From Thioclava sp. GXIMD2076 (GTDB taxonomy: Bacteria > Pseudomonadota > Alphaproteobacteria > Rhodobacterales > Rhodobacteraceae), in assembly GCF_037949795.1 (NCBI RefSeq), contig NZ_CP149934.1, positions 434,001 to 498,000 of the forward strand: a stretch of DNA of 64,000 nucleotides, read 5' to 3'. Shown here one piece after another: positions 1 to 64,000 of this stretch. Within the stretch, counting starts at the first letter, position 1. Every line of letters begins with the position of its first letter. The translations under genes and the position numbers were made by a program. A model generated the notes under the pieces. The model had not been told where the DNA came from, ran no database searches, and saw only the letters and a list, made by a program, of their open reading frames with translations.

Positions 1-1
1 T

Positions 2-190
2 CTTGGCATGGGCGCACAGCCGCCCTCGCCCGAATGGGGCACCATGCTGGCCGAGGCGCGCGAGTTCATTTTGCGGGCATGGTGGGTGGTCACCTTCCCC
101 GGTCTGGCGATCCTGATCTCGGTGCTGGCGATCAACCTGATGGGCGACGGGCTGCGCGATGCCCTTGACCCGAAACTGAAACGGAGTTGA
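2..190 (+). CDS. ABC transporter permease, DppC/OppC type (5' truncated)
   Basis: This is the last 62 residues of an inner-membrane permease; the start lies outside the window. The fragment carries the typical DppC/OppC end: a region rich in W and G, one hydrophobic membrane segment ([20 protein letters not shown]) and the closing motif [13 protein letters not shown], which is nearly universal in dipeptide/oligopeptide DppC proteins. The stop is 3 bases before the ATG of the ATP-binding gene at 194, so it belongs to one operon with the two ATPases downstream. The substrate cannot be told from this piece; peptides, nickel or other amines are all imported by this family. Confidence 0.85.
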
Positions 191-193
191 TCC

Positions 194-1030
194 ATGGCAC
201 TGCTATCCATCAAGAACCTGACGGTCAGCTTCGCCACCTCATCGGGGCCCTTCAAGGCCGTGGACGGGATCGACGCCTATGTCGATGCCGGCGAGGTTCT
301 GGCCATTGTGGGCGAGAGTGGCTCGGGCAAATCGGTCTCGATGCTGGCAGTGATGGGGCTTTTGCCCGACACCGCCACCGTCACCGCCGACGAGATGACC
401 TATGACGGGCGCGACCTGTTGCATATGTCAAAGGCCGAACGCCGCCGCCTGATCGGGCGCGAAATCACGATGATCTTCCAGGAGCCCATCGCCTCGCTCA
501 ACCCCGCCTTTACGGTGGGCTTCCAGATCGAGGAAGTGCTGCGGATCAACAAGGGTCTGGGCAGGCGCGAGGCGCGCGCGCAGGCAATCCACCTGTTCGA
601 ACAGGTGGGCATCCCCGAGCCGGAGGTAAAAATCGACGCCTATCCGCACCAGATGTCGGGCGGCCAATGCCAGCGGGTGATGATCGCGATGGCGATCGCC
701 ACCGGCCCGAAGCTGCTGATCGCCGATGAGCCGACGACCGCGCTTGATGTGACGATCCAGAAGCAGATCCTCGATCTGTTGATGGAGTTGCAGGAGGCGC
801 ATGGGATGGGGCTGATCCTGATCACCCATGATATGGGGGTGGTGGCCGAGACTGCCGACCGCGTGATGGTGCAATATAAGGGGCGCAAGATGGAAGAGGC
901 CGAGGTGCTCTCGCTCTTCGAGGCGCCGCAACATCCCTACACGAAGGCGCTTCTCTCGGCACTGCCGGAACTGGCCACGGGCGACAGGCTGCCCACGGTC
1001 TCGGATTATTATACGGAGGCGGGCGCATGA
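194..1030 (+). CDS. ABC transporter ATP-binding protein, DppD/OppD type
   Basis: Cytoplasmic ATPase that powers a dipeptide/oligopeptide-type importer. It is 278 residues long. Walker A GESGSGKS is at residues 40-47, the Q-loop region at [11 protein letters not shown] (about 94-104), the signature SGGQCQR at about 155-161, Walker B LLIADEP at 174-180, and the switch His in LITHDMG. It ends soon after [12 protein letters not shown]. It is therefore shorter than classical DppD (about 330 residues) and lacks their C-terminal Cys motif. Its last bases overlap the next gene by 4 nt (ATGA), which indicates translational coupling. The partner permease is the truncated gene at the window edge. Confidence 0.9.
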
Positions 1031-1866
1031 GCACAGTCGTTGCAGGGCGCGGCCTGACACAGGATTACCATGTGTCGGGCGGTCTTCTAGGCCGCGCGAA
1101 GACCGTGCGCGCCGTGAAAGGCGTCGATTTCGCCGTCGAGAAGGGCAAGACTCTGGCCATCGTGGGCGAGAGTGGCTCGGGTAAATCCACCTTGGCGCGG
1201 ATCATCGCGCTGATCGATGCGCAATCGGGTGGCACGCTGGAGATCGGCGGAGAGGCTGTCGACATCTCGAAACGCAAGCCCGATCACCGCCTGCGCTCGA
1301 TGGTGCAGATGGTCTTCCAGAACCCCTACGGGTCTTTGAACCCGCGCCAGAAGGTAGGCGATTGCCTGACCGAGCCGCTTCTGCTGAACACCAAATTCAG
1401 CGGCAAGGAACGGCGCGAGAAGGCCGAGGCGATGCTGGAAAAGGTCGGGCTGCAGGCCGCGCATTTCAACCGCTATCCCCATATGTTCTCGGGCGGACAG
1501 CGCCAGCGGATCGCCATTGCGCGGGCGCTCATGCTCAACCCCGAGCTACTGGTGCTGGACGAGGCGGTCTCGGCGCTCGATCTTTCGGTGCAGGCGCAGG
1601 TGCTGAACCTGCTCGCCGATCTGCAGGAAGAGCTGGGCCTGACCTATGTCTTCATCAGCCACGATCTGTCGGTCGTGCGCTATATCGCCGATGAGGTGAT
1701 GGTAATGAACAAGGGGGAGGCGGTCGAGCAGGCCTCGCGCGATGCGATCTTTACCGACCCACAGCATCCCTACACCCGCCAGCTCTTTGCCGCCACGCCC
1801 GTCACCGATCTGGAGGCCATTCGGGCACGGGTGGCGCGCAGGAAGGCCCGCGCGCCCGCCCTGTGA
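1027..1866 (+). CDS. ABC transporter ATP-binding protein, DppF/OppF type
   Basis: Second ATPase of the same importer, 279 residues. Walker [10 protein letters not shown] is at residues 47-55, the Q-loop is MVFQNPYGSLNPR, the signature SGGQRQRIAIARAL, Walker B ELLVLDEA, and the H-loop FISHDLSVVRYI. The A (not P) after DE in Walker B is usual for DppF/OppF. It starts inside the stop of the DppD-like gene (4-nt overlap). It is the last gene of this plus-strand operon; the next gene is convergent and ends only 11 bases away. Confidence 0.9.
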   Translation: MSTVVAGRGLTQDYHVSGGLLGRAKTVRAVKGVDFAVEKGKTLAIVGESGSGKSTLARIIALIDAQSGGTLEIGGEAVDISKRKPDHRLRSMVQMVFQNPYGSLNPRQKVGDCLTEPLLLNTKFSGKERREKAEAMLEKVGLQAAHFNRYPHMFSGGQRQRIAIARALMLNPELLVLDEAVSALDLSVQAQVLNLLADLQEELGLTYVFISHDLSVVRYIADEVMVMNKGEAVEQASRDAIFTDPQHPYTRQLFAATPVTDLEAIRARVARRKARAPAL

Positions 1867-1877
1867 CCAGATTATGA

Positions 1878-3227
1878 TCAGATCTCCCTCAGCGCGGCCT
1901 CGACCGTGCTGAGGAGCCGGTCCACATGGCGCGCATTAAAAATCAGCGGGGGGCGGATCTTGAGGATATTCGCCCCCGGCCCCGTTGAGGAAATCAGCAC
2001 GCCCTTCTGACGCATCAGATTGACGCAGGCGGTCGCCGTCGCGGCATCGGGGGTCTTGGCCGCGTGATCGGTCACGAACTCGCAGGCCACATACATCCCC
2101 GCCCCCCGCACATCACCGATACGCTCGTCCTTCAGGCTGCGCAGGCCATCACGGATGGCGTCCCCCATGGCAACCGCATTGGCCATCAGGTTGTCGTCAC
2201 GGATCGTGTCGAAGACGGCGCGGGCTGCCGCCACCGCCACGGTATTGCCGCCGAAGGTGTTGAAATAGCGCAGATCCTGCCCGAAGGGGGCCACGACCTC
2301 GTGGCGCACGGCAATGCCGGCCACCGGATAGCCATTGCCCATCGGCTTGCCCATGGTGACGATCTCGGGGTCGATGCCAAGGCGCTGATAGCCCCACATC
2401 GCCTCGCCCGAGCGGCCAAAGCCCGATTGCACCTCATCGGCGATCATGATGCCGCCATGGGCGCGCACCACCTCGGCCACGGGCGCCAGAAGCCCCTTCG
2501 GGTCGGAATAGATGCCATCGGAGGAAAATAGGCTGTCGGCGATGAAACAGGCGATGCCATCGCCATGGCGCTCCAGATCCTCGATCTGCGCCTTCACCTC
2601 GGCAGCCATCTGCGCACCCAAGGTTGCCACATCGCGGCGGTAGCTGTCAGGCGCGGCCACGCGGCGCACCCATGTGCCCAAGGGCGATTTCGCGCCCAGC
2701 GAGGGCGAATAGCCCGCCGTCAGATGCGAGGTGCCGTGATAGGCCTCGGAGGTGATGATCACCCCGCGCTTGCCGGTTTTGTGCATCGCGATGCGGGTTG
2801 CCAGATCATTGGCCTCGGACCCCGTGCAGGTGAACATCATATGGCCGTTCTCCGCGATCTGCCCGCCGAAGCTCGGCAGCATTTCCTCGGCCAGATCAAG
2901 GATCCCGTCCTGCACATAGCGCGTATGGGTGCATAGCCGCCCCATCTGGGCCGAGACCGCCTCGACCACGCGGGGATGGGCGTGGCCCAGCGAGACCACA
3001 TTGTTATAGGCGTCGAGATAATCGCGCCCATCGGGGTCATAGAGATAGGCGCCCTCGCCACGTTCGACCGTCAGGGGATCTTGATAGAACAGCCGGTAGG
3101 CCGGGCCCAGCAGGCGCGCGCGGCGCTCGATGCGCTCGGCCAGCGCGGGGGCGAGACCGGCAGCTTTGGACGGGTCGAACCCGTTGACCATGCCGATGGC
3201 GGGTTTGGATAGGGTATCGATGCTCAT
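1878..3227 (-). CDS. Class III PLP aminotransferase-fold protein, phospholyase-like (AGXT2L type)
   Basis: PLP enzyme of 449 residues. The PLP aspartate lies in MIADEVQSGFGRSG and the Schiff-base lysine in VTMGKPMGNGYPVA. Other class III motifs include GSEAND and AYHGTSH. The stretch YRLFYQDPLTVERGEG, the motif NVVSLGHAHP and FNTFGGN read like the eukaryotic/bacterial AGXT2L1/L2 group. Those enzymes are not transaminases: they eliminate phosphate and ammonia from phosphoethanolamine or 5-phosphohydroxylysine. Its start overlaps by 4 nt the stop of an APH-type kinase that resembles hydroxylysine kinase. A kinase-then-phospholyase pathway is therefore the best inference. The exact substrate is not proven, and an ordinary omega-transaminase is the alternative. 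Confidence 0.8.
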   Translation of the reverse strand: MSIDTLSKPAIGMVNGFDPSKAAGLAPALAERIERRARLLGPAYRLFYQDPLTVERGEGAYLYDPDGRDYLDAYNNVVSLGHAHPRVVEAVSAQMGRLCTHTRYVQDGILDLAEEMLPSFGGQIAENGHMMFTCTGSEANDLATRIAMHKTGKRGVIITSEAYHGTSHLTAGYSPSLGAKSPLGTWVRRVAAPDSYRRDVATLGAQMAAEVKAQIEDLERHGDGIACFIADSLFSSDGIYSDPKGLLAPVAEVVRAHGGIMIADEVQSGFGRSGEAMWGYQRLGIDPEIVTMGKPMGNGYPVAGIAVRHEVVAPFGQDLRYFNTFGGNTVAVAAARAVFDTIRDDNLMANAVAMGDAIRDGLRSLKDERIGDVRGAGMYVACEFVTDHAAKTPDAATATACVNLMRQKGVLISSTGPGANILKIRPPLIFNARHVDRLLSTVEAALREI

Positions 3228-4294
3228 GAGCCTCTCCGGAATTCGGGACGGGCGCGCAGGATCGCTTCAACCTCAGCGGTCGGGCGCGCAAGAAACCATT
3301 GGAGCTGCGCCCAGCTGGGCGCGGCATTGCGTAGGATATAGGGGGCATTCTCGGGCATGAGCGCTGCGCGATACTGGGTCATTACCGCCCGCACCAGCAC
3401 CCGCGCCATGACCATATGCGGGATGATGGCCAGCTCTTCATCGCTCAACGGCGCCCGTTCCAGATAGCCCGCAAGCACCGGATAGGCGTTGGCGAAGATA
3501 TCCTGATCGGGGGTGAACGCCTTCAGGATCTGCCCCATCAGCGCCACCGCAAGATCAATCGCCACCGCCGATTCCACAACATCTCCGAAATCGATCACCC
3601 CCGTCACATGGCCCGTTTCGGGATCGGCCACGATATTGGAGGCGTAGAAATCGTTATGCACCACCTGCCGCGGCAGCGCCGGAATGCGGTGTGCCACCTC
3701 GGCCAGCCGCGCGAAGGCCTCACCGGCCAGTGCCTGATGACGGGGCGGCAGGCTGACCTCGCCCAGAAGGGGCCTCAGCCGCATCACATGCTGCACATCC
3801 CAAACCAGCTGGCGGCTCTGATGGGGATGGCGGAAGCCACCTAGGGCAAGACGCAGCTCGGCCAGCACCCGCCCGATCTCGGGCAGGGTCTCGGTACGGG
3901 TTTCCATCATGTCCAAGGGTGTGCCTTCAACGAAACTGAGCAGCCGGTAGAACCGCCCCGAGGCCGGCTCGCGCAGCATCCCCTCGCCCGTTCTGGCACG
4001 GATCACACGCGGCGCGGGCCGGGTAAAATGCTCCGCAAGATGATCCAGTACCGCGTTCTGCAGATCAAGTTCACCCTGCGTCTCGTCGGGATTGGCGATC
4101 TTCAGGATATAGCGGGCGTCTGGAGCCGTGATCAGATAGGTATCGTCCTTCTCGGTCTCGAGCCGCTTCATCGCCCCCGAGATCCCGTAAGCCTCTTGGC
4201 ACAGGCGGGCGGCCTCATGGGGGCCGATACGGGTAAAGCGCGTGGCCAGCCCCCCCTGCCCCGCAAAGCGAAGCGCGTCATTCAGATCTGTCAT
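3224..4294 (-). CDS. APH-family small-molecule kinase, hydroxylysine-kinase-like
   Basis: Soluble kinase of 356 residues with the aminoglycoside-phosphotransferase fold. The nucleotide-binding lysine lies in YILKIANP, the catalytic loop is HNDFYASNI (H and D of the HxD Brenner motif), and the metal-binding motif is IDFGD. Overall order and the PENAPYILRNAAPSW segment near the end resemble AGPHD1-type hydroxylysine kinases rather than antibiotic-resistance APH enzymes. I chose the ATG at 4294 (MTDLNDALRF) because GGAGAG stands 3-8 bases upstream; an ATG 30 bases earlier has no such site. It overlaps the phospholyase-like gene downstream, which points to sequential phosphorylation and elimination of a hydroxy-amine or hydroxylysine-like compound. 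Confidence 0.78.
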   Translation of the reverse strand: MTDLNDALRFAGQGGLATRFTRIGPHEAARLCQEAYGISGAMKRLETEKDDTYLITAPDARYILKIANPDETQGELDLQNAVLDHLAEHFTRPAPRVIRARTGEGMLREPASGRFYRLLSFVEGTPLDMMETRTETLPEIGRVLAELRLALGGFRHPHQSRQLVWDVQHVMRLRPLLGEVSLPPRHQALAGEAFARLAEVAHRIPALPRQVVHNDFYASNIVADPETGHVTGVIDFGDVVESAVAIDLAVALMGQILKAFTPDQDIFANAYPVLAGYLERAPLSDEELAIIPHMVMARVLVRAVMTQYRAALMPENAPYILRNAAPSWAQLQWFLARPTAEVEAILRARPEFRRGS

Positions 4295-4343
4295 GTCACT
4301 CTCCGGCTCCGGCCCGCCCCGCATCGGGACGGGCCAAGAGCTA

Positions 4344-5765
4344 TCAGCTTCGCGGCGCGCTCACAAATGGTGTCGGATGAGCGGACTGATAGGCAGCCGC
4401 CAACGCCAGCACCACCTCGTCCTCGAACCAGCGGCCCACGAATTGCAACCCGATCGGCAGGCCATCGGCATCGAAGCCGCAATTGACCGATACGGCAGGC
4501 TGCTCGGTCATGTTGAACGGATAGGTGAAAGGCGACCAGTCGGTCCATTCCGTCATCCCCGAGCCGGGCGGCACATCGACACCCGCCTCAAAGGCGGTCA
4601 GCGGCATGGTGGGCAGCATCAGCGCATCATAGCGTTCATGGAACTTGGCCATGGTCACCTTCAGCTGGGCGCGGACCTGATCGGCAGCGATGAAATCGCG
4701 CGCGCTCAGGAGGCGGCCCTGTTCGGTGATCGATACGAAACCGGGATCCATTCTGGCGATCTGCTCGGGGCTAGGGTTGACCTGCTCGACCGCCCAGGCC
4801 TGAGCGGCATACCACAGATCCAGAAGCGCCTGCTGAGGGCTGGCAAAACCGGGATCGGCTTCTTCGATAATCGCACCCAGATCGGCCATGGCCCTCGCGG
4901 CAAGGTCGACGGCCTCGGCCACGGCAGGGGCCACGGGCGCGCCATCCAGCGTGCGGGCATAGGCGATACGCATCCCCTTGATCGAGCGGCGTGTGGCGGC
5001 GGCGAAATCGGGCACATCCTTGGGCGAGCGGCCATAAAGCGCATTCACCGAAGGGCCGGACACCGCATTGAGAAACAGCCCGCTATCCTCGACGGTGCGG
5101 GTCAGCGGACCACGATGGGCAAGCTCGAAAAGGCCTGTGGGTGCGGTCGAAGGCACCCAGCCGAAGGTCGGCTTGATCCCGAAGACCCCGCAGAAGGACG
5201 ATGGGATACGGATCGAGCCCGCCCCGTCCGAGCCCTCATGCAGCACGCCCATATTGAGCGCCGCAGCCACGGCCGCACCGCCCGAAGAGCCCCCCGAGGC
5301 ACGCGCGGTGTTCCACGGGTTGAGCGTATTGCCGCCCTCTGGTCCATGGGTCAGACCTTTCCAGCCGAATTCCGGCGAGGCGGTGGTGCCAAGGATCGGC
5401 GTGCCTGCCTGACGCAGCTTGGTGACGATCTCCAGATCGGTCGGAGACGGGTCCTTCTCACCCAGAACCGAGCCCTTGCGGAACGGAATGCCCTTCACGC
5501 GGGTGAGTTCCTTGATGGTGGCAGGCACCCCGTCGATGGGCGAGAGCGGCTCGCCTTTGGCCCAGCGGGCCTCCGAGGCGCGCGCCTCGGACAGCGCCTC
5601 CTCGGCCACCACATAGACGAAGGCGTTGACGTCGCCGTCAAACCGTTCGATCCGGTCGAGCGCGGCCTGCACCGCCTCGACGGGCGACGCCTCTTTGGCC
5701 GCATAAGCGCGGGTCAGTTCGGTGGCGCTCATCTCGCCCAGATCGGTTTTGTCGATCACATCCAT
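4344..5765 (-). CDS. Amidase (amidase signature family)
   Basis: Amidohydrolase of 473 residues with the Ser-cisSer-Lys triad. The lysine lies in ATIKELTRVKG, the cis-serine in SGGSSGGAAVAAALNMG and the nucleophile serine in the GSDGAGSIRIPSSFCG segment. It hydrolyses a C-N amide bond; the substrate is unknown. The ATG at 5765 (MDVIDKTDLGEM) follows GAGGAGG at good spacing, so the longer upstream frame is not used. It begins 4 bases after the stop of the aminotransferase upstream and precedes the kinase/phospholyase pair, so all four enzymes look co-transcribed with the dipeptide-type transporter. That context suggests amides or peptide-like nitrogen compounds. Confidence 0.88.
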   Translation of the reverse strand: MDVIDKTDLGEMSATELTRAYAAKEASPVEAVQAALDRIERFDGDVNAFVYVVAEEALSEARASEARWAKGEPLSPIDGVPATIKELTRVKGIPFRKGSVLGEKDPSPTDLEIVTKLRQAGTPILGTTASPEFGWKGLTHGPEGGNTLNPWNTARASGGSSGGAAVAAALNMGVLHEGSDGAGSIRIPSSFCGVFGIKPTFGWVPSTAPTGLFELAHRGPLTRTVEDSGLFLNAVSGPSVNALYGRSPKDVPDFAAATRRSIKGMRIAYARTLDGAPVAPAVAEAVDLAARAMADLGAIIEEADPGFASPQQALLDLWYAAQAWAVEQVNPSPEQIARMDPGFVSITEQGRLLSARDFIAADQVRAQLKVTMAKFHERYDALMLPTMPLTAFEAGVDVPPGSGMTEWTDWSPFTYPFNMTEQPAVSVNCGFDADGLPIGLQFVGRWFEDEVVLALAAAYQSAHPTPFVSAPRS

Positions 5766-5769
5766 AATG

Positions 5770-7152
5770 TTACGCCTCCTCAAGCACGCTGCGGGCCAGA
5801 TCGGTCTCGGCCAGCGCATCCAGCGCGCGTTTCATCGCCGCCATCATCTCGTCCACCTGCTCGACGGCAATGATCATCGGCGGGCACAGGCAGATCGCAT
5901 CCCCGATGGCGCGCACGATCAGCCCTTCTTCCAGCAGGCAGGCCTGCGCCGCCTGACCCATCTGGCCGACCTTGGCCGTGCCCTTCAGCTCGAGCGCACC
6001 GATCAGGCCCACACCGCGCGACCAGAGCGCCATCGGATGGCTCTCGAGCGCCTTCAATCCTGCCAGAAACTGGCCTTCAAGGCGGGCGGCATTGCCCACC
6101 AGATCGCGCTCCTCGATGATCTTGATATTCTCGAGGCCCACAGCCGTGGCAACGGGGTGGCCCGAGGCGGTATAGCCATGGCCGAACACGCCCAGACGGT
6201 GGCTTTCATCCGCGATGGGATTGTAGAACTCATCGCTCATCAGGATCGCGGAAAGCGGCATATAGGACGAGGAGATCTGCTTCGAGGTCACCATCACATC
6301 GGGAGTGATCCCGAAGGTCTCGCAGGCAAACATCTTCCCCGTCCGGCCAAAGCCGCAGATGACCTCATCGGCCACCAGCAGGATGTCATATTTGCGCAAA
6401 ACCGCCTGAATGGCCTCCCAATAGCCTTCGGGCGGCACGATCACGCCACCTGCGCCCATCACCGGCTCGCCAAACATGGCGGCAATCGTCTCGGGGCCTT
6501 CTTTCAGGATCAGCTCTTCGAGCGCCTCCGCCATACGGGCAGAGAATTGCTCTTCGGTCTCGCCATCCAGATGGTCGCGCGGATAATCGGGCGTGAGCGT
6601 ATGGATCATCCGGTCGAGCGGCAGATCGAAGCTGCCGTGATTGGCCGGAATACCGGTGACCGAGCCTGCCGCGATCGTCACCCCGTGATAGCCCTTCACC
6701 CGCCCGATGATCTTCTTCTTCTCGGGCAGACCCAGCGCATTCGAGCGATACCAGATCATCTTCACGACCAGATCATTGGCCTCGGACCCCGAGGAGGTGA
6801 AATGCACCTTCGTTAGATGCGCGGGCGAGATCTGCACAAGTTTCTCCGCCAGATCGACCGAAGGGCCATGCGCCTTGTAGTTGAAGCTGTGGTAATAGGG
6901 CAGTTTCTGCATCTGCGCATAGGCCACATCGGCCAGACGCTTCTCGTTGAAGCCCACAGCCACCGACCAGAGCCCTGCAAGCCCCTCGATATAGCGCTTG
7001 CCCGACTGGTCGAAGACATAGATGCCCTCGCCACGGTCGATGATCAGGCCGCCTTTTTCCTCATAGACCCGCAAATCGACCGAGGGGTGGAACTGATAGG
7101 CAATATCGCGGGCCTCGATGGAATTGGGCGCAATGGTTTTCGATTGAGACAT
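5770..7152 (-). CDS. Class III aminotransferase (putrescine/omega-amino acid:pyruvate type)
   Basis: PLP-dependent transaminase of 460 residues. The fold motifs are LAGLWSVAVGF near the start, GSEANDLVVKM, the PLP aspartate in VADEVICGFGRTG, and the Schiff-base lysine in VTSKQISSSYMP. This pattern is typical of the SpuC-like putrescine/diamine or taurine/beta-alanine:pyruvate group. It probably moves an amino group to pyruvate in the cytosol. The start at 7152 (MSQSKTIAPNS) was chosen because the long frame upstream runs into the 3' end of the ABC ATPase gene and has no family resemblance. The amidase follows 4 bases after its stop. The exact amine is not determinable. Confidence 0.88.
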   Translation of the reverse strand: MSQSKTIAPNSIEARDIAYQFHPSVDLRVYEEKGGLIIDRGEGIYVFDQSGKRYIEGLAGLWSVAVGFNEKRLADVAYAQMQKLPYYHSFNYKAHGPSVDLAEKLVQISPAHLTKVHFTSSGSEANDLVVKMIWYRSNALGLPEKKKIIGRVKGYHGVTIAAGSVTGIPANHGSFDLPLDRMIHTLTPDYPRDHLDGETEEQFSARMAEALEELILKEGPETIAAMFGEPVMGAGGVIVPPEGYWEAIQAVLRKYDILLVADEVICGFGRTGKMFACETFGITPDVMVTSKQISSSYMPLSAILMSDEFYNPIADESHRLGVFGHGYTASGHPVATAVGLENIKIIEERDLVGNAARLEGQFLAGLKALESHPMALWSRGVGLIGALELKGTAKVGQMGQAAQACLLEEGLIVRAIGDAICLCPPMIIAVEQVDEMMAAMKRALDALAETDLARSVLEEA

Positions 7153-7193
7153 CTTTGTCGTCCTTGGTTCCGGCGCCTTAGCGCCATAAGAGT

Positions 7194-8819
7194 TCAGCTG
7201 AAGGCCAGATCCCAGTCCTTGCCGGGAATGGCCTCGATCAGAGAGCGTGTGTAGGGGTGCTGGGGGGCGTCGAACACCTGCGCGCCCGGCCCGATCTCGA
7301 CGCAACGGCCCTTTTGCATGACCATCACCCTATCACAGATCTGGGCGGCCACGCGCAGATCATGGGTGATGAACACAAGGCTGAGGCCCAGCTCGCGTTT
7401 GAGCTCTTCCAGCAGCTCCAGCACCTGCGCCTGAATCGACACATCAAGCGCCGAGACCGCCTCATCGGCCACGATAATCTCGGGTTTCAGCGCAAGTGCG
7501 CGGGCAATCCCGATCCGCTGGCGCTGCCCGCCCGAGAATTCATGCGGGAAGCGTTTCGCCGATCCGGGAAGGCCCACGCGGGCCAGAAGCGCCTCGGCCT
7601 CGGCCAAAGCCTGTTTGGGCGGCGTGCCATGGGCGATGGGGCCATCGGCAATCGTCTGCCCCACGCGGATACGCGGGTTGAGCGAGGAAAACGGGTCCTG
7701 AAAGATCATCTGCACACGGGCGCGCAGCTCTTGCAATGCGGGGCCTGTGGCATGGGTCATATCCTGCCCGTCCAGCACCATCCGGCCCGCATCCAGATCC
7801 TGCAGCTTCACGAGGCAGCGCCCGAGCGAGGATTTCCCCGAACCGCTTTCGCCCACAATCCCGAGGGTCTCGCCGCGCCCGATGGTGACGGTGATATCCT
7901 TTACCGCCTCGACCACGCGGGCCTTGCTGAACATGCCACCGCCTGTGCGATAGGTCTTGCACGCGCCTTCCACCTGCATCAGGGGCGGGCGTTCGGGGCA
8001 TGCTGCCCGCCCTGCGCGCAGCTTCGGGATCGCATCGATCAGCCCGATCGTATAGGGGTGCTCGGGGTGGTGGAGAACCTTCTCGGCGGGGCCTTCCTCG
8101 ACCACGCGGCCCAGTTTCATCACCGTCACATAATCGGCGATCTCCGCCACCACGCCAAAATCATGGGTGATGAACATCACCGCCATGTTGCGGCTTTTCT
8201 GGAGATTGCGGATGAGTTCCAAGATCTGCGCCTGTGTGGTCACATCGAGCGCGGTGGTCGGCTCGTCAGCCACCAGAACCTCCGGCTCGAGGGCCAGCGC
8301 CATGGCGATCACCACCCGCTGGCGTTGCCCGCCCGAGAGCTGGTGCGGATAGGCCCTCGCTGCGCGTTTGGGGTCGGGCAGACCCACCTCGGTCAGCAGA
8401 TCCAGCGCACGGGCGCGGCGTTCGGAAGGGCGCAAGAGGCCATGAGCCTCGAAGACCTCGGCGATCTGATCCTCGATCCGCATGAGCGGATTGAGCGCCG
8501 ACATCGGTTCCTGAAAGATCATCGCGACGCGCTTACCGCGCAGGGCGCGCATCTCGGCCTCGGTGACACCCACAAGATCCTGATCGCCCAGCCGGATGCG
8601 ACCATCATTGACGCGCAGCCCCTCGGGCAGGAGCCCCATCAGCGCATTGGCCGACATCGATTTGCCAGAACCGCTTTCGCCCACCACGCACAGGATCTTG
8701 CCGGGCCAGAGATCGAAGCTCACGCGGTCCACCGCATAGAGACGGTCGGCCCCTTCGGGCAGCGCGATCTTCAGCCCCTCGATGCGCACCGCAGGTTTGG
8801 TCATGGTTGCATCCAGCAT
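7194..8819 (-). CDS. Fused dual-domain ABC ATP-binding protein (DppD-DppF fusion)
   Basis: Cytoplasmic ATPase of 541 residues that carries both nucleotide-binding domains of a dipeptide/glutathione-type importer in one chain (GsiA-like arrangement). Domain 1 has Walker A GESGSGKS, signature LSGGQRQRV and Walker B VLVADEP. Domain 2 has Walker [10 protein letters not shown], signature FSGGQRQRIGIARAL, Walker B IIVADEA and an ITHDLRV H-loop. ATG 8819 (MLDATMTKPAV) is preceded by AGGAGAG, and its A is the last base of the permease stop (TGATG overlap). It works with the two permeases and the binding protein upstream on the same strand. The next gene downstream is the aminotransferase. Confidence 0.92.
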   Translation of the reverse strand: MLDATMTKPAVRIEGLKIALPEGADRLYAVDRVSFDLWPGKILCVVGESGSGKSMSANALMGLLPEGLRVNDGRIRLGDQDLVGVTEAEMRALRGKRVAMIFQEPMSALNPLMRIEDQIAEVFEAHGLLRPSERRARALDLLTEVGLPDPKRAARAYPHQLSGGQRQRVVIAMALALEPEVLVADEPTTALDVTTQAQILELIRNLQKSRNMAVMFITHDFGVVAEIADYVTVMKLGRVVEEGPAEKVLHHPEHPYTIGLIDAIPKLRAGRAACPERPPLMQVEGACKTYRTGGGMFSKARVVEAVKDITVTIGRGETLGIVGESGSGKSSLGRCLVKLQDLDAGRMVLDGQDMTHATGPALQELRARVQMIFQDPFSSLNPRIRVGQTIADGPIAHGTPPKQALAEAEALLARVGLPGSAKRFPHEFSGGQRQRIGIARALALKPEIIVADEAVSALDVSIQAQVLELLEELKRELGLSLVFITHDLRVAAQICDRVMVMQKGRCVEIGPGAQVFDAPQHPYTRSLIEAIPGKDWDLAFS

Positions 8820-9658
8820 CACGCTCTCCTTTTGGCAAGGCGCGGGTTGAGGGCGTCGTTGAGGCCCTCGCCGATCAAGTTGAAGGCAAGAACCGTCAGC
8901 AGGATTGCCACTCCGGGGAAGAAGCTGATCCACCAAGCCTGATTGAGCACGGTCCGCCCCGCGCCGATGATATAGCCCCAGCTCATGATATTCGGATCTC
9001 CCAAGCCCATGAAATCCAGAGCGCTTTCCGTCAGGATCGCGGTGGCCACCATCATCGAGGCCAGCACGATTACCGGAGAGATGGTGTTGGGCAGAATCTG
9101 GCGGCGGATGATGGTCAGACCCGACTGGCCCGAAAGCTGCGCGGCCTCGATAAACTCCCGGTGGCGCAGCGCCATGACCTCGCCGCGCAAGAGACGCGCC
9201 ACGGGCGGCCAGCTGACAAGGGCGATGGCGGTGATGATCGACCAGATCGAGGGCTCGAAGATCGCCACAAGCACAACGGCAAAGGCGAAGGACGGGATCA
9301 CTTGGAAGAACTCGGTGATACGCGAGAGGACATCATCCACCCAGCCGCCGAAATAGCCTGCCAGCGCCCCGATCGGGATGCCGATGGCGAGGCTAACTAC
9401 CGTCGAGATCACGCCCACGAGGAGCGACACATAGGCCCCATGGGCCAGCCCTGCGGCGATATCGCGGCCCAGAGTATCGGTGCCCAGAGGCGTCATCTGG
9501 TCCTGGAACGGCGCCACGAAGGGCATGTTGACCATATCCCAGGGCGAGGTCGGAAAGAGGAAGGGCGCAAGGATCGAGCCCAGCAGCACCACGGCCAGAA
9601 TGACGAGCCCCACAACCGCGCCGCGATTGCTTGCATAGGCTTTCCAGAAATCTTTCAT
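8819..9658 (-). CDS. ABC transporter permease, DppC type
   Basis: Inner-membrane permease of 279 residues. An N-terminal segment VVGLVILAVVLLGSILAPFLF is followed by the FQDQMTPLGTDTLGRDIAAGL motif typical of DppC (the LGTDxxGRD signature), further membrane helices, and the EAA-type loop before RRQILPNTISPVIV. It closes with GEGLNDALNPRL. The start is at 9658 (MKDFWKAYASNRG). It follows the DppB-like gene by 11 bases and overlaps the fused ATPase by one base, so all transporter subunits are coupled. Confidence 0.92.
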   Translation of the reverse strand: MKDFWKAYASNRGAVVGLVILAVVLLGSILAPFLFPTSPWDMVNMPFVAPFQDQMTPLGTDTLGRDIAAGLAHGAYVSLLVGVISTVVSLAIGIPIGALAGYFGGWVDDVLSRITEFFQVIPSFAFAVVLVAIFEPSIWSIITAIALVSWPPVARLLRGEVMALRHREFIEAAQLSGQSGLTIIRRQILPNTISPVIVLASMMVATAILTESALDFMGLGDPNIMSWGYIIGAGRTVLNQAWWISFFPGVAILLTVLAFNLIGEGLNDALNPRLAKRRA

Positions 9659-9669
9659 CGCATGCTCCT

Positions 9670-10638
9670 TCAGGCCAGCCGGATACGCGGATCGACCACG
9701 CGGTAGACGAGATCGGTGAAGAGGTTGAACAGCAGCACCAGCGCCGCCGAGACGGTGAACACGCCCAGAAGCAGGTTGTAATCGCGGCTCTGGAGCGCCT
9801 CGAACATCAGCCGCCCGATGCCGGGCCAGGCAAAGACCGTCTCGATCAGCACGGCGCCACCGACCAACTGGCCCGCATGCAGACCCGCGAGTGTCACCAC
9901 CGGCAGGATCGCGTTGCGCAGCACATGGCGGCGCTGGATCACCGAGGACTTCAGCCCCTTGGCGCGGGCGGTTTTCACGAAATCGAGCCGGTTGACCTCG
10001 AGCATCGAGGCGCGGGTGATACGCACATAGGTCGCCATGAAGAACAGCCCCAGCGTCACCGCAGGCAGCACGAGGTGTTGGGCGATATCCCATGCGCGGG
10101 CGAGACCCGTGTAGCTTGATGCCGCCGTCTCGTAACCGAAGGCCGGAAACCAGCCGAAATTAACAGAGAAAAGCAGCACCGCCATCAGCGCCATCCAGAA
10201 GAGCGGCGTGGCATAGAACAAAAGCGCGACGGTGGAGATGATGCTGTCGGACCAGCGACCCTGACGGGCTGCGGCCACCACACCTGCCAACACACCGAAG
10301 GCCAGCGAAATGACGAAGGCCGAGATCGACAGGATCAGCGTGGCCGGCAGCCGATCGAGGATCAGCGAGGCAACGCTCGCCTGCTGGCGGTAGGAATAGC
10401 CCAGATCGCCTTGCGCGAAATGCGCCAGATAGGTCCAGAGCTGCACATAGAACGGCTGGTCCAGCCCGAACTGGCGGCGCAGATCCTCGATGAATTGCGG
10501 GTCGGCGTCACCGGCCTCGCCCGCCATCACCAGCGCGGGATCGCCGGGGGCCATATGGATCAGACAGAAATTCAGGACGGTAATGGCGAAGAGGATGATC
10601 ACGATCTTCACCACGCGCCCGATCAGGAAACGTAGCAT
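9670..10638 (-). CDS. ABC transporter permease, DppB type
   Basis: Inner-membrane permease of 322 residues. It begins MLRFLIGRVVKIVIILFAIT, the standard DppB first helix. It contains the family motif FCLIHMAPGDPA near residues 25-36, several membrane segments, and the EAA loop TARAKGLKSSVIQRRHVLRN. It ends VVDPRIRLA, also typical. No clear Shine-Dalgarno stands before the ATG, unlike its neighbours. It sits 60 bases after the binding-protein gene, and that spacer holds a strong hairpin (10669-10691). Confidence 0.92.
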   Translation of the reverse strand: MLRFLIGRVVKIVIILFAITVLNFCLIHMAPGDPALVMAGEAGDADPQFIEDLRRQFGLDQPFYVQLWTYLAHFAQGDLGYSYRQQASVASLILDRLPATLILSISAFVISLAFGVLAGVVAAARQGRWSDSIISTVALLFYATPLFWMALMAVLLFSVNFGWFPAFGYETAASSYTGLARAWDIAQHLVLPAVTLGLFFMATYVRITRASMLEVNRLDFVKTARAKGLKSSVIQRRHVLRNAILPVVTLAGLHAGQLVGGAVLIETVFAWPGIGRLMFEALQSRDYNLLLGVFTVSAALVLLFNLFTDLVYRVVDPRIRLA

Positions 10639-10668
10639 GAGAGGGAGGCTCGTTTTGGTCGGGGGAGG

Positions 10669-10691
10669 TCCGGGCGCGCGCGGCGCCCGGA
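10669..10691 (-). other. GC-rich hairpin between binding protein and permease genes
   Basis: Perfect 9-bp stem (TCCGGGCGC at 10669-10677, GCGCCCGGA at 10683-10691) with a 5-nt loop, starting 7 bases after the stop of the binding-protein gene as transcribed. It has no U-tract, so it more likely stabilises the upstream mRNA or attenuates read-through than fully terminates. Such hairpins commonly let binding proteins be made in excess over permeases. Confidence 0.65.
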
Positions 10692-10698
10692 AAATGCG

Positions 10699-12267
10699 TT
10701 ACTTCTCGATCCAGGTATCGCCCAGCGAATTGCCGATACCGAGGCCGGTATTCACCAGATCATGGACCTTGCAATCATAAAGCGTGGGGAAGCTGAGCTC
10801 CTGCAGCCATGCCACCGGCACATCTTCCTGCAGCTTGGTCTGGATCTTGGTGTAAAGCGCCTGACGCTCGTCGTCACTTGCCGCGACCGCCGCCTCATCG
10901 AACCATTTGTCGATATCGGCATTGGAATAGCCCTCGACATTGGCAAAGGGATTGCCCTTTGTGATCTGGCTCGTGATGTAGTTACGCGCAACCCCCAGAG
11001 CCGGATCGCCATTCTCGTAGAGATAGGTAAAGGCGATATCGTAATCCCATTGCGAGGTCTTCTGGTTCCAGCCCGCCACATCGGTGGATTCGATCTCGAC
11101 CGGAATACCGACCGCCGAGAGGTTCTGTTTCACCACCTCGGCCCAGCGTTGCCACGTCTCACCGTAAGGCAGCGGCAACAGGCGCAGCGGCTTGCCGTCA
11201 TAGCCGATCTCCTTCAGGAGCTCTTTGGCCTTTTTCGGATCGTAGTCATATTGCGGATCGACCTTGTCATAGAAGGGGATCGTCGAGGTGATCGGGCCGC
11301 TGGCCACCTTGCCATAGCCGTTCCAGACGACTTTCTGCATCAGGGGGCGGTTGAGCGCATACATGACCGCCTGACGGAACTTCACGTTATCCATCGGCGC
11401 GGTTCGATTATTGAGCCACAGGAAGGACATGGGCGCGTTATATTCCCACCCCTTCTCGGTGGTGCACACGCCCTCTTCCTTGGCCAGACGCGGAATGTCG
11501 AAGTTTTCCACCGAGCCCCCCGGCAGGACCGAAACGGTGCGGGTCTCGAAGGCCGTCGCACGCGAGGCGGCATCGGGGACAACGTGATAGACGACCTCAT
11601 CCAGATGCGGCTTGCCCGCCGCCCAGTAATCGGGGTTTTTCACCAGATCGATATAGGCGCCCTTTTTCCATTCCTTCAGCTCGAACGGACCGGTGCCCAC
11701 GGGGTTGTCGTTATTGGGGTTCTTGGCGAAATCGGTGCCCTCGTAGAGATGGGCAGGGATCATCGGCGCCAGCGTATAGGCGAAGGACCGTATGAACGGA
11801 CCATAGGGCGCATTCAGCTTGAAGACCACCGTATGGTCATCGGGAGCATCGATAGTCTCGACATGGCGCATGACCTCGCGCCATTTCGGGTTGGTCTCGG
11901 GGAGAAGCTTGGTGAAGGTGAACATCGCGTCCTTCGACGAGAAGGGTTCGCCATCCGAGAATTTCACGCCCTGACGCAGATGGAACGTATAGGTCAACGC
12001 GTCATCGGAGACCTCCCAGCTCTCGGCCAGAGAGGGCATCGGCTCGAGTTTGTCATTATAACGCAAGAGGCCTTCATAGATCGAACCCGCCACCAGAAGG
12101 CTCGGACCATTGGTAGTAATGCCGATAAAGAGGCTGGGCGGTTCGGGCTGCACGACCAGATCGAGACGTCCACCCTCGACGGGGGTATCCTGCGCGGTAG
12201 CAACACCGGCGCTCAGGCAAAGCAATAGCGCCAACGCTCCTCGGCGGAGCGCAGTAGAATAAATCAT
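10699..12267 (-). CDS. ABC transporter periplasmic peptide-type binding protein (SBP family 5)
   Basis: Secreted solute-binding protein of 522 residues. A Sec signal peptide (MIYSTALRRGALALLLCLSAG) ends at about ATAQ. The mature part shows family-5 landmarks: LVVQPEPPSLF near the N terminus, YEGLLRYNDKLEPMPSLAESWEVSDDALTY, FHLRQGVKFSDGEP, and NNDNPVGTGPFELKEW. The start at 12267 follows AGGAAGG. It captures the substrate and hands it to the DppB/C-like permeases. The ligand is unknown. Adjacent amidase, aminotransferases and M20 amidohydrolase point to a peptide, amide or polyamine-like compound. Confidence 0.92.
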   Translation of the reverse strand: MIYSTALRRGALALLLCLSAGVATAQDTPVEGGRLDLVVQPEPPSLFIGITTNGPSLLVAGSIYEGLLRYNDKLEPMPSLAESWEVSDDALTYTFHLRQGVKFSDGEPFSSKDAMFTFTKLLPETNPKWREVMRHVETIDAPDDHTVVFKLNAPYGPFIRSFAYTLAPMIPAHLYEGTDFAKNPNNDNPVGTGPFELKEWKKGAYIDLVKNPDYWAAGKPHLDEVVYHVVPDAASRATAFETRTVSVLPGGSVENFDIPRLAKEEGVCTTEKGWEYNAPMSFLWLNNRTAPMDNVKFRQAVMYALNRPLMQKVVWNGYGKVASGPITSTIPFYDKVDPQYDYDPKKAKELLKEIGYDGKPLRLLPLPYGETWQRWAEVVKQNLSAVGIPVEIESTDVAGWNQKTSQWDYDIAFTYLYENGDPALGVARNYITSQITKGNPFANVEGYSNADIDKWFDEAAVAASDDERQALYTKIQTKLQEDVPVAWLQELSFPTLYDCKVHDLVNTGLGIGNSLGDTWIEK

Positions 12268-12500
12268 GGTTTGGACCTTCCTGTTGATATGGCCGTGTGG
12301 TCCGGCCTTAAATAGGGGCGGCACATACGCACCTGTCCCCGAGGGTCATTCCCGAATTGCTGTCAGGGCGATGGGCGTCACCCTGGAAGAAAGCTTGCGA
12401 TGGCCCATCCGCGTTGTCGAATTATATCGGGCGATCCGTCCCATTAGTCTGCGCTATGGGGGATCGGATGCGGTTATGGGCCGGTCGTAAAAGGCCCCGA
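12268..12500. promoter_or_regulatory. Intergenic region upstream of the dipeptide-type ABC operon
   Basis: 233 bases between the 3' end of the LysR gene and the binding-protein start, both on the minus strand. It must hold the promoter of the transporter operon, since the long transporter-enzyme block starts here. I see no convincing operator palindrome, hairpin or -35/-10 pair. Confidence 0.4.
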
Positions 12501-13460
12501 TCACAGGACGGAACGGCCATAGACACGATCCTCGGGAGGACGGGTCTCGACCTGTTCGGTGAAGATGCGGTGCAATTCCTCGGCGATGCGTGAACGCAGC
12601 GGGGCTGGCTGTGTTACAAAATAGACCCCCGCCTGCGGGGTGCTTTCATAGGGCGGCAGCCGCCAGAGCCTGCCTGCCGCGCAGTCGCGCTCGACCACAT
12701 GCACGGGCAACGGGCCGATACCGAAGCCCGCAATCACCATGCGCTTGATCTCCTCGAGATTATGCGAGCGCCCTACCAGATCGAGGTTGAGCCCGCAGCG
12801 CTGGCGCAGCGCCGTCAGTTCGTGGAGCGCACGGTTGCTGCTTTCGGCAAGATAGCCCACCGAGGAAAACCCCTCGAGATCGCTGACCGACAGGCCCTCG
12901 CGCCCGAAAAGCGGATGGGTCGGACCGCAATAGAGCCCGAAATGTTCCTGAAAGAGCAATGTATAATCGAGCTGCATATTATTACTATCACCCACGACAC
13001 AAACGCCCATATCAGCGCGTTTGGCCGCGACCATGGCCAGCCCCTCGCGCGAGGCCTCGACCTGAAGCGTCAGCCGCACTTGAGGGTGGCGCTGATGGAA
13101 GGTTGCCAGGGCTGCATCGAAATCGGGGCTTTCCACATGCGAGGCCAGAACGATGGTCGCGTCTCCACTCAGCACTTTCTCGGCCTCGCCCAGAGAGGCA
13201 GGCAGCCGCGAGACGGTGGCTGTGATCTCGAGCGCCTCGCCCAATAGCGCACGGCCGGCCTCGGTCAGCTCGAACATGGTCGAGGACCGCTCGATCAGCC
13301 GGTAGCCCACCTGTTCCTCGAGCCGCTTGAGGCTGCCCGAGACGGCGGGCTGGGTCAGGCACAGCCGCTGCGCGGCATCGGTAATCGAACTGGATTGCGC
13401 GATGGTGACGAAACTGCGCAGCAGGTTCCAGTCGAGATGCGAAAAGCCGATATCTTTCAT
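12501..13460 (-). CDS. LysR-family transcriptional regulator
   Basis: DNA-binding regulator of 319 residues. The N-terminal winged HTH reads WNLLRSFVTIAQSSSITDAAQRL then LTQPAVSGSLKRLEEQVGYRL, the LysR consensus. A LysR-substrate co-inducer domain follows from about residue 90. The start at 13460 (MKDIGFSHLDW) has AAGGGGA upstream. It is encoded on the same strand and just before the transporter/amidase/aminotransferase block, and after the M20 hydrolase gene, so it is the likely regulator of that nitrogen-compound scavenging region. It may be transcribed together with the hydrolase (176-bp gap). The inducer is unknown. Confidence 0.9.
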   Translation of the reverse strand: MKDIGFSHLDWNLLRSFVTIAQSSSITDAAQRLCLTQPAVSGSLKRLEEQVGYRLIERSSTMFELTEAGRALLGEALEITATVSRLPASLGEAEKVLSGDATIVLASHVESPDFDAALATFHQRHPQVRLTLQVEASREGLAMVAAKRADMGVCVVGDSNNMQLDYTLLFQEHFGLYCGPTHPLFGREGLSVSDLEGFSSVGYLAESSNRALHELTALRQRCGLNLDLVGRSHNLEEIKRMVIAGFGIGPLPVHVVERDCAAGRLWRLPPYESTPQAGVYFVTQPAPLRSRIAEELHRIFTEQVETRPPEDRVYGRSVL

Positions 13461-13636
13461 CCGGAAAATCCCCTTCTGCTCCGGCGCGGTAGCACCAGAG
13501 CCTGCAATATGCTCAAGGGCGCCAAAGAGCGGCACTCCGGTCAAGGGGATCCTGTATACAACCCGAGGGCAATCAGCGCCGAAAACGGATCTGCTTAACG
13601 AAGAGGCAGCGCTCGGGGCTGACTGCGCTTAATCCA

Positions 13637-14884
13637 TCACTCGGACTCAGCCGCCTCCTGCACCAGATCCAGCAGGATATCCGCCCCCTTCGCCGCCTGA
13701 TCGGGGCTGCACCATTCGGCCTCGCTATGCGAGATCCCGCCCCTGCAGGGCACAAAGACCAGCGCGGTCGGGCAAAGCGCGCAGAAACTCAGCGCATCAT
13801 GGGCGGTCAGTGTGGGCATCCGGGTGGCGGCATATCCGCGGGTCGCGGCGGCGGCCAGCCCCTTGCCGATCAGAGCCTCGTCAAAGAGGCAGGGCTCGCG
13901 GTAATGGCGGTGATCCAGTTCGATCACCAGCCCCGTCTCGGTCGCGATCCCGGCGCAGGCGGCCTCGATCCGCGCAACGGTTGCCTCGCGGATTGCCGGA
14001 TCAAACCCCACGATCGCCCATGACAGCTTGCTCAGATGCGGGATATTCACACGGTTATTGGGCCAGTTCTCGATAACCGAGGCGCTGACCATCCCATGAG
14101 GTTCGATACTGGCACCGATCGCATCAATCGCCAGCACCAGCTTCGCTGCCGCGGTCAGCGCATTACGCCGTTTGGACATGGCTAGCGTCTGGGTATGGCC
14201 GTTCTCGCCACGGATCGTGGCATAGCCCGAGCACATGGCCGAGGAGCGCGTGACCATCGCGATGTCGAGGCCCGCCTCTTCCAGCTCCGGCCCCTGCTCG
14301 ATATGCAGCTCGAAATAGCTGTGCGGCACAGCGCCCGGCACGGGGGTCGTGCCTGCCGCGCCGATCCGTGCCAGTTCGCCCTCAACGCTCGCACCCGTCG
14401 GATCGGTCCGCGAGAGCGCCTGCGTCAGATCCAGCGCGCCGGTATAGACCGCCGATCCCATCACGCCCGGCTGGAACCGCGCGCCTTCCTCATTGGTCCA
14501 GTTCACCACCTCGATCGGGCGGGCCGTGACAGTCCCTGCCGCATCGAGCGCACGACACACCGCAAGCCCCGCAAGCACCCCCAGAGGCCCGTCGAACTTC
14601 CCCCCCGGAAGCTGGGTGTCGAGATGGCTGCCAATCACGACAGGGGCCGCCTGCGGATTGCGCCCCTCGCGGCGGGCAAACATATTGCCGATCCGGTCCA
14701 CACGCAGCGCGAGCCCCGCCTCCCTTGCCCAATGGGCAAAGAGTGCGCGCCCCTCGCGGTCAGCCGAGCTGAGCGCACCGCGCATCGAGCCACCCGCCGC
14801 TGTGCCACCGATGGCACCCAAGGTCATCAGATCCGCCCAGAGGCGCTCCTTGTCGATCCCGCCTAGCTGTGTCCTGCCATCCAT
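13637..14884 (-). CDS. M20-family amidohydrolase (allantoate/N-carbamoyl-amino acid hydrolase type)
   Basis: Metal-dependent amidase of 415 residues in the hydantoinase/carbamoylase branch of peptidase family M20. It shows IGSHLDTQLPGGKFDGPLG (metal-binding H and D), the NWTNEEGARFQPGVMGS motif typical of N-carbamoyl-L-amino acid hydrolases and allantoate amidohydrolases, ELHIEQGPELEEAG, and a late HDALSFCALCPTALVFVPC in the usual metal-ligand region. It cleaves an N-carbamoyl or ureido group in the cytosol. The neighbours (LysR regulator, amidase, aminotransferases, ABC importer) support a role in releasing nitrogen from a modified amino acid. The substrate cannot be assigned from sequence alone. 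Confidence 0.88.
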   Translation of the reverse strand: MDGRTQLGGIDKERLWADLMTLGAIGGTAAGGSMRGALSSADREGRALFAHWAREAGLALRVDRIGNMFARREGRNPQAAPVVIGSHLDTQLPGGKFDGPLGVLAGLAVCRALDAAGTVTARPIEVVNWTNEEGARFQPGVMGSAVYTGALDLTQALSRTDPTGASVEGELARIGAAGTTPVPGAVPHSYFELHIEQGPELEEAGLDIAMVTRSSAMCSGYATIRGENGHTQTLAMSKRRNALTAAAKLVLAIDAIGASIEPHGMVSASVIENWPNNRVNIPHLSKLSWAIVGFDPAIREATVARIEAACAGIATETGLVIELDHRHYREPCLFDEALIGKGLAAAATRGYAATRMPTLTAHDALSFCALCPTALVFVPCRGGISHSEAEWCSPDQAAKGADILLDLVQEAAESE

Positions 14885-15002
14885 ATCCGCGCCTTTCCGC
14901 TAGCTTTCGCCAAAGGGAAACACGGAATGCGGCACAGCGCCAATCAGGACGCGCGATAGGGGCCATCGGCCAGATCTATGCGAAGGCCGGAGCACCAATG
15001 AG

Positions 15003-15031
15003 AAAGGCGCGGAGACATGCTCCGCGCCTTT
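15003..15031 (-). terminator. Terminator of the GMC dehydrogenase operon
   Basis: A perfect 12-bp inverted repeat (AAAGGCGCGGAG / CTCCGCGCCTTT) with a 5-nt loop lies 22 bases beyond the stop of the cytochrome gene as transcribed on the minus strand. The stem ends in TTT followed by CTC. This is a good intrinsic terminator for the operon that ends at 15053. Confidence 0.8.
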
Positions 15032-15052
15032 CAACGTTCTGGTGCTGGTCGC

Positions 15053-16366
15053 TTAGTTGGCGCGACGCGGCTGGGCGGCATCCAGCTCCTTGCGCATCTC
15101 GGTCACCTGATCGACCGAGACGGGCTTGGCGCCATTGCCCCAGCTATTGCGGACATAGTTCAGGATATCCGCGATCTGCTGGTCGTTGAACTTCCACGCG
15201 AAGGAGGGCATGCCCGCCGCTGTCTGACGATACTGGGTATAGGGCGCGCGGGCCCCCACCAGCATCGCGTGGATCATGCTGGCCGCATCATCCGACTGGA
15301 AGCCGGTATTGCTTGCAAAGGCGGGGATCATCCCGTCGATGCCTTCACCGTCAAGACCATGGCAGGCCGAGCAGTTGACTTCATATGTGTCGGCCAACGC
15401 GGATTTGGCATCGCCCAGATCCATCGGTTCGGCGGCTTTGTTGGTCGAGGCCGGAACCGATTTCAGATAGGTGGCCATCGCCATCGCATCATCTTCGGTC
15501 ATGTATTGCAGCGAATGCTCGACCGCTTCGGCCATCGGACCACCGGCAGCCCCGAGGCTGTTGATGCCCGTGCGCAGATATTCGGCGATCTCCTCGGGCG
15601 AATGCTGCCCAAGGCCGACCGCGTCATTCGAGGTCAGATCGGCTGCATGGTAGCCTTCCAGCGGCGCACCCCAGAGATACTCGTCCGATTTCTCGGCGCT
15701 CAGGAGGTTACGCGGGCTGTGGCAGGCCGAGCAGTGGCCGGGGCCATCCACAAGGTATTTGCCGCGGTTCCATGCCTCGTCCTTGGACGTATCCGGCTCG
15801 AAGCCGTTATTGTCGAAGAACAGCATATCCCAGCCAGCCATCGCTAGGCGGATATTGAACGGGAAGCTCATACCGCCATTCTCGTCGATATCATTCTTCA
15901 CCGGCTTGATCGTGGACATATAGGCCCAGAGATCATGCATGTCCGCATCGCTCAGCTTGGCATAGGCGGTATAGGGCATGGCCGGATAGAGGAGACCGTG
16001 CGAGCCGATGCCCTGACGGACGGCGTTGAAGAAATCCCGCTCGGTCATCTTGCCGATACCGGTATCGGCATCGGGGGTGATGTTCGAGGAGACGAGCGTG
16101 CCGAAGGGCGTCTCGATCTTGTAGCCACCGGCGAAATCGCCCTGGCCTTTGGTGTGGCAGGCCGCGCAATCGCCCATACGCATGACATACTCACCACGCG
16201 TGATGGCGTCTTTGTCATCCGAATGGAAATCGGCCAGTGCCACTTTGTCATCCGCCACCGAGGAGCGCTGCGTGTTGAGCGTATTATACGCCCAACCGCC
16301 TGCAACTACCGCGCCGACCACGACGATCGCGCCAATCGTGACGCCAATTTTCTTGCATTTCGACAT
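15053..16366 (-). CDS. Triheme cytochrome c subunit of membrane-bound alcohol/gluconate-type dehydrogenase
   Basis: Periplasmic-facing cytochrome of 437 residues with one N-terminal membrane anchor (IGVTIGAIVVVGAVVAGGWAY). It has three CxxCH heme c sites: CAACH near residue 71, CSACH near 215 and CSACH near 343. Met ligands are likely in the following segments. This is the classic electron-transfer subunit of gluconate 2-, sorbitol, 2-ketogluconate or alcohol dehydrogenases, passing electrons to ubiquinone. It starts 3 bases after the stop of the flavoprotein gene and ends the operon. The sugar or alcohol substrate is not evident. Confidence 0.9.
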   Translation of the reverse strand: MSKCKKIGVTIGAIVVVGAVVAGGWAYNTLNTQRSSVADDKVALADFHSDDKDAITRGEYVMRMGDCAACHTKGQGDFAGGYKIETPFGTLVSSNITPDADTGIGKMTERDFFNAVRQGIGSHGLLYPAMPYTAYAKLSDADMHDLWAYMSTIKPVKNDIDENGGMSFPFNIRLAMAGWDMLFFDNNGFEPDTSKDEAWNRGKYLVDGPGHCSACHSPRNLLSAEKSDEYLWGAPLEGYHAADLTSNDAVGLGQHSPEEIAEYLRTGINSLGAAGGPMAEAVEHSLQYMTEDDAMAMATYLKSVPASTNKAAEPMDLGDAKSALADTYEVNCSACHGLDGEGIDGMIPAFASNTGFQSDDAASMIHAMLVGARAPYTQYRQTAAGMPSFAWKFNDQQIADILNYVRNSWGNGAKPVSVDQVTEMRKELDAAQPRRAN

Positions 16367-16369
16367 GGA

Positions 16370-18154
16370 TCAGCCCTCCACCAGCGGTGCGGGATTGTTG
16401 ACATATTTCTCGTGGATTGCCTGTGCGGCACGCACGGCAAGTGCACCCACGGTCACGGTCGGGTTGTAGCCGCCATTGTTCGGGAAGGCAGAGGCGCCGA
16501 CGACGAACAGGTTATGGCAGTCCCAGCTTTGCAGATAGGGGTTGAGCGCCGAGGTCGAGCGATCCGCACCCATGACCGCACCACCGATGGTGTGCGAGCT
16601 GTGCTGCTTATAGGGATTCCAGCTTTCGGCCGCCTGGTTATCGGTCGAGATGCCTTCGGCACCCGCCTCGATCATGATCTCCTTGGCCTTTGCGGTCATA
16701 TAGGCAGCCATGTCACGGTCGTTGCGGTTCCAGTCGAAGGTCGTGCGCAGAAGCGGCTGACCATGACGGTCCTTATAGGTCGGATCGAGCGACAGATAGG
16801 CATCGCGGGTCGATTGCGAGGTGCCCTGAACGAAGATGTTGCCCGCTTCCTGATAGTCGCGCGCATAGGCCTCTTTCCACTCCGAACCCCAACGCTTGGA
16901 CCCGGGACGCAGACCGTTCATCTTGGCGATCGGACGCCCGTCGGTCGAATAGCCCATGATGCCCGCACCGCCGATGAAGTTCAGACCGGTATGGTCGAAG
17001 TTATCGCCGTTGAAGTCATCGATCTGCACGCCAAGCGCACCGGCACCGACAAACGGGTTCATTTTCGCGCCCGGGAAGAAGCCCGAGACAGAAGCGCAGG
17101 TCTGGTAGTTGTAGTTACGACCGATGGTGCCCGTCTGGGTCTCGGGGTCGTATTGGGTGCCGACCTGGCTCAGCAGCATCAGGCGGACGTTGTCCATCTG
17201 ATAGGCGGTGAAGACCACGATATCGGCCTCCTGGAAGCCTTCCTCGCCCTCGCGGGTGACGAAGTTCACGCCCTTCAGGGTCTTGCCGTCTTCGTGTTTC
17301 ACACCATGCAGCACTTCGGTCTCGGTCAGAACGGTGAAGTTCGGACGACGCATCAGCACCGGCAGGATACAGGCCTGCGGCGAGGATTTCGAGAAGTTGC
17401 CACAGCCGTGGAAGTCGCAGAAGCCGCAATAGGTGCACGGCCCCATGGTGACGCCCAGCGGGTTCACATAGGCCTGGCTGAGGTTACCGGCGGGAATGGT
17501 GAAGGGATGGTAGCCCATGCCGTTCACGGTCTCGCGGTATTTTGCCATCCATGCGCTGTCTTTCAGCGCAGGCGTCGGATACTCGCGCGAACGCGGACCT
17601 TCGAAGACGTTACCACCCTCGAATTTCTGGCCCTTGATATTGCCAGCCTTGCCCGAGGTGCCCGCGATCCGCTCGAAACGGTCGTAATAGGGTTCCATAT
17701 CCTCATAGGTGACACCCCAGTCCTGCAGGTGCAGGCCCTCGGCGCGCAGGCTTTCCAGCTTGGCCGAACCGTAACGCTCTGCGGTCTGGGTCGCGACCTG
17801 GAAGTCCCACGGCGTGAAGCGCCAGGACATCCCTGCCCAGTGGGTGCCGGCACCGCCGACATTCCATCCGAACTGGTAGGCGTTCCAGTTACGCACCGGA
17901 GCCGCGGTCTGGCCCGAGTTGTTGCGGAAGGTGGTGGTTTCCACGCTCATCGGCTGCAGCATGGAACGGCGGGTATGCCATTTCAGCTCGTCAGGATCGA
18001 CGGCGGGAGGGAAGTCGGTCGAGGTATCGCGCCATGCGCCACGCTCGATGGCAACCACGTTCAGACCTGCGCGGGTGAGCTCTTCGGCCATAACCGAACC
18101 TGCCCAGCCGAGGCCCACGATGACCACATCGGCCTTAGGACGTTCAATCGTCAT
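16370..18154 (-). CDS. GMC-family flavoprotein dehydrogenase subunit (gluconate 2-dehydrogenase type)
   Basis: FAD enzyme of 594 residues. The dinucleotide motif VIVGLGWAGSVMAEEL lies at residues 11-26. FGWNVGGAGTHWAGMSWRF is the GMC FAD-contact region. GPCTYCGFCDFHGCG (about residues 237-251) carries four cysteines as in the Fe-S cluster site of FAD-dependent gluconate/sorbitol dehydrogenases. SSHTIGGAVMGAD and NPTVTVGALAVRAA form the C-terminal catalytic and FAD-closing segments. It oxidises a polyol, aldonate or sugar at the periplasmic face; it has no own signal peptide and is probably carried by the Tat-type gamma subunit. It lies between gamma subunit and cytochrome in one operon. Confidence 0.9.
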   Translation of the reverse strand: MTIERPKADVVIVGLGWAGSVMAEELTRAGLNVVAIERGAWRDTSTDFPPAVDPDELKWHTRRSMLQPMSVETTTFRNNSGQTAAPVRNWNAYQFGWNVGGAGTHWAGMSWRFTPWDFQVATQTAERYGSAKLESLRAEGLHLQDWGVTYEDMEPYYDRFERIAGTSGKAGNIKGQKFEGGNVFEGPRSREYPTPALKDSAWMAKYRETVNGMGYHPFTIPAGNLSQAYVNPLGVTMGPCTYCGFCDFHGCGNFSKSSPQACILPVLMRRPNFTVLTETEVLHGVKHEDGKTLKGVNFVTREGEEGFQEADIVVFTAYQMDNVRLMLLSQVGTQYDPETQTGTIGRNYNYQTCASVSGFFPGAKMNPFVGAGALGVQIDDFNGDNFDHTGLNFIGGAGIMGYSTDGRPIAKMNGLRPGSKRWGSEWKEAYARDYQEAGNIFVQGTSQSTRDAYLSLDPTYKDRHGQPLLRTTFDWNRNDRDMAAYMTAKAKEIMIEAGAEGISTDNQAAESWNPYKQHSSHTIGGAVMGADRSTSALNPYLQSWDCHNLFVVGASAFPNNGGYNPTVTVGALAVRAAQAIHEKYVNNPAPLVEG

Positions 18155-18173
18155 AATAGTATACCTTCCGAGA

Positions 18174-18911
18174 TCAGTTCGACGGGATCAGGGAGACGGT
18201 GGTCAGCCCCAGATCCTCGTTGTGGCGGTCGATATAGGGGCGGTAGTCATAGCGCGCGCCGGGGAAGCCGATCATCTTCCAGCCTGCCATGTCCTTGTTG
18301 CCACCGTAGATCGGGTCCGCCAGATAGCCTTCGCGGGCGTTCTGCAACATCAGCTCGAAGAAAGCCTGACCGTTGACGTCATCGCCAAGATCGATCTCTC
18401 CGGCTTCCAGACCGCTCAGGATCTCGTCGATCCGGTCGGGCGAGAGCGCATGGAAGGCTGCGTTATCATTGGCCTGAGCATAGGCTTCGAGTGCCTTCAG
18501 ACCCGTCTCGTAACGCTCGCGGGGCGAGGTCAGGAATTGCGGCGAGCCCATCAGCATCTCTTCGTTCTCGGGGCGCAGCGGGCCCTGAAGATAGAGTGCC
18601 TTGCCCGAACCGTAATCTCCTGCAAGCTGGGCATCCAGGAAATCAACGCAACCTGCGTCGCTTGCCGAGGGGCCGTTATCATCTGCGGGGATCAGGCGGT
18701 CGAAGACAGCAGTGACGGTCTTGCGGTCGGTCTCATTCGTAAGGACCTGCATAGCACCACCGCGACGCACAGGCGTCGTCAGGTGATCCGCACTTTGTGC
18801 AGTCTGGGCGGGAAAGCCCGAGAGTTCGGCAGCGGAGGATTTGCCTGCCAGAACCGTGGTCGTACCGGCGGCCAGTGCGCCAAGAGACCAGAGCGCTTCA
18901 CGACGATTCAT
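18174..18911 (-). CDS. Gluconate 2-dehydrogenase subunit 3 family protein (gamma subunit)
   Basis: Small subunit of 245 residues. The N terminus MNRREALWSLGALAAG is a twin-arginine signal, with cleavage probably near KSSA. The body has the FDRLIPADDNGPSASDAGCVDFLDAQLAGDYG block typical of the gluconate 2-dehydrogenase subunit 3 family, and the ending GFPGARYDYRPYIDRHN. It is needed to export the folded flavoprotein and keep it in complex. The start at 18911 has AGGAG upstream; a start 27 bases earlier lacks support. It is first in the three-gene operon. Confidence 0.88.
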   Translation of the reverse strand: MNRREALWSLGALAAGTTTVLAGKSSAAELSGFPAQTAQSADHLTTPVRRGGAMQVLTNETDRKTVTAVFDRLIPADDNGPSASDAGCVDFLDAQLAGDYGSGKALYLQGPLRPENEEMLMGSPQFLTSPRERYETGLKALEAYAQANDNAAFHALSPDRIDEILSGLEAGEIDLGDDVNGQAFFELMLQNAREGYLADPIYGGNKDMAGWKMIGFPGARYDYRPYIDRHNEDLGLTTVSLIPSN

Positions 18912-19229
18912 TCGGTTGGCTCCTGTTATAGGTTGCATCGTTCAAGCCAGATAGCGCACATTCACCGAAGATCACGCAGGCGTGAGGTGCGGTTTTGGCG
19001 TGGCAGACCGGAGCCAGAGGTCCAAAGCCATGAGGGGCTTGCGCTTCCGTCGGGGGGAGCCGACAGTGGGGAAGACAAGTGGTGCAGGCGACTGGACCCG
19101 CAACACCGGATATCCAAGCTTTGGCCGCTCTGTAGAAAGCGGAAGAGCGTTCAACAAGGTCTCAACTGTATAGTTTTGTATACCGCCGTCATTTCACTTC
19201 TTCGGGCCATCTAAACATCTAACGCTGAC

Positions 19230-19256
19230 ACATCATTTTGAGGCGAAAAATGATGT
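19230..19256. promoter_or_regulatory. Palindromic operator candidate
   Basis: Perfect inverted repeat ACATCATTTT (19230-19239) and AAAATGATGT (19247-19256) around a 7-nt centre GAGGCGA. It lies 97 bp before the LacI-type gene and about 35 bp upstream of a TTGACA box. There is no U-tract, so an operator is more likely than a terminator. Confidence 0.55.
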
Positions 19257-19291
19257 ATACGCAGCTTATCAATTCTGATGTCGCCGAAACA

Positions 19292-19321
19292 TTGACATAT
19301 CGCGCGTATTTTTACTACTTG
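19292..19321 (+). promoter_or_regulatory. Possible sigma-70-type promoter of LacI-type gene
   Basis: A consensus -35 TTGACA at 19292-19297 is followed after 18 bases by TACTTG as a weak -10. The ATG of the regulator is 32 bases further. Position fits, but the -10 is poor. Confidence 0.35.
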
Positions 19322-19352
19322 CTCGATTGATCCATCACATGGCCGAGTCACA

Positions 19353-20381
19353 ATGAAACGCGCAACGATTGCAGATCTCGCACGCGAGTCGAATGTCAGT
19401 AAATCCACCATTGACCGGATCCTGAGCGGTCGGGGGTCGGTGAAATCGACCACCGTCGAACATGTTCTAGCTGTCGCCGAACGGATCAATTTCCATGCGA
19501 CCGGCGCGATCCGGACGCAGCTCAATGACGGCACCGAGCCACGCGTTCTGGGGTTCGTCCTCAACGCGCGCGAGCGGGGCTTCTACCGCGATCTGGCCGA
19601 ACATGCCCTGCGCCGCGTCGCGCGTCAGCCACGGATGCGTGCTGTGGTGCGTCATGTGCCCTCGCCCGACCCGGACCTGATGGTTTCGGCACTGATGGAA
19701 CTGGCCCAAGAATGCGATGCCATCGCCTGTGCCTCGGTCGATGATCCGGTGATCAGCGAGGCGATCTCCGAGCTTGCGAGCCGCGGCATTCCGGTCTTTG
19801 CCCTGATCACCGATCTCTCGGCGCCCGAACGCGCGGGATTTGTGGGAGCCAATGAATGGCAGCTGGGGCGTAGCGCGGGATGGTTCATGTCGCTCCTTGC
19901 CCCCGAGGGTGGCACCATCGCGGTGCTCGACGGCTCGCATCGCTATACCAGCCAGCAATCCCAGAATGTCAGTTTCCGCGCCTTCCTGAACGGCGCACCC
20001 GCACAGTATCGCATTCTCGACAGCCGCTCGACGCAGGAGAATGACGGCATGGCACAGCGCATCATGACCGAGTTGCTGGAAGAATATGGCGCCGATCTGA
20101 CCGGTCTGTTCGTGACAGGCGGCGGCATAGACGGGGTGATCGCCGCCCTTGAAGCGGCAGGTCCGCGCGGCCCCCGCCTGCGCGTCATCGCCAACGAACT
20201 GACCGAGCGCTCGCGCTCCGCGCTTCGGCGCGGACTGATCGATGTGCTTCTGGTCCATCCGGTGCAGGATATGATCGATGCCTCGATCGATGTGATGGAC
20301 GAGGCGATCCGTGCGCCCGACAACGCACGCCAGATCCAGCGCACCCTGCCCTTCCGGATCATGATCAGCGAGAGCTGCTGA
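19353..20381 (+). CDS. LacI-family transcriptional regulator
   Basis: Regulator of 342 residues. The LacI HTH reads RATIADLARESNVSKSTIDRIL, followed by the hinge region up to about residue 60. A periplasmic-binding-protein-like sensor domain follows (LGFVLNARERGFYRDLAEHAL, VGANEWQLGRSAGWFM, VTGGGIDGVIAALEAAG). This subgroup (LacI proteins with ribose-binding-like domains) usually senses sugars or polyols. Its 3' end overlaps by 17 bp the 3' end of the convergent LacI gene at 20365. The target could be the dehydrogenase operon to the left or the inositol region to the right; a palindrome at 19230-19256 is a likely autoregulatory site. Confidence 0.88.
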   Translation: MKRATIADLARESNVSKSTIDRILSGRGSVKSTTVEHVLAVAERINFHATGAIRTQLNDGTEPRVLGFVLNARERGFYRDLAEHALRRVARQPRMRAVVRHVPSPDPDLMVSALMELAQECDAIACASVDDPVISEAISELASRGIPVFALITDLSAPERAGFVGANEWQLGRSAGWFMSLLAPEGGTIAVLDGSHRYTSQQSQNVSFRAFLNGAPAQYRILDSRSTQENDGMAQRIMTELLEEYGADLTGLFVTGGGIDGVIAALEAAGPRGPRLRVIANELTERSRSALRRGLIDVLLVHPVQDMIDASIDVMDEAIRAPDNARQIQRTLPFRIMISESC

Positions 20382-21414
20382 CCTCCGGCCCGCCGAGATC
20401 CAGATAATCGCTGGGCAGCGCGATCTGGATCGCCGTCTCCTCGATCTCCACACCTTTCGGCAGGATCCGGTGATGACGGGCGAAATGCTGTGCCACCCGC
20501 CGCGCATCGAGACGGAAGTTGTGATGGAGCACGAAACTCAACCGACCCTGACGCAGGAGCGTCTCGTTGGTACGGTCCAGATCATGCGCCGCAAAGACCT
20601 GCGGACTGCGCCCCGCCTCGTCGAACGCCTCCAGTATCGCGCGGTTGGCGCCGCCAGTGGAATAGACGCATGAAATGTCGGGATGCGCGGCCAGCGTCTG
20701 CGCCACGAGCGTCCTGGTGGTCCGGTTGACGCCCTGCCCGTCCGACAGCGTGACGCAGCGCATCTGTGGCGCGATCTGCGCCAGACAGGCCAGAAACCCC
20801 GTCCGGCGGCTTTCCTCGCCCTCGAACATCTGGCTCGATTGCGAGATCAGCACCCGTGCGGGCCCCGGCCCCATCATCTTCGCCATCAACCACGCAGCCC
20901 TGGCTCCCGCGCGGCCATTCTCCATGCCCACATAGGCCAGACGGCGGGCGGGCGCGAGATCGGTGACATAGCTCACCACCGGAATGCGCTTGGCGGCCAA
21001 CAGATCCAGCTGTGCCTCGATGGCAGGCGTGGCCGGTAGCTTCACCATCACCCCATGGCTGCCACGCTTGGCGATGGCCGCGATCTTGGCGAGGATCTCG
21101 CGCTCGGTCATCACCTCGGCCAGATGGAAGCGCGCACGGATGGCGGCAGGCTTGGTCAGCGGCAGCTCGCTCTCGAAGGCCGCACGCACCGGATTGGTAA
21201 AGCGCAGCGGCGCCTGCATCACGATATCGATGGTCAGCCGCGTGCCCAGAGCCTGCGCCTCATGGGCCTGCGCCTCCAGCTCCTCGATGGCCTGCGCGAC
21301 CCGCTGCGCGGTCTGCGCGCGCAGATGCGCCCGCCCATGCAGGGCACGGTCGACGGTGGCGGCGCTGAGCCCCGACTGAAGCGCGATTTCCTTGACGGTA
21401 AAACGATGGGCCAT
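20365..21414 (-). CDS. LacI-family transcriptional regulator
   Basis: Regulator of 349 residues. The HTH reads RFTVKEIALQSGLSAATVDRAL, then the minor-groove hinge region RAQTAQRVAQAIEEL. The sensor domain contains YVGMENGRAGARAAWLMAKM and VLISQSSQMFEGEESRRTGF. It is divergent from the dioxygenase/SDR pair at 21503, with a 88-bp gap that contains a GCAAC-N5-GTTGC dyad and a tandem repeat, so it most likely controls that pair and itself. The start at 21414 (MAHRFTVKEI) is set by the HTH position; the frame extends further upstream but without family sequence. It overlaps the neighbouring LacI gene tail to tail. Confidence 0.87.
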   Translation of the reverse strand: MAHRFTVKEIALQSGLSAATVDRALHGRAHLRAQTAQRVAQAIEELEAQAHEAQALGTRLTIDIVMQAPLRFTNPVRAAFESELPLTKPAAIRARFHLAEVMTEREILAKIAAIAKRGSHGVMVKLPATPAIEAQLDLLAAKRIPVVSYVTDLAPARRLAYVGMENGRAGARAAWLMAKMMGPGPARVLISQSSQMFEGEESRRTGFLACLAQIAPQMRCVTLSDGQGVNRTTRTLVAQTLAAHPDISCVYSTGGANRAILEAFDEAGRSPQVFAAHDLDRTNETLLRQGRLSFVLHHNFRLDARRVAQHFARHHRILPKGVEIEETAIQIALPSDYLDLGGPEVSSSR

Positions 21415-21420
21415 CTTCCG

Positions 21421-21472
21421 ATTTGAGGTGATTTTGAGGTGAATGGCAACTACCCGTTGCACCTTTTGCACG
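21421..21472. promoter_or_regulatory. Operator cluster between LacI-type gene and dioxygenase gene
   Basis: Three elements lie within 52 bp. The first is a tandem repeat of TTTGAGGTGA (21422-21431 and 21433-21442), one helical turn apart. The second is a dyad GCAAC-TACCC-GTTGC at 21446-21460. The third is a repeat of TTGCAC at 21457-21462 and 21466-21471. The dyad is the LacI-type operator candidate. Confidence 0.55.
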
Positions 21473-21502
21473 ACACTCTGGGGCCATCAGGAGGAGGACC
21501 CC

Positions 21503-22672
21503 ATGACCATTCACCACGCCACCCGCCAACCCCCCGTCTGGATTAGCGCAAAGGATGCCGATTTCGCGACCTTCAGGGCGCAGGTCGAGCAGAGCACCGA
21601 TCCCGCCACCGTGCCCCGTGCCAGCGAGGTGGTCTGCAACATACCGATCTATGAGGGCGCATTCGTTGAGACCTGCGCCACCAGCACCGATGCCGGACGC
21701 GATCTGATGGCCGAATGGGCGCGGGTCTTTGCACACGGGGCGGGGATCATCGTGATCCGGCAGGCTGTGCACGACCACGCCGTCATCGACCGCGCGAGCG
21801 ACGTTTTCGATGCGGTCATCGCGCACGAAAAGGCGGCGGCCATGGGCGGCGGCGACCATTTCGCCAAACCCGGCGCCAATGACCGGATCTGGAACAGCCT
21901 CGAGAAACACTGCCTTGCCGACCCCGAGAATTTCGCCCGCTATTACGGCGCGAGCGCGCTCGCCATGGCGGCGCTGGCATGGATCGGGCCCGATTACCAG
22001 ATGACCGCGCAGGTCAACCGCGTCAATCCGGGCGGGGCGGCGCAGACGGCGCATCGCGATTACCATCTGGGTTTCATGACGCCCTCGCGCATGGAGGACT
22101 ATCCCTCGCATATCCATCACGTCTCGCCGATGCTGACGCTGCAGGGGGCGCTGGCGCATTGCGATATGCCGCTCGAGACGGGGCCCACCCTGTTCCTGCC
22201 CTTCTCGCAGCTCTTCTTCGAGGGCTATCTGGCCTATACCGAGGCCCCCTATCAGGACTATTTCGCGCAGCATCACGTCCAGCTGCCCTTGAAGAAAGGC
22301 GATGCGGTCTTCTTCAATCCGGCTGTGATGCACGGGGCGGGCCGCAATGTGACCGAAGACAGGTTCCGGCTCGTGAACCTGTTCCAGATCTCCTCGGCCT
22401 TTGGTCGTGCGATGGAAAGCGTCAATCGCGACGCGATGGTGCGCGCGCTCTATCCCGCACTCTCGGGCATGGCCCCCGATATCCGCCGCAATGCGGTGGC
22501 TGCCGCGGCCGAGGGCTATGCCTTCCCCACCAATCTCGACAGAAATCCTCCGATTGGCGGGCTTGCGCCGAAATCACAGGCCGCGCTCATGCTGCATGCC
22601 CTGGAGGAGGATCTGGACACGGCGCGCTTTGCCGCGATGATGGACGATCTGGTATGGAAGAACAAAAGCTGA
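21503..22672 (+). CDS. Phytanoyl-CoA dioxygenase (PhyH) family protein
   Basis: Probable Fe(II)/2-oxoglutarate oxygenase of 389 residues. Iron ligands fit TAHRDYHLGF (H and D about 190 residues in) and the distal His in NPAVMHGAGRNVTEDRFRL, whose Arg would bind 2-oxoglutarate. ETGPTLFLPFSQ is the usual strand between them. The substrate is unknown. The ATG at 21503 follows GGAGGAGG. It is co-oriented with the SDR gene at 22728 and divergent from a LacI regulator, so a small sugar- or polyol-induced oxidation unit is likely. A stable hairpin after its stop separates it from the SDR gene. Confidence 0.82.
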   Translation: MTIHHATRQPPVWISAKDADFATFRAQVEQSTDPATVPRASEVVCNIPIYEGAFVETCATSTDAGRDLMAEWARVFAHGAGIIVIRQAVHDHAVIDRASDVFDAVIAHEKAAAMGGGDHFAKPGANDRIWNSLEKHCLADPENFARYYGASALAMAALAWIGPDYQMTAQVNRVNPGGAAQTAHRDYHLGFMTPSRMEDYPSHIHHVSPMLTLQGALAHCDMPLETGPTLFLPFSQLFFEGYLAYTEAPYQDYFAQHHVQLPLKKGDAVFFNPAVMHGAGRNVTEDRFRLVNLFQISSAFGRAMESVNRDAMVRALYPALSGMAPDIRRNAVAAAAEGYAFPTNLDRNPPIGGLAPKSQAALMLHALEEDLDTARFAAMMDDLVWKNKS

Positions 22673-22677
22673 GCCAT

Positions 22678-22719
22678 AACGGGCCATGTGAAGCGCATGG
22701 CCCGTTCCATGGGGGGGGG
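22678..22719 (+). other. Hairpin plus poly-G ribosome-binding region
   Basis: An 11-bp perfect stem (AACGGGCCATG 22678-22688, CATGGCCCGTT 22696-22706, 7-nt loop) begins 6 bases after the dioxygenase stop. It is followed by CCAT and nine consecutive G (22711-22719) that form the Shine-Dalgarno area of the SDR gene. There is no U-tract. It probably attenuates or stabilises, and the G-run could slip. Confidence 0.65.
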
Positions 22720-22727
22720 AGAAAACG

Positions 22728-23540
22728 ATGAACAGAATTGACGGAGCGATCGCGCTGGTGACAGGCGGCACGCAGGGACTGGGCGCTGCGATCGCGCGCT
22801 GCTTTGCCCATGCAGGAGCATCAGGGATTGCCATTGTCGGGCGCGATCAGGCCAAGGGCGAGGCCGTGGCCGCTTGTATCACACAAGAGACCGGCATTCC
22901 GGTGCTGATGATCGCGGCGGACCTGTCGGACCCGCAAACGCCCGCGCGGATCGTCAAGGAAGCACGCGCGCGGTTCGGGCGTGTGGACATTTTGGTGAAT
23001 GCCGCAGCCCTCACCGATCGCGGCACGATCCTGTCGACCGATGTCGCACTTTTCGATGCGATCTTTGCCACCAATGTGCGTGCGCCCTTCTTCCTGATGC
23101 AGGAGGTCGTGCGCCAGATGATCGATCAGGGGATCGAAGGCCGGATCGTGAATATCGGCTCCACCTCGGAACATGCGGGCCAGCCCAATCTGTCGGCCTA
23201 CTCCACCTCGAAAGGTGCACTGGCCACGCTCACACGCAACACGGCCTTCGCGCTGATGCGCAACCGGATCCGCGTCAACCAGCTCGATATCGGCTGGATG
23301 GCCTCCGATCACGAGCGCGCGCTCCAGATCGCCGAAACAGGAGATCCCGACTGGGAAGAGAAAGCCCGTGCCAACCTGCCCTTCGGTCGACTGGTCGATC
23401 CCGAGGAGGTCGCGCGTGCCGCACTCTATCTGGCCTCCCCCGATAGCGGTCTCATGAGCGGGGCTGTGATCCATTTCGACCAGTCGGTCTGGGGTGGCTA
23501 TGACGGGCAGGCACCAGTCCCCGCGCAGCCACTGCAATAA
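22728..23540 (+). CDS. Short-chain dehydrogenase/reductase
   Basis: NAD(P)-dependent oxidoreductase of 270 residues. The cofactor motif TGGTQGLGAAIA lies at residues 12-23, then NAA near residue 89, the catalytic Ser in NIGSTSEH, and YSTSK (Tyr/Lys) near residues 159-163. This is a classical SDR. It follows the dioxygenase on the same strand and presumably acts on the product or on a polyol of the inositol group. The substrate is not assignable. Its Shine-Dalgarno lies in a nine-G run. Transcription ends at a hairpin shared with the convergent isomerase gene. Confidence 0.88.
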   Translation: MNRIDGAIALVTGGTQGLGAAIARCFAHAGASGIAIVGRDQAKGEAVAACITQETGIPVLMIAADLSDPQTPARIVKEARARFGRVDILVNAAALTDRGTILSTDVALFDAIFATNVRAPFFLMQEVVRQMIDQGIEGRIVNIGSTSEHAGQPNLSAYSTSKGALATLTRNTAFALMRNRIRVNQLDIGWMASDHERALQIAETGDPDWEEKARANLPFGRLVDPEEVARAALYLASPDSGLMSGAVIHFDQSVWGGYDGQAPVPAQPLQ

Positions 23541-23567
23541 AAAGAGCGCGCGGGGTGACCCGCGCGC
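23541..23567 (-). terminator. Terminator of the inositol operon
   Basis: A 9-bp stem (GCGCGCGGG 23546-23554, CCCGCGCGC 23559-23567) with GTGA loop lies between the convergent SDR and isomerase genes. On the minus strand the stem is followed by TCTTTTTATT, a proper U-tract, so it terminates the long inositol operon. It may also act weakly on the plus strand. Confidence 0.82.
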
Positions 23568-23588
23568 CAGTCAGGGGATGGCGGACTG

Positions 23589-24368
23589 TCAGAGCGTGAA
23601 GGCTGCGACAAAGGCGTCGACGGCCGCATCGCTCTCGCCCTTGGCCCAGGCCTCCATTGCGACAGGCCCGCGATACCCCATCGCCTGCAACCCTCTGGCC
23701 ACGCCTGCATAATTGATCTCGCCGGTTCCCGGCTCGCAGCGGCCCGGATTATCGGCCACCTGCACCTCGCCGATCCATGGCAGGCATTTCTCGCACCAGC
23801 GGATCAGGTCGCCCTCGCCGATCTGGGTATGATAGAGATCGAGATTGATCTTCAGCTGCGGCCGGTTTACCGCAGAGACAAGCGCCAGAACATCCGCCGT
23901 CGATCCGAACGGACAGCCCGGATGGTCCATCGGATTGAGGTTCTCGAGCGTGAAGACGACACCCTCCTCCTCCGCCATATCGCAGATCCGCTCGAGCGTC
24001 TCACGCGCCTTCAGCCACATCGCGCCCGTGACGACCTCGTGCTTCCAGATCGGAATGCCGCCATCGCCCAGACCGGTGCCGTGCAGGTTGAGGCGGCTGA
24101 CCCCCAGCCGCTTGCCGACCTGCACCGTCTCGCGCGCCGAGGCAAGCAGCCTGTCGGCCCCCTCGCCATCGGCCAGACGGCCCTCGATATAGCCATTCAT
24201 GATGGTGTAATTGGCGCCGACCTTCTCGAGCTTGGCCAGATCATGTTCCGGCCAGTTCCAGAGCCCGACGCCCAATCCGCGCTCGGTCAGGCGCGCCGCC
24301 CGCCACTCGATGGGCTTGTCGAGCCAGAGCATCTCGGCGCAGGCTGCAAGCTGGAAATCCTGTGTCAT
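23589..24368 (-). CDS. TIM-barrel sugar isomerase, hydroxypyruvate isomerase-like
   Basis: AP-endonuclease-2-like TIM barrel of 259 residues. Metal and substrate motifs read VFTLENLNPMDHPG, KINLDLYHTQIGEGDL, and VQVADNPGRCEPGTGEINY, which match the hydroxypyruvate/2-oxotetronate isomerase group (Hyi/OtnI) better than IolI. It sits at the end of the inositol operon, 28 bases after iolE, where other bacteria carry IolI or IolH. A role as inosose isomerase is thus possible by context, but sequence favours a keto-acid sugar isomerase. The start at 24368 follows GGGAGG. Confidence 0.8.
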   Translation of the reverse strand: MTQDFQLAACAEMLWLDKPIEWRAARLTERGLGVGLWNWPEHDLAKLEKVGANYTIMNGYIEGRLADGEGADRLLASARETVQVGKRLGVSRLNLHGTGLGDGGIPIWKHEVVTGAMWLKARETLERICDMAEEEGVVFTLENLNPMDHPGCPFGSTADVLALVSAVNRPQLKINLDLYHTQIGEGDLIRWCEKCLPWIGEVQVADNPGRCEPGTGEINYAGVARGLQAMGYRGPVAMEAWAKGESDAAVDAFVAAFTL

Positions 24369-24396
24369 TCTGTATCCTCCCTGAAGTCTACGGCCC

Positions 24397-25323
24397 TCAG
24401 GCCTCGACCGGTTGTTTTTGAGTGTTTGTCAGGCCGACCTCGTTTGCGATGCGTTTGAGGGTGTGGAGGCCGAGGGTCTGGTAGAGGAGCGGGTTTCGGA
24501 TATGGGGGTCCTGCTCTGCCTCGATGACGATCCATCCGTCATAGCCGTTCTGCGCGAGGATCGTGAGAAGCGGCGTGAAGTCGACGGCACCCTCCTGATC
24601 GCCGGGCACGGTGAAGGCGCCGGCCAGCACGCCCTGCAGGAAGGACAGGTTCTCGGCACGGACCTTCGCGGTGATCTCGGGGCGGATATTCTTGGCGTGG
24701 AAATGGGCCACGCGCGTGATGTGGCGGGCAAGCACTTCCTCGGGATTGCCGCCGCCGAAGGTGCAATGGCCCGCATCGAAGAGAAGATGCGTGGCGGGGC
24801 CCGTCGCGGCCATGAAGGCGTCGATCTCGGCGGGGCTCTCGACCACGGTCCCCATATGGTGGTGATAGGCAAGCCGGATGCCCTGGGTTGCGAGATAGGC
24901 GGCGAAGGCTTCCATCTTGGCGCCGAAAGCGCTCATCTCGGCGGCGCTGAGTTTGGGGCGGTCATTGACCGGCACATCGGGGCGCCCATGGACGGTGTTG
25001 GAGCATTCGCAGACGATGCAGACCTTGCAGCCATTATGTTTGAGCTTGGCCAGATGGGGCTGGACGGCCTCGATCTCCGCCTCGACCGAGCGGGTCAGGA
25101 GTTCGGTCGAATACCAGCCGGAGATGAAGGCGAGGCCATATCCGGCCAGCAGGGCGCGCAGGGCCTCCGCGTCGTCCTGTGGCCAGCGGTGGCCGTTCTC
25201 GATACCGTCGAAGCCGATGAGGCGGCCCGCCTCCTCGAGGATGCGCGCGGTGGGGATATCCGCGCCGATGGACTGGTCGTCGTCATTGGCCCAGGCGATG
25301 GGGTTGGTGCCGAATTTGATCAT
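24397..25323 (-). CDS. iolE: myo-inosose-2 dehydratase
   Basis: Dehydratase of 308 residues that turns 2-keto-myo-inositol into 3D-(3,5/4)-trihydroxycyclohexane-1,2-dione. It begins MIKFGTNPIAWANDDD, the standard IolE N terminus, and has LAYHHHMGTVVES, LFDAGHCTFGGGNPEE and VAHFHAKNIRPE, the metal-binding barrel motifs. The start at 25323 is chosen by that N terminus and by AAGGAG upstream. It follows iolD, from which it is separated by a spacer with two hairpins. Length is as usual for the family. Confidence 0.93.
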   Translation of the reverse strand: MIKFGTNPIAWANDDDQSIGADIPTARILEEAGRLIGFDGIENGHRWPQDDAEALRALLAGYGLAFISGWYSTELLTRSVEAEIEAVQPHLAKLKHNGCKVCIVCECSNTVHGRPDVPVNDRPKLSAAEMSAFGAKMEAFAAYLATQGIRLAYHHHMGTVVESPAEIDAFMAATGPATHLLFDAGHCTFGGGNPEEVLARHITRVAHFHAKNIRPEITAKVRAENLSFLQGVLAGAFTVPGDQEGAVDFTPLLTILAQNGYDGWIVIEAEQDPHIRNPLLYQTLGLHTLKRIANEVGLTNTQKQPVEA

Positions 25324-25345
25324 GGGGATCTCCTTATGGGTAGGG

Positions 25346-25407
25346 GCCGCGCTCGGGGGCATCGAACCCCCTCGCGCGGCGCAGGCGTCCCCATCGGGTC
25401 CGCCTGC
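25346..25407 (-). repeat. Paired hairpins in the iolD-iolE spacer
   Basis: Hairpin 1 (25346-25380) is GCCGCGC-TC-GGGGG-loop-CCCCC-TC-GCGCGGC, with loop CATCGAA. Hairpin 2 (25381-25407) has stem GCAGGCG/CGCCTGC. The core GGGGCCGCGC...GGCATCGA recurs in the iolC-iolD spacer near 27317-27341, which makes this a small dispersed intergenic repeat family. It has no U-tract. Confidence 0.7.
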
Positions 25408-25418
25408 CGCGCCGGTGG

Positions 25419-27281
25419 TTAGTTCACGAGCCGTTGTTTGGCGGTATTTTCGAGGTAGCGCTGGTAGGCTGCGGGGCGGTTCGGGGCGTGGCCTGTGGCG
25501 GGGACGGCGACGTCCCAGAAGTGGCCGGCCTCACCGGCTGTGGTCTCGATGCCGGTGCCGGGGAAGTCTTTCGCGGTGGTGTCGATCACGATGACGGTGG
25601 GGATATCGCGCGTGCGGGCGGCCGCCAGCTGCGCTTCCAGATCCTTGATATCTTTCGCCTTCACCGCATGGGCGCCCATCGAGGCCGCATGCATCACATA
25701 ATCGATCTGCGGCTGCGCCTCGATATTGCAGTTCACATACATGTTGTTGAACGGGTTGCCGCCACAGCCCAGCGTCTGCAGCCGGTTGATGCAGCCATAG
25801 CCCGCATTATCGGTCAGCACCACGGTGAAGGGGATGCGGCGCATGACGGCAGTGGCCAGCTCGGAATTGGCCAGCATATAGGAGCCATCGCCCACAAAGC
25901 AGATCACCTCGCGGTCGGGGTTCGCGAGCTTCAGCCCCATCCCGCCCGCGACCTCGTAGCCCATGCAGCTATAGCCGTATTCCATGTGATAGCCGCCTTG
26001 AGTGGGCTGCCAGAGGAGCTTCAGCGCGCCCGGCATGGTGCCAGCGGCACACATCACAACGGCCTCGGGGGCCGCGCGCTGCACCGCGCCGATCACCTCC
26101 GCATCGAGCGGCAGCTCGCCCGCGCCCCGCTCCTCCGAGCGGTCGCGGCAGTGATGGGTCACGGCCTTCAGCCAATCCTCGCGCGCGCCCTGATCGGCAT
26201 CCTCGGCGCGGTAGGCGCCGAGGCCTTCGGTCAGCGCTTCGAGCGCCACTTTCGCATCGGCCATCAGGGGCTCGGCGCCGTGCTTCATGGCATCATAAGC
26301 GGCCACGTTGATCGAGAGGAGTTTCGCTTGCGGGTTCGCAAAGAGCGTGCGCGAGCCGGTGGTGAAGTCCTGCAGGCGCGTGCCCACACCGATCACCAGA
26401 TCGGCGCGCTGGCTTGCGGCATTGGCCGCCGCCGAGCCGTCGACGCCGCTCGCCCCGAAGTTCATCGGGTGGAATTGCGAGAGCGCCGATTTGCCCGCCT
26501 GCGTCTCGACCACGGGGATGTTGTGGCGGCTGGCGAATTCGGCCAGCGTGGCCTCGGCCTGCGAGTAGATCACCCCGCCACCGGCCACGATCACCGGGGC
26601 CTTGGCCGCACGGATCATCGCGATGGCCTGCTCCAGCTCGCGCGCATCGGGCGCGGGGCGGCGGATATGCCAGGTGCGGGGCGTGAAGAACGCTTCGGGG
26701 TAATCGAAGGCTTCCGATTGCACATCCTGACAGAAGGCCAGCGTGACAGGGCCTGCCGAGGCAGGATCGGTCATCGTGGCCAATGCGCGGGGCAGCGCCG
26801 TCAGGAGATGCTCGGGCCGCGTGATCCGGTCATAATAGCGCGAGACAGGGCGCAGGCAGTCATTGGCCGAGATCGTGCCATCCTCGAAGCCCTCGACCTG
26901 CTGGAGCACCGGATCGGGGCGGCGATTGGCGAAGACATCGCCCGGGATCAGAAGGATCGGCAGACGGTTCACATGCGCCAGCGCCGCCGCGGTGACGAGG
27001 TTCGTCGAGCCCGGCCCGATCGAGGAGGTCACCGCATGCGCGCGGGTGCGGCCCATGCCCTTGGTATAGGCCAGACCCGCATGCGCCATGGTCTGCTCGT
27101 TCTGGCCGCGCCAGGTCGGGAAGGCCTCGCCGATCTCCTCGAGCGCCTGACCCAGACCCGCCACATTGCCATGGCCGAAGATCGCCCAGATCCCCTCGAT
27201 ATACCGTTCGCCCTCGGGCGTCAGCTGAACGCTCAGCCATTTTACCATGGCCTGTGCGGCCGTCATGCGGATCGTGCCCAT
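25419..27281 (-). CDS. iolD: 3D-(3,5/4)-trihydroxycyclohexane-1,2-dione acylhydrolase
   Basis: Thiamine-diphosphate enzyme of 620 residues that opens the ring of the IolE product to 5-deoxyglucuronate. N-terminal domain: TAAQAMVKWLSVQLTP and the active-site Glu region IWAIFGHGNVAGLG. The FVGDGSYMLANSELATAV segment with downstream N (TDNAGYGCINRLQ) is the ThDP/Mg binding motif. The GPGSTNLVTAAALAHVNRLPILLIPGD segment is typical of IolD. Start 27281 follows AAGGAAG. It lies between iolC and iolE in the operon. Confidence 0.94.
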   Translation of the reverse strand: MGTIRMTAAQAMVKWLSVQLTPEGERYIEGIWAIFGHGNVAGLGQALEEIGEAFPTWRGQNEQTMAHAGLAYTKGMGRTRAHAVTSSIGPGSTNLVTAAALAHVNRLPILLIPGDVFANRRPDPVLQQVEGFEDGTISANDCLRPVSRYYDRITRPEHLLTALPRALATMTDPASAGPVTLAFCQDVQSEAFDYPEAFFTPRTWHIRRPAPDARELEQAIAMIRAAKAPVIVAGGGVIYSQAEATLAEFASRHNIPVVETQAGKSALSQFHPMNFGASGVDGSAAANAASQRADLVIGVGTRLQDFTTGSRTLFANPQAKLLSINVAAYDAMKHGAEPLMADAKVALEALTEGLGAYRAEDADQGAREDWLKAVTHHCRDRSEERGAGELPLDAEVIGAVQRAAPEAVVMCAAGTMPGALKLLWQPTQGGYHMEYGYSCMGYEVAGGMGLKLANPDREVICFVGDGSYMLANSELATAVMRRIPFTVVLTDNAGYGCINRLQTLGCGGNPFNNMYVNCNIEAQPQIDYVMHAASMGAHAVKAKDIKDLEAQLAAARTRDIPTVIVIDTTAKDFPGTGIETTAGEAGHFWDVAVPATGHAPNRPAAYQRYLENTAKQRLVN

Positions 27282-27316
27282 ACTCTTCTTCCTTTGTTAT
27301 ACGCCCCGCCCTGTGG

Positions 27317-27380
27317 GGGGCCGCGCCCTTGGCGGCATCGAGCCACCTGCGGGCGCGCATCGCGGGCTGCGCCCGCGATG
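27317..27380 (-). repeat. Hairpins in the iolC-iolD spacer (same repeat family)
   Basis: One structure pairs GCGCCC (27323-27328) with GGGCGC (27351-27356) around an imperfect inner stem GGCGGC/GCCACC. A second is a perfect 10-bp stem CATCGCGGGC/GCCCGCGATG (27358-27380, 3-nt loop). GGGGCCGCGC and GGCATCGA are shared with the iolD-iolE spacer element. Confidence 0.68.
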
Positions 27381-27400
27381 GGGCGCGCCGGTCCTTTCGA

Positions 27401-29326
27401 TTATTCGGCAGCCACAGAGGTCGCTGCCGCGCGGGCCTTGTCCCAGATCCCGGCCAGACGGGTGTAGCGCGTGGCCATCTCGGCAACCGCCTCCTCGTCA
27501 TCCATCCGCCCCGCCAGCCAGTCGCGCGCCACCGACCCGAAGATCGTCCGGCCCACGGCAAAGCCTTTCACCAGCGGGAAGCCTGCGGCCACCTCGAAGC
27601 TTGCCGCCAGTTCCGCCTCCGGCGCATCCAGCCCCAGAACCACGATCCCGCGGGTGTGGCGGTCATGCTCCTCGATGGCATCGCAGGCCTTGGCCCATCC
27701 GGTCTGCGATGCCATCGGCTCCAGCTTCCACCAGTCGGGATAGATCCCTTCCGCATAGAACCGCCGGATCAGGATAGCCGTGGTGTCATCGGTCACCGCA
27801 GCCACCTTGGAGGGGATGATCTCGAGGAGGAACTCGAGATTGTTGCGGCGCGAAGCCGCGTAGAGTTTCTTGACGCTGTCGAGCTGCCAGGCCCAGGTCT
27901 GCGCATCGTCATCGGGATGGCAGAACACCAGAACCTTCACCACATTCTCGCGCGCCCATTCCTTCAGGCCACCGCAATCATCGCCCAGTTCCGGCTCCAG
28001 CGTCAGCGGACGGGAACCAGGCCATTCGCAGGGACGCCCGATCCACAGGCCCGTGCCGGAGGCCGCATGCAGCGCATGCCGCCCGATGCGGTTGTCGCAC
28101 AGGATCCCATAGCCCGGACGGCCATCCTGCACCTTGAGTGCGGCCTCGAGGCACAGCTCCTTGAAGGCCCCGCCTTTTTTCAGCGTATAGCCCTCCATCT
28201 CCTCGAGCTGCATCCGGTGATCGAAGGCGAACACCCGCATCTCGGAGAAGTCGCCGCCATGGCTGCGATGGCGGTTGGTCGCCCAGTGGATCTGCTCGAG
28301 CTCGGCATCATTGCGCAGATCGGGCTGGATCACGCCGCGGCTCAGGAAGAACTCCAGCTCCTCGAGCGAGGGATAGGCCGGCGTGCAGCCATGGCGCGAG
28401 ACCGCAAAGGCCCCGCAGGCATTGGCATATTCGAGCGCCTTCGGCCAGGTCTCGCCATCGAGCCAGCCCTTCAGGAGGCCGGAGAAGAACCCGTCGCCCG
28501 CGCCCAGCACATTGAACACCTCGATCGGGAAGCCCGGGCCCGTCTGGCCCTCGTCAAGGCTCTCGGGGATCGCGCCTTCAAAGGCCGCAGCCCCCGCCGC
28601 CCCGCGTTTGCAGATCAGCGTCGCATTCGACACCGCCCGCACCGCCTTGAGCGCCGCGATCGTATCCGTCGTGCCGCCCGCAATGTGGAACTCTTCCTCG
28701 GTGCCCACGATCAGGTCAAAATAATGCAGGCTCTTTTGCAGCTTGGCCGTCACCTCGGCGCTTTCCACAAAGCGGCTCTCGCCATCGCCATGGCCCGCAA
28801 CCCCCCAGAGATTGGGGCGGTAATCGATATCGAGCGCCGTCTGCGCACCATGTTTGCGCGCCAGCGCCAGCGCTTTCAGCGTCGCCGCTTCCGTCTTGGG
28901 GTTCGACAGATGCGTGCCGGTCGCCACCACCGAGCGCGTGCGCCCGATCAGATCTTCCGAGATGTCATCCTCGCACAGCGCCATATCCGCGCAGTTCTCG
29001 CGGTAGAAGATCAGCGGGAATTGCTCCTCGTCGCGGATCCCCAGAATCACCAGCGCCGTCAGACGCTCGGGATCGGTGGTCACACCCTCGACATTCACCC
29101 CGTGGCGCACCAGCTCCTCGCGGATGAACCGACCCATATGCTCGTCGCCAACCCGCGTGATCAGACCCGAGTTCAACCCAAGACGCGCCGTCCCGCAGGC
29201 GATATTCGTCGGAGACCCGCCAATATATTTCTCAAATGACCCCATATCCTCCAAACGACCCCCAACCTGCGAGCCGTAAAGGTCAACGCCAGCGCGACCA
29301 ATCGTAATTACATCCAATGGTTTCAT
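27401..29326 (-). CDS. iolC: 5-dehydro-2-deoxygluconokinase fused to DUF2090 domain
   Basis: 641-residue two-domain enzyme. The N-terminal half (1 to about 320) is a PfkB kinase: DVITIGRAGVDLYGSQVGGRLED and GGSPTNIACGTARLG at the start, and NVLGAGDGFFSGLLKGW with the catalytic Asp. The C-terminal half (about 330-641) is the DUF2090 aldolase-like domain (RVFAFDHRMQLEEMEGY, LEPELGDDCGGLK, VLGLDAPEAEL). IolC phosphorylates 2-deoxy-5-keto-gluconate; the second domain may supply the aldolase step otherwise done by IolJ. No separate iolJ is in the window. The ATG at 29326 follows GGGAGGAAG. Confidence 0.92.
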   Translation of the reverse strand: MKPLDVITIGRAGVDLYGSQVGGRLEDMGSFEKYIGGSPTNIACGTARLGLNSGLITRVGDEHMGRFIREELVRHGVNVEGVTTDPERLTALVILGIRDEEQFPLIFYRENCADMALCEDDISEDLIGRTRSVVATGTHLSNPKTEAATLKALALARKHGAQTALDIDYRPNLWGVAGHGDGESRFVESAEVTAKLQKSLHYFDLIVGTEEEFHIAGGTTDTIAALKAVRAVSNATLICKRGAAGAAAFEGAIPESLDEGQTGPGFPIEVFNVLGAGDGFFSGLLKGWLDGETWPKALEYANACGAFAVSRHGCTPAYPSLEELEFFLSRGVIQPDLRNDAELEQIHWATNRHRSHGGDFSEMRVFAFDHRMQLEEMEGYTLKKGGAFKELCLEAALKVQDGRPGYGILCDNRIGRHALHAASGTGLWIGRPCEWPGSRPLTLEPELGDDCGGLKEWARENVVKVLVFCHPDDDAQTWAWQLDSVKKLYAASRRNNLEFLLEIIPSKVAAVTDDTTAILIRRFYAEGIYPDWWKLEPMASQTGWAKACDAIEEHDRHTRGIVVLGLDAPEAELAASFEVAAGFPLVKGFAVGRTIFGSVARDWLAGRMDDEEAVAEMATRYTRLAGIWDKARAAATSVAAE

Positions 29327-29347
29327 GTCTTCCTCCCTCGCGCCCGC

Positions 29348-30481
29348 TTATGAAAGGCTGCGGGCCTCCTGAATGTCGCGCCATGTGCCGTTCGAGCGGG
29401 CCATAGCGTGAATGATTTCCTCGATCACAAGACCCTGCGCGAAATCGGGGCCGCATGCGGACGCCCCCCCGATGCACGCCACCAGATCGCGCGCCTCGAT
29501 AACCTTCTGCTCGTTGAAGCCGAAATTATGGCCTGGCGCGGGACAGAATGCCGCGAAATCGGGCTGTTCGGGGCCGGTGAGGTGGCGGACAAACCCTGCC
29601 TCGCCCTGCCTGTGCAGCCAAAATTCATTCATATGCTCCTGATCGAAGCGCAAGGCCCCGAGGCTGCCATGAATCTCGAACGACAGATGGCATTTGCGCC
29701 CGCGCGCGACCCGCGAGGTGGCAAAGCTCCCCTGTGCACCCGAGGCGAAACGCAGAACCGCCATCGCGCTATCCTCGTTTTCGACCGCTTTCATCCCCTC
29801 GGGCGAAGGACGTTCGGCAATGGCGATATGGGTCCGGGCAGATAGCCCCGCGACTGGCCCCATCAGAGCCACCATGAGCGAGACGAGATGGCAGCCAAGA
29901 TCGCCCAAAGCGCCCAAGCCCCCACCCTGCAAGGTATGGCGCCACGACCATGGCAAATCGGGATCGGCGGCATAATCCTCGTCATAGACACCGCGGAACG
30001 TATGCAGCTGCCCCAGCGCCCCCGCATCGACCAGCGCGCGGATTGCCTGGACTGCGGGCGAGCGCAGGTAGTTATAGCCCAGAATGGTGACCTGCTGCGG
30101 ATGGGCTGCGGCCATCTCGGCCATGGCGCGGGCATCTTGCAACGTCAGCGCCATCGGCTTTTCGAGCCAGATATGCTTGCCTGCCGCAAGTGCGGCCATG
30201 GCCATAGGGTAATGCAGACCGTTGGGCACAGTGATGGAGACCACATCGACCCGCGGATCGGCCATCACCTCGCGCCAGTCGCTTGTCGCGCGGGCAAACC
30301 CCCATTGGGGCGCAAGACGCGCGGCCGCATCGGGGTCGGCATCGCAGAGCAGCTCCAGACGGGGCCGCGCTCCGCCGAAAACCGTTGCGACGTTATTCCA
30401 TGCCATCGCATGGCATTTGCCCATGAAGCCGGTGCCGATCAGGGCTACCCCGAGTGGCTTTTGCGAAAGAGTGCCCGTCAT
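29348..30481 (-). CDS. Gfo/Idh/MocA-family NAD-dependent oxidoreductase
   Basis: Sugar or polyol dehydrogenase of 377 residues. The Rossmann motif [18 protein letters not shown] lies near residues 11-28, the active-site Lys in [15 protein letters not shown], and the [11 protein letters not shown] segment holds the catalytic His. This is a second dehydrogenase besides IolG in the operon, perhaps for scyllo-inositol or another stereoisomer. I prefer the ATG at 30481, which has GGAG at a 7-nt distance, over an ATG 12 bases upstream. It is followed after 21 bases by iolC. Confidence 0.88.
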
Positions 30482-30516
30482 GGCAAACTCCATACCTATC
30501 GGAAAACCTGCAAGGC

Positions 30517-30538
30517 TTCCGGGCGCTACCGCCCGGAA
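30517..30538 (-). other. Intergenic hairpin after sugar ABC ATPase gene
   Basis: A perfect 9-bp stem TTCCGGGCG/CGCCCGGAA with 4-nt loop CTAC begins 6 bases after the ATPase stop on the minus strand. It has no U-tract. It may tune expression of the downstream dehydrogenase and iolC. Confidence 0.65.
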
Positions 30539-30544
30539 TTTGCG

Positions 30545-31369
30545 TCAGATCGTGCCGCCGAGCGACCCTTCGAGGTCGGCCAGTTCCTGACCGCCAGCCA
30601 TGAGGTCCTGCAGTTCGGACGAGGTGATCTCGCCCCGCGCTGCCGTTCCAAGGGTCTGGCCACGGTTGAGCACGGTGAAGCGGTCGCCCACTGCCATCGC
30701 ATGGCGCACGTTATGCGAGATGAAGACGACCCCCACCCCCTGATCGCGGACGCGGTCGATGGTCGCGAGCACGTTGGAGGTCTGGCGCACACCCAGCGCC
30801 GAGGTGGGCTCGTCAAGGATCAGCACCTTCGCGCCGAAGAACACCGCGCGGGCAATGGCCACCGTCTGGCGTTCGCCGCCCGAAAGCGTGCCCACCGCCT
30901 GATCGGGCGCGCGCAGGTTGATCCCCATCTTGCGCATCTCTTCCATGGTGATCTCGTTGGCACGCTCGATATCGAGACGCTTGGTCAGGCCCCTGCCCTT
31001 GGTGGGCTCGCGCCCCATGAAGAAGTTGCGGGTGACCGACATCAGCGGGATCATCGCCAGATCCTGGAACACGGTGGCAATCCCTGCCTCCATCGCATCG
31101 CGCGGGCTGGAGAAGGACAGCGGCCTGTCCTCGAAGGTGATCGTGCCGGAGGTGGGCTTGTGCACGCCCGACATGGTCTTGATGAAGGTCGATTTACCCG
31201 CGCCGTTATCGCCAAGCAGGCAATGGCATTCACCGGGTTTCACATTGAAAGTCACCCCGTTGAGCGCGATGACATTACCGAAATGCTTGGTGATCTCTTT
31301 CATCTCGATGATCGGGGCCTGCGCACCGGCGACCGAGCCGTGATGGAATTTGCTATCCTGAAGGGTCAT
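30545..31369 (-). CDS. Sugar (probable inositol) ABC transporter ATP-binding protein
   Basis: ATPase of 274 residues with a single nucleotide-binding domain. Walker A is LLGDNGAGKST, the Q-loop VFQDLAMIP, signature LSGGERQTVAIARA and Walker B VLILDEPTSALG. Carbohydrate uptake type 2 ATPases (RbsA/MglA) normally have two such domains in about 500 residues; this is the one-domain (FrcA-like) form. It starts one base after the permease stop. It energises import through the permease at 31371 with the binding protein at 32631. By neighbourhood the cargo is an inositol. Confidence 0.9.
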   Translation of the reverse strand: MTLQDSKFHHGSVAGAQAPIIEMKEITKHFGNVIALNGVTFNVKPGECHCLLGDNGAGKSTFIKTMSGVHKPTSGTITFEDRPLSFSSPRDAMEAGIATVFQDLAMIPLMSVTRNFFMGREPTKGRGLTKRLDIERANEITMEEMRKMGINLRAPDQAVGTLSGGERQTVAIARAVFFGAKVLILDEPTSALGVRQTSNVLATIDRVRDQGVGVVFISHNVRHAMAVGDRFTVLNRGQTLGTAARGEITSSELQDLMAGGQELADLEGSLGGTI

Positions 31370-31370
31370 C

Positions 31371-32477
31371 TCAACGCTCCCCCGTCACGCGTTTGCGCAC
31401 CACATTGTTGAAGACCACGGCAATCAGCAGCATGCCGCCCAGGAAGACCTGGAACCAGTCCTGATCGAAATTGGTATAGGTCAGACCGATGGTGACCATG
31501 CCGAAGATGATCGCCCCGAAGAAGGCCCCGATGGCCGAGCCGTAACCGCCAGTCAGAAGGCACCCGCCGATCACGGCCGCGATGATCGCCTCGAATTCCT
31601 TCTGGAAGCCACGACGCGCATCGGTGGAGCCGGCATCGATCACGGTGATGATGGCTACAAGGCTTGCCGCGATTGCCGTCAGCATGAAGAGCGAGATTTT
31701 GACGCGCTTCACCGGCACACCCGAATTCTGCGCGGCATTGCTATCGCCTCCGGTGGCGAAGATCCAGTTCCCCACCGGCGTGCGTAGCAGGATATAGGTG
31801 GCGACCAGTGCGAAACCTATGAACCACAGCACTTCGACCGGCACCCCCGGCACTTTCGGCGCTCCCGATTTGAAACTGTCGATGATGCCCGCTTTGGCCA
31901 TCCATGCGAACAGGCCGGTAAACGCATCTCCAGAGAAGAACGGCGTCAGGAAATCCCCTTCGACGGCCTCACGCACACCGCGCAGCTGGGTCGAACCGCC
32001 GGTGAAGAGCTTCAGCCCGACCAGAGACAGGCCGCGCAGGATGAACAGACCCGCCAGCGTAACGATGAAGGAGGGCAACCCCGTGCGGATGACGATGGCA
32101 CCATTGGCCGCCCCGATCGCCGCGGCAAAGACCATGGTCAACGGGATCGAAAAGATCAGCGGCAGGCCGAGATTGACGGTGAACACACCGAAGACCATGC
32201 CTGCGAAGGCTACCATGGAGCCGATGGACAGGTCGAACTCGCCACCGATCATCAGCATGGCGGCGGCAATGCCCAGAATACCCAGCTGCGCCGAAGGCGT
32301 CAGAAAATTCATGATGCCGGACAGGGTGAACATCGTGCTGTCGGCGGTGAACAAGAAGAACAGAGTGACGAGGATCAGACCCCCGATGGCACCCAGCTCC
32401 GGTCGTTTCATAAGTTTAGCGGCAAACGACTCGGATTTGATCCGTTCGTCCGCCTCGATGGTGGCGTCCGTTGGCAT
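31371..32477 (-). CDS. Sugar (probable inositol) ABC transporter permease
   Basis: CUT2-family inner-membrane permease of 368 residues with about 8-10 hydrophobic segments, e.g. LGAIGGLILVTLFFLFTA near the start. It has the family motifs GGEFDLSIGSMVAFAG and GGCLLTGGYGSAIGAFFGA. The start at 32477 (MPTDATIEADERIK) has GGGAGGGAA immediately upstream. It is preceded by a hairpin-rich spacer after the binding protein gene. Confidence 0.92.
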   Translation of the reverse strand: MPTDATIEADERIKSESFAAKLMKRPELGAIGGLILVTLFFLFTADSTMFTLSGIMNFLTPSAQLGILGIAAAMLMIGGEFDLSIGSMVAFAGMVFGVFTVNLGLPLIFSIPLTMVFAAAIGAANGAIVIRTGLPSFIVTLAGLFILRGLSLVGLKLFTGGSTQLRGVREAVEGDFLTPFFSGDAFTGLFAWMAKAGIIDSFKSGAPKVPGVPVEVLWFIGFALVATYILLRTPVGNWIFATGGDSNAAQNSGVPVKRVKISLFMLTAIAASLVAIITVIDAGSTDARRGFQKEFEAIIAAVIGGCLLTGGYGSAIGAFFGAIIFGMVTIGLTYTNFDQDWFQVFLGGMLLIAVVFNNVVRKRVTGER

Positions 32478-32533
32478 GGTTCCCTCCCCACATGCGATCC
32501 GTCTTGAAAAATTGGCTGCTCTTCCCCAGCAGC

Positions 32534-32571
32534 CCGGCCCTCGGGCCGGAAGTGTCATGCGTCACATGACA
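32534..32571 (-). other. Two further hairpins in the binding-protein/permease spacer
   Basis: CCGGCC-CTCG-GGCCGG at 32534-32549 and TGTCATG-CGTCA-CATGACA at 32553-32571. Together with the hairpin at 32594-32623 they occupy most of the 153-base spacer between the binding protein and the permease start. Confidence 0.6.
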
Positions 32572-32593
32572 TGCGCCCGTAATACGGCGCGGC

Positions 32594-32623
32594 GGATGCC
32601 CGGAGCGGGTGCTCCGGACATCC
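32594..32623 (-). other. Hairpin after sugar-binding protein gene
   Basis: Stem CCGGAGC/GCTCCGG (loop GGGT) extended by GGATG/CATCC across one mismatch, 8 bases after the binding-protein stop as transcribed. It has no U-tract, which suggests partial termination or mRNA stabilisation favouring the binding protein. Confidence 0.7.
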
Positions 32624-32630
32624 CGTTGAC

Positions 32631-33548
32631 TTAGCGAATACCTTTGGCCGCGAGGTCGATGACCTGCTCGGCCTTGTCCTGCGTGATCAGGTTCGGACCC
32701 GAGGGCACATCGCCTGCAGGCATCAGCCCGTATTTGGCATTGAGCGCCAGGAAGGCCACCGGCAGATAGCCTTGCAGGAACTGCTGCTGGTCGATCGCGA
32801 AGGCCGCATCGCCATCAACAACCGATTGCAGGAAGGAGGACGACATATCGAAGGTCGCCACCAGCACGTCATCGCGCCCGATCGCCTTCACGGCCTTGAC
32901 CGAGGGTTCGCCCACGATGGGGGCCGACAGACCCAGAACCGTGTTCACATCGGGATCGGATTCAAGCGCGGCGCGGACCTTGGATTCCACCTCTGCCGGA
33001 TCGGTCATGGTCGGGATGACCTCGACCGGATTACCGAACCCCTCCTCGAAACCCGCACAGCGCTGATCGAGCGAGACATTGCCCACTTCCTGATTCACAC
33101 AGATGCCCTTGGTGCCGCCCATTTCCGCGAGCTTGACCCCTGCGGCCTTGCCCGCATCATATTCGGATTGGCCCACATGCAGCATCGCGCCCAGTTCCTT
33201 GGACACATCGCCACCCGAGTTCATCGAGATCACCGGAATACCGGCATCCACCGCGCGCTGGATCGACGGCCCGAGCGCGTCGGCATCGGGAATGCTCACA
33301 ACGAGCCCGTCGGGCTCCTGGTTCACGGCAGCATCGATCAACTGGCTCATCTGGACCATATCGAAAGTCTCGGGCGAGCGGACATCGACGGTCGCGCCGG
33401 TATCCTTTGCCGCCTCGGCGGCACCGTTTTTCACGACCGACCAGAACGGGTCACTGGCCTGACCATGGGTCACGACGATGATCTCTTGCGCCATCGCCGA
33501 TCCAGCCATCATCGCGGTCACAGCTGCCGTGGCAAAAAGGGTTTTCAT
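32631..33548 (-). CDS. Sugar (probable inositol) ABC transporter periplasmic binding protein
   Basis: Secreted type-I binding protein of 305 residues. The signal peptide MKTLFATAAVTAMMAGSAMAQ is cleaved near AMAQ. The mature domain starts EIIVVTHGQASDPFW and shows the ribose-binding fold: QMSQLIDAAVNQEPDGLVVSIPD, VISMNSGGDVSKELG, and LVATFDMSSSFLQSV. The start follows GGGAGGAGAG. It lies between iolG and the permease of the inositol operon, so inositol is the most likely ligand; a different polyol cannot be excluded. Confidence 0.92.
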   Translation of the reverse strand: MKTLFATAAVTAMMAGSAMAQEIIVVTHGQASDPFWSVVKNGAAEAAKDTGATVDVRSPETFDMVQMSQLIDAAVNQEPDGLVVSIPDADALGPSIQRAVDAGIPVISMNSGGDVSKELGAMLHVGQSEYDAGKAAGVKLAEMGGTKGICVNQEVGNVSLDQRCAGFEEGFGNPVEVIPTMTDPAEVESKVRAALESDPDVNTVLGLSAPIVGEPSVKAVKAIGRDDVLVATFDMSSSFLQSVVDGDAAFAIDQQQFLQGYLPVAFLALNAKYGLMPAGDVPSGPNLITQDKAEQVIDLAAKGIR

Positions 33549-33573
33549 TGGTCTCTCCTCCCAAAAAGGTCTT

Positions 33574-33713
33574 GGCGCGGGCGTCCCTGTCGCCCTTTGC
33601 GCCGGTTATCCGGCCCTTGGCCGGTCGGGCCTTTTACGGCCCCCACTTACCCTGCGAGGGGTGGTCCCTGCCGGCTCCTCTTCCGGCAAGGCCCCCGCGG
33701 GGGTGTCTGGACC
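33574..33713 (-). other. Highly structured 171-bp spacer between iolG and binding-protein gene
   Basis: Hairpins lie at 33574-33603 (GGCGC-GGGCG...CGCCC-ttt-GCGCC), 33610-33624 (CCGGCC-CTT-GGCCGG), 33669-33688 (TGCCGG...CCGGCA) and 33692-33703 (CCCCCGCGGGGG). The last two are enclosed by GGTCC/GGACC (33663-33713). There is no open frame and no obvious promoter. It probably modulates read-through. Confidence 0.6.
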
Positions 33714-33719
33714 AGCGCG

Positions 33720-34739
33720 TCAGACCGCGCGCTGGTAAAGCTCCTCATGCAGATCGAGCGAGACGGCCTGTCCGGTTTTGGCCGATTCCGTGGCGGCTTC
33801 AGCCATTGCCAATGCCGCGATCCCGTCCTCGAGCGAGGTCGGCAGAGCCGCGCCATCCACAAGGGCTGCCACGAAGGCCTCCCATTCCGCCGCATAGGCG
33901 GGCATATACCGCTCGAGGAAGAAATAGGTGGGCTTGGCACTCATCACACCCTGAGTCGTCGACCGCACCACGGTGTTCTCCAGCATGTTCTGCGCCTGCA
34001 ACAGCCCTTCGGAGCCCAGCAGTTCGACCCGCTGGTCATAGCCATAGACGGCACGGCGCGAGTTCTTGATGACGGCGATCCGCCCGTCGGCATAGGTCAG
34101 CGTGACCACGGCCGTATCGACATCGCCTGCCGCGCCGATCTCGGGATCGACGATCGAGCTGCCGACCGCGCGCACCGTCACCGGCGCCTCGCCCATCAGG
34201 AAGTTGGCCATATCGAAATCATGGATCATCATATCGCGGAACAGCCCGCCCGAGACCTTGATATAGGACACCGGAGGCGGTGCGGGATCGAAGGAGGTAA
34301 TCGACAACAGCTCGGGCTTGCCGATCTCGCCGCGCTGCACCGAAGCCTTCAGCGTCGCGAAATTCGGATCGAAGCGACGGTTGAAGCCCATCATCACCGG
34401 ACGGCCCGTCATCGATGCCTGCGCCAGACAGGCTTTGGCCCGCGACAGTGACAGATCGACCGGCTTCTCGCAGAGCACCGCCTTGCCTGCCGCCGTGGCC
34501 TGCTCGATCAGATCCGAATGGGTATCGGTCGAGGTCGCCACCAGCACCGCATCGATCGCCGGATCAGCGAGGATCTCCTCGGTGGTGCGCGCCTCGGCCC
34601 CGAATTTCTCGGCCAGCGCCTCGGCCCCCGGACGGTAGACATCCGAGACCGCCACCAGCGTCGAGCGCGGGTTTCCGGCAATGTTCACAGCATGCACCTG
34701 ACCGATCCGGCCGGCGCCCAAAAGCCCAACTTTCAGCAT
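33720..34739 (-). CDS. iolG: Inositol 2-dehydrogenase
   Basis: NAD-dependent dehydrogenase of 339 residues that oxidises myo-inositol to 2-keto-inositol, the first step of the pathway. The Rossmann motif KVGLLGAGRIGQVHAVN lies at residues 3-19, the catalytic Lys in LCEKPVDLS, and the Asp/His pair in GGLFRDMMIHDFDMANFL, all IolG hallmarks. The start at 34739 follows AGGGAGGG. It is the first gene of the minus-strand inositol operon. Two operator-like repeats lie 58-96 bp upstream, between it and the divergent LacI regulator. Confidence 0.92.
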   Translation of the reverse strand: MLKVGLLGAGRIGQVHAVNIAGNPRSTLVAVSDVYRPGAEALAEKFGAEARTTEEILADPAIDAVLVATSTDTHSDLIEQATAAGKAVLCEKPVDLSLSRAKACLAQASMTGRPVMMGFNRRFDPNFATLKASVQRGEIGKPELLSITSFDPAPPPVSYIKVSGGLFRDMMIHDFDMANFLMGEAPVTVRAVGSSIVDPEIGAAGDVDTAVVTLTYADGRIAVIKNSRRAVYGYDQRVELLGSEGLLQAQNMLENTVVRSTTQGVMSAKPTYFFLERYMPAYAAEWEAFVAALVDGAALPTSLEDGIAALAMAEAATESAKTGQAVSLDLHEELYQRAV

Positions 34740-34796
34740 TTATCCCTCCCTGTTGCCGCCCTCCTCAAGGCCGCGATGGGGATATTAAGACTTCCT

Positions 34797-34835
34797 TTGC
34801 TCGCGTGTGCAAGCTAAATTTGCTCTCGTGTGCAA
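34797..34835. promoter_or_regulatory. Tandem inositol operators
   Basis: Two near-identical 16-mers, TTGCTCGCGTGTGCAA (34797-34812) and TTGCTCTCGTGTGCAA (34820-34835), each with TTGC/GCAA inverted ends, sit 23 bp apart in the divergent iolG/LacI promoter region. One base differs. They are the likely binding sites of the adjacent LacI-type protein. Confidence 0.75.
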
Positions 34836-34948
34836 AATTTATGAGCCAGCCGACAGTTACTCTGTAGAGTGGAGCTGCCGTCCAAGAGGCGCTATAGAAA
34901 CAGTGACCGGACAGCCACGCTGCCCGATCGCGTAACAAGGACCAGAGC

Positions 34949-36001
34949 ATGAGTAACGACGTCCCGACGACCCCAGAGGCTAGCACCGCTTACGGCAGCT
35001 ATGTGACCGCCGATGACGTGGCCCGTGCAGCGGGTGTCTCGCGCTGGACGGTCAATCGTGCCTTCCGCAAAGATGCCTCGATTTCCGCCAAGGCCCGCGA
35101 GAAGGTGATGCAGGCCGCAGCCGATCTGGGCTATATCCCCGATCTGCGTGCAGCAGGTCTGGCCTCGGCGCGCTCCGTCTCGGCGCGCTCCAATCTGGTT
35201 GCGCTTCTGATCGACGATTTTGCCAATCCCCACAAACTGGTAATGCTGGAGCATCTGACCCGCGCGCTGCGTCAGGGCGGATGGGATATCTTGCTGGTGA
35301 ACACGCTCGATACCGATGATACTGCGCCGGCCTTGCGCCATGCCAGCCAGCGCCGAGTCGATGCGACGATCCTGATCGGCATCCAGTTCCGTGACGAAAT
35401 CCTTGATCAGGTCCATCAGGGTGGGCGCCAGCCCAAACTGATCGTCTTCGCACGGACCTCGCAGGTGGACGGCGTGATCTCGATCGCGGTGGATGATCAG
35501 GCCGCGACCCGCTGCATCGCCGAATATGTCACCCAGAGAGGCTTCCGGAGGCCCTTCTATCTGGCAGGGCCGCGGACCTTCTCGGCGCATCTTCTGCGCA
35601 AGGAAACCTTCATGGAGTATTGGGTGCAGAGGCATGAACACACGCCGGAAACCGCCTGGATCGGTGCCTATGATTCGCAAAAAGCCGAATCGCTGATCCG
35701 CGAGAGCCTGCGCGGACGGGCGGCGGAGGCCTTGCCCGATGTCATCGTCTGCGAGAATGACGCGCTTGCTTTGGGGGCGATTGATGCCATCCGGCACGAC
35801 CTGAAACTGCGCGTGCCCGAGGATATCGCGGTGATCGGCTTCGACGATGTGCCGCAGGCGGCAGGCGCCAATTACCGGCTGACCACCTATCGCCAGCCAC
35901 TGGCCGAGATGGCCGCCTATCTCGTCGAGGTGCTCGAGGCGCAGGAACCGATGCAAAGCCGGATGTTTCTGGGCGAGCTGGTCGCCCGCGAGACCGCATA
36001 A
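34949..36001 (+). CDS. LacI-family regulator of the inositol operon
   Basis: Regulator of 350 residues. The HTH is YVTADDVARAAGVSRWTVNRAF with the hinge AREKVMQAAADLGYIP, both LacI consensus. The sensor domain contains LVALLIDDFANPHKLVMLEHL, VDATILIGIQFRD, DVIVCENDALALGAIDAIRH and DIAVIGFDDVPQA. It is divergent from iolG across 209 bp with two operator copies, so repression of the iol operon with an inositol-derived inducer is the simplest model. Inositol operons in other bacteria are usually under DeoR- or RpiR-type IolR. An approximately 20-residue polar leader precedes the HTH. Confidence 0.9.
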   Translation: MSNDVPTTPEASTAYGSYVTADDVARAAGVSRWTVNRAFRKDASISAKAREKVMQAAADLGYIPDLRAAGLASARSVSARSNLVALLIDDFANPHKLVMLEHLTRALRQGGWDILLVNTLDTDDTAPALRHASQRRVDATILIGIQFRDEILDQVHQGGRQPKLIVFARTSQVDGVISIAVDDQAATRCIAEYVTQRGFRRPFYLAGPRTFSAHLLRKETFMEYWVQRHEHTPETAWIGAYDSQKAESLIRESLRGRAAEALPDVIVCENDALALGAIDAIRHDLKLRVPEDIAVIGFDDVPQAAGANYRLTTYRQPLAEMAAYLVEVLEAQEPMQSRMFLGELVARETA

Positions 36002-36010
36002 GCCCCGATT

Positions 36011-36595
36011 TCAGATCCGGCCGTCCGCGCGTGCCTCCAGCGCCACCCGCATCTCGGCCACTTCACCCTCGCCGAACCCCCGCAGGCAGAGCCGCTCGAC
36101 AGGGCTCAGCTCACACCAGAACCGCTTGAGGACCATATCCCTCTCGGCACGCGGCGCGTTTTCCATCCGCAGGTCGTAGATCCTCTCGGCGGCGTCCAGA
36201 AGTCGCAAATGTAGCGCCGCCAGAAGCGCGCCGAAGGCCGCCTGACCGCTGGCCGAATTGCGCAACCGCAAGATCGCGCCCTCACCGATGGTCATGGTCT
36301 GCGCGAGCCCCCAGCCTAGCATATCGGCGGCCCGATGCGGCTTGACGGGCAGATGACCAGTCAGACCATAGGTCAACTCCAGCACACGCCGTTCATCGGC
36401 CGGCATCGACAGCACTACCCTGGCACAGGCCCGCTCGAGCGGGTCATCGGCTTCGTCAAGCCGTCCGCGCCGCGGCACGAGGCTCTGTGGCACGGACCCC
36501 TGTGGCGCATGACGGCGCGCCTCACGCGAAGGACGCGGCTGCAAGGTCCTGCGCACGAGACCATCGACTTTCGAGAGAATATATTCCGCCAGCAC
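36011..36595 (-). CDS. Uncharacterised protein with sigma-70 region-4-like segment
   Basis: A 194-residue protein I cannot assign to a family. Residues 64-81 (MPADERRVLELTYGLTG) followed by AADMLGWGLAQTMTIGEGAILRLRN (89-113) resemble sigma-70 region 4: the xPxxERxVLxLxYGLxG strand-turn and a helix-turn-helix ending in the conserved ExxAxxxLR. No region 2 is present. The N-terminal 45 residues are basic and rich in R, P and S. A second motif LSPVERLCLRGFG near residue 163 partly repeats the first. The start is GTG at 36595 with AAAGGG upstream. It is convergent with the LacI gene and divergent from urtA; its role is unknown. Confidence 0.6.
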   Translation of the reverse strand: MLAEYILSKVDGLVRRTLQPRPSREARRHAPQGSVPQSLVPRRGRLDEADDPLERACARVVLSMPADERRVLELTYGLTGHLPVKPHRAADMLGWGLAQTMTIGEGAILRLRNSASGQAAFGALLAALHLRLLDAAERIYDLRMENAPRAERDMVLKRFWCELSPVERLCLRGFGEGEVAEMRVALEARADGRI

Positions 36596-36830
36596 CGATT
36601 ACCCTTTCACAACCTAACCGGATCTGAAGGTAGCGCGTCCGCGCCGGTTTTCCCCTTGCAAATAAGGCAAACCGGCCATGCATCTTTACGGGCAGACCAG
36701 GCGGCAAGCACTCTGCGCGCCAACCCGCCATACTCCCTTTGGTGCATATGCCTTTGCACGCGATCGCGTCATCGTCCTCCCCACGCCGCCCCTTCCAATA
36801 ACGCGGCACCATCAACAACGGGGATGAATT
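36596..36830. promoter_or_regulatory. Divergent region upstream of urtA
   Basis: 235 bases that must contain the urtA promoter. GGTGCATATGCCTTTGCAC at 36741-36759 has NtrC-like half sites but in the wrong order and no sigma-54 box at correct spacing. Nothing else is convincing. Confidence 0.35.
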
Positions 36831-38027
36831 ATGAAAAAAACCAATCTGACCATCGCGGCTCTGGCCTTTGGCGCCGCTTCCGCCCAAGGCGCTTTCGCCG
36901 AGGACACCGTGAATGTGGGCGTTCTGCAATCGCTCTCGGGCACGATGGCGATCTCGGAAGTCACCGTGAAAAACGCCGAAGTCATGGCGATCGACGAGAT
37001 CAATGCCAATGGCGGTGTGATGGGCCACCAGATCAAGGCGATTGTCGAGGATGGCGCCTCCGATCCCGCGATCTTCGCGCAAAAAGCCACCAAACTGATC
37101 GAGAATGACGATGTCGCCACCGTCTTCGGCGGCTGGACCTCGGCCTCGCGCAAGGCGATGCTGCCGGTCTTCGAGCGCACGGGGAACCTGCTGTGGTATC
37201 CGGTCCAGTTCGAGGGTAACGAATGCTCGGCCAATATCATGTATTCGGGCGCCCAGCCCAACCAGCAGATCCTGCCCGCCTATGAATGGGCCAAGGCCGA
37301 AGGCGACAAGAGCTTCTTCCTCGTCGGTTCGGATTACGTCTTCCCGCGCACGGCCAACCTGATCGTGAAGAAACATATCGAGAAAGACGGCCTGACCATG
37401 GCGGGCGAGGAATATGTGCCCCTCGGCGGCACCGATTTCTCCGCTGTGGTCGCCAAGATCCGCGCGGCCAAGCCCGATATCATCCTCAACACGCTCAATG
37501 GCGATTCAAACGTGTCCTTCTTCAAACAGCTCGCCGCCTCGGGCATCACGCTGGAAGATACGCCGGTCATGAGCTTCTCGATCGCCGAGCAGGAAGCGCA
37601 AGCAATGGGCACCTCGCTGGTGGCAGGTTCCTATGCCGCATGGAACTATTTCGAGACCCTGCCGGGCGATGCGAACGCGAAATTCGTCGAGGCCTACCGC
37701 GCGAAATATGGCGCCGATGCCGCGATCACCGATCCGATGCTGCATGGCTATCTTGATGTCTATGCCTGGAAAGCAGCCGTAGAAAAGGCCGGCAGCTTCG
37801 AGACCGATGCCGTGCGCAAAGCCGCTGTCGACCTCGATGTGGCAACGCCTATGGGCGATGTGGCCTTCGCCCCCAACCAGTCGCTGACCCAGACCGCCTA
37901 TGTCGGCAAGCTCGACGAGAACGGCAAATTCGACATCGTCTGGAAATCCGAAGGTGAAATCACCCCCGAGCCCTATGATGCTCTCACCTTCCCGGGCAAA
38001 TCCTGCGACCTGAGCGCAACCAACTGA
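36831..38027 (+). CDS. urtA: Urea-type ABC transporter substrate-binding protein
   Basis: Periplasmic binding protein of 398 residues. The signal peptide MKKTNLTIAALAFGAASAQG is cleaved near AFA-E. Mature sequence VNVGVLQSLSGTMAISEVTVKNAE and VFGGWTSASRKAMLPVFE and LLWYPVQFEGNECSANIMYSG are typical of UrtA and of the related short-chain amide binding protein FmdD. It captures urea (or formamide/acetamide) for the UrtBC channel. It starts an operon of five subunits in the order binding protein, two permeases, two ATPases. No urease or amidase gene follows in the window, so urea versus amide cannot be settled here. Confidence 0.88.
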   Translation: MKKTNLTIAALAFGAASAQGAFAEDTVNVGVLQSLSGTMAISEVTVKNAEVMAIDEINANGGVMGHQIKAIVEDGASDPAIFAQKATKLIENDDVATVFGGWTSASRKAMLPVFERTGNLLWYPVQFEGNECSANIMYSGAQPNQQILPAYEWAKAEGDKSFFLVGSDYVFPRTANLIVKKHIEKDGLTMAGEEYVPLGGTDFSAVVAKIRAAKPDIILNTLNGDSNVSFFKQLAASGITLEDTPVMSFSIAEQEAQAMGTSLVAGSYAAWNYFETLPGDANAKFVEAYRAKYGADAAITDPMLHGYLDVYAWKAAVEKAGSFETDAVRKAAVDLDVATPMGDVAFAPNQSLTQTAYVGKLDENGKFDIVWKSEGEITPEPYDALTFPGKSCDLSATN

Positions 38028-38089
38028 TCCCCCGACTGGCCCCCGGATCGCACCGGGGGCCGATTTCTTTCCCGCGAAGGAGAAAACCC

Positions 38090-38983
38090 ATGTTGGACAC
38101 CGCACTTGTTGTCGGGCAGATCTTCAACGGTTTCAGTGTTGCCTCGCTCTTTGTTCTCGCCGCTCTCGGTCTCGCGCTCAGCTTCGGGCTGATGCGGGTG
38201 ATCAATATGGCGCATGGCGAGATGCTGATGCTGGGCGGCTATCTGGCCTATCTCACCTATCTGGTCGTGCCGGGTCCGCTGGCGATCCTCGTCGCGATGC
38301 CGGTGGCCTTCCTCGGCGCGGCACTTCTGGGCGGCATCATGGAGCTGACCGTGGTGCGCAAACTCTCGGCGCGCCCGCTTGATACGCTTCTGGCCACATG
38401 GGGGGTCAGCCTCATCCTGCAACAGGCGGCGCGCTCGATCTTCGGCCCCATCGGAGTGGGGGTCACCGCGCCCGACTGGCTCAATACCGGCTTCATGCTG
38501 GCAGGTGTCTATTTCCCCTCGACCCGGATCTTCATCCTTCTGGTGGCGGTTCTGGTGCTGGTGGCGCTGGGACTTCTCATCGCGCGCACCCGGCTGGGTC
38601 TTCTGGTCCGCGCGGTCAATCAGGACCGCATGATGGCAAGCGCCTCGGGCATCAATGTCCGCCGCGTCGATCTGGCCGTCTTCTGCCTCGGCACGGGCAT
38701 CGCGGGGCTTGCGGGCGTGGTGCTCTCGCTTCTCGGACCCGTCACCCCCTCGGTCGGCCAGAGCTATATCATCCCCGCTTTCCTCGTGGTGGTCATGGGC
38801 GGGCTTGGCTCGATGGTGGGCACAACGATTGCCGCCATTATCCTCGGCCTCGTCTCGGCGATCAGCCAGATCTTCCTCGATGTCTCGATGAGCCAAGTGC
38901 TGATGCTGCTGGCCGTGATCATCTTCCTGCAATTCCGCCCGCAAGGCGTGGTGGCCACCCGCTCGCGCGCTCTGGAGGACTGA
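38090..38983 (+). CDS. urtB: Urea-type ABC transporter permease UrtB
   Basis: LivH-like inner-membrane permease of 297 residues. GFSVASLFVLAALGLALSFGLMRVINMAHGEMLMLGGY is the characteristic first part, and GLGSMVGTTIAAIILGLVSA lies near the end. It has about eight membrane segments. The shorter form lacks the long N-terminal extension of some UrtB proteins. The start follows AAGGAG. The next gene begins 1 base after its stop. Confidence 0.9.
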   Translation: MLDTALVVGQIFNGFSVASLFVLAALGLALSFGLMRVINMAHGEMLMLGGYLAYLTYLVVPGPLAILVAMPVAFLGAALLGGIMELTVVRKLSARPLDTLLATWGVSLILQQAARSIFGPIGVGVTAPDWLNTGFMLAGVYFPSTRIFILLVAVLVLVALGLLIARTRLGLLVRAVNQDRMMASASGINVRRVDLAVFCLGTGIAGLAGVVLSLLGPVTPSVGQSYIIPAFLVVVMGGLGSMVGTTIAAIILGLVSAISQIFLDVSMSQVLMLLAVIIFLQFRPQGVVATRSRALED

Positions 38984-38984
38984 T

Positions 38985-40046
38985 ATGACTGCAATTCACC
39001 GCTATGGCTGGATCGCCGTGCTGGCACTGGCCGTTCTCGCTCCCTCCTTCGTGTCTTCCTACGACCTCAATCTGCTGGGCCGTTTCCTCGCCATGGGCAT
39101 CCTTGCCATCGGCATCGTGCTGATCTGGGGCGAGGCCGGTATCCTCACGCTCGGACAAGGCGTATTCTTCGGACTGGGCGGCTATTCCATCGCCATGTAT
39201 ATGAAACTGGCCTCGCTGCCCGCGGGCAGCCTGCCCGATTTCATGGAATGGTCGGGCGTGATGGAGCTTCCCTGGTGGTGGGTGCCCTTTGCCAACCCCG
39301 CCTTTGCCATCGCCGCCATCATCGTAATCCCGACGGCTTTCGCGGCCCTCTTCTCGTGGCTCGTCTTCCGCCGCCGCATTGTGGGGGTCTATTTCGCCCT
39401 CATCACACAGGCCGTGGCGCTTACCTTTGCCACGCTGCTGACCAGCCAGCAAAGCACGACAGGCGGCTATAACGGGCTCACCGGCTTCACCGAGATCTTC
39501 GGCTTGCAACTGGGCACTCCGGAGGCCAACCGCATCCTCTATTTCGTCACACTGGCGCTTCTGGTCGTAGTCTTCGCCTTTACCAAATGGCTGACCGGCT
39601 CGCGCTACGGCACGCTTTTGCGCGCCACACGCGATGGCGAGAACCGCGTGCGCTTCTTGGGCTATAACACAACCCCCTACAAGGTCGTGGCCTTCGCATT
39701 CGCAGGCATGTTCGCATCGATTGCAGGGGCACTCTTTACGCTCCATGCCGGTGTGGTCTCGCCCGCATTCGTAGGCGTGGTGCCCTCGATCGAGATGGTG
39801 GTCTGGGTCGCGGTCGGCGGCCGCCACAGCCTCTGGGGCGCAGTCCTTGGCGCACTGGTGGTCAACCTTGCCAAGGACGTGATCTCCTCGGCCATGCCGG
39901 AAGCGTGGCTCTATGTGCTGGGCCTCGTCTTCATCCTGACGGTCATGTTCCTGCCCAATGGTATCGCCGGTCTGATCGAGGAGCTGATCGAGAAATCCCG
40001 TAACCGCCGCCCCCCCGAGGCCGAATTGGTGGAGGATGTGAAATGA
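38985..40046 (+). CDS. urtC: Urea-type ABC transporter permease UrtC
   Basis: LivM-like permease of 353 residues. Helices run from the start (WIAVLALAVLAPSFV). The motif LGRFLAMGILAIGIVLIWGEAGILTLGQGVFFGLGGY is typical of UrtC, and AVGGRHSLWGAVLGALVVN is the late conserved loop. It pairs with UrtB to form the channel. Its 3' end overlaps the urtD start by 4 nt (ATGA). Confidence 0.9.
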   Translation: MTAIHRYGWIAVLALAVLAPSFVSSYDLNLLGRFLAMGILAIGIVLIWGEAGILTLGQGVFFGLGGYSIAMYMKLASLPAGSLPDFMEWSGVMELPWWWVPFANPAFAIAAIIVIPTAFAALFSWLVFRRRIVGVYFALITQAVALTFATLLTSQQSTTGGYNGLTGFTEIFGLQLGTPEANRILYFVTLALLVVVFAFTKWLTGSRYGTLLRATRDGENRVRFLGYNTTPYKVVAFAFAGMFASIAGALFTLHAGVVSPAFVGVVPSIEMVVWVAVGGRHSLWGAVLGALVVNLAKDVISSAMPEAWLYVLGLVFILTVMFLPNGIAGLIEELIEKSRNRRPPEAELVEDVK

Positions 40047-40813
40047 ACGCCTATAGCCCAGTGACCCCCGATCCCTATATCCTGAAACTCGATGGTATCA
40101 CGGTGGATTTCGACGGGTTCAAAGCCATCGACAATTTCTCGATGACGCTCGAACGCGGCCAGCTGCGGGTGCTGATCGGCCCCAATGGCGCGGGCAAATC
40201 CACGCTCTGCGACACGATCATCGGGCGGGTGCAATCGGCCTCGGGAACGGTGACCTTCAACGGCGCCAATATCACCAACCTGCCCGAATTCGAAATCGTC
40301 CGCCGTGGCATCTGCCGTAAATTCCAGACACCGGGGGTGCTGCCCTCGCTCACCGTGCGCGACAACCTGCTCGTCTCGGCACGCAAGGATCGCCGCTGGT
40401 GGAAGGGCTTCGGCCATGGCGCCAAGCGCGAGGAGGCCCGGCAGGTTGATGATCTGCTGGAGAAGATCGGCCTGACCGACAGGGCAGACACCTATGCCCG
40501 CGATCTGGCCCATGGCGAGAAGCAATGGCTCGAGATCGGGATGGTGGTGGCCACGGGAGCCGAGCTGCTTCTGCTCGACGAGCCCACCGCCGGCATGGGG
40601 CCCAACGAGACCTCGAAGACGGCCAAGCTCATCCATTCGCTTCTGGGCGATCATGCGGTGCTGGTGATCGACCATGATATGGCCTTTGTCGAGGAACTTG
40701 GCGCCAAGGTCACCGTGATGCATCAGGGCAAATTCCTCAAACAGGGCTCGGTCGCCGACGTGCGTGCCGATGCCGAGGTCGCTGCCGTCTATCTTGGCCG
40801 CGCAAAGGAGTAA
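40043..40813 (+). CDS. urtD: Urea-type ABC transporter ATP-binding protein UrtD
   Basis: LivG-like ATPase of 256 residues. Walker A is GPNGAGKST, the Q-loop KFQTPGVLPSL, the signature-region LAHGEKQWLEIGM (an LSGGQ variant, LAHGE, usual in UrtD), Walker B LLLLDEPTAGM and the H-loop VIDHDMAFVE. The start overlaps urtC. A Shine-Dalgarno for urtE lies inside its last codons. Confidence 0.92.
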   Translation: MNAYSPVTPDPYILKLDGITVDFDGFKAIDNFSMTLERGQLRVLIGPNGAGKSTLCDTIIGRVQSASGTVTFNGANITNLPEFEIVRRGICRKFQTPGVLPSLTVRDNLLVSARKDRRWWKGFGHGAKREEARQVDDLLEKIGLTDRADTYARDLAHGEKQWLEIGMVVATGAELLLLDEPTAGMGPNETSKTAKLIHSLLGDHAVLVIDHDMAFVEELGAKVTVMHQGKFLKQGSVADVRADAEVAAVYLGRAKE

Positions 40814-40817
40814 GCCC

Positions 40818-41537
40818 ATGGACAGCCTGTTGAAAATGGAGCGCGTCGGCGCAGGTTACGGCCAGAGCCCCGTGCTGTTCGATATCGACCTTGATGTAGA
40901 GCGCGGCGGTGCGCTCGCCCTGATCGGGCGCAATGGCGTAGGCAAGACCACCCTTTTGCGCACCATCATGGGCGTTCAGAAAGCCACTAGGGGCCGCATC
41001 ACTCTGGACGGGGCGGATGTCACCTCGACCAAACCGCATGAGCGCTCGCGCGCGGGCATCGGCTTTGTGCCGCAGGGCCGCCATGTTTTCCCGCATCTGA
41101 GCGTAGAGGAAAACCTGCTCTCCGGGCTCTCGGCCCTGGCGGGGCGCGGCAAGGGGCTGATTGGCCGGGGCATCCCCGATCATATCTTCGATCTCTTCCC
41201 CAAGCTCGACCAGATCCGCCATCGTAAGGCGGGAGTTCTATCTGGCGGCGAGCAACAGCAGCTGGCGATCGGTCGGGCGCTCTGTGGCCAGCCGAAACTC
41301 CTGCTGCTCGACGAGCCCACTGAAGGCATCCAGCCCAATGTGGTCCAGCAGATCGAGGAGGCCCTGCGCCGCGTGCGCAGCGAGCTGGGGGTGACCATCA
41401 TCATCGTCGAGCAATATCTCGATTTCGCATGGTCCTTTGCCGATGAGTATTGCGTGCTGCAACGTGGGCGGCAGGTCCGTCAGGGACGCACGGCAGAGGA
41501 TACCGCCGCCGAAGTCGCGCATCTGGTCAATGTGTGA
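40818..41537 (+). CDS. urtE: Urea-type ABC transporter ATP-binding protein UrtE
   Basis: LivF-like ATPase of 239 residues. Walker A is IGRNGVGKTT, the signature LSGGEQQQLAIGRAL, and Walker B LLLLDEPTEGIQPN; the EGIQPN extension is a UrtE hallmark. The start at 40818 follows AAAGGAG and lies 4 bases after the urtD stop. It is last in the operon. The response regulator gene on the opposite strand ends 24 bases away. Confidence 0.93.
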   Translation: MDSLLKMERVGAGYGQSPVLFDIDLDVERGGALALIGRNGVGKTTLLRTIMGVQKATRGRITLDGADVTSTKPHERSRAGIGFVPQGRHVFPHLSVEENLLSGLSALAGRGKGLIGRGIPDHIFDLFPKLDQIRHRKAGVLSGGEQQQLAIGRALCGQPKLLLLDEPTEGIQPNVVQQIEEALRRVRSELGVTIIIVEQYLDFAWSFADEYCVLQRGRQVRQGRTAEDTAAEVAHLVNV

Positions 41538-41550
41538 TTTGTGACAATTT

Positions 41551-41577
41551 GGCCGAGCGGCCTATCCCTGCTCGGCC
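41551..41577. other. Hairpin between urtE and the response regulator gene
   Basis: 8-bp stem GGCCGAGC (41551-41558) and GCTCGGCC (41570-41577) around the response regulator stop, between two convergent genes. There is no clear U-tract on either strand. It could be a weak bidirectional terminator. Confidence 0.45.
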
Positions 41578-42455
41578 AGCACCTGCACCGCCATTGCCGC
41601 GGCAGTGGCCCGATTTTCCACGGATAATTTGGCATAGATCTGCAACAGGTGCTTTTTGACGGTGGCGACCGAATTCCCCAGAATGTCGGCAATGTCCTGA
41701 TTGGATTTTCCTGCGGCGACCCAGACAAGCACCTCCGCCTCGCGCTGGGTCAGCGGAAACCGGTCGCGCAGGATCTCCTCGCGCAGACCCGGACGGTCTT
41801 CGGTCACGCGGAACAGATATTCGCCCTCGCGCACCGGATTGAGATAATGGAACCCGATCTCCGCCTCGCCCAGAGGCACCACCGCACTCGCTCCTGCCTG
41901 ACGGGTCAGTGACAGAAGCTGCCCCACCAACGCATCGGTCAGCATCAACTGCCCGCCGTGGAACAGGCCACCCAAGAGCTCCTCGGCGCGTGGCGTGGTC
42001 CACAAGATCCGCCCGCCCGCATCAATCGCCATCAACGACCGGCCCGTGGCATCCAGCGCCGCCCGCGCGCCTTCGGCCAGACGCGCGTTGGACAGATGCA
42101 CGCGGATACGAGCGATCAGCTCCTCCAGCTTTATCGGCTTTGTGACATAATCGACCCCGCCCGCCGCCAATCCCGCCACCACATGTTCGGTATCTGACAG
42201 TCCGGTCATGAAGATGACGGGGATATTCTCGCGTCCCGGTGTCTGCTTGATGGTCCGCGTGGTGGTGAACCCGTCAAGACCCGGCATCACTGCATCCATC
42301 AAGATCACATGCGGCGCGATCTTGGCCAAAAGGTCCAGCGCCGCCTGACCGGAGGTCGCGACCAGCACCGTCATCCCCTCACGCTCCAGCGTGTCGGTCA
42401 GAAGCCCCAGTGTCTGCGGTGTGTCATCCACGATCAGGACGATATCCTCACTCAT
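41562..42455 (-). CDS. Response regulator, REC-PAS-LuxR type
   Basis: 297-residue DNA-binding response regulator. The receiver domain (1-125) has acidic pocket VDD at residues 9-11, phosphoacceptor D54 in ILMDAVMPGLDGF and K106 in YVTKPIK. A PAS-like middle segment (about 130-215) begins RSLMAIDAGGRILWTT. The LuxR helix-turn-helix is at about 232-290 (LTQREAEVLVWVAAGKSNQDIADIL). It overlaps the 3' end of the permease-kinase gene upstream by 8 nt, so the two are a pair. Targets are unknown; the adjacent convergent urea transporter operon is an obvious candidate. Confidence 0.9.
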   Translation of the reverse strand: MSEDIVLIVDDTPQTLGLLTDTLEREGMTVLVATSGQAALDLLAKIAPHVILMDAVMPGLDGFTTTRTIKQTPGRENIPVIFMTGLSDTEHVVAGLAAGGVDYVTKPIKLEELIARIRVHLSNARLAEGARAALDATGRSLMAIDAGGRILWTTPRAEELLGGLFHGGQLMLTDALVGQLLSLTRQAGASAVVPLGEAEIGFHYLNPVREGEYLFRVTEDRPGLREEILRDRFPLTQREAEVLVWVAAGKSNQDIADILGNSVATVKKHLLQIYAKLSVENRATAAAMAVQVLAEQG

Positions 42456-45400
42456 CGCCTATCTCCTCCAGCAGAGCCCGCAGCTCCTGTGCCAGCCGTG
42501 GCAGCTCGAACCCCTGCGCCAGCTGCATCCAATGCGCCACCGATCCAGCCGGGCGGCCCTCCAGAATATCCAGAACCCCGCGCCGGTGACCGATCTCCGC
42601 AGCCGCCAGCAAGCGTTCGAGCATCTCGCGCGGGATTTTTACCTGCGCCGCAGGCGGGCGGGCGGGTTGCGCCTCACGCCAGCGAAGGTCCAGAAGACGC
42701 CCGATCTCGGCCACGACTGCATCGAGATCGACCGGTTTGGGCAGGAAGGCGTTATGCACCCCCGCGCCCTCGGCATGGCTGTCATGAGCATTACCCGACA
42801 GCATCACGATCCTCATCTCTGACGAGAGCGCCCGCAACTTTCCGGCAAGCTCCCAGCCCGTCATGACCGGCATGGTGATGTCGAGAAGCGCCAGATCGGG
42901 GCGCAGCGAGGGCGCAAGGCGCAACGCCTCGGTCCCGTTCTGCGCCACCACGACCTGAAAGCCCAAAGGCGCAAGGATGCGGCGCAGGAGGGCCAGATGA
43001 TCGGCATCGTCATCGACCAGCAAAAGCCGTTTGCGTGGTCCCTCATAGCCCGCAATAGCCTGCGCCTGCCCCTGTGGTCCGCCCGATGCCTCGAACATCA
43101 GCAGCTGCAGGAACATGCGCGTGCCCTCGGCTGGCGCACTTTCGACGCGCAACTGTCCGCCCATGATCTCGACAAGAAGCTTGGTGATCGTGAGGCCCAG
43201 CCCCGTGCCCGGCACCAGATCGGCACGGGTGCCGCGATCGAACGGATCGAAGATACGGCCAAGATCCTCGGGCGCGATCCCCATGCCGGTATCGAACACC
43301 TCGACCTCGAGGATATGGCTGCGATAGCGCAGGCGCATCCCCACTTGCCCGGCTTCGGTGAATTTCACCGCATTGGAGAGCAGATTGATCAGCACCTGTC
43401 GCAGCCGCTTGCGGTCCACCAGAACCTGTCGCGGCAGCCAGCCCTGGCGGTCATAGACAAACTCGAGCCCCTTCGCCTCGGCCTGGAAACGGAAGATCTC
43501 GGCCAGCTGGTCCAGCAGCTCGGGAAGCGCCACGCGGTCGCGCGCCAGCACGAGCGTGCCGCTCTCGACACGGGAAATATCCTGCAACCCGTCCACCAGA
43601 TCGCCCAGATGCTCGGCCGAACGGCGGATCACGCCCACCGCCGAAGGCGCGGCCGAGATATCGCGCTCCATCAGCTGGGCATAGCCGTAGATCGCGTTGA
43701 GCGGCGAGCGGATCTCGTGGCTCAGCCCCGTAAGAAACCGCGATTTGGCAAAGTTCGCGGCCTCGGCCACCTCGCGGGCCTTGCGCGCCTCGGCCTCGGC
43801 CTCCTCGCGGGCCGAGACCTCGCGGCGCAGATCCTCGGCCTGACGCTCGAATTCATCCTCGACCTGCCGGCGGTTCTCATGGGCCAGCACGAAGAACCAC
43901 GCCATCAGCCCCGACAGGATCGCCAGCGCCACGAAGATGACCCAGAAGGCGGTGCCCACGGCCTGTGCGGGGATCTCTTCCATATCGCGGGTCACCTGAT
44001 GGCGCACGGCTCCCAGAAGCCCCGCCATGGTCAGGATGAAGACCAGCCCCAGCCCCGCCACCTGCCCGATCCGCGCCCGCCTGCGCGCCGAGAGACGTGC
44101 GGGCAACAACCGCTGCGACAGGGTGCGGATCTGCTGCGAGAGCCGTGCATCGGGCTTGCACAGATCGTGGCAGCGCCCCTCGAGCGAGCAGCACAGCGAG
44201 CAGATCGGCACGCCGTAAGCCGGACATTGGGCCATATCCTCGGGATCGAAGCGGTTGGCGCAGATGCCGCATTGGCACAGACCCTCCGCATCGGCAGGCG
44301 TCTGCGACTGGCGCGCGATATAGAATCGCCCGCCCGTGGCATAGGCCAGACAGGGCGCGGCCAGAAACGCGACCAGCAGCCCGACCGGCACACAGAAGGC
44401 CTGCGCCATCTCGCCCGCGAGCCCCGTCAGACACAGGATCGAGACCAGCACCGACAGCGCCATTGCCCCGCAGCCTACGGGATTGATGTCGTAAAGATGG
44501 GCGCGCTTGAACTCGATCAGCTTTGGTGAGAGCCCCAGCGGCTTGGCAATCGCCAGATCGCCCGCCACGGCCCCGAGCCAGCCCACCGCCAGAATACCGT
44601 AGAGATCGAGGATGCTCTCGAGCGCCCCGAACACGCCCAATTCCATGAGCATCAGCGCAAGGGCGGTGTTAAAGACCAGCCAGACCACACGACCCGGATG
44701 GTTATGGGTAAGGCGCGAGAAGAAATTCGACCAAGCGATAGAGCCCGCATAGGCATTGGTCACATTGATCTTTACCTGCGCGACACAGACGAAAACCCCC
44801 ATCACAACCAGCGCGATCAGCGGATTTCCGAAGACGGTGCGGAAGGCCAGATCGAAGGCCACAGCAGGCTGGGCGGCCAGATCGGGCGGGACACCCGCGC
44901 GGATCGCCATGACCGTCAGCCACGAGCCGAGCGCGATCTTGGCGCCCGCGATCAGCACCCAGCCGGGCCCCGCAAGCCCCAGCGCCAGACGCCTGCGCCA
45001 GCCATCGCGTTCGGGCAGGAAGCGCAGATAGTCGACCTGTTCGCCGATCTGCGGCAGGAGCGACAGCAACAGAGAGATCCCTGCCCCGATCTGGATCAGA
45101 TCGAATCCCGAGGCAGACCCGCCAAAGCCCAGCCATGCGCCCGCACCGGGCGCGGTTCCGCCCTGCCCTGCCATGAGAAGCACGAGGAGCGGCGCGATCT
45201 GGAACACCAGCCAAACCGGCTGGCTCAGCCGTTGCATTTTGGAGATCCTTCGGATCCCGAAAGCCGCAATCGGCAGCACCACCAGCGCCGAGACCAGATG
45301 CCCCAGCCAGAGCGGCACCCCGAGCGCCAGATTGAGCGCCACCGACATGATCGAGGCCTCGATGGCAAAGAGCACAAAGGTGAAAGACGCATAGACCAGA

Positions 45401-45750
45401 GAGGTGATGGTCGAGCCGATATAGCCAAAGCCTGCCCCCCGCGTGAGCAGGTCGATATCGAGCCCCGAGCGCGCCGCATTGCGGGTAATCGGCCAACCGA
45501 TCAGCAGGGCCAGCACGATCAAACCGCCGATGGCTGCCAGCGTATCGCGTGTGCCATGCGCCAGCGTCAGCGAGCCGCCGATGGCCTCGCAGGCCAGAAA
45601 GGCCAGTGCTCCGACAGCGGTATGGGCCACGCGGGACGGTGTCAGCCGCGCCCTGCGCGCGGTGAAGCGCAGCGCGAAATCCTCCAGCGTCTCGTTGGCC
45701 GCCCATTGGTTGTAGTCGCGGCGCTCGGGCGCGATGAACTGGTGCCGCAA
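42448..45750 (-). CDS. NCS1 permease-linked hybrid histidine kinase
   Basis: 1100-residue fusion. Residues 1 to about 475 form an NCS1-like permease with about twelve membrane helices (DYNQWAANETLEDFALRF at the start, LLTRGAGFGYIGSTITS, IGEQVDYLRFLPER, KINVTNAYAGSIAWSNFF). Residues 492-531 hold a Cys cluster (CQCGIC, then C, CSLCC, C and HDLC). Two further membrane segments (about 561-624) and a coiled coil (625-670) follow. H678 in LSHEIRSPL is the HisKA phosphosite, and the HATPase lies at about 780-890. The receiver domain has D957 in LLDITMP. Last comes a short unassigned tail. I propose a TTG start at 45750 because AAGGAAGG stands just upstream; the open frame extends 39 residues further without family sequence. 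Confidence 0.87.
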   Translation of the reverse strand: MRHQFIAPERRDYNQWAANETLEDFALRFTARRARLTPSRVAHTAVGALAFLACEAIGGSLTLAHGTRDTLAAIGGLIVLALLIGWPITRNAARSGLDIDLLTRGAGFGYIGSTITSLVYASFTFVLFAIEASIMSVALNLALGVPLWLGHLVSALVVLPIAAFGIRRISKMQRLSQPVWLVFQIAPLLVLLMAGQGGTAPGAGAWLGFGGSASGFDLIQIGAGISLLLSLLPQIGEQVDYLRFLPERDGWRRRLALGLAGPGWVLIAGAKIALGSWLTVMAIRAGVPPDLAAQPAVAFDLAFRTVFGNPLIALVVMGVFVCVAQVKINVTNAYAGSIAWSNFFSRLTHNHPGRVVWLVFNTALALMLMELGVFGALESILDLYGILAVGWLGAVAGDLAIAKPLGLSPKLIEFKRAHLYDINPVGCGAMALSVLVSILCLTGLAGEMAQAFCVPVGLLVAFLAAPCLAYATGGRFYIARQSQTPADAEGLCQCGICANRFDPEDMAQCPAYGVPICSLCCSLEGRCHDLCKPDARLSQQIRTLSQRLLPARLSARRRARIGQVAGLGLVFILTMAGLLGAVRHQVTRDMEEIPAQAVGTAFWVIFVALAILSGLMAWFFVLAHENRRQVEDEFERQAEDLRREVSAREEAEAEARKAREVAEAANFAKSRFLTGLSHEIRSPLNAIYGYAQLMERDISAAPSAVGVIRRSAEHLGDLVDGLQDISRVESGTLVLARDRVALPELLDQLAEIFRFQAEAKGLEFVYDRQGWLPRQVLVDRKRLRQVLINLLSNAVKFTEAGQVGMRLRYRSHILEVEVFDTGMGIAPEDLGRIFDPFDRGTRADLVPGTGLGLTITKLLVEIMGGQLRVESAPAEGTRMFLQLLMFEASGGPQGQAQAIAGYEGPRKRLLLVDDDADHLALLRRILAPLGFQVVVAQNGTEALRLAPSLRPDLALLDITMPVMTGWELAGKLRALSSEMRIVMLSGNAHDSHAEGAGVHNAFLPKPVDLDAVVAEIGRLLDLRWREAQPARPPAAQVKIPREMLERLLAAAEIGHRRGVLDILEGRPAGSVAHWMQLAQGFELPRLAQELRALLEEIGDE

Positions 45751-45873
45751 GAAAGCCTTCCTTTCCGGTCTCTGTCTCCGGTTAGGATAGCAGGTGCCGC
45801 CCGCGCAAGCCCTAGCCGCAAAAACCGCCCGAAAAACCGGCCTTTGCCCAGAAACTTGGCGGTCCAAATGGAA

Positions 45874-45894
45874 ACCGGGACCATTGGCCCCGGT
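45874..45894 (-). terminator. Possible terminator of the min operon
   Basis: 6-bp stem ACCGGG/CCCGGT (45874-45894), 6 bases after the minE stop as transcribed, followed on the minus strand by TTTCCATTT. The stem is short and the U-tract broken, so this is uncertain. Confidence 0.4.
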
Positions 45895-45900
45895 CCGGTG

Positions 45901-46179
45901 TCAGGCTTTTGCCGCTTTGGCAGGTTTCGAGGGCATCTCGATATTGATCTCGAGGCTCTCGATATCGTCACCGCGTTCCATGCGGATATCGACTTCCTCA
46001 TCAGCCACTTCGACATATTTGCGGATCACCGCAATGATGTCGCGTTGCAGCTGGGGCAGATAATCCCCGCCCGAGGAATTGCTGCCGCGTTCATGCGCCA
46101 GCAGGATCTGCAGGCGCTCCTTGGCAGCATTGGCGGTCTGCTTCTTGCGGGGTTTGAGAGAGAATCCGAATAAGCTCAT
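45901..46179 (-). CDS. minE: Cell division topological specificity factor MinE
   Basis: 92-residue activator of the MinD ATPase that sets the oscillation placing the FtsZ ring at midcell. The N-terminal amphipathic membrane-targeting part MSLFGFSLKPRKKQTANAAKERLQILLAHER and the beta domain YLPQLQRDIIAVIRKYVEV plus MERGDDIESLEINIEMP are textbook. The start overlaps the minD stop by 4 nt. The Ala/Lys-rich tail KPAKAAKA is a local extension. Confidence 0.95.
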   Translation of the reverse strand: MSLFGFSLKPRKKQTANAAKERLQILLAHERGSNSSGGDYLPQLQRDIIAVIRKYVEVADEEVDIRMERGDDIESLEINIEMPSKPAKAAKA

Positions 46180-47045
46180 GCCGTCCGTCCGAAGATACGG
46201 CCCAACAGACCCGGTTTCTTCTCTCCTTCGATTTTCATTTCGACCTTCTCGCCCAGCAGGCGCGCCACGGCATCCTCATAGGCACGGCCTGCCGAGGACG
46301 GATCATCCAGCGTCACCGGCGTGCCCACATTCGAGGCGCGCAGGACGGCAGGGCTTTCGGGCACGATCCCCAGAAGCGGCACGGCCAGGATCTCCAGTAC
46401 GTCTTCCACGGTCATCATCTCGCCCTTGTCGATCCGGGCCTGATCATGACGGGTCAGCAGCACCTGCGCCTTCACGCCGGTGCCATCTTTCTCGGCCCGC
46501 TGGGTCTTCGACGCCAGAAGGCCCAGAACGCGGTCACTATCGCGCACCGAGGACACTTCGGGGTTGGTCACGACCACGGCTTCATCAGCGAAATACATCG
46601 CCAGCTGCGCACCGCGCTCGATCCCTGCGGGGCTGTCGCAGACGATATAGTCGAATTCCTGCTTCAGCTCGTTGAGAACCGCCTCGACGCCTTCTTGCGT
46701 CAGCGCATCCTTGTCGCGGGTCTGCGAGGTCGGCAGGATCTGCAGCGTCTCGACGCGCTTGTCCTTGATCAGCGCCTGTTTCAGGCGCGCATCGCCCTGA
46801 ATAACGTTGATAAAATCGAAGACCACACGGCGTTCGCAGCCCATGATCATATCGAGGTTGCGCAGGCCCACATCGAAATCGATGACGACGGTCTTGTGAC
46901 CGCGCTTGGCAAGCCCTGCCGAAATCGCCGCAGCGGAGGTCGTCTTGCCGACGCCCCCCTTACCGGAGGTGATGACGATCACCCGACCGAGCGGCGGCTT
47001 TTCCTTCAGCTCTTCCTTGGCCTTATCTGTGGTTTGGGTGCTCAT
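46176..47045 (-). CDS. minD: Septum site-determining ATPase MinD
   Basis: ATPase of 289 residues. The deviant Walker A ITSGKGGVGKTT begins at about residue 27, FDVGLRNLDMIMGCERR is the switch I/dimer segment, and VCDSPAGIE the switch II. The C terminus EGEKKPGLLGRIFGRTA forms the amphipathic membrane-binding helix. An N-terminal extension of about 20 charged residues precedes VIVITSG. The start at 47045 has GGAGAG upstream and overlaps the minC stop by 4 nt. It recruits MinC to the membrane and oscillates with MinE. Confidence 0.95.
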   Translation of the reverse strand: MSTQTTDKAKEELKEKPPLGRVIVITSGKGGVGKTTSAAAISAGLAKRGHKTVVIDFDVGLRNLDMIMGCERRVVFDFINVIQGDARLKQALIKDKRVETLQILPTSQTRDKDALTQEGVEAVLNELKQEFDYIVCDSPAGIERGAQLAMYFADEAVVVTNPEVSSVRDSDRVLGLLASKTQRAEKDGTGVKAQVLLTRHDQARIDKGEMMTVEDVLEILAVPLLGIVPESPAVLRASNVGTPVTLDDPSSAGRAYEDAVARLLGEKVEMKIEGEKKPGLLGRIFGRTA

Positions 47046-47896
47046 GCAAAGCTCTCCATGCAAAGTCTGTCATCTTCGAGCCATGCCTGCACAGCACGAT
47101 GGCGCAGGTCGTCTCCGATGGTTTCACTGGTACGGTATAGGCCCGCCACGGCCAGAAGTTCGGCATCCAGATCGCGGCAGAAGATCCGGCAGCTCTCGTC
47201 GCCGAACACCCCTGCCATCGCACGTCCGCGCAGCGCGCCATAGACGTGGATATTGCCCGCCGCCACCAGCTCGGCGCCCGAGGCGACCGATCCCAGCACG
47301 ATCAGGTCGCCATGTTCGGCCACGATCTGCTGGCCCGAACGGACGGGGTTGCGGATGGTCATGGTCTGCGCGCCACTGCTGCGCTGTTCGGCCTCCGCCT
47401 CCGCCTGTTGCTCGGCAGGCTCCTCGGCGGTGGCATTCCTGCCCAGCTGGTGGGCGCCGTTGCGACCCTTCGGGTTGAGCGGCTTGCGCGGCTCGTGCAC
47501 GGGGCCGTCGCGCCCCGAGATCACGGGAATCAGGCCAAGCTGGTCTGCGGTGTCGAGCTGCACCTTGCTGGCATTCTGCACCCCGAAGACCGACAGGTTG
47601 CGCGCCCGCATGTGGCGCACGAGGTCTTGAATATCGGTGGGGTTGGCAAAGCCCGGCACATCGGCGAAATCGATCACCATGGGCGAGCCGACCAGAAGCT
47701 GCGGCGTTTTCTCGAGCTGCTGGTCGAGGGCGGCATAAAAGGCCTCGTCCGGCGTATCGGATTCCATACGCAGCGCAATCGCGGTCAGGAACCTGCCGCG
47801 GAAATGGAAGGGCCGTGCCTGCGCTACGGCCTGTGCTGCGGGCCCCTCGGCCCGGCTACGGATATCGTCTTTCGCCACGACGAAACTGCTCCTCAT
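47042..47896 (-). CDS. minC: Septum site-determining protein MinC
   Basis: FtsZ-assembly inhibitor of 284 residues. The N-terminal domain (to about 125) is followed by a low-complexity linker rich in A, E and Q (about 140-175: AEEPAEQQAEAEAEQ). The C-terminal beta-helix domain carries HVYGALRGRAMAGV and the MinD-contacting GDLIVLGSVASGAELVAAGNI. It is first in minCDE. No recognisable Shine-Dalgarno precedes the ATG at 47896, so the message may be leaderless or the start slightly off. Confidence 0.92.
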   Translation of the reverse strand: MRSSFVVAKDDIRSRAEGPAAQAVAQARPFHFRGRFLTAIALRMESDTPDEAFYAALDQQLEKTPQLLVGSPMVIDFADVPGFANPTDIQDLVRHMRARNLSVFGVQNASKVQLDTADQLGLIPVISGRDGPVHEPRKPLNPKGRNGAHQLGRNATAEEPAEQQAEAEAEQRSSGAQTMTIRNPVRSGQQIVAEHGDLIVLGSVASGAELVAAGNIHVYGALRGRAMAGVFGDESCRIFCRDLDAELLAVAGLYRTSETIGDDLRHRAVQAWLEDDRLCMESFA

Positions 47897-48081
47897 TTAT
47901 CAGGGCGTGATTTTAGAGCTTCGACTCGGATATCGCCCATATTGATGTTTGTCCCCCTCATGACACTATGGACAGGGGTCTGTGAAGCTTGACGCTACGG
48001 ATTGCGCGGGTTCCTGCCACCCTTTGGCCGGATTATCCGATGAAGACCTGCTGATGCAGGCGCGTATAACGCATGCCCTTG

Positions 48082-48102
48082 CGGAATGTGAAGTAAATTC
48101 CG
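48082..48102. promoter_or_regulatory. Inverted repeat upstream of ROK kinase gene
   Basis: CGGAAT (48082-48087) and ATTCCG (48097-48102) with a 9-nt spacer, 59 bp before the kinase start. It is a possible operator for amino-sugar control. It is short and could be chance. Confidence 0.35.
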
Positions 48103-48160
48103 GCACTGGCGATCAAATGCCGTTACAGCTATTCTGCAAGTGCAAACACGGAGGAGCCCT

Positions 48161-49099
48161 ATGACCGATCTTGCGGCAATTTCAGGCGGAATCGATCTGG
48201 GCGGCACCAAGATCGAGGCCCGTCTCTTCGGTCCGGGCTACCAGAGCATCGACAGTCTGCGCATCCCGACACCGCGCGGCAGTTTCGACAGCTTTCTGCG
48301 CGCGCTCGCCAAGCAGATCCACTGGCTCGAGGCGCAATCGGGACGCGGGGGCAAGCTGCCCATCGGCATCGGCCTCCCGGGCATCATCAATGGTGAGACA
48401 GGCGAGGCGATGGCCGCCAATATCCCGATCACCGGTGTGGACCTGCCTGCCGCGCTCACACGGACCTTCGGGCGCGCGCTACCGCTGATCAATGACGGGC
48501 AGGCTTTCGCCCTGTCCGAGGCGCATGGCGGCGCGGGTCTCGGGGCGCAATCGGTTCTGGGGCTCATCATGGGCACGGGGATCGGCGCGGGCCATGTGCT
48601 CGGCGGCGCGCCCCCCTACCGGCGCAACATCGCGGGGATCGAAGCGGGGCATCTCGGGATCCCGGCCCATCTGCTGGCGCGGGTCGATCTGCCCCTGCGC
48701 TCCTGCGGCTGCGGCAAGAAAGGCTGTTTCGAGACCTATCTCTCCGGCCCCGGCCTCAGCGAGATCTGCCGGCTCAAACTCGGCCACCCGATCACGCCGA
48801 AGGATCTCGGGCAGGCGGCGGAGGCGGGCGATCCGGCCGCGCAGAGCGTGCTCCAGATCTGGGCCGAGCTGATGGCCGAGCTGCTCCTGACCCTGCAAAT
48901 CACCCTTGATCCCGATTGCATCATCCTTGGCGGCGGACTGTCGCAGCTGCCCGATGTCACCCGCCATCTGACGCGCGCCTTTGCCACGCGCAGACTGGGC
49001 CCGATGGCCCTGCCCGTCTTGCGGCTGGCCGCCCATGGGGATAGTTCGGGCGCACGCGGCGCCGCCATTCTGGCCGTGCAGCAAGCGGCAAGAGGATAG
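48161..49099 (+). CDS. nagK: ROK-family sugar kinase, probable N-acetylglucosamine kinase
   Basis: 312-residue kinase. GGIDLGGTKIEARLF lies at the N terminus (phosphate motif), GIGLPGIIN follows, the second ATP motif is LIMGTGIGAGHVLGG, and the zinc site is IEAGHLGIP...CGCGKKGCFETYLSGPGL, which defines ROK. It probably phosphorylates N-acetylglucosamine to the 6-phosphate, because nagA follows 4 bases later. The start at 48161 follows GGAGGAG. ROK proteins also include glucokinases; the neighbour is the main argument for NagK. No nagB is in the window. Confidence 0.82.
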   Translation: MTDLAAISGGIDLGGTKIEARLFGPGYQSIDSLRIPTPRGSFDSFLRALAKQIHWLEAQSGRGGKLPIGIGLPGIINGETGEAMAANIPITGVDLPAALTRTFGRALPLINDGQAFALSEAHGGAGLGAQSVLGLIMGTGIGAGHVLGGAPPYRRNIAGIEAGHLGIPAHLLARVDLPLRSCGCGKKGCFETYLSGPGLSEICRLKLGHPITPKDLGQAAEAGDPAAQSVLQIWAELMAELLLTLQITLDPDCIILGGGLSQLPDVTRHLTRAFATRRLGPMALPVLRLAAHGDSSGARGAAILAVQQAARG

Positions 49100-49103
49100 C
49101 GTC

Positions 49104-50192
49104 ATGATCATCATCGCCAAGCGTGGCTGGGTTGCGGGACAGTTCTGCGGGCCGCTACGGCTGGAGGTGGAAAACGGGCGGCTCCTCGGCTGGCGCACGG
49201 CCGCGGGCGCGCGCGGCGATCTGGAGGTTGCCTTTGCCGGCCCTGCCCTGACCGATCTGCAGGTCAATGGCGCGGGCGGGGTGATGTTGAACTCGCAACC
49301 CGATGCCTCGGGGATCGCGACCATCATCGACACGCTGCGCGCCCGTGGCACCGGCTGGGCCATGCCTACACTCATCACCTGCGAACCCGAGCGCCTGATC
49401 CGCGCCACCGATGCCGCGATCGAAGCCTTCGGGATGGACGGGTTTATCGGGCTCCATATCGAGGGCCCGCATATCAACCCCGCCAAGCGCGGCACCCATC
49501 AGGCAGGGTTCATCCGACCCTTCGACGACCGGACAATGACGGATCTGCGGCGCCTGCGCGCAAAAGGCATTCCGGTGATGCTGACGCTTGCCCCCGAATG
49601 CGTGGATCTGTCGGTGATTGCGGAACTGGCGGAGATGGGCGTGGTGGTGTCAGGCGGGCATACGATGGCCGATGCGGCACGGACGCAGGCCGCCCTCGCG
49701 GCGGGTCTGCGTTGCTTTACCCATCTTTACAACGCCATGCCCGCCATGGGCTCGCGTAGCCCGAACCTCTTGGGCGCAGCGATCGCCTCGGACGCCTATG
49801 CGGGCATCATCCTCGACGGGCATCATGTCGATTACACCATGGCCGCGATCGCCTGCCGTGCGCGGCCCGAAACGGGGCGGATGTTCATGGTCTCCGATGC
49901 AATGGCGACCATCGGCGGGCCGGAGCATTTCGAGCTCTACGGCCAGACGATCCATTTGGAAAACGGCGCGCTGGTCAATGCCGAAGGGGCGCTTGCAGGC
50001 GCGCATACCGATCTGGCGCATTGCCTTTACAATGCCGTGCACCATATGGGCCTCTCTCCCGAGACCGCCTACGAGATGGCAGCCCTCGTGCCGCGCGATG
50101 CCATGCGCCTGCCCCGCCCCGATCTTGCAGCGGGCATGGCGATGGCGGAAGTGATCCTCCTTGATGACGCCTGTTGCCGCGTGGTCCCCTGA
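49104..50192 (+). CDS. nagA: N-acetylglucosamine-6-phosphate deacetylase
   Basis: Amidohydrolase-fold deacetylase of 362 residues. FAGPALTDLQVNGAGGV replaces the HxH by QxN, as in NagA. GLHIEGPHINPAKRGTHQ carries the metal Glu, VVSGGHTMADA a His, HLYNAMPAM and DGHHVDYT further ligands, and FMVSDAMA the catalytic Asp. It releases acetate from GlcNAc-6-P to give glucosamine-6-P in cell-wall recycling or amino-sugar use. The start at 49104 lies 4 bases after the kinase stop. A strong hairpin overlaps its stop codon. Confidence 0.93.
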   Translation: MIIIAKRGWVAGQFCGPLRLEVENGRLLGWRTAAGARGDLEVAFAGPALTDLQVNGAGGVMLNSQPDASGIATIIDTLRARGTGWAMPTLITCEPERLIRATDAAIEAFGMDGFIGLHIEGPHINPAKRGTHQAGFIRPFDDRTMTDLRRLRAKGIPVMLTLAPECVDLSVIAELAEMGVVVSGGHTMADAARTQAALAAGLRCFTHLYNAMPAMGSRSPNLLGAAIASDAYAGIILDGHHVDYTMAAIACRARPETGRMFMVSDAMATIGGPEHFELYGQTIHLENGALVNAEGALAGAHTDLAHCLYNAVHHMGLSPETAYEMAALVPRDAMRLPRPDLAAGMAMAEVILLDDACCRVVP

Positions 50193-50203
50193 CCCGCGGC
50201 AAC
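50173..50203 (+). terminator. Hairpin over the nagA stop codon
   Basis: Stem GTTGCCGCG (50173-50181) and CGCGGCAAC (50195-50203), with inner GGTC/GACC pairs, spans the TGA at 50190-50192. It has no U-tract, so intrinsic termination would be weak. It isolates nagA from the cyd operon. Confidence 0.5.
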
Positions 50204-50492
50204 CCGCAGGAGAATCGGCGCGGCCGCTGCACATCCCCGTCCACCGGCGTGACCACCCGTGATCTCTACACGCCACGCATCATATCCCATAAATAATTGT
50301 AATATATATTATATTTTTTTAAAACTCCTCCCGCGGAAAGATGTATCCGGGTTGGACAATTTGTCCAATGCCGGAATGTCAGATGTAGGTTTACACCCCA
50401 CCGCGTCAGCAAATGCAGCGCTGTTCCAGACACCCGTCCTCCCCTCGGATCTTCCGGACCATCTATGCGCTGCCTCAGCAAAAGGCATTGCG
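50193..50492 (+). promoter_or_regulatory. 300-bp upstream region of the bd oxidase operon
   Basis: It contains the nagA hairpin tail, then an unusually AT-rich block at about 50283-50334 (runs of TA and T7) in otherwise GC-rich DNA, then a perfect palindrome at 50352-50368. The AT block is the best place for the cyd promoter. From the palindrome to the cydA ATG (50493) there is 124 bp of leader without stop codons in the cydA frame, but also without signs of coding. Confidence 0.55.
50352..50368. promoter_or_regulatory. Perfect 17-bp palindromic operator upstream of cydA
   Basis: TTGGACAA-T-TTGTCCAA, two 8-bp perfect arms, flanked by CCGG on both sides (50347-50350 and 50371-50374). It lies just downstream of the AT-rich block, where a repressor would block transcription. 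It does not match the FNR (TTGAT-N4-ATCAA) or Rex consensus. Confidence 0.7.
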
Positions 50493-51938
50493 ATGCAACC
50501 AGATCCACTTAGCATCCTGATCTCGCGGATTGATTTCGGCCTGATCTCCTCGGTGCACATCCTCTTCCCCCCGCTCACAATCGGCCTTGCGATCATCCTG
50601 TTCGGTTTCGAACTCGCATGGTTCCGCACCAATGATGAACGCTGGTACCGTCTGTGCCGGTTCTTCGAAAAACTTTTTATCGTGAATTTCGGTGCGGGCG
50701 TGGCCACCGGCGTAACCATGGAAATGGCCTTCGGCATTCTCTACGGGCCGTTCAGCCAAGCCGCTGGCCCGTTCTTCGGGCAGGTGCTGGGCTACGAGAC
50801 CATCACCGCCTTCATGTATGAGGCGGGCTTCATCGGCCTGATGATCTTCGGCTGGGGCAAGATCAGCCGCAAGATGCACCTCTTTGCCACTTTCAACGTG
50901 GCGCTGTCCTCGACCCTTTCCGCGATGTGGATCCTTGTGGCCAATAGCTGGATGCAGACACCCAGTGGTGTCGAGTTCAAGAACGGCATGTTCCAGGTCA
51001 CCAACTGGCTGCAGGCACTGTTGAATCCCAATGTCTTCGCCGCCTTCCCGCATATGCTGCTGGCAGCGGTCGAGCTGTCGCTATGCTTCGTGGTAGCGGT
51101 CTGTGCATGGTTCGTATTCAAACGCCGCGAGGTGCAACTGTTCGCGCGCCCGCTGCGCTATACGTTGGTGGCTCTGGCCGCTGTGGCCGCCGTGCAGATC
51201 TATATGGGCGATGTGCTGGGCGAGAACGTGCTCGAGCACAAACCAGCCGCCTTGGCCGCGATGGAAGGCCAATACGACACCTATGACGAAAACGGCAACG
51301 TCAATAACGCATGGAATGTCATCGGCTGGCCCAATAAGGACAACACCGGCCTTGCGTGGTCGATCAAGATCCCGCATGCGCTTTCACTCATTGAAACCAA
51401 AACCTGGAACGGCGCGGTCGAGGGTCTGAACTCCTTCCCCGAAGACGAACGCCCGCCCGTCATCCTGCCCTTCTATACCTTCCGCGCCATGGCCGCGATC
51501 GGCGGAGCGATCCTTCTGGTGGCGCTCTGGGGATGCTGGCTCAGCTGGCGTGGCCGCATGACCGAAGGTCTGGCCTCGGCCAACCGCCTGTTCCTGATGG
51601 CCTGCACCGGGATGGTCGTGCTGCCCTATATCGCCGTGATCGCCGGTTGGTGGACGCGCGAGATCGGCCGTCAGCCGTGGATCGTCTATGGCATGATGCG
51701 CGTCGAGGACGGCATGTCGAAACTCTCGGTCGGTCTGGCGACCTTCTGGCTGATCGGGTTCGCGATCTTCGAAACCGCCGTCGTTCTCGGCACGATCTAC
51801 TTCCTGCTGAAGGTCTGCCGCAACGGGCCCGATCTCACGAGCCCCGTCGCGGGCGATGGTGACGAGCATCTGGGCGAGCTGGATCTGCCCTCCTCGGCAG
51901 GCCATGCCGATCACCCCGAATATATCCGTCCGGTCTGA
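50493..51938 (+). CDS. cydA: Cytochrome bd-type (CIO-like) ubiquinol oxidase subunit I
   Basis: Terminal oxidase subunit of 481 residues. It begins MQPDPLSILISRIDFGLISSVHILFPPLT, with the heme ligand His at residue 22. EMAFGILYGPFSQAAGPFFG is a conserved region. The quinol motif GRQPW lies in REIGRQPWIVYGMMRV. At 481 residues it lacks the long insertion of E. coli CydA, so it is the short-Q-loop, CioA type, often cyanide-insensitive. ATG 50493 follows AAAGG. It reduces O2 with quinol in the inner membrane at low oxygen or under stress. It heads cydABDC. Confidence 0.93.
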   Translation: MQPDPLSILISRIDFGLISSVHILFPPLTIGLAIILFGFELAWFRTNDERWYRLCRFFEKLFIVNFGAGVATGVTMEMAFGILYGPFSQAAGPFFGQVLGYETITAFMYEAGFIGLMIFGWGKISRKMHLFATFNVALSSTLSAMWILVANSWMQTPSGVEFKNGMFQVTNWLQALLNPNVFAAFPHMLLAAVELSLCFVVAVCAWFVFKRREVQLFARPLRYTLVALAAVAAVQIYMGDVLGENVLEHKPAALAAMEGQYDTYDENGNVNNAWNVIGWPNKDNTGLAWSIKIPHALSLIETKTWNGAVEGLNSFPEDERPPVILPFYTFRAMAAIGGAILLVALWGCWLSWRGRMTEGLASANRLFLMACTGMVVLPYIAVIAGWWTREIGRQPWIVYGMMRVEDGMSKLSVGLATFWLIGFAIFETAVVLGTIYFLLKVCRNGPDLTSPVAGDGDEHLGELDLPSSAGHADHPEYIRPV

Positions 51939-51954
51939 GCCATAGGAAAATCAG

Positions 51955-53004
51955 ATGACACAACTTGATGACATGCAATATTTCCTGGCCAATGCCTGGT
52001 GGCTTGGTCTGGGCGTGGCGATGCTCCTCTATATCATCCTCGATGGGGCGGATCTGGGCGCGGGTATCTTCGGGCTTGTCGTGGGCGACCATGACGAACG
52101 CGGCGCGATCATGGCGGCGATGGCCGGCACTTGGGATGCCAACGAGACCTGGCTCATCGTGGCGGGGGGCATTCTCTTCGGAACCTTCCCCTTCGTCTAT
52201 GGCTCGGCCTTCCATTATCTGATGGTGCCAATGGCCTTCGTGCTCTGGGGCGTGATGTCGCGCGCCGTGGCGATCGAATTCCGCCATCTGGCTTCGGAAA
52301 AATGGCAGCGCTTCACCGATTGGGTGTTTGGCCTCTCCTCGCTGACCGTCACCTTCTTCGGCGGCATGAGCGTGGGTGCGCTGCTGCAGGGCTTCCCGCT
52401 GGTGCATGAGGAGGGCAAGCTGCCCTACTACGCAGGTGGCGCGTTCGACTTCGTGTCGGCCTTCTCGATCTGGACCGGCATCGCGGCCTGTGTGGCGGTG
52501 ACGCTGTCGGGGGTGCTTTTCGTGCGCGCCCGCTTCGAGAAAACCGAGCGCATCCGTCAGGACGCGGCCCGCTGGACGGCAACGATCTTCTGGCTGGCGA
52601 TTGGCTCCGTGCTGATTACACTGGTCTGGAGTGCGGCGATCTTCGACTGGGCGCGTTCGACGTGGTTCGGCCCGCATTTCTGGCTCTGGGGTATCTTCGG
52701 CCTTGTGGCACTGTGGTGCATCGAACAGGTCCGTCGCGACACGCTCAAGGACCGCGACCTTGCCGCGATCCTGTGGTATAACGGCGCTGTGCTGATCTTG
52801 GGTCTGGGCATGCTGATCACGCTGCATCCATGGCTTGTTCCGGGCACCTGGACCATCCGCGAGGGCGCCAGCCCGCAGGTCTCGCTGATCACCTTCACCA
52901 TGACCATGGGTGGCTTCCTTCCGGTGATGGTCATGTATAACTGGTACCAGATCTGGGTGTTCCGTGCGCGGATCTCCAAACTGGTCGCCTATGAACATCA
53001 CTGA
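51955..53004 (+). CDS. cydB: Cytochrome bd-type ubiquinol oxidase subunit II
   Basis: Membrane subunit of 349 residues. ILDGADLGAGIFGLVVGDHDERGAIMAAMAGTWDANETWLIVAGG is the CydB signature. It has about eight helices and the late segment LITLHPWLVPGTWTIREGASPQVSLITF. It begins 16 bases after the cydA stop with AGGAAAA upstream. There is no room for a cydX-like small subunit before cydD (7-bp gap), which fits the CIO subtype. Confidence 0.93.
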   Translation: MTQLDDMQYFLANAWWLGLGVAMLLYIILDGADLGAGIFGLVVGDHDERGAIMAAMAGTWDANETWLIVAGGILFGTFPFVYGSAFHYLMVPMAFVLWGVMSRAVAIEFRHLASEKWQRFTDWVFGLSSLTVTFFGGMSVGALLQGFPLVHEEGKLPYYAGGAFDFVSAFSIWTGIAACVAVTLSGVLFVRARFEKTERIRQDAARWTATIFWLAIGSVLITLVWSAAIFDWARSTWFGPHFWLWGIFGLVALWCIEQVRRDTLKDRDLAAILWYNGAVLILGLGMLITLHPWLVPGTWTIREGASPQVSLITFTMTMGGFLPVMVMYNWYQIWVFRARISKLVAYEHH

Positions 53005-53011
53005 GTAACGC

Positions 53012-54721
53012 ATGTCCCAATCCTCCCGCCCCCTCACACCGCGCCCCGTCCATGGCGAAGCCGCAAAGCGCATCGAGCGTTGGCTGAAAAGCTTCGGACT
53101 GGCAGGCAAACGGGCTGCCGCTCTGGCGATTGCCGCGGCTCTGGGGTCGGGAGCGATGGTCATCGTGCAGGCCTATGCGGTCGCTGCGATGATCGCGGGC
53201 GTCACAGTCGATAAAACCGATCTGGGCGGAATGCACGCCCAGATCATCCTGTTCGTGCTGGCCATGATCCTGCGCGCCGCCTTCGACACGCTGCGGCAGG
53301 GGTTGGCCTTCGAGGCAGGCGCCGCGATCCGTGCCCGTCTGCGCGAGGTGATCCTTGGGCGTGTCGGCGCGGCCCGCATCCACGACCTCCCCCCTTCGGG
53401 CGAAGTTGCAGGGCTCGTCTCCGACGGTGTCGAAGCCGTTCAGGAGTATTTCGCAGCCTTCCTTCCCCAACGCATGATCGCAGCACTCATCCCCGCGCTG
53501 GTGCTCGTCTGTGTCATTCCGTTTGATTGGGTCACGGCCCTTATTCTCGCCATCACCGCGCCGATTATTCCGGTCTTCATGGTGGTTGTGGGCAAGGGCG
53601 CCGAGGCGCTCAACCGCCGCCAATGGCAGCGCCTGATGGTGATGGGCGCGCATCTGTTCGACCGGATCGCGGGTCTGGTGACCCTGCGCCAGCTGGGGGC
53701 CGCCCAACGTGAGGCGGCCTTGGTTGCCGCCATGTCCGAAGGCTATCGCGGCGCCACTATGAGGGTGCTGCGCCTTGCCTTCCTGTCCTCGCTGGTGCTG
53801 GAGTTCTTCTCGACCATCGCCGTGGCCATGGTGGCCGTCTATGTGGGCTTCCGGCTCTATTATGGCGATATCACCTTCCTTCCGGGGCTCTTTGCCCTGC
53901 TGATCGCGCCCGAATTCTTCCGCCCGCTGCGCGAGATGGGCCAGCATTACCACGCCCGCATGGCCGCCATCGGCGCCGCCGAGGCGATGATCGGGCTGAT
54001 CGGCCCCGATGCGCCGGCCCCCGAAACACCGGATACCGCAGGCAACTGGCGGATACTCTCGGTCGAGGGGCTCGCCTTTACCCATGAAGGGGGTGACAGT
54101 ATCGAGCCCCTCTCCTTCACCCTCAAACGCGGGCGCACGCTGGCGATCATGGGCCCTTCGGGCGCGGGCAAGACGACGCTGGCACGGCTTATCCTTGGCC
54201 AGCTACCGCCGCAATCGGGGCACATCCTGCTAGATGGTCACGAGACCGACCCGAAGGCGCTGCAGGAAGGCACCGGCTGGCTGCCGCAGACACCGCGTCT
54301 CTTTGCCGGCACCATCGCCGAGAATATCGCACTCGGCCAACCGACAGCCAGTATGGCGAAAATCGAAGCCTGCGCCCGCATCGCGCAAGCGCATGACTTC
54401 ATTACGGCCAGCACTTCGGGATATAAAACCGTATTGGGCGAAGGCGGGGCGGGTCTTTCGGGTGGGCAGATCCGCCGTGTGGCCATGGCGCGGGCGCTTC
54501 TGTCCGAGCCCGATCTCCTGATCCTCGACGAGCCCACCGCCGCCCTTGATGCTGCGGGCGCGCAGGCACTGATGGAGGCCGTATTGGCAGCCACGCCCGA
54601 TGCGGCGCGGCTCATCATCACCCATGACCCCACCTGTGCAGCACTTGCCGATCGGGTGATCATGCTGGAGGCGGGCCGCGTCACCTATCATGGCCCCACC
54701 AAGGAGATGCCCCATGCGTGA
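53012..54721 (+). CDS. cydD: ABC transporter CydD (cytochrome bd assembly)
   Basis: Half-transporter of 569 residues with a six-helix membrane domain (helices from about residue 33; SGEVAGLVSDGVEAVQEYFAAFLPQ is typical of CydD) and an ATPase domain. Walker A is GPSGAGKTT, the signature LSGGQIRRVAMARAL and Walker B LLILDEPTAAL. With CydC it exports thiols or heme-related compound needed to mature bd oxidase. It starts 7 bases after cydB and overlaps cydC by 8 nt. Confidence 0.9.
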   Translation: MSQSSRPLTPRPVHGEAAKRIERWLKSFGLAGKRAAALAIAAALGSGAMVIVQAYAVAAMIAGVTVDKTDLGGMHAQIILFVLAMILRAAFDTLRQGLAFEAGAAIRARLREVILGRVGAARIHDLPPSGEVAGLVSDGVEAVQEYFAAFLPQRMIAALIPALVLVCVIPFDWVTALILAITAPIIPVFMVVVGKGAEALNRRQWQRLMVMGAHLFDRIAGLVTLRQLGAAQREAALVAAMSEGYRGATMRVLRLAFLSSLVLEFFSTIAVAMVAVYVGFRLYYGDITFLPGLFALLIAPEFFRPLREMGQHYHARMAAIGAAEAMIGLIGPDAPAPETPDTAGNWRILSVEGLAFTHEGGDSIEPLSFTLKRGRTLAIMGPSGAGKTTLARLILGQLPPQSGHILLDGHETDPKALQEGTGWLPQTPRLFAGTIAENIALGQPTASMAKIEACARIAQAHDFITASTSGYKTVLGEGGAGLSGGQIRRVAMARALLSEPDLLILDEPTAALDAAGAQALMEAVLAATPDAARLIITHDPTCAALADRVIMLEAGRVTYHGPTKEMPHA

Positions 54722-56372
54722 GTTCCTGCGTCTTCTCAAACTGTGCCGGCCTTTCGGCTGGCGGATCGCGCTTGGCGTGGTGCTCTCTGTCACGGTCATG
54801 CTGTCGAATGTGGCGCTGATGGCGGTGTCGGGATGGTTCATTACCGCGATGGCGCTGGCGGGTCTGGGGCAGCTGATGCTCGAATTCTTCACGCCTGCCG
54901 CAGCCATCCGCGGGCTGGCGCTGTTGCGGGCGGGGGCGCGCTATCTGGAGCGGCTGGTGACCCATGAGGCCACGCTTTCCTTTATCGCCCGCCTACGGCC
55001 ATGGCTTTACGCGCGATTGGTGCCGCTGGCGCCTGCAGGCCTGCGCGGGCTGCGCCATGGTGATCTTCTGGCGCGGATACGCAGCGATGTGGATGCGCTC
55101 GAGAACTTCCATCTGCGGATTCTGGGGCCGGTGATCTCGGCGGCGGTGGCCTCGGTGCTGATCGTGCTCTGGCTGGGGCTCAATTCGGCCTCGCTGGCGC
55201 TGCTGGTGGCGATCGGGCTGGCGCTCGCGGGGATGATCCTGCCGCTGATCCAGCGGGCCTTGGTGCGCAAAACCGGAGGCCAGATCACACAGGCCCGCGC
55301 GGCCCTGCAAAGCGAGAGCACCGATCTGACGCGGGGATTGGCCGAGCTTCAGGTCTTTGGTGCGGTCGCCCGTCAGGCCGCCCGCGTGACCCGCGCAAGC
55401 GCGCGTATGGTCGCGGCGCAGCGCCGTCAGGCATGGATCGCGGCGCTTTTCATGGCGCTCGGCACGCTGACGGGGCAGATCATGGTGCTGGGCGCGCTGC
55501 TGCTGCTGATCCCGCAGGTCGAGGGCCAGAGCCTTTCGGCGCCCGATATGGCAATGCTGGTTCTGGCGGTGATGGCCGCGATGGAAACCGTGGCAGGCCT
55601 GCCCGCCGCCGTGTCCAACTGGGATAGCACGATGGCCTCGGCACGGCGTATTTTCGAGCTGGCAGACCGCCCGCCACAAGTGGCCCCGAGCCCTGCCCCC
55701 AAAGCCCCGCAAACGCCCGGTCTGGTGCTTGACCGTGTCAGTTTCGGCTATGGCGACGGGCCGGATATTCTCACCGATCTCAACCTGTCGCTGCACTTGG
55801 GCGAAAGTCTTGCGCTGACCGGCCCGAGCGGCGCCGGCAAGACCACCATCCTCAATCTGGTCCAGCGGTTCTGGGACCCGCGCGCGGGCCGGATCACCCT
55901 TGCGGGCGTCGATCTGCGGGATCTGTCGGACCGTGATCTGCGGGCGCAGATCGCCGTGGTCGACCAGACTGTCCATCTGTTCAATGGCACCATTGCCGAG
56001 AACCTACGCCTTGCCGCCCCCGGGGCCGATGACGCCGCTCTGTGGCAGGCGCTGGATCTGGCCGCGCTGCGGGCGGAGGTCGAGGCGATGCCCGAGGGGA
56101 TCGAGACCCGTTTGGGCGAACTCGGAGCGCGGCTTTCGGGCGGACAGGCGCGCAGGCTGTCGGTGGCGCGGGCCGCGCTGCAGGATGCGCCGCTTCTGCT
56201 TCTGGACGAGCCGACCGAGGGGCTCGACCGCGCGACCCAGGCGCAGGTCATGCGCGGACTGGCGCAGCTGGCCGAAGGCCGGATGATGCTGATCGTGACC
56301 CACCACGCGCAAGTGCTCGCCCTTGCACAGAAAGTCATTATGCTGGACGAGAGCACCCCACGTTCCGAATAG
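54714..56372 (+). CDS. cydC: ABC transporter CydC (cytochrome bd assembly)
   Basis: 552-residue partner of CydD. The membrane domain starts MREFLRLLKLCRPFGWRIALG; SRRIFELADRPP-like linker sequence (ARRIFELADRPP) joins it to the ATPase, with Walker A GPSGAGKTT, the signature LSGGQARRLSVARA and Walker B LLLLDEPTEGL. ATG 54714 follows AAGGAG and lies in the last codons of cydD. The order cydAB-cydDC keeps oxidase and assembly factors in one unit. Confidence 0.9.
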   Translation: MREFLRLLKLCRPFGWRIALGVVLSVTVMLSNVALMAVSGWFITAMALAGLGQLMLEFFTPAAAIRGLALLRAGARYLERLVTHEATLSFIARLRPWLYARLVPLAPAGLRGLRHGDLLARIRSDVDALENFHLRILGPVISAAVASVLIVLWLGLNSASLALLVAIGLALAGMILPLIQRALVRKTGGQITQARAALQSESTDLTRGLAELQVFGAVARQAARVTRASARMVAAQRRQAWIAALFMALGTLTGQIMVLGALLLLIPQVEGQSLSAPDMAMLVLAVMAAMETVAGLPAAVSNWDSTMASARRIFELADRPPQVAPSPAPKAPQTPGLVLDRVSFGYGDGPDILTDLNLSLHLGESLALTGPSGAGKTTILNLVQRFWDPRAGRITLAGVDLRDLSDRDLRAQIAVVDQTVHLFNGTIAENLRLAAPGADDAALWQALDLAALRAEVEAMPEGIETRLGELGARLSGGQARRLSVARAALQDAPLLLLDEPTEGLDRATQAQVMRGLAQLAEGRMMLIVTHHAQVLALAQKVIMLDESTPRSE

Positions 56373-56417
56373 GCGCCTTGCGAGAGATCGCACGCCCCTG
56401 CATGCTGGATACCCAAG

Positions 56418-57752
56418 ATGAAACTGCCTCTTCCTTCATCCCAGAACGCCGATCCTAGCGATGCGATCCGCGCGCTCTCCGAGGATACGGGGCGGCGCAA
56501 TCTGGCGCTCCTGATCCGGCTCCGCTGGATCGCTCTGGCAGGCCAGGCTTTGGCCATCGCCATCACGGTGCTCTATCTCGGCGCGGATCTGCCGGTCTTC
56601 AATATGATCGCGGTGATCGGCCTCCTCGTGGCGCTCAATCTCTTCGCGCTCTGGCGCTGTCGCAAGGGCTGGGGCGTCCCCGACTGGGTGATCACGGTCG
56701 AACTGCTGATCGATATCGCGGCGCTCACGCTGCTGCTCTACTATAGTGGCGGCGCAACCAACCCCTTTGTCACGCTGTTTATCCTGCAGGTGATGCTGGG
56801 ACTGTTGCTGGCGCCCATGCCACAGGTGATCTTTATCCTGACGGCGGCGGCGGCGGCGCATTTCTGGCTGATCGACCATGGCCGCCCGTTGGGCCTGCCG
56901 ATGATGCGGGACGGCATGGTGGGCTCGCTGACGGGGGGCGGTTTCTTCAGCCTGCATCTGTTGGGGATGTTTCTGAGCTTCGTGCTGGCCGCGGGGCTGA
57001 TGACATGGTTCGTCTCGGGGCTCAGGCGCAACCTGATGGCGCGCGATGCCCAGATCATGGCGCTGCGCCAGAAGGTGGTCGAGGACGAGCATTTCGTCCG
57101 CTTGGGCGTCATGGCCTCCAGCACGGCGCATGATCTGGGCACACCGCTGACCACCATCGCCGTGACGCTCGATGAATGGCACGAGAGCGGCATCCCCGAC
57201 AGCCCGCGCCGCGAGACGGTGCTGACCCGTATGCAGGGCGAACTGGCGCGCTGCCGCAGGATTGTCAGTGGAATGCTCTTTGCCGCGGGGCTCGACCGGC
57301 TGGACGTGGCCGAGGCGCTGCCGGTGGGCGAGTTCCTCGAGGAGGTCATCGCCGATTGGCGCGAGGATGGCGGCGAAATGGAGGTGGTCCTGCCCAAGGC
57401 TGCGATCCTCGGGGCGCAGATCATCGCGGATTCGATGCTGGAACAGGCGTTCCGAAATATCCTGACCAACGCCCAGCAGGCCGGTGCCCATCGCACATCG
57501 ATCACCGTCGAGGCCGGAACTGCCTCCCTGACCCTCGTGTTTACCGATGACGGGCCGGGCTTCCCGCAGACGGTGCTGGACAACCCCGTGCGGCCGATGG
57601 CGGCGGGCAAAGGGGATCCGGGGCGGGGCTTCGGGCTCTATCTGGTCTCGAATGCCGTGCGCCGTCTGGGGGGGGACTGGTCGGTGGCAAATGCCGCGAC
57701 AGGTGGGGCCGTGGTCCGCGTGCACCTGCCGTTGAAGGAGGAGACCGCATGA
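56418..57752 (+). CDS. Redox sensor histidine kinase, RegB/PrrB/RoxS type
   Basis: Membrane kinase of 444 residues with about six helices in the first 205 residues. GGATNPF at 111-117 is the quinone-binding heptapeptide of RegB. The phosphosite H238 lies in SSTAHDLGTPLTTIAVTL, and C279 in ARCRRIVSG is at the position of the redox-active Cys of RegB. The ATPase shows NILTNAQQAG, DDGPGF and GRGFGLYLVSNAV. It senses the quinone pool or oxygen and phosphorylates the regulator encoded next, with a 4-nt overlap. Placement after cydC resembles RoxSR, which controls cioAB in Pseudomonas. Confidence 0.9.
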   Translation: MKLPLPSSQNADPSDAIRALSEDTGRRNLALLIRLRWIALAGQALAIAITVLYLGADLPVFNMIAVIGLLVALNLFALWRCRKGWGVPDWVITVELLIDIAALTLLLYYSGGATNPFVTLFILQVMLGLLLAPMPQVIFILTAAAAAHFWLIDHGRPLGLPMMRDGMVGSLTGGGFFSLHLLGMFLSFVLAAGLMTWFVSGLRRNLMARDAQIMALRQKVVEDEHFVRLGVMASSTAHDLGTPLTTIAVTLDEWHESGIPDSPRRETVLTRMQGELARCRRIVSGMLFAAGLDRLDVAEALPVGEFLEEVIADWREDGGEMEVVLPKAAILGAQIIADSMLEQAFRNILTNAQQAGAHRTSITVEAGTASLTLVFTDDGPGFPQTVLDNPVRPMAAGKGDPGRGFGLYLVSNAVRRLGGDWSVANAATGGAVVRVHLPLKEETA

Positions 57753-58285
57753 AGGATAGGGGGCATAAATTGCTGATCGTCGAGGATGACACCGCCTTAG
57801 GAGAGACCCTGAGCGAGGCGATGACGCGGCGCGGATTTGCCGTGCGCCATGCCGGATCCGCCGAGGAGGCGAGCGAGATGGTGGCGCAAGAGGTGCCCGA
57901 TCTCGCGCTGGTCGATCTGAAACTTCCGGGCCGGAACGGGCTGGAATGCGTGCGCGAACTGGCCGCGCTAGATCCGCCGCCACGGATCGTGGTGCTGACG
58001 GGCTTTGCCTCGATTGCCACCGCCGTCGAGGCGATCAAGCTCGGCGCGGGCCATTATCTGGCCAAGCCCGCAACCGCCGCCGAGATCGAGGCTGCCTTCG
58101 AGCGCGGCGAGGGCGAGACCGATCTGGCGCTGGGGCAAGCCTCGGGCGGGATGCGCGTCAATGAATGGGAACGCATTCAGGAGGTCTTGCGCGCCACCGA
58201 TTTCAACATCTCGGAGGCCGCACGCCAGCTCGGGATGCACCGCCGCACATTGGCCCGCAAGCTGGCAAAACGGCAACTGCGCTAG
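57749..58285 (+). CDS. Redox response regulator, RegA/PrrA/RoxR type
   Basis: 178-residue regulator. The receiver has EDD at 12-14, D56 in ALVDLKLPGRNGLE, T in VVLTGFASIATAVEAIK and K80s in AKPATAAEI. A short linker and a Fis-type HTH follow: NISEAARQLGMHRRTLARKLAKRQ, close to the invariant RegA DNA-recognition helix. It binds promoters of respiratory genes, most plausibly the adjacent cyd operon. It is translated from GGAGGAG inside the kinase end. The linker differs from classical Rhodobacter RegA, so this may be a second paralogue. Confidence 0.9.
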   Translation: MKDRGHKLLIVEDDTALGETLSEAMTRRGFAVRHAGSAEEASEMVAQEVPDLALVDLKLPGRNGLECVRELAALDPPPRIVVLTGFASIATAVEAIKLGAGHYLAKPATAAEIEAAFERGEGETDLALGQASGGMRVNEWERIQEVLRATDFNISEAARQLGMHRRTLARKLAKRQLR

Positions 58286-58306
58286 AGCACGCGTAGGCAA
58301 GGGAAA

Positions 58307-58336
58307 ACCCTGCCGCCCCGGGAAGGGCGACAGGGT
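58307..58336 (-). terminator. Terminator of the methionine ABC operon
   Basis: Stem ACCCTG-c-CGCCC / GGGCG-a-CAGGGT (11 bp with one mismatch) between the convergent regulator and metQ genes. On the minus strand it is followed by TTTTCCCTT. It is a fair intrinsic terminator for the operon ending at 58357. Confidence 0.65.
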
Positions 58337-58356
58337 CCAGACCTTGTCTTACGCGC

Positions 58357-59133
58357 TTACCAGGAGGTCAGCACCGTGCCGTGATAGCTGTCCTCGATGA
58401 ACTTCTTCACGTCATCCGAGTGATAGGCCTCCACGAGGGTCTTGACCCACGGCTGATCCTCATCGCCCTTCTTGACCACGATGATGTTCACATAGGGGCT
58501 GTCGGCCTTTTCCATCGCGATGGAATCGGTCTTGGGGTTCAGGCCCGAGGCGATGGCATAGTTGGTGTTGATGATCGCGATATCGGTATCGGCCAGCGAG
58601 CGCGGCAGTTGCGCGGCATCCAGCTCGAGGAAGGACAGATCCTTGGGGTTCTCGACCACATCCAGCGTGGACGGCACGAGGCCCGTGCCATCGGCGAGCT
58701 TGATCAACCCCAGATCCTGCAGCAGCAAGAGCGCGCGGCCACCATTGGTCGGATCATTCGGGATCGCGACCTTCGAGCCGTCTGCCAGATCTTTCATATC
58801 CTTGATCTTGTCGGAATAGATACCCATCGGCGTGGTGATCGTATCGGCCACCGGCACAAGATCGAAGCCGCGATCCTTGATCTGGTTATCCAGATAAGGC
58901 TTGTGCTGGAAGGAGTTGGCCTGAATATCGCCATCGGCCAGCGCCTGGTTCGGCACGACGTAATCCGAGAATTCGACGATATCGATATCGAGACCCATCG
59001 GCTCGGCGACCTTTTTGACCTCTTCCATGATCTCGGCATGTTCGCCAGGCGAGACACCGACCTTGATCTCTTCGGCCATGGCTGCCGCTGCCGAGAGGGC
59101 AATCGCGGAGGTGAGGGTAAGAATGCGCAGCAT
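58357..59133 (-). CDS. metQ: D-methionine-type ABC transporter binding protein
   Basis: NlpA/MetQ family binding protein of 258 residues. The signal peptide MLRILTLTSAIALSAAAAMA is cleaved before EEIKVGVSPGEHAEIM. YVVPNQALADGDIQANSFQHKPYLD is the ligand-pocket motif, then MGIYSDKIKDMKDL and IPNDPTNGGRALLLLQ. It lacks the lipobox Cys present in many MetQ, so it is likely soluble periplasmic. The ATG at 59133 follows AAGGAG. It is the last gene of metN-metI-metQ; it imports methionine or a related amino acid. Confidence 0.92.
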   Translation of the reverse strand: MLRILTLTSAIALSAAAAMAEEIKVGVSPGEHAEIMEEVKKVAEPMGLDIDIVEFSDYVVPNQALADGDIQANSFQHKPYLDNQIKDRGFDLVPVADTITTPMGIYSDKIKDMKDLADGSKVAIPNDPTNGGRALLLLQDLGLIKLADGTGLVPSTLDVVENPKDLSFLELDAAQLPRSLADTDIAIINTNYAIASGLNPKTDSIAMEKADSPYVNIIVVKKGDEDQPWVKTLVEAYHSDDVKKFIEDSYHGTVLTSW

Positions 59134-59155
59134 GATGATGCTCCTTCGTCTGTGA

Positions 59156-59830
59156 TTACTGTCCGCGGCTCTTGGGAGCGCGTTTGTCCACCCGTGCCGC
59201 GATCCATTCCCCGATGGACTGGACCAGCTGCACGAGCACAATGAGAATGACGACCACCGCCAGCATGACTTCGGGCATGAAGCGCTGGTAGCCGTAGCGG
59301 ATGCCGAGATCACCCAGACCCTCGCCACCGACTGCGCCCACCATGGCTGAATAGCCGATAAGCGAGACGACCGCGAGCGTGAGCCCCAGCGTGATCGAGG
59401 GCGCGGCCTCGGGGATCAGCACCTTACGGATGATCTGCATGGGTGTTGCCCCCATCGAGCGCGCCGCCTCGATCAGCCCGCCATCAACCTCGCGGATGGC
59501 GTTCTCGATCAGCCGCGCGATGAAGGGAACGGCGGCAATGGTCAGCGGCACGATGGCGGCAGTCGTCCCGATCGAGGTGCCCGCGATCGCGCGGGTGAAC
59601 GGGATGATCGCGACCACCAGAATGATGAAGGGAACGGAGCGCGTGGCATTGACCACCAGCCCCAGCACCTTGTTGACCAAAGGTGCCGAGAGCAGCTCGC
59701 CCTTTTGCGAGCAGGCAAGGAACGTGCCCAGCGGCAGCCCGAACACGGTGCCCAGAAGCGCCGAGATCGCCACCATATACAGCGTCTGTCCGGTGGCCTC
59801 GATCAACAGATGGATAAGGTTAGCCGACAT
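59156..59830 (-). CDS. metI: Methionine-type ABC transporter permease
   Basis: Permease of 224 residues with about five helices. [24 protein letters not shown] is the start of the MetI core. The EAA loop [25 protein letters not shown] and the closing [16 protein letters not shown] are characteristic. The start at 59830 lies inside the last codons of the ATPase gene (11-nt overlap) with GGAGG upstream. Confidence 0.93.
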
Positions 59831-60887
59831 AGCCCAGCACCTCCGTAAACAGGTTATGGCGTTCGAGATAGGCCCGCGCCTCCGCCCCGCGTCCGGCGGG
59901 CAGCGAGACCAGCAGGTTACCGAAAGGCCGCCCGCTGATTTCCTCGACCGCACCGGCAAGGATATTGACCGAGACGCCCAGATCGCGCCCCAGAAGCGCC
60001 AGCATCGGGTCGGTCGCATGGGTTCCGGCGAAGGTCACGCGGATTACCTCCTGATCCGCGCCATCGCCCGGCGCGGATTGCAGGCGCGAGGCCACGAACT
60101 CGGGCAGGGTCACGCCGGTCACCCCCGACAGGAAGCTGCGGGTCGTGGGATGCCCGGGCCGCACGAACACATCATAGGTCTCGCCCGCCTCCACGATCCG
60201 GCCCGCATCGATCACCGCCACATGGCTCGCGATATCGCGCACGACAGCCATCTCGTGGGTGATCAGCAGGACGGTCAGGCCCAGATCGCGGTTGATGTCG
60301 CGCAGAAGCTGCAACACTGTCTGCGTCGTTTCGGGATCGAGTGCCGAGGTCGCCTCGTCCGACAGAAGCACCTTGGGGTTGGTGGCCAGCGCCCGCGCGA
60401 TCCCCACGCGTTGCTTCTGACCGCCCGACAGCTCTGCCGGATAGCGGTCTGCCTGCACGCCCAGCCCGACCCGCTCGATCAGCTCGTCCACGCGCGGCTT
60501 GATCCGCGCTTTGGGCATTCCCGCCACCTCGAGAGGCAGTGCGATATTGTCACGTACGCTGCGCGAGGCCAGCAGATTGAAATGCTGGAAAATCATGCCG
60601 ACCTCGCGGCGGATGCCACGCAGGTCCGCCCCACGAGCGGCCCCCACATCATGGCCTGCCACGACCACGCGTCCCGAACTCGGCACCTCGAGACCGTTGA
60701 CCATCCGCAGCAGGGTCGATTTACCGGCGCCCGAACGCCCGATAATACCGGTGATCGTGCCCGGCTCGACCTCCAGAGACACATCCGACAGCGCGTCAAA
60801 ACGACCGCCGCCCGGTTTGGTATAGGACTTGCTGACCGCCTCGAAACGGATCGCGGCCCCTTGGGCCTTCTCTTCGTCTGTGCTCAT
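59820..60887 (-). CDS. metN: Methionine-type ABC transporter ATP-binding protein
   Basis: ATPase of 355 residues. Walker A is GRSGAGKST, the Q-loop IFQHFNLL, the signature [15 protein letters not shown] and Walker [13 protein letters not shown]; the DEATSALD form is typical of MetN. A C-terminal NIL regulatory domain (about 265-355; [32 protein letters not shown]) allows methionine feedback. I chose the ATG at 60887; an upstream GTG 36 bases earlier lacks a ribosome site. The gene is divergent from the nuclease gene. Confidence 0.93.
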
Positions 60888-61098
60888 CTCACTTCGTCCA
60901 TGCGGTTCTGACAATAGGGTCACGGTTGCGTGGGGATAGATAGAAACTTTGGGCGAGATTCAAGCGCATTCGCCCTGTTTTACAGGCATCCGCGCGCATC
61001 CGCCGCGAACAATGTCCACAGCCCCCCTTGTCTTCGATCACGATGACCTGTCAGATCATGAGCAGCCAGATCATCATTCTCCCTTTTCAGTAGAAGAC
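60888..61098. promoter_or_regulatory. Divergent region metN / nuclease gene
   Basis: 211 bases with the promoters of both divergent operons. On the minus strand TTGAAT and TATCTA about 15 bases apart could be the metN promoter. I see no SAM-riboswitch fold or MetR-like site that I could support. Confidence 0.35.
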
Positions 61099-62220
61099 AT
61101 GACATTCCGTTTTATCCATGCCTCTGACCTGCATATCGGTCGCCGTTTCGCAAATATCCCCGAAGGCCCCGATACCAATCTGCGCGGGCGGCTGATGGAG
61201 GCGCGCCATATGAGCCTCGCGCGGCTGGCACAGGCCGCCCGCGATCAGGGCGCGGTCCATGTGGTTCTGGCAGGCGATACATTCGACACCCCCACGCCAA
61301 CGGCTGCCCTTTTGCGGCAGGCGGTCGGTGCGATGAAAGACGCGGATGACATCACATGGTGGCTCCTGCCCGGCAACCATGACAATCTGCGCGAGGCCGA
61401 GCCCCTGTGGGAGACCCTCACCCGCGAGGCCCCCGCCAATCTGCGCGCGCTGACCGAGGCCACGCCCCGGCAGATGGCGGCGGGCGTATTCCTTCTGCCG
61501 GCGCCTATCCAGTGGCGGGCGCAGGTCGAGGATCCGTCAACCGTGCTGGATGTGATGGCCACTCCTGAAGGCGCCACCCGCATCGGGCTCGCACATGGCG
61601 GGATCACCGATTTTACCGATGAGGGCGGGGCGATCGCGCCGGACCGCGACACCCGCGCGGGGCTCGACTATCTGGCGCTCGGCGACTGGCACGGGCGGAT
61701 GGCTGTCAGCGCGCGCACCCATTACAGCGGCACCCCCGAACAGGACCGGTTCAAACATGACCGCCGCGGACTCTGTCTAAGCGTCACGCTTGATGGGGCG
61801 CCCGATGTGCGCGAGATCGAGACGGGACAGTTTCTGTGGCAGGATCTGGAGCTGGATCTGACTGCCCAGCAAGACAGCGCCGCCGCGCTGGCCGCCTGTC
61901 TGCCGCCCCAAGGGCGGCGCGATATTCTGGTGCGCGTTACCGCACGCGGCTGGACCACCCTGCCCGGTCAGTTCGCGCTGGGGGAAATGGCCAAGGCCCA
62001 GAGCCCCGAATTTGCCCATTTCGTCCTGCGCGAGGACGGGCTCTCGGTGCAATATGCGAGTGATGACCTCGATGAGATCGACCATGGCGGGGCGCTGCGT
62101 CAGGCTGCCGAGGCGCTGAAATCCGAGTTCGACGATGACCGGCTGGCCCAGAGCGAACGGGCGATTGCCGGAGACGCGCTGGCGCGGCTTTACGGCTATA
62201 TGCGGGAGGATATGCCATGA
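61099..62220 (+). CDS. SbcD/YhaO-like DNA repair exonuclease (metallophosphoesterase)
   Basis: 373-residue calcineurin-like phosphoesterase. The metal motifs in order are FIHASDLHIG at residues 4-13 (D and H), HVVLAGDTFDT (GD), LLPGNHDNLREAE (GNHD), GLAHGGI and LALGDWHGR. This is the Mre11/SbcD fold. It likely trims DNA ends together with the ATPase encoded next, whose start overlaps its stop by 4 nt. The ATG at 61099 (MTFRFIHASD) is set by the fold; its ribosome site is weak. A 150-base frame upstream is not conserved-looking. Confidence 0.88.
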   Translation: MTFRFIHASDLHIGRRFANIPEGPDTNLRGRLMEARHMSLARLAQAARDQGAVHVVLAGDTFDTPTPTAALLRQAVGAMKDADDITWWLLPGNHDNLREAEPLWETLTREAPANLRALTEATPRQMAAGVFLLPAPIQWRAQVEDPSTVLDVMATPEGATRIGLAHGGITDFTDEGGAIAPDRDTRAGLDYLALGDWHGRMAVSARTHYSGTPEQDRFKHDRRGLCLSVTLDGAPDVREIETGQFLWQDLELDLTAQQDSAAALAACLPPQGRRDILVRVTARGWTTLPGQFALGEMAKAQSPEFAHFVLREDGLSVQYASDDLDEIDHGGALRQAAEALKSEFDDDRLAQSERAIAGDALARLYGYMREDMP

Positions 62221-64000
62221 AGCTGCGCGCAATCCGGATGAAAGATGTCCGCCGCTTCACCGCCCAGGTCGAGATCACCGGCATTGGTGACGGGCTCAAC
62301 GTGCTGTCCGAACCCAATGAATATGGCAAATCCACCCTCTTTGATGCGCTGAAGGCGCTGTTTTTCGAGCGTCACAGCTCGAAAAAGAAAGAGGTGGGCG
62401 CGCTCAGGCCCCATGCGGGCGGTGCCCCCGAGATCGAGGTCGAGATCGAAACCGCTCAGGGCCGGTTCACACTGGCGAAACGGTGGTTTTCCAAACCTAT
62501 GGCCGAGGTGCGCCAGAACGGGCGGGTTATCGCACAATCGGATGCTGCCGAGGACTGGATCGCGCGGCTTCTGGGCGCGGGGGATGGCGGTCCGGCGGGT
62601 TTGATCTGGGTCCGTCAGGGCATGACCGAGCTGGAAGGGCCGGTGAAGGCGGAGAACGAGGCGGCGCTCGCCTCGCGCCGCGATCTGATGTCGAGCGTGA
62701 CAGAAGAGGTCGAGGCGATGACCGGCGGCCGGCGGATGGATATGGCGCTCAGGCGGGTGGACGGAGAACTGGCCCGCTATGTGACCGCCAGCGGCAAGCC
62801 CAGGAAGAACGGCCCTCTGGGCGATGTGCTCGACGAGATCCAGCGGCTGGAGGCGGCGCAGGCCGAGCAGCAGGCCCGCGTGGAGGCCCTTCACCGCGAC
62901 CTCGAGACGCGCAAGCGCCACCGAAAGACCCTGACCGATCTCGAGGATCCCGAGGAAAGAGGCGCCCGCGAGACGCGTCTGGCCCAGGCGGAGACCGCGC
63001 ATTCGGAGGCGCTCCGCCATGCCGAGCAGGTGGCCGCTGCCGCCCGCCAACTGCAATCGGACGGGCTGGCCGTGACCCGCGCCGAGGAGCGGCTGGGGCA
63101 GATGCGCAGCCTGCGCAAGGAAGCTACCGAGGCAAAGGCCGGGCTCGAGGCGGCGATGCCTCTGGCGGAGGCCGCGGCAGAGATCGAGGCCCGCACCCGC
63201 GCGCAGGCCAAGGAGCTGGCGGCCGCGCTTGAGGCCGCCCGCGAGGCCGAGCGCCAGCAGGCCGGGCGTCACGCCCGCGCCAGTCTGGCCGAGGCCGCGC
63301 GGCAGGGGGCCGCCCGTAAAGCCGAGATCGCTGCACGGATCGAACAGGCCGAAGCGGCCCGCACGCGCCACGAGGAAGCGCAGGCCGAAGCTGGCTTGCT
63401 CCTTACCTCCAAGGATCTGGAGACACTGCAAAGCCTCGAACAGGCATGGATCACCGAGGCGCGGCTCGCGGCGGCGGGAGCGGTGCAACTGAGCTTCGTC
63501 CCCTCGGGCGCGCAGGAGATCCGGCTCGACGGCACCCCGCTGACCGACACGGCCACACCGCTTTATGCACGGGCCGATCTGGACCTGCCGGGCCTCGGGC
63601 AGTTGACCATAGATCCGGGCGAACGGGCCAAAGCGGGGGCCGCGCAGGCCGCGCACACACGGTTGATACAGGCGTTCGAGCGCCATGGTCTGCCCGATAT
63701 GGCCGCCGCCCGCCGCAGCGCCCACCGGCGTGCCGAGCGGGAGGCCGCCGCCCGCGATGCGCAGGCGGAGCTGAAGATCAACGCTCCACAAGGGATCGAG
63801 GCGCTGCGCCGCGACCATGCCGCGATCCCCGCCCCGATTGAAGACCCCGACCTGCCCCCGCTGGCCGAGGTGAAGTCCCTGCTGGAGGCCGCGCAAGCCA
63901 AAGCCGCCGAACTGGCGCCGCAAGCGCGGCTCGCGGAGGAAAAAGCCACCGAGGCACGGCTCGAGACGGGGCGGCTGCGAGGCCTGTCTGACGCCGCCCG
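62217..64000 (+). CDS. YhaN-like SMC/Rad50-type AAA ATPase (3' truncated)
   Basis: The first 594 residues of an SMC-like ATPase; the gene continues beyond the window. MKLRAIRMKDVRRFTAQVEI is the YhaN/RecF-type start. The P-loop reads LSEPNEYGKSTLFDAL, with Glu where the first Gly of GxxxxGKS normally stands; NExGKST is kept as in this family. From about residue 200 it is a long Ala/Glu/Arg-rich coiled coil, broken near residues 410-470 by a globular insert (VQLSFVPSGAQEIRLDG). It overlaps the SbcD-like gene by 4 nt. Together they would form a Rad50/Mre11-like end-processing pair. Confidence 0.85.
   Translation, partial: MKLRAIRMKDVRRFTAQVEITGIGDGLNVLSEPNEYGKSTLFDALKALFFERHSSKKKEVGALRPHAGGAPEIEVEIETAQGRFTLAKRWFSKPMAEVRQNGRVIAQSDAAEDWIARLLGAGDGGPAGLIWVRQGMTELEGPVKAENEAALASRRDLMSSVTEEVEAMTGGRRMDMALRRVDGELARYVTASGKPRKNGPLGDVLDEIQRLEAAQAEQQARVEALHRDLETRKRHRKTLTDLEDPEERGARETRLAQAETAHSEALRHAEQVAAAARQLQSDGLAVTRAEERLGQMRSLRKEATEAKAGLEAAMPLAEAAAEIEARTRAQAKELAAALEAAREAERQQAGRHARASLAEAARQGAARKAEIAARIEQAEAARTRHEEAQAEAGLLLTSKDLETLQSLEQAWITEARLAAAGAVQLSFVPSGAQEIRLDGTPLTDTATPLYARADLDLPGLGQLTIDPGERAKAGAAQAAHTRLIQAFERHGLPDMAAARRSAHRRAEREAAARDAQAELKINAPQGIEALRRDHAAIPAPIEDPDLPPLAEVKSLLEAAQAKAAELAPQARLAEEKATEARLETGRLRGLSDAA

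Follow-up and report, generated by a model that had tools for sequence, protein, structure and literature searches.

A hybrid histidine kinase with an NCS1-fold permease domain beside urtABCDE in Thioclava, a probable sensor of urea in a family linked to urea and amide genes

A gene that joins a permease-like half to a hybrid histidine kinase raises the question of what the permease does in such a protein. The gene (Table 1) lies in a 64,000-nucleotide stretch of the genome of Thioclava sp. GXIMD2076, here called the window; it overlaps a response regulator gene by 8 nt, and the pair stands tail to tail with urtABCDE. We think it probable that the protein is a permease-derived urea sensor (of amides in sister clades) that drives the linked uptake and degradation genes, a reading in which we infer both the ligand and the regulation. 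Few transporter-kinase fusions have been studied, and those treated in the relevant sections of the papers cited here are all of the SLC5 type. If our reading is true, a second transporter family has been recruited independently as a kinase input.

Table 1. Features of the kinase-regulator pair and the urt genes, in window coordinates
Feature	Position	Strand	Details
Hybrid sensor histidine kinase with NCS1-fold permease domain	42448..45750	-	1100 aa; TTG start at 45750
NCS1-fold permease domain (predicted), about residues 16-475	44326..45705	-	
Eight-cysteine cluster, residues 494-531, possible RING-like metal site	44158..44271	-	conservation; weak RING matches
Extra transmembrane hairpin, about residues 560-625	43876..44073	-	hydropathy and two modelled helices
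HisKA (H678) and HATPase, residues 668-883	43102..43749	-	Pfam PF00512, PF02518
Receiver domain (D957), residues 910-1015	42706..43023	-	Pfam PF00072
C-terminal helical domain, residues 1038-1100	42451..42639	-	four helices in model
Response regulator, REC and LuxR-type HTH	41562..42455	-	Pfam PF00072, PF00196
urtA, urea ABC transporter binding protein	36831..38027	+	TIGR03407 526.7 bits, cut-off 492.75
urtB	38090..38983	+	TIGR03409 above cut-off
urtC	38985..40046	+	TIGR03408 above cut-off
urtD	40043..40813	+	TIGR03411 above cut-off
urtE	40818..41537	+	TIGR03410 above cut-off; start as near-strain annotation

The single 1100-residue chain of the preliminary description had the right coordinates, and one listed homologue matches it at 100% with a length of 1100. 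The GenBank record of plasmid p3 of Thioclava sp. 'Guangxiensis' (an identical or very closely related strain) holds one CDS of equal length, annotated 'ATP-binding protein', which likewise shares 8 nt with the next gene. The permease is therefore not separated from the kinase by a frameshift or stop. The HisKA, HATPase and receiver domains all exceed their Pfam cut-offs (the Pfam numbering begins 39 residues upstream of the 1100-aa start), and H678 and D957 are each invariant in 79/79 aligned homologues, i.e. the protein has the make-up of a hybrid histidine kinase, as had been described. For this alignment the 8000 candidates sharing most words were scored, 120 were listed and 79 of the 120 were used. 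Of 159 matching NCBIfam families, the 25 listed fall within the kinase and receiver region. The C-terminal domain was considered as an HPt domain and rejected, since the candidate His1055 is Tyr in 18/79 homologues; judging by its sequence, it is not a canonical HPt.

The partner is a regulator of the LuxR/NarL type with Pfam matches to REC and GerE and weaker ones to HTH models. It had been described as a REC-PAS-LuxR protein overlapping the kinase gene; the overlap and the two terminal domains were confirmed, while Pfam gave no PAS match. The convergent urtABCDE operon was also borne out, all five subunits exceeding the NCBIfam cut-offs. The longest open reading frame of urtE begins at 40764.

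The identity of the permease half is less easily seen. The Pfam search of the translated gene recognised the kinase and receiver, but the permease region matched no Pfam model even at E<=10, PF02133 included, and when the genome itself was searched with PF02133 the kinase protein was absent among the listed matches. Against solved structures the permease profile found nothing credible, only a nanobody (1.4) and a RING finger (5.5) up to E 10, and a sequence match to any solved structure was dropped. Profile comparison with 25 NCS1 proteins, on the other hand, gave an hhalign probability of 99.4% over 424 columns. Among solved structures, CodB (cytosine) and Mhp1 (hydantoins) come closest in fold to the AlphaFold models, and the predicted NCS1 fold spans the whole permease domain, with a likeness to NCS1 transporters over about 400 residues. 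The fusion of an NCS1-type permease to a hybrid kinase thus stands on both lines, and the permease half is a divergent NCS1-fold clade which fails the Pfam NCS1 model.

The pocket was compared with Mhp1 by profile alignments, along which the Mhp1 numbers were counted. Residues E131, K327 and N332, which correspond to pocket positions (we take Mhp1 Q121, N318 and Q42 to have pocket roles), are invariant in the 79-row homologue alignment. The D..R motif after TM6 and the Asn of TM8 are common to NCS1 transporters and the kinase permease half. There are differences too: the pair S312/T313 in TM8, which we take to form the Na2 site of Mhp1, is K327/I328 in 79/79 homologues, i.e. the Na2 signature is missing; the position of Gln121 is Glu; and of the two presumed stacking residues, W117 is replaced by Leu/Phe and W220 mostly by Leu/Val/Ile. 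The Lys-Ile replacement makes Na+-coupled transport unlikely; proton-coupled transport may be compatible with the sequence. Loss of the Na+ site upon becoming a sensor was considered and dropped, since two stand-alone relatives carry Arg (L209) or Lys (L210) at the Na2 position, and Glu at the Gln121 position. In other words, these substitutions look like traits of the clade and not of the sensors. L209 has no kinase and adjoins a carbon-nitrogen hydrolase gene.

The linker between permease and kinase is conspicuous for its cysteine cluster, noted already in the preliminary description. Its eight members (C494, C497, C509, C517, C520, C521, C527 and C531) are each conserved in 79/79 homologues, and the RING matches obtained were weak (E 0.3; E 5.5). 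The two further membrane segments that had been reported were recovered by hydropathy near residues 560-583 and 593-625, appear as two helices in the models and are followed by a long modelled helix (592-652). Pfam found no credible STAC or PAS domain between permease and kinase.

This layout resembles that of the SLC5/STAC kinases CbrA, CrbS/MxtR and RpuS, and of the SLC5-type PrlS, which also begin with a full LeuT-fold transporter (PMC7918813, PMC7096432; RpuS PMC9100948). As described in parts of the same sources, CrbS/MxtR is likewise a hybrid kinase, PrlS is a hybrid with a LuxR-type partner, and CbrA, too, has no Ser/Thr pair at the Na2 site and shows no stimulation by Na+ (PMC7918813, PMC7096432). 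The window kinase differs from them in that its transporter domain appears nearest to NCS1 and not SLC5, in the eight-Cys cluster and hairpin of its linker, and in that kinases of its type neighbour urea and amide genes. A light search of the literature listed no work on a kinase fused to an NCS1 permease or on this kinase-regulator pair, and no experiment on sensing, transport or the control of urtABCDE.

The family is common yet invisible to annotation. In a sample of the phylum, 54/398 genomes contained a match to the permease profile, almost always in a frame of kinase length, and a profile scan of genome contigs gave at least 581 confirmed stretches; none of the 120 homologues listed carries a permease label from Pfam. 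Sinorhizobium fredii NGR234 and Methylobacterium are among the carriers of the gene. Genes for Urt, formamidase, amidase, urease or urea carboxylase were found near the homologue in 51/53 places of the phylum sample, in 15/19 of the class sample and in 75/80 named loci, counts that are not summed as independent because the samples may share organisms. In control stretches (20 hand-picked positions, one in each of 20 genomes) the count was 0/20. The named loci are the 80 kept of at least 581, with 22/80 titled Bradyrhizobium; linkage was scored within about 10 kb each side, several stretches being cut by contig ends, and neighbours were assigned by tblastn with thresholds of our own setting. 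Both non-linked places of the phylum sample (2/53) are cut by contig ends. Full-length stretches free of such neighbours also occur, in Azospirillum (L006), L145 and L150-L152 (a Tistrella-like group). Within the genus, the kinase co-occurs with urt genes of the window type.

As the relatives mostly adjoin genes for uptake and breakdown of urea and amides, the family is most likely a widespread sensor for these compounds, and we predict a membrane sensor for urea and formamide-type amides. The earlier proposal that the permease senses a nitrogen compound gains from this linkage, the check that had been named for it; its choice of cytosine, hydantoins or allantoin does not, and the neighbours make urea or small amides likelier. 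CodB and Mhp1, as nearest solved folds, would suit a classical NCS1 substrate (nucleobase, hydantoin or allantoin) as the signal of nitrogen supply, from whose breakdown urea would arise. We hold this to be very improbable: both Mhp1 stacking Trp are replaced, the neighbours include formamidase, aliphatic amidase, urease and urea carboxylase, and hydantoinase or allantoinase was recognised in 0 of the 45 largest neighbour clusters, some of which are unassigned.

A more serious contender, though still an unlikely one, is that the permease half is itself a urea or amide transporter (a transceptor) and that the kinase responds to the transport flux or to a product inside the cell (ammonium, formate) instead of to binding as such. 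CbrA speaks for this and is a caution against the sensor reading: histidine is both ligand and transport substrate of its transporter domain, yet leaves its kinase activity in vitro unchanged, according to the sections concerned (PMC7096432). The retained fold, several polar pocket positions and the hydrolase neighbour of L209 are consistent with transport, whereas the Lys-Ile pair at the Na2 site speaks against it, as do the urt genes, which already supply uptake at most loci (45/53, 15/19 and 70/80 places).

The tree largely separates the two kinds of neighbourhood. It was computed with FastTree from 117 of 155 kinases, after dropping rows of the same label more than 90% identical and the fragment L208; its root is unsure because the outgroup is very distant (branch 4.74). 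Urease-linked and amide-linked relatives mostly fall into separate parts of it, and the window protein belongs to a urea-linked clade of 23 rows with no amide row. This clade carries Cys54, Leu127 and Pro233, and the 96 amide-linked rows differ at each, a comparison which is descriptive and no independent test, as the urea set of 26 rows (the 23 and three near-copies) was read off the same tree. Against all 128 other rows, column 54 alone separates fully outside an insert, columns 127 and 233 overlapping with at least one row; columns 198-201 are listed as well and form an insert confined almost entirely to the lineage of the window protein. The two other urease-linked groups retain Leu54 and mostly Phe127. 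Since the urea-linked set compared here is a single clade, the three columns could be inherited baggage.

Columns 54, 127 and 233 all belong to the permease half and fall outside the Cys cluster; they are located in the mapped pocket or close to it, and 127 corresponds to a pocket residue of NCS1 transporters. This bears on the idea that the permease half serves to anchor the protein in the membrane, that the Cys cluster senses redox state or a metal and that the neighbours are its regulon. The eight invariant Cys and the faint RING likeness would fit; a pure anchor, however, should not need an invariant E131, K327 and N332 or clade-specific columns near the pocket, and we consider it improbable.

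In the urea-sensor reading, the NCS1-fold domain would bind urea, or formamide- and acetamide-type short-chain amides in sister clades, and binding would switch the permease from one conformation to another. This shift may be relayed to HisKA by the cytoplasmic Cys cluster together with the membrane hairpin; HisKA would then phosphorylate the receiver of its own chain as well as the LuxR-type regulator, and the regulator would turn on the linked genes, i.e. urtABCDE in the window and a urease encoded elsewhere. What the ligand is, which way the response goes, how the signal passes the Cys cluster and which genes the regulator targets are points that we infer. Several observations count against this best explanation. 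Besides the homologues on full-length stretches free of such neighbours, the single urea-linked clade, the want of a convincing shared DNA motif and the case of CbrA, they include the following: no FmdA-family protein was matched in the window genome and its urease sits on another contig, so that degradation may not be under local control, and in the fifth genome with two copies (G377) both adjoin formamidase genes.

Paralogue pairs within one genome are a natural test of ligand choice. More tentatively, at somewhat less than an even chance, the family would be a broad, unnamed class of transceptor-kinases across Pseudomonadota: a Na+-independent NCS1-like permease with Lys at the sodium site that senses urea or small amides and signals via a metal cluster of RING-like type. 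Its pocket would have changed repeatedly in preference between urea and amides, with paired sensors in one genome as the result.

A shared regulator-binding motif was also considered. Of 70 divergent intergenic stretches, the 64 that are non-redundant were searched, and the motif was dropped because the counts lie at or barely above those of composition shuffles: the top 7-mer occurred in 14 stretches (at most 13 after shuffling), the 8-mer in 7 (up to 8), the 9-mer in 5 (up to 4) and the top palindrome in 6 (up to 5).

Amide sensing of another design is known from AmiC/AmiR, where a ligand sensor likewise controls an aliphatic amidase (acetamidase) operon; AmiC is described in the passages concerned as a periplasmic-binding-type domain and AmiR as an RNA-binding antiterminator, in contrast to the membrane kinase and DNA-binding regulator of the window (PMC13209695). 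In Ectopseudomonas guguanensis G3, unnamed 'HK' and LuxR genes lie beside urtABCDE with fmdA in the same locus-tag range, a gene set similar to the one here; this HK may belong to the family, and the passages on the locus name the genes only, proposing neither permease domain nor ligand (PMC13296017). Relatives are also present on conjugative Klebsiella plasmids (as record counts, many probably being near-identical strains).

The single chain of 1100 residues ascribed to the kinase gene in the preliminary description was borne out. The protein database contains a chain of the same length (P0003, 1100 aa) with 100% identity across the matched part. HisKA, HATPase and receiver are all over the Pfam cut-offs, and Pfam gave no credible match in the rest of the protein. 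The neighbouring urea transporter genes had also been named correctly, as each of UrtA-E exceeds its NCBIfam cut-off; the PAS domain attributed to the overlapping partner regulator was not found by Pfam, which detected REC and a LuxR-type HTH. Plasmid p3 of Thioclava sp. 'Guangxiensis', the same or a near strain, has the layout of the window (minC-minD-minE, kinase, regulator, urtEDCBA in opposing orientation), and its regulator overlaps the kinase by 8 nt. In the near strain the entire segment, including minCDE and cyd-type genes, is carried on a 621-kb plasmid.

Coordinates of the features discussed (window positions, except the last line)
Feature	Position	Strand	Remark
Kinase	42448-45750	-	TTG start
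Partner regulator	41562-42455	-	
urtABCDE	36831-41537	+	
minCDE	45901-47896		adjoins the kinase gene
Binding protein	32631-33548	-	nearest type rhizopine ABC transporter; below NCBIfam cut-off
Unnamed gene, 194 aa	36011-36595	-	flanked by urtA and a LacI-type regulator; the near-strain record calls it hypothetical
Stand-alone NCS1-type permease	L209:8949-10442	+	relative of the sensor domain at E 2e-46

The predicted linkage of homologues to nitrogen genes was surveyed by scoring urtA/B/C, fmdA, amiE, ureC, urea carboxylase or allophanate hydrolase inside each fetched stretch (about 10 kb on each side). Such genes were present in 51/53 places of the phylum sample (urt 45, fmdA 34, amiE 19, ureC 10), 15/19 of the class sample and 75/80 named loci (the best 80 of at least 581 confirmed), three samples that may overlap in organisms and whose counts are not independent, versus 0/20 control stretches, hand-picked in 20 genomes. 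NCBIfam confirmed formamidase FmdA, aliphatic amidase, urease alpha, UrtA-E, urea carboxylase and allophanate hydrolase among representative neighbours. Contig ends cut both phylum misses (L163, L208), and two of the five named-locus misses (L006, L013, L015, L077, L079) are contigs below 7 kb (L077, L079). The class misses are L145 and a Tistrella-like group (L150, L151, L152) with no urea/amide gene within about 10 kb; the Azospirillum-type L145, L006 and L013 have none in the stretch examined. Both L145 and L013 have a chemoreceptor-like gene close to the kinase/regulator pair. Where urtA was scored, it lies upstream on the opposite strand in 121/127 places (named 68/70, class 13/15, phylum 40/42); in the window and its two genus relatives the kinase pair and the urt genes are convergent instead.

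Beside the observed domain anatomy and neighbour linkage, we infer the ligand, the signal path and the regulator targets: on the most economical reading the kinase would sense urea (in relatives, amides) and drive the uptake and breakdown of the compound it senses. It would work in like manner to CbrA and CrbS, and cannot be placed in the SLC5/STAC family on present evidence. A light literature search found no study of this kinase; a 2026 genome paper records an unnamed histidine kinase and LuxR gene beside urtABCDE (PMC13296017).

Within the genus, window-type UrtA occurs in only 3/16 genomes (G000, G010, G011), the other 13 having UrtA paralogues at 41-45%, and the kinase is found in exactly these three among 13 same-genus genomes tested. 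The strongest UrtA-type protein of the window genome is that of the window. A different contig of this genome carries its urease alpha, split between the two contig ends, and no FmdA-family match was found in the genome.

Residues were matched to Mhp1 via profile alignments, not superposed coordinates, and conservation was taken from the 79-row alignment. N332 (Mhp1 N318), E131 (Q121) and K327/I328 (S312/T313, the sodium-site pair) are conserved in 79/79. The stacking tryptophans of Mhp1, W117 and W220 (positions 127 and 232), are absent from the permease half in the profile alignment. Judged from these residues, the sodium site could not form in the usual way. Arg/Lys at the sodium-site position and Glu at the Q121 position are also seen in the stand-alone relatives L209 and L210, so the altered residues are not tied to kinase fusion. 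The SLC5 kinase CbrA resembles the window kinase in that its Na2 Ser/Thr are missing too, and it shows no Na+ stimulation (PMC7096432).

A tree of 117 permease halves (FastTree; root unsure with a very distant outgroup; rows above 90% identity with the same label and fragment L208 left out) requires 4 changes between amide and urease/urea-carboxylase linkage over 86 labelled rows. The clade of the window protein (23 rows, support 100) holds 9 urease, 8 urt-only, 2 urea carboxylase and 0 amide rows, and 4 rows with none of these. Two kinase copies were seen in five genomes; in four of them one copy lies near amide genes and the other near urease, and in G377 both are by formamidase. In a descriptive comparison of columns 5-639, with a urea set chosen from the tree (its 23 rows plus three near-copies), only three columns, 54, 127 and 233, set the urea clade apart with no shared residue: C, L and P in 26/26, versus L/M, F and mostly A in the 96 amide-linked rows. 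Versus all 128 other rows, column 54 alone still separates outside an insert. Column 127 is the W117 equivalent, 233 adjoins that of W220, and 54 is on TM1, 3 residues past the equivalent of Gln42. This is what retuning of the binding pocket would look like, in a single clade only; among other urease groups one alters 229, 230, 232 and 233 instead, and another mainly 230 and 232.

Eight cysteines, each invariant in the 79/79 aligned homologues, follow the permease half, and a RING-like nature is only hinted at by weak hits (E 0.3 and E 5.5). Both termini of NCS1 proteins are cytoplasmic, so the cluster would face the cytoplasm. C-terminal of it are a membrane hairpin and a long helix leading into HisKA.

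The permease profile matches 20/289 genomes (14/224 genera) of the class sample, in single copy and always in a frame of at least 1130 aa, and 54/398 genomes (37/213 genera) of the phylum sample at E<=0.001. Among the 57 phylum places below E 1e-200, 54 are in frames of at least 1122 aa; the others are 894 aa, 899 aa and, on a short contig, 1026 aa. Two more frames, of 552 aa (E 2e-46) and 489 aa (E 4e-6), appear to be stand-alone. Since nearly all matches are strong and of kinase length, there are few weak intermediates in either sample. The 894- and 899-aa homologues (L201, L203), possibly kinases without a receiver domain, have fmdA downstream on the same strand. The L209 permease is over the PF02133 cut-off (Pfam) and is followed by a carbon-nitrogen hydrolase gene, and its genome (G473) holds the kinase as well; L210 matched no Pfam family. 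A relative is present in 342 Klebsiella plasmid records, a count of records of which many probably come from near-identical strains; identity is about 48% for the 12 Klebsiella entries among the matches listed. In two of these plasmids, L289 (NZ_CP097412.1) and L291 (NZ_CP089401.1), the kinase is divergent from urtABCDE, a formamidase gene accompanies urtABCDE, and IS elements and clpK/hsp20 are nearby.
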